Origin: Pigoraptor vietnamica | Taxonomy: Eukaryota; Opisthokonta; Filasterea | DNA: 33,876 bases | NCBI GenBank assembly: GCA_943704525.1 | Contig: CALSCQ010002949.1 | Location: 1 to 33,876 of the forward strand | Direction of reading: 5' to 3' | Shown: positions 1-33,876 of the stretch, one piece after another | Layout: each line of letters begins with the position of its first letter | Numbering within the stretch: position 1 is the first letter of the stretch | Made by a program: the position numbers and the translations under genes | The notes under the pieces: generated by a model | Seen by the model: the letters and a program-made list of their open reading frames with translations, nothing else | What the model was told of the DNA's origin: nothing | Database searches by the model: none

Positions 1-882
1 GGGGTGGTGCAGCGGGCACGTTAGGCCACGGGGATGGAAGATGTGGGATGCAACATGATGCACAACTTAAAATGCCCGTGTGTGCGTGTGTGTGTGTGCG
101 TGTGGGTGTGTGTGCGAGCGGAAGGAATCATTAACCCGTTATGCGTTCACGCAGCATGTCACACGTTTCACCACGCGTTTCACCTCCACAGCACTACAGG
201 ACAGGCATGCCACAACACTTAGTCGATCACAACATTGACGAAAGTGCACCAACAACAATACTCACGACAGGAAACATGTCTACTTTTAACGTGGTCGTTA
301 ATCGGCAGTAGATTTGCATCGCGCCATCTACTTGACACTCACCGTCTGCGTTCACAGCGGTGGGATCGCCAAGTGCGTCCATTGTAAATTACGTTCGCAA
401 ACGACGCGTCCAAAAGAGCTTTTGCGGTCGCCGAGCCGTGAACCCAAGAGAACGTGCAAATAATCGCCTTGCGTTTGCACTTAACACGAGGCCGTTCACC
501 CCCGACTCACACGGCAACGCGCAACGACTTCAATGGACGTCTCCCACACGCCAACCACAACACACTGGCGTTCGCAACACAGGCACGTCGACCCCTTCTC
601 TGGCTGCGGTGGCAATGCGTGTGTGTGTGTTGTTTGCGAGTTCGCCGGTCATCAGTTTCTGTCGTTCGTCTCATCTTTTTCAAATGACTCACGTGACAAA
701 ATCCGGGGTAGCATTCCTACTGCGTCAATGATTGTAACATTTCCACACTATGATAATACACACACTCAGACACTGCGCAACTAATCTTTCATCCGGGGTG
801 GGTTTCCACTTGCCGCCAAGCAAGCACACCAGAAATGCCATCTCAGATGGCACAAAAGCACCGCACTCGCCCTTCATTCACC
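1..882. other. Intergenic region left of the XAP5 gene
   Basis: No convincing complete gene is visible here. It holds a GT-rich microsatellite at about 75-118, a possible minus-strand first exon at 341-382 (listed separately), and presumably the XAP5 promoter. A palindromic TCACGTGA lies at 689-696, and a CTTTTTCAAA (reverse TTTGAAAAAG) lies just before it. The longer open frames are rich in histidine, threonine and cysteine from simple repeats and resemble no protein family. Confidence 0.5.
341..382 (-). CDS. Possible first coding exon of an unknown minus-strand gene (partial)
   Basis: Read on the minus strand, an ATG at 382-380 opens a 14-codon stretch (MDALGDPTAVNAD plus a split codon). 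It is followed directly by GTGAGTGTC, a good 5' splice site. The next exon would lie left of the window or is not recognisable; the first downstream AG sites give short frames. The position, divergent from XAP5 with about 500 bp between starts, matches the other divergent pairs in the window. The evidence is one ATG plus one donor, so this may be chance. Confidence 0.2.
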
Positions 883-2212
883 ATGGCCGAGTACAAGGGC
901 GCGTCGTCGGAGGGCGGCCGTGCGGCGGCCATGGCCCGCCAGCGGCAGGTCGCGAAGGAGGAGTTTGAGCGGCAGCGCGTGGCGATAGAGCAGAAGCACG
1001 ACATGCGCGTGGGCAAAATCAGCTCCAAGTTTGCGACGACGCAAGATGCCATCGAAGAGCAGCTGAAGAACGACACGATTGGTCTTGTCACGCTCGACGA
1101 CTTTACGGCACGACGAGAGCGGTTGCAAGTGGAGCGCGAAAAGCAGCTGGCGAAGGCGGCCGAGGCAGCCGCACAGGCGAAAGCAAGGTGTGTACCATAC
1201 GTGTGCTTGCGTGTGCGTGTGTGTGCGTGTGTGTGCGTGTTGGGTCCCTCGCACTGCCGGCGTGTGTGCATGTATGTCCGTGTGGGCATATAGCACATGC
1301 GCGGTTCACGGGTGTGGGGGTGTGCTGAGCAATCTGAAGCGCAGTGAGGAGCTCAAGCGAAAACGGGAGCAGAAGGCGCGTTCTGCATTGTCTTTCGACA
1401 TGGACGAAGACGGCGATGAAAATGGCGACGGTGCGTGTGGAATGTGAATTATGGGACGCAGTTCACGCTCCAGTGAAGATGTCGTTCTCCGAGTGTCTTG
1501 GGGGGGCTCACAAGGGTGACTGCGTTCGCGCAGAGTCCGAGGGCATGGCTGAGCCTCCGCAGAAGAAGCTGAAAGTGGGGAAGAACCCCGACGTCGACAC
1601 GTCGTTTCTGCCGGACCGGGCGCGGGAGGAAGCGGAGAGGCGCGAACGCGAGCAATTGCGGCTCGAGTGGGTCAAGCAGCAGGAGAAGATTAAGAGTGGG
1701 TAGCCCTCGTGCCGTCCGTGTTTGTTGGTAACAAGTGTGTATGCAGTGGTGCGCTACTCGCGTCGTCAGTGTTGTGTGGGAGTGAGACATTCTCCTGTTT
1801 AGAGTTGAGCCATGTGCGCCGGTGGGTGCAACCGATCATAACCTTGCGCGCTTGTTACGCATTACGTGTGTGTGCCTGTTCAATTCGTCGTGTTCTGTGA
1901 CGGGAGGATGTGCGTTGTACTGGCAGCGTGGGCTGTTGGAGACCTCAGTTCGTGGCTGTCATAGGGGTTGATGTGGGCTGTTAGAGAGAGAGAGGGCGTT
2001 GCACTGCTGAGGGATAGTGTGGCTGGTGCCCCGTTCTCGCCGCCTCCGCCGCTGCCGTTCGTTTTTGTTGCGTCAGTCTGACGTCTTCATCGCCGGGCCG
2101 TGCAGACGAGGACATCAACATCACGTACAGTTTTTGGGACGGCTCTGGTCACCGAAAGAACGTAACGGTGCGTAGTCCGCCCTGTTACGTTCTCACGGCT
2201 GCGGACGTGTGG

Positions 2213-2255
<43 letters not shown>

Positions 2256-3084
2256 CGTTGATCCGTAGTACAAGAATGGAGTGCGTGTGTGAGGGTGAGG
2301 GTGGGGGATATGTGAGAGCGTGGGGAGGGAATGAGCGGTGGAAGGAATGTGAGGATGAGAAGTGGGAGAAAATGTGTGTCAAACAGAGTCTCCCGAGATG
2401 CACGCATGGCGTTAGTCGCATCGCGCTCATCCACACAGCCCACATGCTGCGTGCACCGCCCCTCAACCTTCCATCTTGCGCCCCCCTGTGTGTACCGTCC
2501 GCAGGTGAAGAAGGGCTTTACGATACAAAAGTTCCTCGAGAAGTGCATGGAGCAGCTGCGCCACGAGTTCCCCGAGCTGCGCGCCGTGGGCGTGGACGGC
2601 CTCATGTACATCAAGGAGGACCTCATCATCCCACAGCACTACACTTTCTATGACTTTATCGTCAACAAGGCCCGCGGCAAGTCCGGTCCCCTCTTCAGCT
2701 TTGACGTACACGACGACATTCGCCTGATATCGGACGCATCCGTCGAGAAAGACGAGGTGGGCGGCACGTGACGCGTGTCCATTGAGTTGCGTCGGTGCCG
2801 TTGGAGGGGACGCAGAGGGGCTGCGAAGGGGTTGGGCTTGTCGCCGTGTTGAAACTGACCGTGCCGTTGGAGGGGACGCAGAGGGACTACGAAGAGGTTG
2901 GGCTTGTCGCCGTGTTGAAACTGACCGCAACTTGTTGCGCACGCAGTCGCACGCGGGCAAAGTGCTGCTTCGTTCGTGGTACGAGCGCAACAAGCACATT
3001 TTTCCCGCCAGCCGGTGGGAGCCGTACGACCCCGAGAAGAAGTGGGAAAAGTACACGATCCACGACAAGGAAAAGAAGAACTGA
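883..3084 (+). CDS. XAP5: XAP5/FAM50 family nuclear protein
   Basis: Six exons: 883-1187, 1345-1430, 1534-1695, 2106-2167, 2505-2756, 2947-3084. They splice in frame to 334 aa, close to the 339 aa of human FAM50A. The N-terminus ([20 protein letters not shown]) and the stretches [58 protein letters not shown] and [20 protein letters not shown] are family hallmarks. XAP5 proteins are nuclear; family members bind DNA or chromatin, associate with the spliceosome, and affect transcription and circadian or ciliary programmes in various species. The first half is a charged coiled coil with an acidic patch ([11 protein letters not shown]) and a basic KKLK stretch that may act as a nuclear signal. 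I chose the ATG at 883 because of its CACCATGG context and the family N-terminus; an in-frame ATG at 835 is upstream. Introns 1 and 4 are GT-rich and intron 5 contains a 66-bp duplication. Confidence 0.95.
2215..2254 (+). repeat. (GT)n microsatellite in XAP5 intron 4
   Basis: A pure TG/GT run of 40 nt lies about 45 nt downstream of the 5' splice site at 2168. It is GT on the sense strand, like most dinucleotide tracts in this window. Confidence 0.95.
2795..2926 (+). repeat. Two tandem copies of a 66-bp unit in XAP5 intron 5
   Basis: Copies at 2795-2860 and 2861-2926 are adjacent and differ at only a few positions (for example GGGGCTGCGAAGG versus GGGACTACGAAGA). The unit starts GTGCCGTTGGAGG and ends GAAACTGACC. 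The array fills most of the 190-nt intron and ends 20 nt before the 3' splice site at 2946. Confidence 0.95.
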
Positions 3085-3301
3085 GCCGACGCCGACGACC
3101 GTCGCCCGTGCGCCCGGCGCGCGCGGAATGAACGGCCCGTCGAACAATGGGCGCTTGCGCTCCCGTGTGTGCCTCTCGCACGAATGGCCGAGGTAGCCCG
3201 TTCCCAGCACGTCGCGCAGCCGTTTGTTGAAAGTCAGTCGCGACAATGTGATTCGCCGCAACATCGGTTTCTGCTCCCACTCGACCGCGTCCTAGCGGTC
3301 G

Positions 3302-5446
3302 TCAGCTGTCGCGCCACGCAGAACGCGGCCCGAGTGAGTCGATGAGGAGGCGATTCTCCGCGGCGGCTCCACGCCACAATTTCTCAAGCTCGCCCTCAAT
3401 TGACCTACGGCACGCCAAGGGAATGACGTGAGCACATGATGGCATTACACAAGCAAAGTAGATGTGCGAAGGGAAGGCACACGAAACAAGAGTCGGTGTC
3501 CAGACAGCGAATGAACTGTCGGGGCAACTGCGCACCTCTTGTCCCCGAGCAGCCGCTCAATGTCCGTCTTCTGTTCGCGCGCGACGGCCTCGAGCGACTT
3601 GAGTGCGTCCATGAGCCGCGCCTTCTCGCCCTCCCCCGCCGCGCACATGCGAATGGCCGCCTCGACCGAGCTGGAGGTCGTTGCGCGATGCGTCTCCGCC
3701 CGTTCGGTCAGGCGAATGGCGCTCAGCTCGCACTCGTGCAGCGCGCGCAATGCCTCGTCCCTCTCGCCGCGAAGGGCGCGAACCTGAAGGTTGGTGACGA
3801 CTGACGGGTGAGACATCACTACGCAACAACTGACACGCACAGTGGCTAGAGCGCGGAAGCGCCATGTTCGCGTCGTGTGAGCTTGTGTGCAAAAGCGAAA
3901 AGAAAGAAAACGACCGTCGTGTCGTGTAAGTTTGTGTGCAACAAACGCTCCCGCAGCGTATGTGGCGGCACGGCACCTTCTTTGCGAGGTGCTCCGACTG
4001 CTTGATGGCCACGGCCTCGCGGCCAAGCGCACTGGCGGCCAAGTCGCGGCTTGCGTCGATTTTGGATTGAAGGCGCGACAGTTTGCTGCGCGTGGCTGCG
4101 ATTGGGACGCACGGGTCAGCGGCACACGTATGTGTGCACTCGCACGGGTACGATAGTTGAGCGTGCGAGAGTGGGGTGCGTGTAGCAAGTGCGAGGACAA
4201 GCGGTGCACGTTGCGTGTGCACGCGCGGGGACGGTGAATATAAGAACGTGCGCGTGGAGAGAGCGTGACTGACAACAACGCCTCACATTTCAGTTCCTGG
4301 CGCAGGCCGGCCGTCTCTGCGTCCAGCACAGAGAGTGTGCGCGTGGCGTCGACGAGGTCCATGCGCAAGGCATCCGTCGCAAGCGCAGCCGCGCGCCGCT
4401 CCTCCTCGAGTTTCCTGTCGCAATTCGGTTTGTTATTTCCAATCCAGCCGAGTGAAACCAGCTTGACGCGTGCACGCACACGCAAAGGCAACGAGACGAC
4501 CCACAATGCGAACTGTCACACGGCCCCTTAGCATACAAAACCACACACACATAGACAACATTTCCACCCACTCGTTCGCTTGGCCTAACGCCGCAGCAAG
4601 CGCCTGCGCCTCCGACGCCTCCCGTGCACGCAGCTCCTCGCTCGTCCGCGCTGCTTCCGTCGCCCTCTCGGCGGCCGTCTGCGCGCGCGTGAGCTTCTTT
4701 TCGGTTTCCTCCGCCTTGTGCCGCCAGCGCATCGCGTCGCGCGCCGCAGCCTCCAAAGCCCCGTGCAGGCTGTCAATCTCGCTCTGCAGTGACGACGCCT
4801 GCTCCGTCAGAACCCGCGTCTCTTCCTCGAGCAGGAGCGCGTGCCGCCGCAGCGTCGAGTCGCCCTCCTCGGCGCCCTCCAGCGCAACAGAGCGCATGCG
4901 CGATCGCATCGACGCCATGGCCGTTTCGTTCTCAGAGAGGAGCGTCTCGATGCGTCCGCGCATGGTGCCGAGCTCCCCCTCGAGCCGCGCAATCGAGGCG
5001 TCCTTCTCCGCAAGGCGCCGGTCGTACTCGGAAAGCAGCGGACACATGGCGCGCTCGTCCGTCCACCACGGCGGCATCTGCTCGCGCGTCACCTCTTCTC
5101 CGCCCTCCGCGGGCGCCGACGGGGTGCCCTGCTGGTACCGCGCAAGCGCCGCGTTCAGTCGCGCAATGACGTCCTCGAGGAATGCGCAGTGGCGGCGGCA
5201 GTCGGCGAGGTCGGCCGCGAGGGAGGCGTCCAGGTGCATGGTCGGCTGCGCAATGGGCTGCCTCGCCGGCACCTGCTCGGCAGATGAAGGGGCGCGACGG
5301 CGACTCTGCGGCGTCACGAGGTCTGCGTCGCGCGCTGTGGAGGACTCTGCGCCAATGCCCAGGCGGAGGGGCGTCCCTGGCGCAGGGGAGTACGGCACGG
5401 ATGCACTGAGGCGGCCCGCGGCCGTTGGTGCCTTGTCGCTGTCCAT
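3302..5446 (-). CDS. Coiled-coil protein, unidentified (possibly centrosomal)
   Basis: Five exons on the minus strand: 5446-4572, 4414-4287, 4095-3977, 3783-3536, 3404-3302, giving 490 aa. The joins GQANE|KLEEERRAAAL, LAKK|VRALRGERDE and LLGDKR|SIEGELE keep a coiled coil running. About 90 residues at the N-terminus are low-complexity (Ser, Ala, Pro, Arg). Then comes a long helix with heptads rich in Ala, Glu, Arg and Leu from about residue 95 to the end. A short conserved-looking block (PPWWTDERAMCPLLSEYDRR) precedes the main coil. There is no membrane segment or catalytic motif. The pattern resembles centrosome or cilium-base proteins such as the CEP89 type, but I cannot confirm homology. 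The gene is divergent from FAM91 and convergent with XAP5, with 217 bp between stops. Confidence 0.8.
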
Positions 5447-5946
5447 GTGTCACGTGTGTGCGTGAAAGAAAGTGGGGAGGTCTATATAATGAGTGACAAG
5501 GGAATCGTGCTGGGTTGAAGGAGAGAACTGAAACAGTGTGCTTGTGGGCACAGTGAAGGCGGAAAAGGGATTTGAATTGACCAATGAAATTTACGAACGA
5601 GATCTCGGCGAAATATCACACAAAGGTAACATGCCAAAACAGAGTGGAACACTCTGAAGAGCGACGGTGACCGAGCAGGAAGCGCTGCGAGCTGTGCCTG
5701 CCCAACACATCCTGCGTCGTCTGCAGCGGACCCGGTGTTGTGCCTGTCACACACGACTGGAACGTGGGCTAGATGCCGCGGCGTTAGGGTCCAGGAGGCT
5801 TGTCGAGGGGACGGTGGAGAGCGGACGGTCAACAGCTGTGCGATCATCGGCCGTTGTCTTATGCGCACACACAAGAACACAGACAATTCCCTCGCACATA
5901 ATTCCACTCACGGAGCGCGCTTTGCGGCGTGTCCGCGTTCGCTGCC
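5447..5946. other. Divergent intergenic region between the coiled-coil gene and FAM91
   Basis: Five hundred bases separate the two start codons and no further gene is visible. It contains a CACGTG at 5451-5456, the TATA-like box at 5483-5490, and an AT-rich stretch near 5568-5600 (GGATTTGAATTGACCAATG) that holds both TTTGAA and a CCAAT-like sequence. It presumably drives both genes. Confidence 0.5.
5483..5490 (-). promoter_or_regulatory. TATA-like box of the coiled-coil gene
   Basis: The minus strand reads ATTATATAGA here, about 37 nt upstream of the ATG at 5446. If used as a TATA box it would leave a very short 5' leader. This rests on motif and position only. Confidence 0.35.
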
Positions 5947-8655
5947 ATGGCGGCGGTAAATCCCGAGGTGGAGAGTCAGATTCGCGCGAATGTGCCGTGG
6001 TCGAAACTGCCGGCGAACGTGCGCGCGATGCTCGGGAATGATCAGTCCGTGTGGGAGCACCAGGTGGGTTTCAGGGGCTGCGGGCGCGCGCGCGTGTGTG
6101 CGTGTGCGTGTGTGCATGTGCGTGTGTATGTGCGCGTGCATGTGCGTGCGTGTGCGTGTGCGTGTGCGTGTGAGTGCGTGTGAGTGCGTGTAGTCCGTGT
6201 GCGCGTGCGCGTACGTGTGTGTGTGTGTTTGTGACTGCAAAGCTAGTGTTGTGTGCACTCGCGTGTTCTGGCGAGCATGGACTGTGAGTGTGTGTGCTGA
6301 TGCAAGCTTGTGTCTGCTCAATTCCGCCCATTTCGTTCAGGTCGTGCAATACTCCGTGCGCAATCAGCTGCGATGGCGGCAGAACATCGTGCGACAGGCG
6401 TGCAGGGACGAGCGGCGCTACTACGAGGACATGGTCAAGTTCAGCCGAGAAGCCCTTATGGTGCGTGCGCGCGTGGCTGTGCAGAGAAGTCGAATGACAA
6501 CTGCTGTGCACTGTCCGTTGCGCGTGGTGAATCGTGTGCCTTCCCGGCAATCTGTGGCCCGTGTGTAGTAACCCAAGTACAATGGCATGGTTATTGTCGT
6601 GGCTTTGCACGTGCATGCAATTGACGCGCCCTCCCCTCCCCTTCCCCCCCTCCAACCTCCATTCAGCTGTACCCCTATCACCTGTCGGATGTCCTCGTGA
6701 AGGGCCTCCGCGTGACGCCGTTTGCCTATTACTCGCAAATGGTCTTTGACATTATGGACGCCGAGAAGAGCTACGACGCCCTCCCAAACTTCACTGCGGC
6801 GGACTGTGGGTGCCATGTGTACGGATGGGCAGAGGACGTGATTGGGAAGGGGTGAAGGGGATGTACGGGAATATCACGGAGTGCGTTCGACCTGCCACAC
6901 ACAGACACACGTTTTACGCACGCACACGGCTTGCAATCAAGGCTCCCATGCGCACGCGCGCACTCCTCACGTCTTCTCTCGTCACGTGCGCACTCCTCAC
7001 GTCTTCTCTCGTCACGTGCGCAGGCCTCCGTCTGCTCGGGATCGGGCGCAACCAGTACATCGACATGATGAACCAGAGCCGCACGAAGGGGTGGGCGTGG
7101 CGTGCGAAGCGCAAGGCGACCCTCAAGAGCCTCCTCCCGACGCACCCCGTCCCCATCACCATCGAGCACTGGTGGATCGTCCACATTGGCTACGTCACGG
7201 AGGATGACGTCAGGGTGAGTGCGTGCATTTAAGCCGAAGGCTGCGTGCCAGCGTGCGCAGCGCGGAACTGCTTGCTGTCGCACCTGTGCGCCGTCCTCAC
7301 TTGCGTGTGACCAACGAGCAATTTGGCTGGGCATTGCACAGTGCCTCTGCGTGTATGCATGCGTGTGTGTGAGAGAGTCCGCCTGAGCATTCTGCCTCCT
7401 GCAGAATTGCACCCCGGGCGAGCACCGGTGCATCGACCACCTAATCGACCACGGCGCGCGGGCGGCGGGCGAGCTCGAGTGCGGCGTCGTCCACTCGCTT
7501 TACACAAAGGGCCTCGTGTACCTCGAGGTGCCCATCGACGACGGCGACCACGTGACCGTCCCGCCCCTCGAGGGCTTTGTGATGAACCGCGTCCTCGGCG
7601 ACTACTTTGAGACGGTGCTGTACAAGATATTCGTCTCTATCGACGAGCACACGCCGATTTCGGACCTTGCGGGCATGCTGCAGATCGACCTCCAGCTCGC
7701 GAAGGTGAGTTTGTTTCGCCGATCTGCGCTGTTTTGCGCGTCCGCTGTGCGTGGGAAGAGAGAGTGTGTGTACTGCATTGCATGTCATGTGTTGGCGGTG
7801 GTGCGTGCTGAAGTGAACCGCCGCGTGTTGTTATAGCCCCCAGTGCTCTTGATGGTCCTCTTCACCGCCGTGGCTGAGCAAACGTCGCGTGCAGAATGCC
7901 GTGTCCGTGTACTGTCGCCTTGGCTTTGCGAAGAAGAAGAACGTCGATGTCGATCTCTCCGACAAGCGATGGCACCCGTCGTGGAGCCGGGAGGCGGCCG
8001 CCGCAGAAGTGAGGTGCGTTGTGTCGGATTGCCTTCTGCGCACCGCATGGACACGCGCGATTTTTCGCTGAAGAGCTCACGTGATGCACACCCAGCCACA
8101 AGCAAGGGCCGTCCCTCCTCGAGGCCAAGACCGACGAGGCCACCGCGCCCGCAGCGGCTGCGCCTGTGGCGGGCGAGCTCCTGGCCGAGCGCGCGCAGGG
8201 TCGCCGCAAGCGCGTGGCGCTGTTGTTTGACTCTACGCTGACTGCCTTTCTGATGATGGGCAACCTGTCGCCTGGGCTGAAAAAGCACGCCGTGACGATG
8301 TTCGAGGTGGGAAAGCTCTCGGACGAGTCGCTCGACAGCTTCATGGCCGAACTCAACAAGGTGGGGCGCTGCGGCCGCGGAGGGTGTGCGAGGGGCGCTT
8401 GTAAGGGGCTTTCGATGAACGTGTGAATGCCTGTTTTTAAACCGCCACTACATCTTAGGTGGAGGGCACGAGCGAGGGCGAGGCGCAGAGGTATTTTGAC
8501 CACGCGGTGACACTGAGGGACACGCTGGCCGTGCTGCGATACAATCCCGCGCTGGGCGTGTGCGACGACGGCGAAGGCGGCAGCGAGGGATTCGGCCTCG
8601 GTGAGTGCTGTGTGCATTGTGTTTGTGAAGATCCGTGTGTGTGTGTGTGTGTGTG

Positions 8656-8734
<79 letters not shown>

Positions 8735-10302
8735 GTTCTATGCGTGTGTTGGGCGTAAATAAGCGTTCGTGCTGAGTGTGCGATGTGTTGACCGGTCGCA
8801 GACTTGCTTCGCATCGAGAGCCTCTCGAGCCTCGATGCGCAGACGTGCGCGCGGCTCCTCCAAAAGAACTACCAGGCCGTCATTTCGATTGCGCCGCTGA
8901 TGCAGGACCTCGCCGCGATCCTCGTCAAGCCGCCGCCGTACCACTACGGCCCGCCATCGCCGCTGGTACGTACTCGGCATGTGCACCGCGCACTCTGAAC
9001 ACGCATGCACGTATGCATCATCACGCGATTTGCTTATCGCACTCGCACTTTCTCATTCGCCTGATAATGGCGCCGTCTCACGTTCGCGCGTGACTACTGC
9101 GGACATGGCTTGTACGAACGAACTCACGCAACACGCCATAGTGCTCTGCTCACTATCGCCCCGCCTCTTCCAGGCGAATTCGTTCTGGATGCGGCTGTGG
9201 CTGTACGCAACCGCCGCAAGTGGACCCGCAACGGCCCTCTTTGTGATGGGCACGCGGCTCAAGTCGCTGCCGGCAGTCCTTCGCGTGGGTGTACCGCCAC
9301 TTCCTGCCTTCCCACTCGTTTGCCGTCCGCCAGTTCCTGCTTTCCCACTCGTTTGCCTGGGGTGTCTTGAACAGCTTCTCGCTATTATTGTGGTCGATGC
9401 CTTCCCACCCTGCGCCTTGCGCTGTGTGTGTCATTTCTGGCATTTGCGCCGTAGACTGACACCATTGGTTGTCACACGTCCACGCAGCCCATGCGCCCTA
9501 TGGGTGTGTCATGTGGGGCATCTGGCTGACACAATTGCTGCGTCCACACAGAGTCGCGACCGCCTCGTGATGACGTCGTGGGGACAGGAGGGCGTGGGAG
9601 TGAGCGGGTCGTCGGCGCTGCTGGCAATCAACGAGGCGCTCGTGCACGCGCCGGTGCTAGTGCAGGCCGTGTACCAGGCCACGGGGGTGCTCGCGGGGGA
9701 GGAGGACGGCCGGATGTTCGTGCCCCTCCCGCTCGACGAGGGCGACGACATTGGAAAAGGTGCGTGCGCGCGTGGTTGAATTGTGCGTGCTGCGACCCGT
9801 GTTTTGCTTCGTTACTGTGGTCAATTTTTCTGTGAATCAGTGCACAGCTCTTCGCTCTCTGTATTTTATTTTATATATCTCTGAAAATTGCCGCACAATT
9901 CTGAATGCTAACGAACTCTGTGGCGGCCAAACAGATTGTCCGGGCCTCAGGACAGTCGCGTCTGCCGTCGATTTCACGAGCATGTGCGGCTTTGTCACAC
10001 TCGCACACGACGCCACAACGGCGCCGTCGTCGTCGATGGCGCCCACCTGGGTACCGTTCGACGTGTCGTTTGGCATTCCCCTCTTCGACCACGCGACAAG
10101 CACGGCCGTGTGCGAGCGCATGCGGCGGCGGGCCATGCTCTCGGCATCGGCACAGAAGGACCAGGGAGACGCCGCAAGCGCGCTGGCCGAGGCCCTCTCC
10201 GCGTTCGTCAGCGAGCACGGGGGCGTTGCGTGCGCCGACGGCGTTGCGCGGCCCAGCCGGAACATTGCGTTTAGTGATGGGCGCATGACGTTCCTGGACT
10301 AA
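5947..10302 (+). CDS. FAM91A1: FAM91 family protein (trans-Golgi vesicle tethering)
   Basis: Twelve exons: 5947-6063, 6341-6460, 6667-6805, 7024-7214, 7405-7704, 7895-8013, 8096-8360, 8459-8600, 8802-8965, 9174-9284, 9552-9759, 9935-10302; 747 aa (human FAM91A1 is 838). Conserved blocks run the whole length: [15 protein letters not shown] near the start, [20 protein letters not shown] (about 120-140), [19 protein letters not shown] (about 240), [20 protein letters not shown] and [15 protein letters not shown] (about 370-412), and MCGFVTL and FGIPLF in the C-terminal domain. In animals FAM91A1 binds TBC1D23 and the WDR11 complex and helps capture endosome-derived vesicles at the trans-Golgi. 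The ATG at 5947 has a GCCATGG context. The exon 6-7 join is the least certain: GTGCGT at 8014 with CAG at 8095 fits the usual borders, but GTGAGG at 8009 with AG at 8102 is also in frame. Confidence 0.95.
6961..7020 (+). repeat. Perfect 30-bp tandem duplication at the 3' end of FAM91 intron 3
   Basis: Two identical 30-bp copies (6961-6990 and 6991-7020; start CACTCCTCACGTCTTC, end GTCACGTGCG) abut the terminal CAG of the intron at 7021-7023. The duplicated unit is pyrimidine-rich and includes CTCAC, a possible branch-point sequence, so the branch and polypyrimidine region may be doubled. Confidence 0.95.
8635..8733 (+). repeat. (GT)n microsatellite in FAM91 intron 8
   Basis: Nearly pure GT dinucleotides for about 99 nt, with a few interruptions (TTG, GCG), inside the intron at 8601-8801. 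It begins about 35 nt after the donor, with GT on the sense strand. Confidence 0.95.
9300..9358 (+). repeat. Imperfect direct repeat in FAM91 intron 10
   Basis: The phrase TTCCTGCCTTCCCACTCG plus TTTGCC occurs at about 9302 and recurs about 32 nt later with one change (TTCCTGCTTTCCCACTCG plus TTTGCC). It lies 15 nt inside the 267-nt intron 9285-9551. Confidence 0.8.
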
Positions 10303-10559
10303 AATGTTCACGACAACTGTGTGCCAGGGCTCGAACGCACACGAGTCACTCCATTCCATAGATGCGGTGTTATTAGACGACGACGCAAATTCACACTATG
10401 ATACAGCGCACGCAACGCGAGCAGCGCAGCGGCACGCGCACAACGCAGCGACGCACCATTTGACGTGGTTATTAGGGCCGAGCAGTGACTGCGGGCATTT
10501 CCCTCCGGCGCGCGCGGGCCAGCCACACGGCGGCAGAGGTGCCTTCCAGCGGCAGCGCC

Positions 10560-11684
10560 TCAAGGCCCGAGAATCTTGCGGATCTGGTCCTTCTGCACGG
10601 CCGTGAGCGAGCGCGGGAACTGGACGTTGAAATTGATGACGAGGTTCCCGCGCCCGCCGCCCTTCTTCGGCATGCCCTCGCCCACGACAATCTTCTGCGT
10701 CCCCGGCTTGATCACCGTCTCCATCGGCACCTCAATCGTGCGCCCGTCGATGCCCTGCACGCGCGCCGTCAGCCCCGTCAGCGCCTGCGTCAGGCTCACG
10801 TCCATGGACGACACGAGGTCGTCGCCGTCGCGCTTGAAGCGGTCGTGCGGCTTCTCCTCGACGATGAAGACGAGGTCCTGCGCGGGCCGCCCGGCCACCT
10901 CGTCGCCCTCCCCAGGGAACGTGATCTTCGTGCCTGGCTTCCACCCGGGCTTGACGTCGATCGTGAGCACCTTCTGCGTGTTGACAATCTCGCCCGTCGT
11001 CGAGTCCTGGATGCGCCGCGTGACCTTGAGCTTCTTCGAAACGCCCTGGTAGAGCTCCTCGAGCGACAGCGGCAGCGTCTTCTTCACCGTCTCCGCCACG
11101 GGCTCGTCGTCCCCGTTGGCATACCCGCCCATGCCCATTCCGGGCATTCCCATCCCTCCCATGCCCATACCCGGCATCCCGCTCATGCCGCCCATGCCCC
11201 CCATGCCCATACCGGGCATCCCGCCCATCCCGCCCATTCGGAACGACCGGCGCCCGCCGCGCGAACCGCCGCCGCCGCCGCCGCCGAAAAACGACGAGAA
11301 GCCGCCGTCGCCAAATACTTGCGCAAAGATGTCCTCTGCGTTCGATGGGCTAAAGTGGAAAGTATGCGCACCACCGGAGCCGCGAGGGCCGCCCGCGAAA
11401 TTGAATCCCTCAAAGCCGTGGTCGCCAGGCGGGGGTGCGCCGCCCTTCAGGCCCTCCTCGCCGTACCTGTCGTAAATTTCGCGCTTTTCCTTGTCCGAGA
11501 GCACCTCGTACGCCTCGCTGATCTCCTTGAAGCGCTTCTCGGCCTCGTCCTTGTTGTTGGGGTTCTTGTCGGGGTGCCATTTCATCGCAAGCTTGCGGTA
11601 CGCCTTCTTGAGTGTGTCGTCGTCGGCAGTGCCCTTTGGCACGCCGAGGATCTGGTAATAGTCCTTCCCCTGCGTCACGGGCAT
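10560..11684 (-). CDS. DNAJB1: Class II (DNAJB/Sis1-type) Hsp40 co-chaperone
   Basis: A single uninterrupted frame of 374 aa, the only intronless protein gene here. The J domain covers about residues 7-75 with HPD at 37-39 (AMKWHPDKN). A Gly/Phe-rich segment ([10 protein letters not shown] and similar) follows, then a Gly-Met-rich stretch of GGM, GMP and GMG repeats at about 150-200. Two beta-sandwich substrate-binding domains come next ([50 protein letters not shown]). There is no CxxCxGxG zinc domain, so it is class II. It should stimulate cytosolic or nuclear Hsp70 ATPase and deliver substrates. The start is the ATG at 11684, matching the family ([14 protein letters not shown]). A TATA box about 90 bp upstream and the lack of introns fit a strongly inducible gene. 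It is convergent with FAM91 (257 bp between stops) and divergent from HAUS1. Confidence 0.95.
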
Positions 11685-12239
11685 CGTGGCACCGTTGGAG
11701 TCCCGTGCGAGATTCAAACGCCTTTGTGGTTAACAGTGTGAAACGGCACATACCATGGCTCGTGGCTTGCGCTTATATACACCGAGGCGATCAGGTGGAT
11801 GTCGCGGACTGCGGTCGTCTGTGTGTGTGTGTTGGCGTGGACGGATAATAAGGGAATCGCCGTGCGATGAACGACCAGAAATTGCTGGCGCAAGTGGGAC
11901 TGCGAATCACACACGACGCGCCCGGTGCCCATAAGTGGAGAGATTGTCTGGACATTGTCTGATAAATTACTTATTTTATAGTTTGGTCATGTTAGCTAGA
12001 GTTGATTATATATGAACTTATCAAAGATTTCTACAAGAAGATGGATTTTTACTGAATTCCGTGCGATGTGCAGGCTTTGTGCATTTTGCGAGAATCTTCT
12101 GGCTGCTTCGGAGATCACGTGATATCACGGGACATCAGGTGACCATTGGCGCGCACGGTTTGAAAAAGGCGCAAGTTCCTGTGGCTCCTTCGCTCAAACT
12201 TTATTTTCATTCAAACGGCACAGTCGCCTATCATCGAAA
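11685..12239. other. Divergent intergenic region between DNAJB and HAUS1
   Basis: No extra gene is visible in these 555 bp. The middle (about 11940-12060) is clearly AT-rich. The HAUS1 side holds the palindrome ATCACGTGAT at 12114-12123, ATTGGCGCGC at 12145-12154 (E2F-like), GGTTTGAAAAAGGCGC just after it, and TTCAAACGGCAC at 12210, about 30 nt before the HAUS1 ATG. The DNAJB side holds the TATA box. Confidence 0.5.
11772..11779 (-). promoter_or_regulatory. TATA box of the DNAJB gene
   Basis: The minus strand reads GGTGTATATAAGCGC, a canonical TATATAAG, about 90 nt upstream of the ATG at 11684. That would place transcription start near 11745 with a leader of about 60 nt. The leader region carries two motifs shared with other promoters here (TTCAAACGCC at 11713 and AAACGGCAC at 11741, read on the plus strand). 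Confidence 0.55.
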
Positions 12240-13662
12240 ATGGCGTCTATGGACCCCGTCCTCGAACAGCGCCACTACGAGGTGTGTTGCTTATGCACGT
12301 TTTCATCCTCTCTCTTCTCTTCTGACTCACCCAGCACACCTGTTATCGGTTCTCGTTCTTTCTGATGCAAACCCTTGCGCAGGTGCGCGAGTGGCTAAAA
12401 GGGCACTACGGCGGCGAAAAAATCCCCCCGTACGAAGTGAATGCCACGACAATCGACGCCCTCTATGAACTGATGCGCGTAAATATCGAGCGTGACAGGG
12501 AGTGTGGCGAGACGGAGGAGATGTCCCGACGGTTTGCGGACGAATACTCCGCGGAGGGTGCGTGTAACACCACAAATCGGTCATAAGGCACACACACCAT
12601 CGCATCACACGTGCAGCCCCACTTGCTGTCACATTGATCCGCTCAAATCCCTGCGCCACTGCAGCCGAGCGGTTGGACGGACTCTTGGCTAGCGTGGGGT
12701 TGCCGCAAGGGGCGTTGTCGCAGTCGGGCATTGTAAGCATGCGTACTCTGTCGAGCCTGGCACTGACGCTGGAACTCCCGAGCACATCTCTTGCGGGGTG
12801 AGGAAAGACTGTCGTTAAAGCGACCCTGATTATGTGATTGTAATTACCGCGCTCACGGCGCTCTCGCCAGGTATGTCGCCGCACTGAGTGACCTCAGCTG
12901 CTCTCTGGGCGAGATTGCCGCAAAGAACGCGGAAGAGGAGCGAAAGATCGAGCGCGTCCGGCGACAAATGACCGACGACCTTACGCGGCTCTCGGATATT
13001 CGCAGGTGGGTGCATCGTGACTGAACGGCACATCAGAGAGTCGGAGCTGAATCGGCCTTTCGCAGGGCCGCCGGTGAGGCCGACGCACAGGCCGAGAAGA
13101 GCCGCGCCGTCACGGAGAAGCGCCTGCGTGAGCTGCCATTTTACAAGGGAAAGGCGCAGGAGTACACCAAACTAATTGGCGATCTGAAGGTGCGTCAAGG
13201 ACACTGTGCAGTACACTGTCCACGCACGTGACCTCACACGCGCGGTTGCCCCATGCACGCAGGCTGCGTACCGTGCGGCTGGCTTCGACGAGTCGGTTGC
13301 CCATGCGGCACTCGCGGAATATTCCGCAGCAGTTGCTAAGCTGCGCGCGGACAACGCCACGAAGTCCGCATCGCTCGCTGGCTACAACAGCCTCCCGCCG
13401 GTGCTGTACCTCGTGCCTCTCCACATTTGCGCACGTGGCATAGGTTCTTTTCCACTCAATAATCATGGCCTCATTCCCACGTGCAGGACCTCGCCCTTGC
13501 CCAAGTGAAGATCGAGGAAGCGCGCCGCCAGTTGGTGGGTATTGTCACTAGTATTGTGCAAGGAATGCATTTTCTGACACTGGGCGATACTGTGTGCCTT
13601 GCGCTCCACAGGACAAACTGGACGCTGCGTTGTCACGGGGCATCGACCTCATCAATGTATAA
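12240..13662 (+). CDS. HAUS1: HAUS augmin-like complex subunit 1
   Basis: Eight exons: 12240-12281, 12383-12557, 12665-12797, 12871-13005, 13066-13189, 13263-13400, 13487-13534, 13612-13662, giving 281 aa (human HAUS1 is 278). Near the N-terminus VREWLKGHYGGEKIPPYEVN matches the family block VAAWLKxxFGxxxIPxYEVN. The C-terminus LAQVKIEEARRQLDKLDAAL matches the human LAQVKIEEAKREL block almost residue for residue. The middle is alpha-helical coiled coil. HAUS1 is part of the eight-subunit augmin complex, which binds spindle microtubules and recruits gamma-tubulin for branching nucleation in mitosis. All exons are short, with introns of about 60-110 nt. The Fcf2 gene starts less than 200 bp downstream on the same strand. 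Confidence 0.93.
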
Positions 13663-13845
13663 AAAAACGTCTCGCACTTTTCAGCGCTGTTTGAAACACG
13701 GATTGGCAAATTCAGACCGTTGTGATCTCAGGCCCGGATGTAAATCCACGTGCAGATGGCCTTCAGAATCATGAACAGAAAAACTCGGAAACTGAGAGTG
13801 CAACTGCCGAACGTATTTCCTCATTTTGTGCGCAAGACATCGAAC

Positions 13846-15042
13846 ATGCCAACGCCACGAAAAACGCGCGCGGCGGCGGCTGTTGCAGAGGCGGAGGGTG
13901 ACGCGAACGCGGAGGTGCATGACAGTGTGGACGATGCTGAGCTCGATCGGCTGGTGTCTCAGGCGTGCGCAGAAGTCACAAGCAGGCTGAAGAAGGCTCC
14001 CACGGCAGTACAACAAAGCGGGTGAGTCGCCGTGCAGTACTGTTTGAGGGCGCTCACAGGACCTGCGCGATTGAAGGATGATTTATCGGCAAAGGATTTA
14101 CACTGTGTTGTCACATCGCTGTGCAGTGGTCTTCTCTCAGCATTGGATGCTGGCGTGGACACGTCCAACCTCTACATCAAGTTTGCGGAGGGCGAGGTGG
14201 CAAATGGGTCGTTGTCTTCGGCGGGTGCAAGCGCAATGGAACTGGAGGTGCGTGCGCATGTTTCGAATAGAACACACGCGTGGTCATGAAGGTATCTGCT
14301 GACACGTGCGCAATGACACCGTTTCAGGTGCAACGGGCTATGAATGCGCTGGGAAACCTTGAGAAAATGGATGTCGTCCCGTCGCAAAGGGTGACCGCGC
14401 AAAATTTGGCGAGGAAGAAGAAGCGCGAGGTGCGCATTAGCCCTTGTTACTGTTAGGTCGTGGTTTCCTTTGTTGATGACGAGCGTGTGTCTTGCCGCAG
14501 GAGGCCAACGACCACGCCGGCAAGGGCTGGTACAACCTTCCCGCGACCCCATTGACGCCCGAGTTGAAGCGCGACCTTCAGCTGCTGCGCATGCGCAATG
14601 TTCTGGACCGCAAGAGGCACTACAAGGCGAACGACTCAAAGGCGCTGCCAAAGTATTTTCAGGTGGGAGTCCTCCGCGGGACTGTGGTCGTCCTCTTCGT
14701 GGAGCCCAGTTTTGGTGGTTTCCGCATCACTCCAACTAGCGAATGTGCGCAATGATGCGCCAATGTCGCTTCGTGTGCCATTCACTCGAGCGTGCCCTGA
14801 TCTTGGCTCACGCATTCGCATCGCAGGTCGGTCGTATCATCGAGGGTGCTGGGGAGTTTTATTCGTCGCGCTTGCCCAAGGCGCAGCGGAAGCAGACGCT
14901 TGTGGACGAGCTGTTGTCTGACGCCAAGCTCAAGCGGTATGCCAAGAAGAAGTTTGTCGAGGTGGAGAAGAAGCACGCCAGTGGCCGCAAGGCGCACTAC
15001 AAGGCCGTGAAAGACAAGAGGAAGCCGGCGTTTGCAAAGTAA
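13846..15042 (+). CDS. FCF2: Fcf2/DNTTIP2 pre-rRNA processing protein
   Basis: Five exons: 13846-14021, 14127-14247, 14328-14429, 14501-14662, 14827-15042, giving 258 aa. Exons 4 and 5 encode the Fcf2 domain: KGWYNLPATPLTPELKRDLQ, RMRNVLDRKRHYKAND, LPKYFQVGRIIEGAGEFYSS, RLPKAQRKQTLVDELLSDAK, ending in a lysine-rich tail. The short block LYIKF near residue 75 matches the LYINF of human DNTTIP2 that precedes the domain. Fcf2 acts in the nucleolus in early cleavage of the 35S pre-rRNA for 40S subunits. The N-terminus is basic then acidic and low-complexity; the long acidic region of vertebrate DNTTIP2 is absent, so the size is nearer yeast Fcf2. The start is uncertain: in-frame ATGs at 13756 and 13771 would add up to 30 residues. 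I prefer 13846 because of the basic MPTPRKTR start. Confidence 0.9.
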
Positions 15043-15114
15043 ATGTGCGAGTGGATGTTACTCAGGTGAAGTTGGTAAGATTTGTGTGCGAAGGGCGAAG
15101 CGAACAGAGGGGCG

Positions 15115-15119
15115 AAAAA
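15115..15119 (-). terminator. Pol III terminator (T5) of tRNA-Sec
   Basis: On the minus strand a run of five T lies 9-13 nt beyond the 3' end of the tRNA (GCGCTCTTTTTCGCC). This is the standard RNA polymerase III stop signal, and the position fits. Confidence 0.8.
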
Positions 15120-15127
15120 GAGCGCGA

Positions 15128-15214
15128 CGCTCGAAAGGCGGAATCGAACCGCTTCGAAACTAATCGACGAGAGGTTTGAAGCCTCTCCCCCGCACCAGCG
15201 AAGTTCATTCGAGC
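15128..15214 (-). tRNA. tRNA-Sec(UCA): Selenocysteine tRNA, anticodon UCA
   Basis: The 87-nt minus-strand sequence folds like eukaryotic tRNA-Sec. The 9-bp acceptor stem starts GCTCGAATG and pairs with CCTTTCGAGC, with the same internal U-U mismatch as the human tRNA, and the discriminator base is G. The D stem has 6 bp (CTTCGC/GCGGGG) around TGGT. The anticodon arm is GAGAGG-CTTCAAA-CCTCTC, giving UCA, which reads UGA. A long variable arm (TCGA/TCGA stem) and a 4-bp T stem (GCGG-TTCGATT-CCGC) follow. The 9+4 layout, 6-bp D stem and 87-nt length separate it from tRNA-Ser and from a suppressor. No intron and no encoded CCA are seen. It implies Sec synthesis through SerRS, PSTK and SepSecS and UGA recoding through SECIS elements elsewhere in the genome. 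Confidence 0.95.
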
Positions 15215-15539
15215 AAAGGGACTGGCACACGCACGCCCTTATGAGCGCAGCAGTGCTGGACGTCGCGTTACTTATGGGAGATCACGTGAGATACTTGGTG
15301 TGGTAATTACAACACAAGTGAAACTAAAATGACGAAGATCAATACTGATTGTATGGCATTGTATAGGGACGCATTTTAATACTTAATCGGGAATTTGAAA
15401 CGGCGCGCTGTTTTGGGGTGCCGCGGCGTGTCACTTGCTGACACATCGCCGATCACTGTCGTCTAAAGAAAAAACACGTCTTGCTTCTTAAGCGTCGAAT
15501 CCATTTCGTCGTGCGTGTGGTTTTCTGCTCTTATCCAAA
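15215..15539. other. Divergent intergenic region between tRNA-Sec and ACBP
   Basis: These 325 bp hold the tRNA-Sec upstream elements, ATCACGTGAG at 15281-15290, an AT-rich stretch at 15300-15390, and TTTGAAACGGCGCGC at about 15394, some 140 nt before the ACBP start. No other gene is seen. Confidence 0.5.
15238..15280 (-). promoter_or_regulatory. PSE-like and TATA-like elements upstream of tRNA-Sec
   Basis: Counting upstream of the tRNA 5' end on the minus strand, CATAAG lies at about -24 to -29 and CTCCCATAAGTAACGCG at about -50 to -66. The second resembles the animal proximal sequence element (CTCACCATAAACGTG), and both sit where type 3 Pol III promoters (U6, animal tRNA-Sec) carry their TATA and PSE. 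Motif similarity to a distant lineage is weak evidence by itself. Confidence 0.45.
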
Positions 15540-16276
15540 ATGGCCGAGGAGTCGGTGGGTGCGCCTTCATGAATGAGTTTGCCAGAGCAACCGCACATCG
15601 TGGATGTTGTTGTCACATTCTGCATTCGTTTGTCCTTCTTCTTTGTGGCCTTGAAACGTCTTTCCCATGATATGTACGTCGGCTGAAAATAACGTGTTTG
15701 TAACGGCGTATGAACGCGAGCGACTGTTAAGCTGGGCACGTGCTGTTCGTTGCCATGTTCCTCGAGTGTTTGGTTTTTCACTCATATACCTGTGCCTGCA
15801 ATTTTTCAGCCCGAATTCAAGGCTGCCGCTGAGGACGTCAAGAACCTCAAGACGGCCCCCGACAACAACGAGATGCTCAAGCTGTACGCCCTCTACAAGC
15901 AGGGCACGACGGGCGACTGCAACACGGGTGCGTCCGGCAGAGGCCGCTGAGCACGCCACTTGTACCCTCGTCTTACACTGTCTTGCCTCTTGCAGAGCGC
16001 CCCGGCATGTTCGACCTCAAGGGCAAGGCCAAGTGGGACGCCTGGAACGCCCTCAAGGGTGCGTGGGCCGTGTTGTGTCAGATTGCACGTGGCGTCCGTT
16101 GCTTGGGGCGACACGGCTCACATTGCATTGCGTAGTGCACGGCTCCTTCTGCGTTGGTGCTCATCCTGCGTTGTATGGTGCTTATCTTCGTGACGACAGG
16201 CACGGCGAGCGACGAGGCCCAGAAGCAGTACATTGCGCACGTGGCCGAGCTCAAGACCAAGTACGGCACCAACTGA
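15540..16276 (+). CDS. ACBP: Acyl-CoA-binding protein
   Basis: Four exons: 15540-15554, 15810-15927, 15996-16058, 16200-16276, giving 90 aa, the usual size for a single-domain ACBP. The first exon codes only MAEES. Family signatures are [20 protein letters not shown] (acyl-CoA loop between helices 2 and 3) and [18 protein letters not shown]; the Tyr and Lys ligand residues of the YxxYKQ and KGKAKWDAW motifs are present. The protein binds C14-C22 acyl-CoA in the cytosol and supplies lipid synthesis and vesicular pathways. There is no signal peptide, ankyrin domain or C-terminal extension. Intron 1 (255 nt) is the longest, and all joins preserve phase. Confidence 0.95.
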
Positions 16277-17247
16277 GCGTGTGGGCTGAGGGCGCGGCCG
16301 CCTGTACTATGAATTGAAGTTGTCTTTGATTTCACATGACCGGATCTTGCGTTGGATCGGTACCTTGACAGCACCCGAGCCGTACTCATTTTGCCAAACG
16401 TGGAAATTGATTGGGCTTATGTGGCCGAGGGATACCAACAGCAACGGGCACATGCCACCGTCTGTTCTTCCAATGCAAGGCACAGTAATGTAAGGACTGG
16501 GAAGAGAGATGGAAAATGCCTGCGTGGCTGCCGAGGTGCGATCTGGCTTGCTCATTTGGCAAACCGGATTCGACGGATAGCTGACGCCCGCCCACTGACA
16601 CGCCCGGGACTCACAATTTGAACATCTTTCCAAATGCTGTCAAATTTGTGCCCAGTTCCAAATTGCGTGACAAATTGGAGCGAGGTCGTTTTTCGCGCAC
16701 TTTCGGCCGCATTTTCAATTCACGGCGCACCCAGCCACCCCACATGCGCCGCACAAAATAATTATCTCTCAGTACCAAATGACTATGGCCGTGTGCGCAA
16801 AATAAATGCGTCTGTGCAGTCCCCTTATTTCCGAACCCGAGTGCACCACCCCGGATGCTCTTCGCGGTCATGTGTGTGTGTGTGTGTGGTGTGTGTGTGT
16901 GTGTGTGTGCAAGCACACGGACGCTCTCTGTGTGCTGTGCGCGAGTGCCGGCTGGTCCGGCACTCGCATCTCCCGTCGACTACACTCGGACGCACTGACA
17001 GCACCAAGACGGCGACATTGACCACAAACACGCACAAGCTTTTTCAGTGTCAGCTGATTGTTCGTCGCCGTTTTTGCCGCGCAATCTCATCTAGCGAGTG
17101 GCGCGTCGTCTTGCGGCGCTCGTGGCGGCATTGCGCTTGGCAGGGCGAGAAATGCACTCTCTCTGAGGCCCACGAGCACATCTTACCGCGCGCGTGGACA
17201 CTCGTCAACCGCCTGCGGCTGCGCGGGCGCGCCGTGTGGCCGCGACC
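16277..17247. other. Intergenic region upstream of the BIG ARF-GEF gene
   Basis: This 971-bp spacer is AT-richer than its surroundings at 16310-16830. It contains repeated CAAATT/AATTTG words (16613-16675) and a GT tract at 16871-16909. I find no protein family match on either strand. A 108-codon minus-strand frame (16633-16307) lacks an ATG start and host-like codon use. The promoter of the BIG gene presumably lies in its right half. Confidence 0.45.
16871..16909 (+). repeat. (GT)n microsatellite upstream of the BIG gene
   Basis: About 39 nt of TG/GT with one GG interruption, roughly 340 bp upstream of the BIG start codon. It may lie in the promoter or the 5' untranslated region. Confidence 0.9.
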
Positions 17248-18682
17248 ATGGCGGACGCAAAGATGCCGCAAGGCAACACGACGAACATGTTCCTCACACG
17301 CGCGCTGCAGAAGATCCTCTCCGAGAAGGAGACGAAGCGCTCGCAGCACGCCAATCTCCGCGAGGCATGCGAACACGCACTCGGTGGGTGGCGCACTCGA
17401 CGACGTGAATCAGACGATTACGGATGCATCTCGTGCCTGTTTCGCGCCGGTTGAGTCACTGACGCGCGAGTGTTCGTCCTGTGTGCAGCTGACATCAAGA
17501 ACGACATTGTCGCCAACGAGGGGAAGGGGCAGACGTGGGTGCAGCGCCGTGCGGCCCTTTCGTCTGCGTGTGATTGCATGTTGGAATGTGTGCATCTGAG
17601 TGCGTGTGCGTCTGTCTGTGTAGGGAGTCGTCGGCCATCAACTACTCGAACGCGGACAAGTACTTCCGCCCGTTTGAACTTGCGTGCCAGTCGAAGAACC
17701 CGCGCATCATCTGCACGTCCCTCGACTGCCTTCAGGTTCGTGACCAAATGCAATGGAACGAGGGAACCGTGGGCTGTCCGAGTATGAAAACTTGCGCGAG
17801 AGCCGATAGAGAAGACAGAGGGGCGACAATAGAGGCGACTGCTGACACAATGGCCCCGCTAATCGTTGTCGCGCGAGCAGAAGCTGATCGCGTACGGCCA
17901 CCTGCGGGGAAGCACGTACGACGAGGCCGATCCCTCGAAGCGCCTGCTCGACTTTGTCATTGACACAATATGCAACTGCTTTGTGGGCGACCAGACGGAC
18001 GAGGGCGTCCAGCTCCAGATCATCAAGGCAAGTGTCGCAGTCGGCTCGAGGGAATTTTTGCGTGTTGCATTGTGCGTGTTGCGGAGGCACCTTGTGTCGT
18101 GGGCTTGCCGTCCTTCGGTCGCTTAGTGGCATTCTCTGCCGTGGCGATGCAGGCGCTGCTGACAGCGGTCACGTCGAGCGCCTGTGAGGTCCATGAGGGG
18201 GCGCTGCTGAAGGTCGTGCGCACGTGCTACAACATCTACCTGGCCAGCCGCAACCTCGTCAACCAGACGACGGCCAAGGCGACGCTCACGCAGATGCTCA
18301 ACGTCATTTTCCAGCGCATGGAGAATCAGGCCGCGCAGAAGGTGCGTGTGTGCATGTGTGCATGTTTGCGTGCGTGAGCTTGTTGAATTTCTGTGTGTGT
18401 GTGTGTGTGGCGTGTGTGTGTGTGTGTGTGTGTGTTTTGCGTATGTGCGCACGTGCATCAGGCATGCATTTCAGACACTTACCGTTCTGTGCTGTAGTCG
18501 GACGACACGCAATCGCAGACGATGTCCACGGCGGCTTCGACAGTGGGCGACTCCACCGCGCCAAACGGTGATGCGTCGCTGCAGGAGGGAGACGCCGATT
18601 CGCGTGGAGAGCCGCTTGGTGCGTGGTGCAGGGTGCTGTCTTGGGGCTGATTACGTGGAATGGTGTATCGGTGACTCTTTTT

Positions 18683-18723
<41 letters not shown>

Positions 18724-21700
18724 ATGGACCGCTACTGTCGTGATTGGCTGTGATTCCTTACGCGGCTGCATGTGCGTGTGTGTGCGTGTCCAGACGGGGA
18801 CGACGACTCGAACAGCGTTGAGATTATGCATGACGCGCTGAGTGAGCAGCCTGCCGCGAGCGACGACGAGGTGCGTACTGCGACTTTGCTGCTGTGGCTA
18901 TTACGTGGCCGTGTGGCTTGTGTGGTGGCTGTTACGTGCGCTTGTTTGTCCCCTCGGCTGACGAAGCGCTGTCGCAGGCGTTGAAGGACCGCCCCGAGGG
19001 CGCGCAGGAGCCCGGCAAGTACGGCTTCTGCATTGGTGGGTGGCGGCTGATTTTCTCAGTGGCGGCTGCAATGTGTCGCAAAAGGACCGTGTGTAACTCT
19101 CCCTCTCTCCTTCTGTGGAGTCGATGGCCACTGATCCGACATGTCTCGTCGTCCCGCAGTGTGCCAGAAGCCCGCAAACCACTACTGCGCACAGACGAAG
19201 CAGCCCGTGTGCGGCCTCGAGTGCAAGCACAAGTACCTCGAGCAGGTCCAGGCCGCCGGCGACAAACCGAAGGACGAGGCAGAGCCTTCCGCCCAGGCGG
19301 CACCCCCGTCAGCCGCGGCCCAGTCGTCTGCAGCTGCCGCGCCTTCTGCTCCGTCGCCCGTTCCTTCGCAGCAGCTTGCGCGCGACCTGGAGAACGGCGT
19401 TGGGTATGCGGACGCGGCGTCGAAGAGCTACAGCGACCTCGGCCTCAACAAGGAGGACCTGGGGAACGTCGGCCACTTTCCGCACATTCTGCAGAAGGAC
19501 GCGTTCCTCGTCTTCCGCTCGCTGTGCCGTCTCTCGATGCGGCCGCTGACGGAGGCGTCGCAGGCGGACTCGAAGTCGCACGAGCTGCGCAGCAAGATGC
19601 TCTCGCTCGAGCTGCTGCTGTCGATCCTCCAGAACAGCGGGCCCGTGTTCCAGACGTCCGAGACGTTTGTCAACGCGATCAAGCAGTACATGTGCCTGTC
19701 GCTGTCGAAGAACGGCGTGTCACCGATCCCCGCGGTGTTTGAGCTCGCGCTGGCGATCTTCCTGACGCTGCTGTCGCTGTACAAGGGCTACCTGAAGGCG
19801 CAGATCGAGGTGTTCTTCAAGGACATCTTCCTCAACATTCTCGAGACCGCGTCGAGCTCGTTCCAGCACAAGTGGATGGTCATGCAGGCGCTGAGCAAGG
19901 TGTGCGCCGACGCGCAGACGGTCGTCGATCTCTTCATCAACTACGACTGCGACCTCGACATGGAGAACATCTTCGAGCGGCTCGTGAACGACCTCAGCCG
20001 GATTGCGCAGGGCCGGCAGTCGACGGAGCTTGGCGGCACGCCCGCGCAGGAGGCCAGCATGAAGAACAAGGGCCTCGAGTGCCTCGTGCACATACTCCGG
20101 TCGATGGTTGTCTGGAGCAACCAGATGCAGGCTGCGGAACGGCCCGAGCTCTCGGCGATGCTCGCGCAGAACGCGGCGGCGGAGGAGTCGCCCGCGATTG
20201 ACGAGGGCTCGGAGGCGAGCGTGGCGAGTGCGACGGCGACGCCGACGAAGACGGACCTTCCCGAGCAGCTGGAGGAGCTCAAGCAGAAGAAGGAGATTCT
20301 CGTGCGGGGCCTCGTGCGCTTCAACCAGAAGGCGTCGAAGGGCATCAAGTACCTGCAGGAGAACGGCGTCCTCGGCACGCGCCCCGAGGACGTCGCCGAG
20401 TTCTTTCAGACGAACGACCGCCTCAGCAAGACGCAGATTGGCGAGTTTATCGGCGAGAACGACAAGTACTCGATCGACGTCATGTACGCGTACGTCGACC
20501 GGCTCAACTTTGTGGGGCTGTCGCTTGTCGAGGCTTTGCGGCGGTTCCTCGAGGGCTTCCGCTTGCCCGGCGAGGCGCAGAAGATCGACCGTCTGATGGA
20601 GAAGTTTGCGCAGCGGTTCATCTCGAACAACCCGAACAACGGCGTGTTTGCGAACGCGGACACGGCGTACGTGCTCGCCTACTCGATCATCATGCTGACG
20701 ACGGACCTGCACAACCCCCAAGTGAAGAAGAAGATGACCAAGCAGGAGTTTGTGCGCAACAACCGCGGCATCAACGACTCGAAGGACCTCCCGCTCGAGT
20801 ACCTCGAGTCGATCTACGACGAGATTGCGAGCAGGGGCATCCAGATGCGCGGCGAGAAGACGACGTACAAGCCGACGGTCGCCGAGCTGGCGAACGAGAA
20901 GCAGCGCAAGGAGATCTACACGAAGGAGATGGAGGCGATGATGGAGGCCGCGCAGGCGCAGCTCAAGGGCGACGCGCGCGCGGCCACGTTCACGACGGCG
21001 ACGCGCATCGAGCACATCCGCCCGATGTTTAAGGTCGCGTGGACGCCGACGCTCGCCGCGCTGTCCGTGACGCTGAAGAACACGGACGAGCCGCCGGTGG
21101 TCACGCTGTGCCTCGAGGGCTTCAAGTGCGCCATCCGCGTGAGCGCCATCTTCTACATGGAGCTCGAGCGCGACGCGTACGTGCAGTCGCTCGCGAAGTT
21201 CACGCGGCTGAACGGCGGGAGCCCGGCCGAGATGAAGCCCAAGAACATTGAGACGATCAAGTGCCTCATCTCGATTGCGCACACGGAGGGCAACTACCTC
21301 CAGCGCTCGTGGCACCACGTGCTCAAGTGCATCTCGCAGCTGGAAATGGCGCAGCTCATCGGCACGGCCGCCAAGGGCAACTCGGCCCTCATGCAGGACG
21401 GCCGCGCGAGCACGGCGGGTCCCGGGGCGGCCGGTGCGGGCGCGCGCAAGGGGCCGACGGGCGCGGGCTCGGAGCGGTCCGTGCGTCCGTCGGCGGCGAA
21501 CGTGTCGAGCGAGCGGTCGACGCGGCGCATGTCCGGGAACAGCGAGACGAGCGTGCGCGGGAGCGGCGGGGAGCGCGTGGCGACGCTGCAGGACACGATG
21601 GGGGAGACGTCGTCGCAGTCGATCATGGTGGCGGTGGACCGCATCTTCACGGGGTCGGTGGCGCTGCGCGGTGACCCGATCGAGGAGTTTGTGCGGTGGC

Positions 21701-24438
21701 TGTGCGCCGTGTCGCTCGACGAGCTGCAGAATGCGCAGCACCCCCGGATGTTCTGCCTGCAGAAGATTGTCGAGATTTGCTACTACAACATGGGCCGCAT
21801 TCGCCTCGAGTGGTCGCGCATCTGGGCGGTCATCGGCGAGTACTTCAACAAGGTCGGCTGCCTCCCGAACCTCGACGTCGCCATGTTCGCGATCGACTCG
21901 CTGCGGCAGCTGTCGATGAAGTTTTTGGAGAAGCAGGAGCTGCCGAGCTACCACTTTCAGAAGGACTTTCTCAAGCCGTTCGAGTACATCATGAACCACA
22001 ACAAGTCGGCGTCCATCCGCGACATGGTCGTGCGGTGCCTCGCGCAGATGGTGCAGGCCAAGGCCAAGAACATTGTCTCGGGTTGGAAGAACATCTTCTT
22101 TGTGTTCTCGCTCGCGGCGGGCGACGGCGACGAGGGCATCGTGCAGCTCGCGTTTGAGACGGCGGCGATGATCCTCGACCAGCACTTTGAGCTCATACCG
22201 GACTCGTTCATGGACGCCATGAACTGCCTCACCGAGTTTGCGTGCAACCCGTTCTTCCAGGACACGGCGATCGAGGGCGTGCGGCTGATCAACGAGGCGG
22301 CGTCGCGCGTGGCGGGGCGTCCCCGCCTGTTTCACGCGAAGGACGGCGACGCGGCGGACGAGGAGGACCGGCTGTGGGTGCGCGGGTGGTTCCCGATCGT
22401 CTTTGGGCTCAGCCGCATCATCAGCCGGTGCAAGCTGGACATTCGCACGCGGTGGGTGCCTGCGATGGCATTCGCTCTCTGACCCTCTTCTTGTGTGCAC
22501 TGTATGCCACGCGCACCCCGCTTTCATGCAATCCGCTGACATTCAAATTTCATTCACAATGCAATGCAATCGCTGGCACACCCTCGTCTCGTGTTGCCCT
22601 GCCGACTGCGCTGACACTCGGTCACTCGCTGTTGCAGCGCGCTCACGGTCATGTTTGACTGCCTCAAGCTGCACGGCGCGTCGTTCCGCCCGCAGTGGTG
22701 GCGCGATCTCTTCCTCATCATCTTCCGCATCTTTGACGACCTCAAGCTCCCCGAGCAGCAGAGCGAGGTGCGTCCTGTTGTGTGTGATCACAGGCGTGCA
22801 TGTGTGCATTTCTGTCACGTGCGCACTCGATCATAACCCCTTCCCCTGTCTTGGGCCATCGTAGAAGACCGAGTGGATGAACACGACGTGCAACAACGCG
22901 CTCTATGCGATTGTCGATGTCTTCACGATGTACTACGAGACGCTCCAGCCGATTCTCCTCACCGACGTGTTTGACCGCCTCCTGTGGTCTGTGCAGCAGG
23001 GTGAGTGCGATGGGTGCGATGTGTCCGATGAGTGCGATGGGTGCGATGAGTGGGTTTTGTGCGATGGGTGCGATGAGTGGGTTTAGTGCGATGGGTGCGT
23101 TGAGTGCCTCTGGGTGCTTGGATGCTCACCCCGAACAACATTGCTCGGTGCAGATAACGAGCAGCTCGCGCGGAGTGGCGTGCACTGCCTGCAGATCCTC
23201 GTCCTCGGCAACGGCAGCAAGTTCACGACAGACGTGTGGGACACGTGCGTGCAGTATGTCCGCCGGCTGTTTGAGAAGACGGTGCCCCACGGCCTCATGA
23301 CGTACGGCCAGCACGCCGCGAATGGCGGGCACGAGGATGGCGATCACGGGCACTCGCGCCGAAAAGGTGGGCACGTTTGCCATACTGAATTGCTGTGAGA
23401 GTGCTGCATTTTTCTGCGGTTTTGTATGGTCGCATAATGCGCGAGTGACGGCGGTCTGACGTGTGCCACGTCCCGCAGACAATACGGCCGATTTCCACGC
23501 CATCATCATCCGCTGCGTCGTCCAGCTCGAGCTCATCCAGGCCGTGCAGAACATTGTGCTGGGGGCGCCCGAGGGCGAGGCTGCGGAGGCGGACGCGCAG
23601 GGTCCTGTTGCGTCGTCCAATCCGCTGCTCCCCTCGCGCGAGGGCATGTACGCGCTCCTCAGCGACAACCACGTGCTCCTCCTCCTCGACTGCCTCCGCG
23701 ACGCCCACGACTTCGCGCGCGCGTTCAACGCCAACCTTGAGCTGCGCACGTCGCTGTGGAAGGCCGGTGAGTGCCAAACCTGCTCTACACTTCTTTTGGG
23801 AATTCCACTCGCAGCCTCCGTTAACATCTCCCCGCCTTTCTCGTTCAGGTTTCATGAAGCAGATGCCGAACCTCCTCAAGCAGGAGACGACGAGCCTCGT
23901 GTGTGCTTTCCGCATCCTGTTCCGCGTGTACGATGACGACAAGCGTCGCGGCATGTGGCCCGATGTGGAGCGAAGAATCTTCGAGTGAGTTTTCTGCTTC
24001 CTTTTCGCTGCGCAATTGTGCGATGGTCCATGGTGCTTGCGTGTGCTGACGGGTGTGTGCGACAGGGTGGCGGACAAGGTGCTGTCGTACTTTTCGACGC
24101 TCCAGTCGGACAAGCAGCGGGAGATTTGGACGCCCCTCGTGACGCTGCTGCTGAAGGAGATCCTCAAGCTGCCGGACGAGAGGGTAAGGACGCCACAAAA
24201 ATGCACACTGTCTCGCTTGACTGTGCACATTGTGCGCCTTGGTTCATATTTTTTTCGCTGTAATGACTCATGTGCGTGCGTGTGCTCGGTGCAGTTTGCG
24301 CGGCACGTGGGCGCCATCTACGCCTACCTCTGCGACGCGCTCAGTTTTGAACTTCGGCCGGAGGTCCGTAGTGCGCTGCGAGATGTGTTCAGGCGCGTTG
24401 GAGCACACTACGGCGTCGGTCGCGTGGCTTCGGCGTGA
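17248..24438 (+). CDS. ARFGEF2: BIG-type ARF guanine nucleotide exchange factor (Sec7 domain)
   Basis: Sixteen exons: 17248-17383, 17489-17534, 17624-17735, 17881-18027, 18153-18341, 18498-18618, 18794-18870, 18978-19035, 19160-22451, 22638-22767, 22865-23000, 23154-23366, 23479-23766, 23849-23984, 24066-24183, 24295-24438; 1780 aa (human BIG2 is 1785). The order is the DCB domain ([49 protein letters not shown]), a Cys-rich insertion (about 294-317), the HUS domain with [15 protein letters not shown] and NYDCDL, Sec7 (about 670-850) with [18 protein letters not shown], whose glutamic finger is E767, then HDS domains. The protein loads GTP on class I ARFs at the trans-Golgi and recruits AP-1 and GGA coats. 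Exon 9, at 3.3 kb, is far longer than any other. Intron 4 is probably GC-AG. The start has a GACCATGG context. Confidence 0.96.
18028..18152 (+). other. Probable GC-AG intron (BIG intron 4)
   Basis: The exon ends ATCATCAAG and the intron begins GCAAGTGTCG. The next exon starts after GATGCAG with GCGCTGCTGACAG. This join gives [13 protein letters not shown], identical in spacing to animal BIG proteins, and AAG|GCAAGT is the typical strong context of GC donors. The nearest GT, 4 nt downstream, would break phase with this acceptor. Confidence 0.85.
18392..18434 (+). repeat. (GT)n microsatellite in BIG intron 5
   Basis: About 43 nt of GT with one GGC interruption, lying about 50 nt after the donor at 18342, with GT on the sense strand. 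Confidence 0.9.
18684..18722 (+). repeat. (GT)n microsatellite in BIG intron 6
   Basis: A pure GT run of about 39 nt in the intron at 18619-18793, on the sense strand. Confidence 0.95.
23032..23108 (+). repeat. 27-nt tandem repeat in BIG intron 11
   Basis: Two 27-nt copies (23032-23058 and 23059-23085; start GTGCGATGGGTGCGATGAG, differing in the last base) are followed by a partial third copy. Shorter GTGCGATG words run back to the donor at 23001, so the whole intron start is built from this word. Confidence 0.9.
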
Positions 24439-24785
24439 GCGGCTGCGTGCGTGGCGTGCGTGCGCTGTCTGCAATAGACTGTGACGTCATGGACATCCGG
24501 GGGAGCGTGTTTCAAAACTTGCCTTGGCGCGCTTCGTGGCCGGCACTCACAAATTGAAATGTGATGTAATTTTCGTGTAATTTTGGCTCGAACCAATTTA
24601 AGAGTCACGTGCTGACAGATTGAAACGGCCCAAATGGAATGCCGTTCGCCTGAACACCCAGAAACAAGCGACCGAAAAAGAGAGCTTGGCAAGAGAGCGT
24701 GTACGTGAAAGTGTGTGCGTGTGTGTGTGACAGCACGAGGGAAGGAGTGGGCGCATTGTGACAGAGGGACCTTTGAAACGCCACC
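24439..24785. other. Intergenic region between BIG and EB1
   Basis: These 347 bp have no gene. A palindrome-like GTGACGTCATGG (CRE-like TGACGTCA) lies at about 24480. AT-rich sequence follows at 24545-24600. TCACGTG lies at 24604-24610, ATTGAAACGGCC at 24619-24630, and TTTGAAACGCCACC directly precedes the EB1 start codon. Confidence 0.5.
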
Positions 24786-26640
24786 ATGAGCCGCCACGAG
24801 CTGCTGGGCTGGGTCAATAACACCCTCCAGCTCAACTACACCAAGGTCGAGCAGATGGCCTCGGGTGCGTCCCCCCGCGCGCGTATTGCGGCAAACGCTG
24901 TGAAGAGCACTGTTAGGCGGTACTGATTATGGGTGTATGGGCCAGTCGCTGACTGTCGTTGCTTGATGCCTCAGCGGCCGCATATTGCCAGCTGTGCGAC
25001 GTGCTGTGGCCCGGTGAGTGCTCTGTTATGGTGCACTAGCGCGTTTAGCGCAGTGGTCGGGTCTGATGTAGGGGAAATCGGTGAAGATGGAGAGTGGCGG
25101 AGGGAAGAAGTCCGTGGGAGTCGATGTCGATATTGTGTGTGCACGTCTCTTGTGTAGTGTTCATGGTTTCAATTATCCGAGGGGGGGTTGAATTTGGGCT
25201 GCAGTCGTCCTTCCCTCACATGTGTGGGCCCTGCGCCGTCACTCGCCGCTCGTCTGACCGTGTGCTGTGGCAGGCGTTGTGGCGCTGAAGAAGGTCAAGT
25301 TTGATGCGAAGCTGGAGCACGAGTTCATCGCGAACTTCAAGGTGCTGCAGGACATCTTTGGCAAGAAGGGCATCGACAAGGTCCGTTTCCATGCATGCAC
25401 AGGGATCACTGCGCTTGCGGAAGATCTGGGCATAGTGTCACTCGGACGCACACACACACACGCACGCACGCACGCACGCACACACACGCGCACACATACA
25501 CACACGCACATACACACACACACACACACACACAATGCACACCAAATACTATACATGCAGCCAGCAGCCTGAGCGAAAACCGACGTCCTTCACTCTTACG
25601 CGTACTTTCGCGATCCACCGCGCCGACATTCCACGCACTCGCCTGCTTCTCGCAGACGATCCCCGTCGACAAGCTCGTCAAGGCCAAGTTCCAGGACAAC
25701 TTTGAGTTTCTTCAGTGGTTCAAAAAGTTCTTTGACCAGCACTACGGTGGCCAGGAGTACGACGCCATCGAGCGGCGTGGCGGCGGCAGCGCGGGACCGG
25801 CGCGCACGGCCGCGGCCCCTGCCTCTCCCAAGTCTGGTATCTCGAAGGGTGGGCAGCCGCAGCTTCCTCCGTTGATGTTTCGCCTCAATTTGTAATTGTG
25901 TGTGTCACGTTGAGCGACGAAATGGGCCTTGATGCGGGTCCTGGGGGCATTGGGACACTGACTCGTCGATGTGTGCGGAGCAGCGCCAGTGCGCAAGGTG
26001 GCGCCCATGCGCTCGACGGGCGCGACGGGCAGCAACGGCAATGTGAGCGGCACTCCGCGCGGGGCGGGCGACATGAATGCCCGCGTGACCGAGCTCAAGC
26101 TGACGGTGGATGGGCTCGAGAAGGAGCGCGACTTTTACTTCAACAAGCTGCGCGACATTGAGGTCATCTGCCAACAAAACGAGTCGGCACACCCCGCCAT
26201 TCAGGACATACTCAAGATTCTCTACGCCACAGAGGTGAGTAGGTCAATTTGCGTGCAATGTCGCGCGAGTGCGTGTGCTCTATCTCTGCAGCCGCTGCAT
26301 GACACCGCACTTTTGTGTCCGACACATGACACCGCACTTTTGTGTCCGACACATGACACCGCACTTTTGTGTCCGACACATGACACCGCACTTTTGTGTC
26401 CGACACATGACACCGCACTTTTGTGTCCACACATGACACCGCACTTTTGTGTCCGACACATGCGCACGCGTACAGCACTGACCATGACACCGCACTTTTG
26501 TGTCCGACACATGCGCACGCGTACAGCACTGACCATGACACCGCACTTTTGTGTCCGACACATGCGCACGCGTACAGCACTGACCATGCACCTCACTGCA
26601 GGAGGGCTTTGAGATTCCCCAGGACGACGAGACGTTCTGA
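24786..26640 (+). CDS. MAPRE1: EB1 family microtubule plus-end binding protein
   Basis: Six exons: 24786-24864, 24975-25013, 25274-25380, 25656-25848, 25984-26234, 26602-26640, giving 235 aa (human EB1 is 268). The N-terminal calponin-homology domain ([11 protein letters not shown] to about residue 125) has the plus-end-binding core [20 protein letters not shown] and [21 protein letters not shown] basic Pro/Ser/Ala-rich linker follows, then the coiled-coil EB-homology domain with [16 protein letters not shown], which recruits SxIP-motif partners. The tail reads EIPQDDETF, ending in an aromatic residue after acidic residues like the EEY/F tail that binds CAP-Gly proteins, but with Thr before Phe. 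EB1 tracks growing microtubule tips. Intron 3 holds a CA-rich tract, and intron 5 a minisatellite just before the tail exon. Confidence 0.95.
25449..25532 (+). repeat. CA-rich microsatellite in EB1 intron 3
   Basis: ACAC/ACGC dinucleotides and CGCA tetranucleotides run for about 84 nt. Unlike the other intronic dinucleotide tracts here, the sense strand carries CA rather than GT, and the tract lies mid-intron. Confidence 0.9.
26298..26584 (+). repeat. Nested minisatellite in EB1 intron 5
   Basis: Eight copies of a 27-nt unit (starts CATGACACCGCACTTTTG, ends GTCCGACA) begin at 26298, 26325, 26352, 26379, 26406, 26432, 26483 and 26534; the fifth lacks one G and is 26 nt. The last three are each followed by the same 24-nt spacer (starts CATGCGCACGCG, ends AGCACTGAC), making a 51-nt higher-order unit repeated three times (26432-26482, 26483-26533, 26534-26584). 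The array fills most of the intron (26235-26601) and stops 17 nt before the exon. Confidence 0.97.
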
Positions 26641-27240
26641 AGCGCACTTCATTCGCTGCGTTTGCATCACCGCGTTGCCTGTCTGCTTCTGCGCCGCGTC
26701 TGCCGCGCACTGCGTTTCGCTGCGTCTGCGTCAAACAAATGCACCCGGCCATTGTATGCCAACACGAGCATGTTCTGTCACTGATCGTCATGGCTAGCGA
26801 GCTAGCAAATCCTAAGCCTTGCGCCGCTTCCCTACTCTCACCCACACACGCACAACGGCGCGCGCTGTGTGCCATGTGCGTGGGAGCGGCGTGGCTGGCG
26901 TGCTCTTGCTTCGTGGCGTGGATGGAGGGCGAGGATTGGCCTGTTCCGTCATACGCTGCGCGGGGATTGGCCGCCGCCTGTGGCGCGTGCACGCGATTGG
27001 CTGGCACCCTCAGGCCACCGCACCGGCAAAATAATTTCAAGTACGGCCCAATTTTCGTGAAAAAATGGGGCCCATTTCAGATGAATTGGCCCTGGCGATT
27101 TCGGCCGTGATGACGCCGCAGCGCTCCACACAACCTCCCTCTTGCTCGTTCATCTTTTCTTCGAGTGCAATCGGATGCAACCAAGAACTGACAGTGAGCC
27201 TCACGCGAAACGGTGCCTCCGGGGAAGAATGACGGGTTCC
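26641..27240. other. Intergenic region between EB1 and HMG-CoA synthase
   Basis: No gene is seen in these 600 bp. The region has GGCCCAATT at 27045-27053, GGGCCC at about 27068-27073 and AATTGGCCC at 27084-27092, which form an imperfect inverted arrangement. GAAACGGTGCC lies about 30 nt before the start codon. The HMG-CoA synthase promoter probably lies at about 27000-27200. Confidence 0.45.
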
Positions 27241-28715
27241 ATGGCGCAGGACGGAGAGGGGCGCACGGCGTGGCCGCAGAACGTGGGCATCCTCGCCCTC
27301 GAGGTCTACTTCCCCGCGACGTGCGTAAACCAGACCAAGCTCGAGGAGTTTGATGGCGCCAGCGCCGGCAAGTACACGGTCGGCCTCGGCCAGACGAACA
27401 TGGCCTTCTGCACGGACCGCGAGGATATCAACTCGATCTGCCTCACGGCGGTGCAGGCGCTAATGGACAAGAACGGGCTCTCGTACGCCGACATTGGCCG
27501 GCTCGAGGTTGGCACCGAGACGCTCATCGACAAGTCCAAGAGCGTCAAGACGGTGCTGATGCAGCTGTTTACGGAGAGCGGTAACACGGACGTCGAGGGC
27601 GTGCAGTCGACGAATGCCTGCTACGGCGGCACCGCGGCGCTCTTCAACACACTCGCGTGGGTGGAGAGCAGTGCGTGGGACGGCCGTTACGGCCTCGTCG
27701 TGGCCGCGGACATTGCCGTCTACGCTGAGGGCAACGCGCGTCCCACGGGCGGTGCGGGTGCGGTGGCGATGCTCGTCGGGCCGAACGCGCCCCTTGTGAT
27801 TGAGCGCGGTGAGTGTTTGCGTGCACGTGGACTTGTGGCAGCAAGTCATGGCGCTTGTGGACGACTGCCAACGCACCCCCCTTCCTTCTTCTCCCTGCAG
27901 GTCTCCGCGGCACGCACATGGAGCACGTGTACGATTTCTACAAGCCCAAGATGGAGAGCGAGTACCCGGAGGTCGACGGCAAGCTGTCGATCGAGTGCTA
28001 CTTCCGCGCCCTCGACAAGTCGTACGAGCGGTACGGCGCGCGCGCGTCGCAGGCGGCCAAGGGTGGTGTGCGGTTTGACGTCTCGCAGGCGGACTTTTTT
28101 GTCTTCCACTCGCCCTTCAACAAGCTCGTGCAGAAGAGCTTTGGGCGTCTCCTCTTCAACGACTATCTCCGCAACCCCGCGGCGCCCCAGTTTGCGTCTG
28201 TGCCGGAGCACCTCCGCGCCTCGCGCCTCGAGAACACGTACGGCGACCGTGAGGTGGAGCAGGTCTTCGTGCGGCTGAGCGAGGGGCTCTACAACGAGAA
28301 GGTCGTGCCGTCGACGCTGCTCTCGAAGCAGCTCGGCAACATGTACACGGCCTCGCTCTACGGGGGCCTTGCGTCCCTTTTTGTGACTCAGACGGCCGCC
28401 CAGCTGGCCGGGCGCCGCGCCGTCCTCTTCTCGTACGGCTCTGGGCTCGCCTCGTCGATGTTCTCGGTGCGGTTCGGGTCGGAGGCGGACATTGCGCCCA
28501 TCTGCGAGCGCATGGAGGACGTGCGCACGCGCCTCGAGTCGCGCCGGTTTGTGGAGCCGCGCGAGTTTGAGAGCACGATGCAGCTGCGCGACGAGACGCA
28601 CAACCTTGCGGACTACACACCCGTGGGAAGCGTCGAGGCGCTGTTCCCCGGAGCTTGGTATCTCGAGAAGGTCGACGCCAAGTACCGCCGTACGTACAGC
28701 TGCAAGGCCAAGTGA
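27241..28715 (+). CDS. HMGCS1: Hydroxymethylglutaryl-CoA synthase
   Basis: Two exons (27241-27808, 27901-28715) give 460 aa, the size of fungal and plant cytosolic enzymes. It condenses acetyl-CoA with acetoacetyl-CoA to HMG-CoA in the mevalonate pathway. The catalytic triad is visible: Glu93 in [11 protein letters not shown], Cys127 in STNACYGG and His259 in [16 protein letters not shown]. The block [18 protein letters not shown] marks the N-terminus, and [13 protein letters not shown] the C-terminal lobe. There is no mitochondrial presequence or peroxisomal signal, so it is probably cytosolic. The start is taken at 27241 (TTCCATGG); an in-frame ATG at 27229 would add four residues and one at 27175 would add more. 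The gene converges on the CEPT gene with only 144 bp between stops. Confidence 0.96.
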
Positions 28716-28859
28716 CGAGGGTCACTCGGCTGCGGGTGCTGCGAGCGCGGGCGTGCTGTGCGTGCGGCGTGCGTGCGTGCGTGCGTGCGTATCGCTTGCT
28801 GTCATACAAAACAATGAACCAATCAAGTGTGGAAGTGAATAGGGGCTGCTTTTAGTGGC

Positions 28860-30550
28860 TCAGTTTGCGCTGCGCTGCTGCCGCTTGGCCGACGCCGCGA
28901 GCTTGCTGCTCGTCGGGCGCGACGTGATTGTGAAGAGATAGATGCGGAGATACTTGCAAATGTCAAAGACCTGAGAGGGAGAGGGAGGGGCCGCCCGTGA
29001 GCATTTGGCACGGGAGATTTTGCGACCGGAATCAGGCGTAAGCACCCACCACGCCAAAGAAGTAAATCGCCCACACGGTCGCGGCGCCTGCAACGACGCC
29101 GTGGAGGACACCGATTTCGGTGTGCTTGTCCGCACGGAACGCCCAGAGGAAGAAGACGACAAACGGCAGGGCTGCCACGAACCACCCCGAGGGGTCCGAG
29201 GTGCTGAACACACGGTGCTTGCGCCCGGTCATCTGGCTGACGATGAGTCCGCACTGCGAGTGGAATGCGGACATCAGCGCTGTACGAGCACATGCACGGC
29301 CACAGCGTCAGACCCACCGTCATGCACGAGAACACGAGGCCCATGGCAGTGTAGAGCATGCGCGTGTGCGTGTTGAGAATGTCGGCGCGCGACACCAGAA
29401 CCCAGGCCGCAAACGACGCAAAGTGGATGACAATTGCCACGAGGGGCGTGAGGGCGTCCACGAGGCCCCACCGCCGCACGGGGCTGACGTAGATGTTGTA
29501 GAGGGACTGCAGCTGCTGCAGGAGAATGCCGCCGGCGGTCGTCGCCTTGAAGAGCTGGATGATGGTGGGCTGGAAGGGCAGAAAGTCGACCGTCTGCGCC
29601 CACACGTGCGTGCCGTGGAACCCCGTCACGATGAACACGACCGTGATGATGATCTGGCTGAGGTCGTAGGCCCACGGGAGGAAGAGCACGCCCGTGTTGT
29701 ACTTCTCCCAGTGCGTCGTGTAAAACGCGAACATGACGCCGTTGAGGATCCAGAACAGCTGCCACGTGTTGTCGACGACGCCCAGCGGGGACATGAGGCT
29801 GAGGAACATGAGCCACGCGGCCATGCTGTCGCAGCCGTGGTCCTGCGACGACAGCGTCAAAGGCTGAGATTGCAAAACAAGCAATCGCCGCTGCATGACA
29901 TTGTTCCACGGACGCAAGTCGCGCGGTTCCACACACACACACCACACGCATATACAAATTACCCATACACATACAAAATACACATACATACCACACCACA
30001 CCCACACGTCACATACGCGCAGCCAATCTTTGCCACAAGTGCACGCACCATCAGTTCGCCAAGTGGCGTGCTGCTGCCAGTCCGGCGGGCCTGCTTGCCG
30101 TCGGCGCCGTCAAGTGTGTGACTCAAAAAGTGCGAGATGCCGCACGCGAACCAGACCCACGAGGGGACGAAGAAGGCGTCCTCGTGGAACGCGACGCGGA
30201 AGTCCCAGTCGTAGATGCTGAGCAGCGTGAAGTTGACGAGCAGCAGGACAAAGCCGGAGAAGGTCATCAGGTTCGGCGCCAGCCACCGCGGCAGTATCTT
30301 GACAAAGGCGTCCCAGAAGGGGTGCATGATGTAGTTGGACAGCGGCGACTGCGCACACGTCGCGTCAGTACGCGACACAACCGCGCCCACGCACGCACGC
30401 ACTCACAACAAACCCCCCCAAAAGGCCGACGTTGCCCCAGCGGATGCGCGAAGAGGTTCACGACCAGCAACAAGAGCTCACCGTGTCGCGGCTGCAGTAC
30501 TTGTAGCGGGAAAACCCCGCGAGGTCTTCCTTGCTGAGGATGAACGGCAT
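28860..30550 (-). CDS. CEPT1: Choline/ethanolamine phosphotransferase (CDP-alcohol phosphatidyltransferase)
   Basis: Five exons on the minus strand: 30550-30482, 30348-30049, 29842-29318, 29253-29050, 28970-28860, giving 402 aa, typical for CEPT/EPT/AAPT enzymes. It makes phosphatidylcholine and/or phosphatidylethanolamine from diacylglycerol and CDP-alcohols in ER or Golgi membranes. The CDP-alcohol signature DG(x)2AR(x)8G(x)3D(x)3D is intact: D106, G107, A110, R111, G120, D124, D128. It is split by intron 2 between residues 123 and 124. Residue 123, usually Phe in LGELFDHGCDS, is Met. The N-terminus ([20 protein letters not shown]) matches yeast Cpt1/Ept1. Several hydrophobic helices follow, with LIVSQMT and a basic cytosolic tail. 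Intron 3 is only 64 nt (29254-29317); this choice aligns with CEPT1 without gaps. Choline versus ethanolamine preference cannot be told. Confidence 0.94.
29929..30008 (-). repeat. GT-rich tract in CEPT intron 2
   Basis: Seen on the plus strand as ACACAC, CATACA and CACACC words; on the sense (minus) strand it is GT and TATGT-rich. It lies in the intron at 29843-30048, keeping the GT-on-sense orientation for a minus-strand gene. Confidence 0.75.
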
Positions 30551-30660
30551 GGTGTCTGTGTGCGCACGCCCGCGGTGCCTCAACGGCCTAGAGGTTGTGG
30601 TCGGCAATGGCAAATGACTGCAGTGGGGCAGCGTGTCGCTTTGGCCGTCTTGCGTGGCGT

Positions 30661-30725
30661 GAGAGAGACGGACGAGAGAGAGAGAGAGAGAGAGAGAGGG
30701 ACGAGAGAGAGAGGGAAAGAGAGGA
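30661..30725 (+). repeat. (GA)n microsatellite upstream of CEPT
   Basis: GAGAGA repeats with short interruptions lie 110-175 nt upstream of the CEPT start codon. On the CEPT sense strand this is a CT tract, which could lie in the promoter or 5' leader. Confidence 0.9.
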
Positions 30726-30825
30726 GACACTCGTGTTGGTGTGTTCGTGGGCAGTGTGCGGACTGCCGACTGACCCGCAAATGGGGTGGATTTGCGCATG
30801 CCAAATAAGGGCACCAGTGGCCGAG

Positions 30826-30828
<3 letters not shown>

Positions 30829-30857
<29 letters not shown>
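30829..30857 (+). repeat. Poly(T) run in the CEPT/IPO5 divergent spacer
   Basis: About 29 consecutive T (A on the minus strand) form the longest homopolymer in the window. No flanking retroposed gene copy or target duplication is evident. Confidence 0.95.
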
Positions 30858-30858
<1 letters not shown>

Positions 30859-31438
30859 TTTCACTGACTGCCGGTGCACCCTGTCTGAGTGCAGGTTCCT
30901 GTCCTTCAGTCTGGCATGGATAAACGCAAATGGTTGCGGAACCGGCATGAAACCACCGTAGTCAGCTGGGGCACAGCCGGCGGCAAGGTCGCCGTTCTGC
31001 GGCCGCGGCTCACGGCGTGGTCGCTGGAACGAGAGGCATCATCAGCTCTAAGGCGACCGATCTGCCGTTGCCGGCGGCATTGCCCCGTTTTTACGGACTG
31101 TGCTTAAACTCTACGGTGCTGTGTGCCGCGGTGCCGCATGTGCGCTGCCTGAGCCGCAACAGAATTTCCGGGTGGCAGCGGCTATGTGGATGCGGCCTGC
31201 ACCCCCGGATGCGCTGCACGTGTCGTGATTAATTTGGCGCGCTGCGATACTCTGCCCATAGTGAGCGCTCGGGCGTAATAAAAGGCGCGCGATGGCCCTT
31301 GGCGCCCCACGTGCAGGCTGTTTCAGCTGGTCGGGTGAAAGGGCACTCACAGTGCGAAAGGCGAAGAACGAGCCAGACCCTTTGTTTCGTCTCGAAGCAG
31401 CAGAGGAGTGCGCATCGGGCACGCGGCCCCTCGCAACC

Positions 31439-33876
<2,438 letters not shown>

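Follow-up and report, generated by a model that had tools for sequence, protein, structure and literature searches.

Run over the whole window (the entire 33,876-nt stretch of DNA analysed here), ARAGORN reports a single tRNA gene, a tRNA-Sec with anticodon tca on the minus strand at 15128-15214, and thereby returns the coordinates at which the preliminary description had placed a selenocysteine tRNA. The covariance model for this family, RF01852, is matched at 15129-15214 of the same strand with 74.9 bits (E 8.2e-14) against a gathering cut-off of 47 bits; the alignment covers model positions 1-91 of 91, and no other Rfam family reaches its gathering threshold in a cmscan search of the window. 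The gene measures 87 nt, including a G in the discriminator position (G73, at 15128, just after the acceptor stem). Folding of its strand gives -37.2 kcal/mol with a z-score of -2.86, and 3 of 200 shuffled sequences do as well. The preliminary description had cautioned that ordinary tRNA finders often miss or misname such genes, a concern that did not materialize, since ARAGORN both located the gene and named it properly.

The tRNA gene is placed between exons of a gene for an Fcf2 protein (137 bits) and exons of a gene for an acyl-CoA binding protein (116 bits). Further Pfam matches in the window are to XAP5, to FAM91 and EB1 (two of the ten open reading frames in one set) and to DnaJ, Sec7 and HMG-CoA synthase (three of ten in another). 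The genes are spliced, and the host genome is that of an intron-rich eukaryote. Long GT/TG runs occur in many introns, at 2221-2254 and 8637-8732 of the window as well as at other loci.

All stems of the tRNA can be traced on the minus strand. The acceptor stem joins nine nucleotides at 15206-15214 (5' side) to nine at 15129-15137 (3' side, from the pairing script), with eight of the nine pairs standard and a T-T opposition at position 8; this is the U-U acceptor mismatch pointed out in the preliminary description, and human tRNA-Sec has the same one. The D arm (15188-15203) consists of a 6-bp stem, with 6/6 pairs formed, and a 4-nt loop, TGGT. The anticodon TCA, which reads UGA, lies at 15177-15179 (tRNA position 36 in the ARAGORN output) within the loop CTTCAAA, enclosed by a stem in which the script likewise finds 6/6 pairs. 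Both the fold and the pairing script give the T arm (15138-15152) a 4-bp stem and a 7-nt loop, and inside this arm, at 15140-15150, stands GGTTCGATTCC, which we take to be B-box-like. The pairing script, the 4-bp T stem and ARAGORN together bear out the 9+4 fold, UCA anticodon and 6-bp D stem that had been read from this DNA.

The remaining element, the variable arm, was described beforehand as long. An arm is indeed present, but with its linkers it occupies only 16 nt (15153-15168) and forms about four standard pairs, which is short for tRNA-Sec; set against the consensus in the RF01852 alignment, four bases are missing from its loop and one from a linker. By this deficit of five bases the gene departs from eukaryotic tRNA-Sec, which it resembles in its 9/4 fold, its UCA anticodon, its D arm (a 6-bp stem and a 4-nt loop) and G73, as well as in the presence of one copy above threshold. 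At 87 nt, or 90 nt with CCA, the molecule is among the shortest allowed by the range of 90-101 nt given in PMC5330540.

Two elements flank the gene on the minus strand. A run of five T residues (15115-15119), beginning 9 nt past the gene, is likely to be its Pol III terminator. On the other side the TATA-like ATAAGGGC (15235-15242), beginning at -28, may belong to a Pol III promoter of the external type. A U6 gene for promoter comparison was found in the assembly neither with RF00026, a model that also gave no match in control genomes, nor with a pattern tolerating up to three mismatches, and because no U6 was found the promoter idea for ATAAGGGC is offered only as a remark.

Other tRNAs might be misread as tRNA-Sec, namely a UGA suppressor or a variant of tRNA-Ser or tRNA-Leu whose variable arm is long, and the Rfam scan of the assembly (32,526,649 bases in 1395 contigs) bears on this possibility. 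RF01852 has three matches there, one of them above the cut-off; the two sub-threshold matches, considered as second tRNA-Sec copies, were dismissed when ARAGORN called them tRNA-Ser(tga) (contig C1126, 43.4 bits) and tRNA-Leu(taa) (contig C416, 39.1 bits). These two tRNAs do draw sub-threshold matches, but the gene in the window matches the model from end to end, at 74.9 bits, and combines the 9/4 fold with the 6-bp D stem, 4-nt loop and UCA anticodon, and SepSecS, eEFSec and TGA-bearing members of selenoprotein families occur elsewhere in the genome. Misidentification of this kind is extremely improbable. The tRNA-Leu match on C416 belongs to a tandem pair of tRNA-Leu genes (caa and taa, at 840-925 and 1001-1088 of locus L014), each followed by a near-identical AAGGGGTTGCGCCCCCTTGCGACGCGTTT.

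The preliminary description had gone on to predict a full Sec pathway of six factors (SerRS, PSTK, SepSecS, SPS2, eEFSec and SBP2). Four of them were sought in the genome (SepSecS, eEFSec, PSTK and selenophosphate synthetase), and the prediction holds for SepSecS and eEFSec. The genome search uncovered SepSecS on contig C1374 as seven exon matches, which when joined score 534.8 bits with TIGR03531 (cut-off 224.85) and match solved SepSecS chains, among them PDB chain 7mdl_A at 508.5 bits. For eEFSec, TIGR00475 was run against the assembly and had 11 matches, spread over nine contigs. The weakest match, on C314, is the one that marks the factor: with the exons of C314 joined by hand, the eukaryote-specific third domain PF21208 is matched at 104.3 bits (cut-off 27) and the solved eEFSec chain 5izk_A at 411.1 bits. 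With TIGR00475, a model of bacterial type, the joined protein reaches 134.7 bits, short of the cut-off of 242.25. Translations from the other eight contigs were rejected as eEFSec, as they read as other translational GTPases, namely mitochondrial IF2 and EF-Tu, two GTPBP1/2-like proteins, an HBS1/eRF3-like protein, eIF5B, a TypA-like protein and EFL1. The gene models for SepSecS and eEFSec, like that for SelL below, were joined by hand and are approximate at the exon joints.

The other two factors sought, PSTK and selenophosphate synthetase, did not emerge. No selenophosphate synthetase (SPS/SelD) was found in the assembly with TIGR00476, a degenerate motif, PF00586 or an SPS1 segment, the lone PF00586 match reading as PurM, and no PSTK was found there with the one query used, TIGR03575. 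These two absences carry little weight, because U6 also escaped detection in a genome whose genes are spliced. That SPS, PSTK and U6 are missing may come from gaps in the assembly, from exons of small size or from a true lack of the genes, all three being compatible with the results. In Phytophthora capsici, according to an excerpt of PMC5330540, tRNA-Sec is missing from the assembly and present in the reads.

Selenoprotein genes were sought by way of PF10262 and SECIS_1 only, and three were recovered in which a TGA stands in frame at a redox motif. One encodes a SelW of the MIEN1/Rdx12 type, another SelT, and the third a SelL-like protein. UGA-recoded selenoproteins had been predicted from the tRNA, and these three genes would answer that prediction. 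The PF10262 search of the assembly yielded two matches, on contigs C721 and C106. The SelW-like gene of C721 (locus L025, 1047-1710) has three exons and reads MSSVQVHVEYCGA-TGA-GYYGYF, with the motif CGA-TGA-GYY; it scores 59.7 bits with both PF10262 (cut-off 22.6) and TIGR02174 (cut-off 34.2). Its protein is closer to the MIEN1 chain 2ljk_A (63.2 bits) than to the Selenoprotein W chain 2npb_A (21.7 bits), and its CxxU aligns with a CxxC; Selenoprotein W2/Rdx12 (MIEN1, C17orf37) is its nearest known counterpart. It ends in CTIF, which we take to be a CaaX-like and possibly prenylated tail.

Relations within this branch are sketched in an excerpt of PMC3316567, in which vertebrate SelW2 is the Sec form, Rdx12 is derived from vertebrate SelW2, and in Rdx12 of mammals Sec is replaced by Cys. 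The C721 gene has an in-frame TGA at this position. A tentative reading, which we regard as possible rather than probable, is that C721 encodes a protein of the MIEN1/Rdx12 branch that contains Sec and is probably prenylated, in a eukaryote that is presumably not an animal. If this were true, a lipid-anchored Sec form would predate the vertebrates; mammalian MIEN1, with its Cys, would then be the derived state of an ancient selenoprotein and not a late offshoot.

The second PF10262 match, on C106, is a SelT gene of four exons that reads VLKFLFCVS-TGA-GYRKTYEVF (PF10262 52.1 bits, cut-off 22.6; TIGR02174 73.4 bits, cut-off 34.2). It resembles Selenoprotein T in its CVSUGYR motif, its C-terminal STGAFEI stretch and its four-exon gene. 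In the SelW-like gene and in SelT alike, an intron interrupts CxxU within its Cys codon, between the second and third bases and three codons ahead of the TGA for Sec; the introns concerned are at 1079-1151 of L025 (SelW-like) and, for SelT, the first intron of the gene in L024 (minus strand).

The SelL-like gene, on C826, reads VALVFLRHLA-TGA-LP-TGA-RDHVRAL, its two TGA codons making up a UxxU (locus L018, 1790-1802). The peroxiredoxin-type protein scores 34.4 bits with PF13911 (cut-off 27) and 96.9 bits with the SelL-related NF040769, under the cut-off of 120, in a model whose start and exon joints are approximate; no PDB chain is matched at E up to 1. It shares with Selenoprotein L (UxxU) a pair of TGA codons at a spacing of three codons, and a single hairpin lies in its 3' region. 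In an excerpt of PMC3316567, SelL is described as having two Sec residues two residues apart, both served by one SECIS, and SELENOL is listed among algal selenoproteins in an excerpt of PMC7539508.

Downstream of each of the three genes is a hairpin with the layout RUGA ... AA ... GA, the AA falling 12-14 nt past the UGA; the distances 3' of the stop are about 100 nt for SelW, about 390 nt for SelT and about 50-60 nt for SelL. The hairpins are probably SECIS elements, and they are taken as such chiefly on account of their position, each following a gene that bears TGA and belongs to a known selenoprotein family. The scores are all below threshold: C826, which carries SelL, is the only SECIS_1 match in the genome scan at E up to 5, and against the gathering score of 35 the Rfam SECIS values are 22.8 bits (E 0.85) for SelL and 16.7 bits (E 7.4) for SelT, with no Rfam SECIS listing for the SelW hairpin at E up to 10. 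By their fold z-scores the hairpins are little more stable than shuffled sequence (SelT -0.74, SelW -1.58, SelL -1.44). A loose hairpin scan does not discriminate, as hits appear in 13 of 20 shuffled sequences for SelW and 9 of 20 for SelT; hits at least as stable as the candidate appear in 2 of 20 (SelW, -22.6 kcal/mol) and 4 of 20 (SelT, -16.4 kcal/mol), and the hairpin chosen for SelT ranked second in that scan. A strict scan, which was set after the candidates had been seen, passes SelW and SelT and misses SelL. Its background is one hit in 188,104 nt, counted on both strands of the window and the other loci with overlapping loci and the SelW, SelT, SelL and E. coli loci left aside. MAFFT misaligned the three hairpins. 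The lack of a covariance match above threshold, or of any SepSecS, eEFSec or SECIS in the genome, had been named in the preliminary description as what would refute it; the covariance match, SepSecS, eEFSec and SECIS-like hairpins are all present.

Sub-threshold SECIS evidence, together with the failure to find SPS/SelD and PSTK, is what would be expected of a relic, in which Sec decoding is in decay and only the tRNA gene and part of the machinery survive. Several observations make such decay very unlikely: the tRNA-Sec retains all its stems, SepSecS and eEFSec are strongly conserved, and nothing but the Sec TGA interrupts the reading frames of the SelW-like gene and SelT. The gaps in the pathway may reflect the assembly or the search, U6 being missing as well, and an excerpt of PMC4561486 describes SPS as conserved in all selenoprotein-encoding genomes.

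The assembly is divided among 1395 contigs and every Sec gene lies on a separate one, so that the window contig (C1224) could in principle stem from another eukaryote in the culture. C1224 has ordinary eukaryotic genes, several of them with GT-repeat-rich introns, and by reading, GT-repeat introns are common to C1224 and the contigs of SepSecS, eEFSec, SelW and SelT; with these shared features a foreign origin seems very unlikely.

Taken as a functional and apparently single-copy tRNA-Sec of a Sec-decoding eukaryote, a reading to which we assign a probability of roughly 95%, the window gene would take its place in a pathway that is known from other organisms. In that pathway the tRNA-Sec would be charged with serine by SerRS, and the serine would then be phosphorylated by PSTK. 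SepSecS, using selenophosphate, would convert the phosphoserine to selenocysteine, and eEFSec would bring the Sec-tRNA to those UGA codons whose mRNA contains a SECIS hairpin. All the parts found are of known kinds, and from their sequences the genome looks to be Sec-decoding by the eukaryotic route.

One more eukaryotic genome would thus be marked as Sec-decoding. If the genome decodes Sec, TGA in its selenoprotein genes is not to be read as stop, and standard gene models would truncate or misread at least three genes here; the earlier warning that models ending at UGA may be truncated was a fair one for the three selenoprotein genes. Solid cases of this kind help to chart the gains and losses of Sec decoding.
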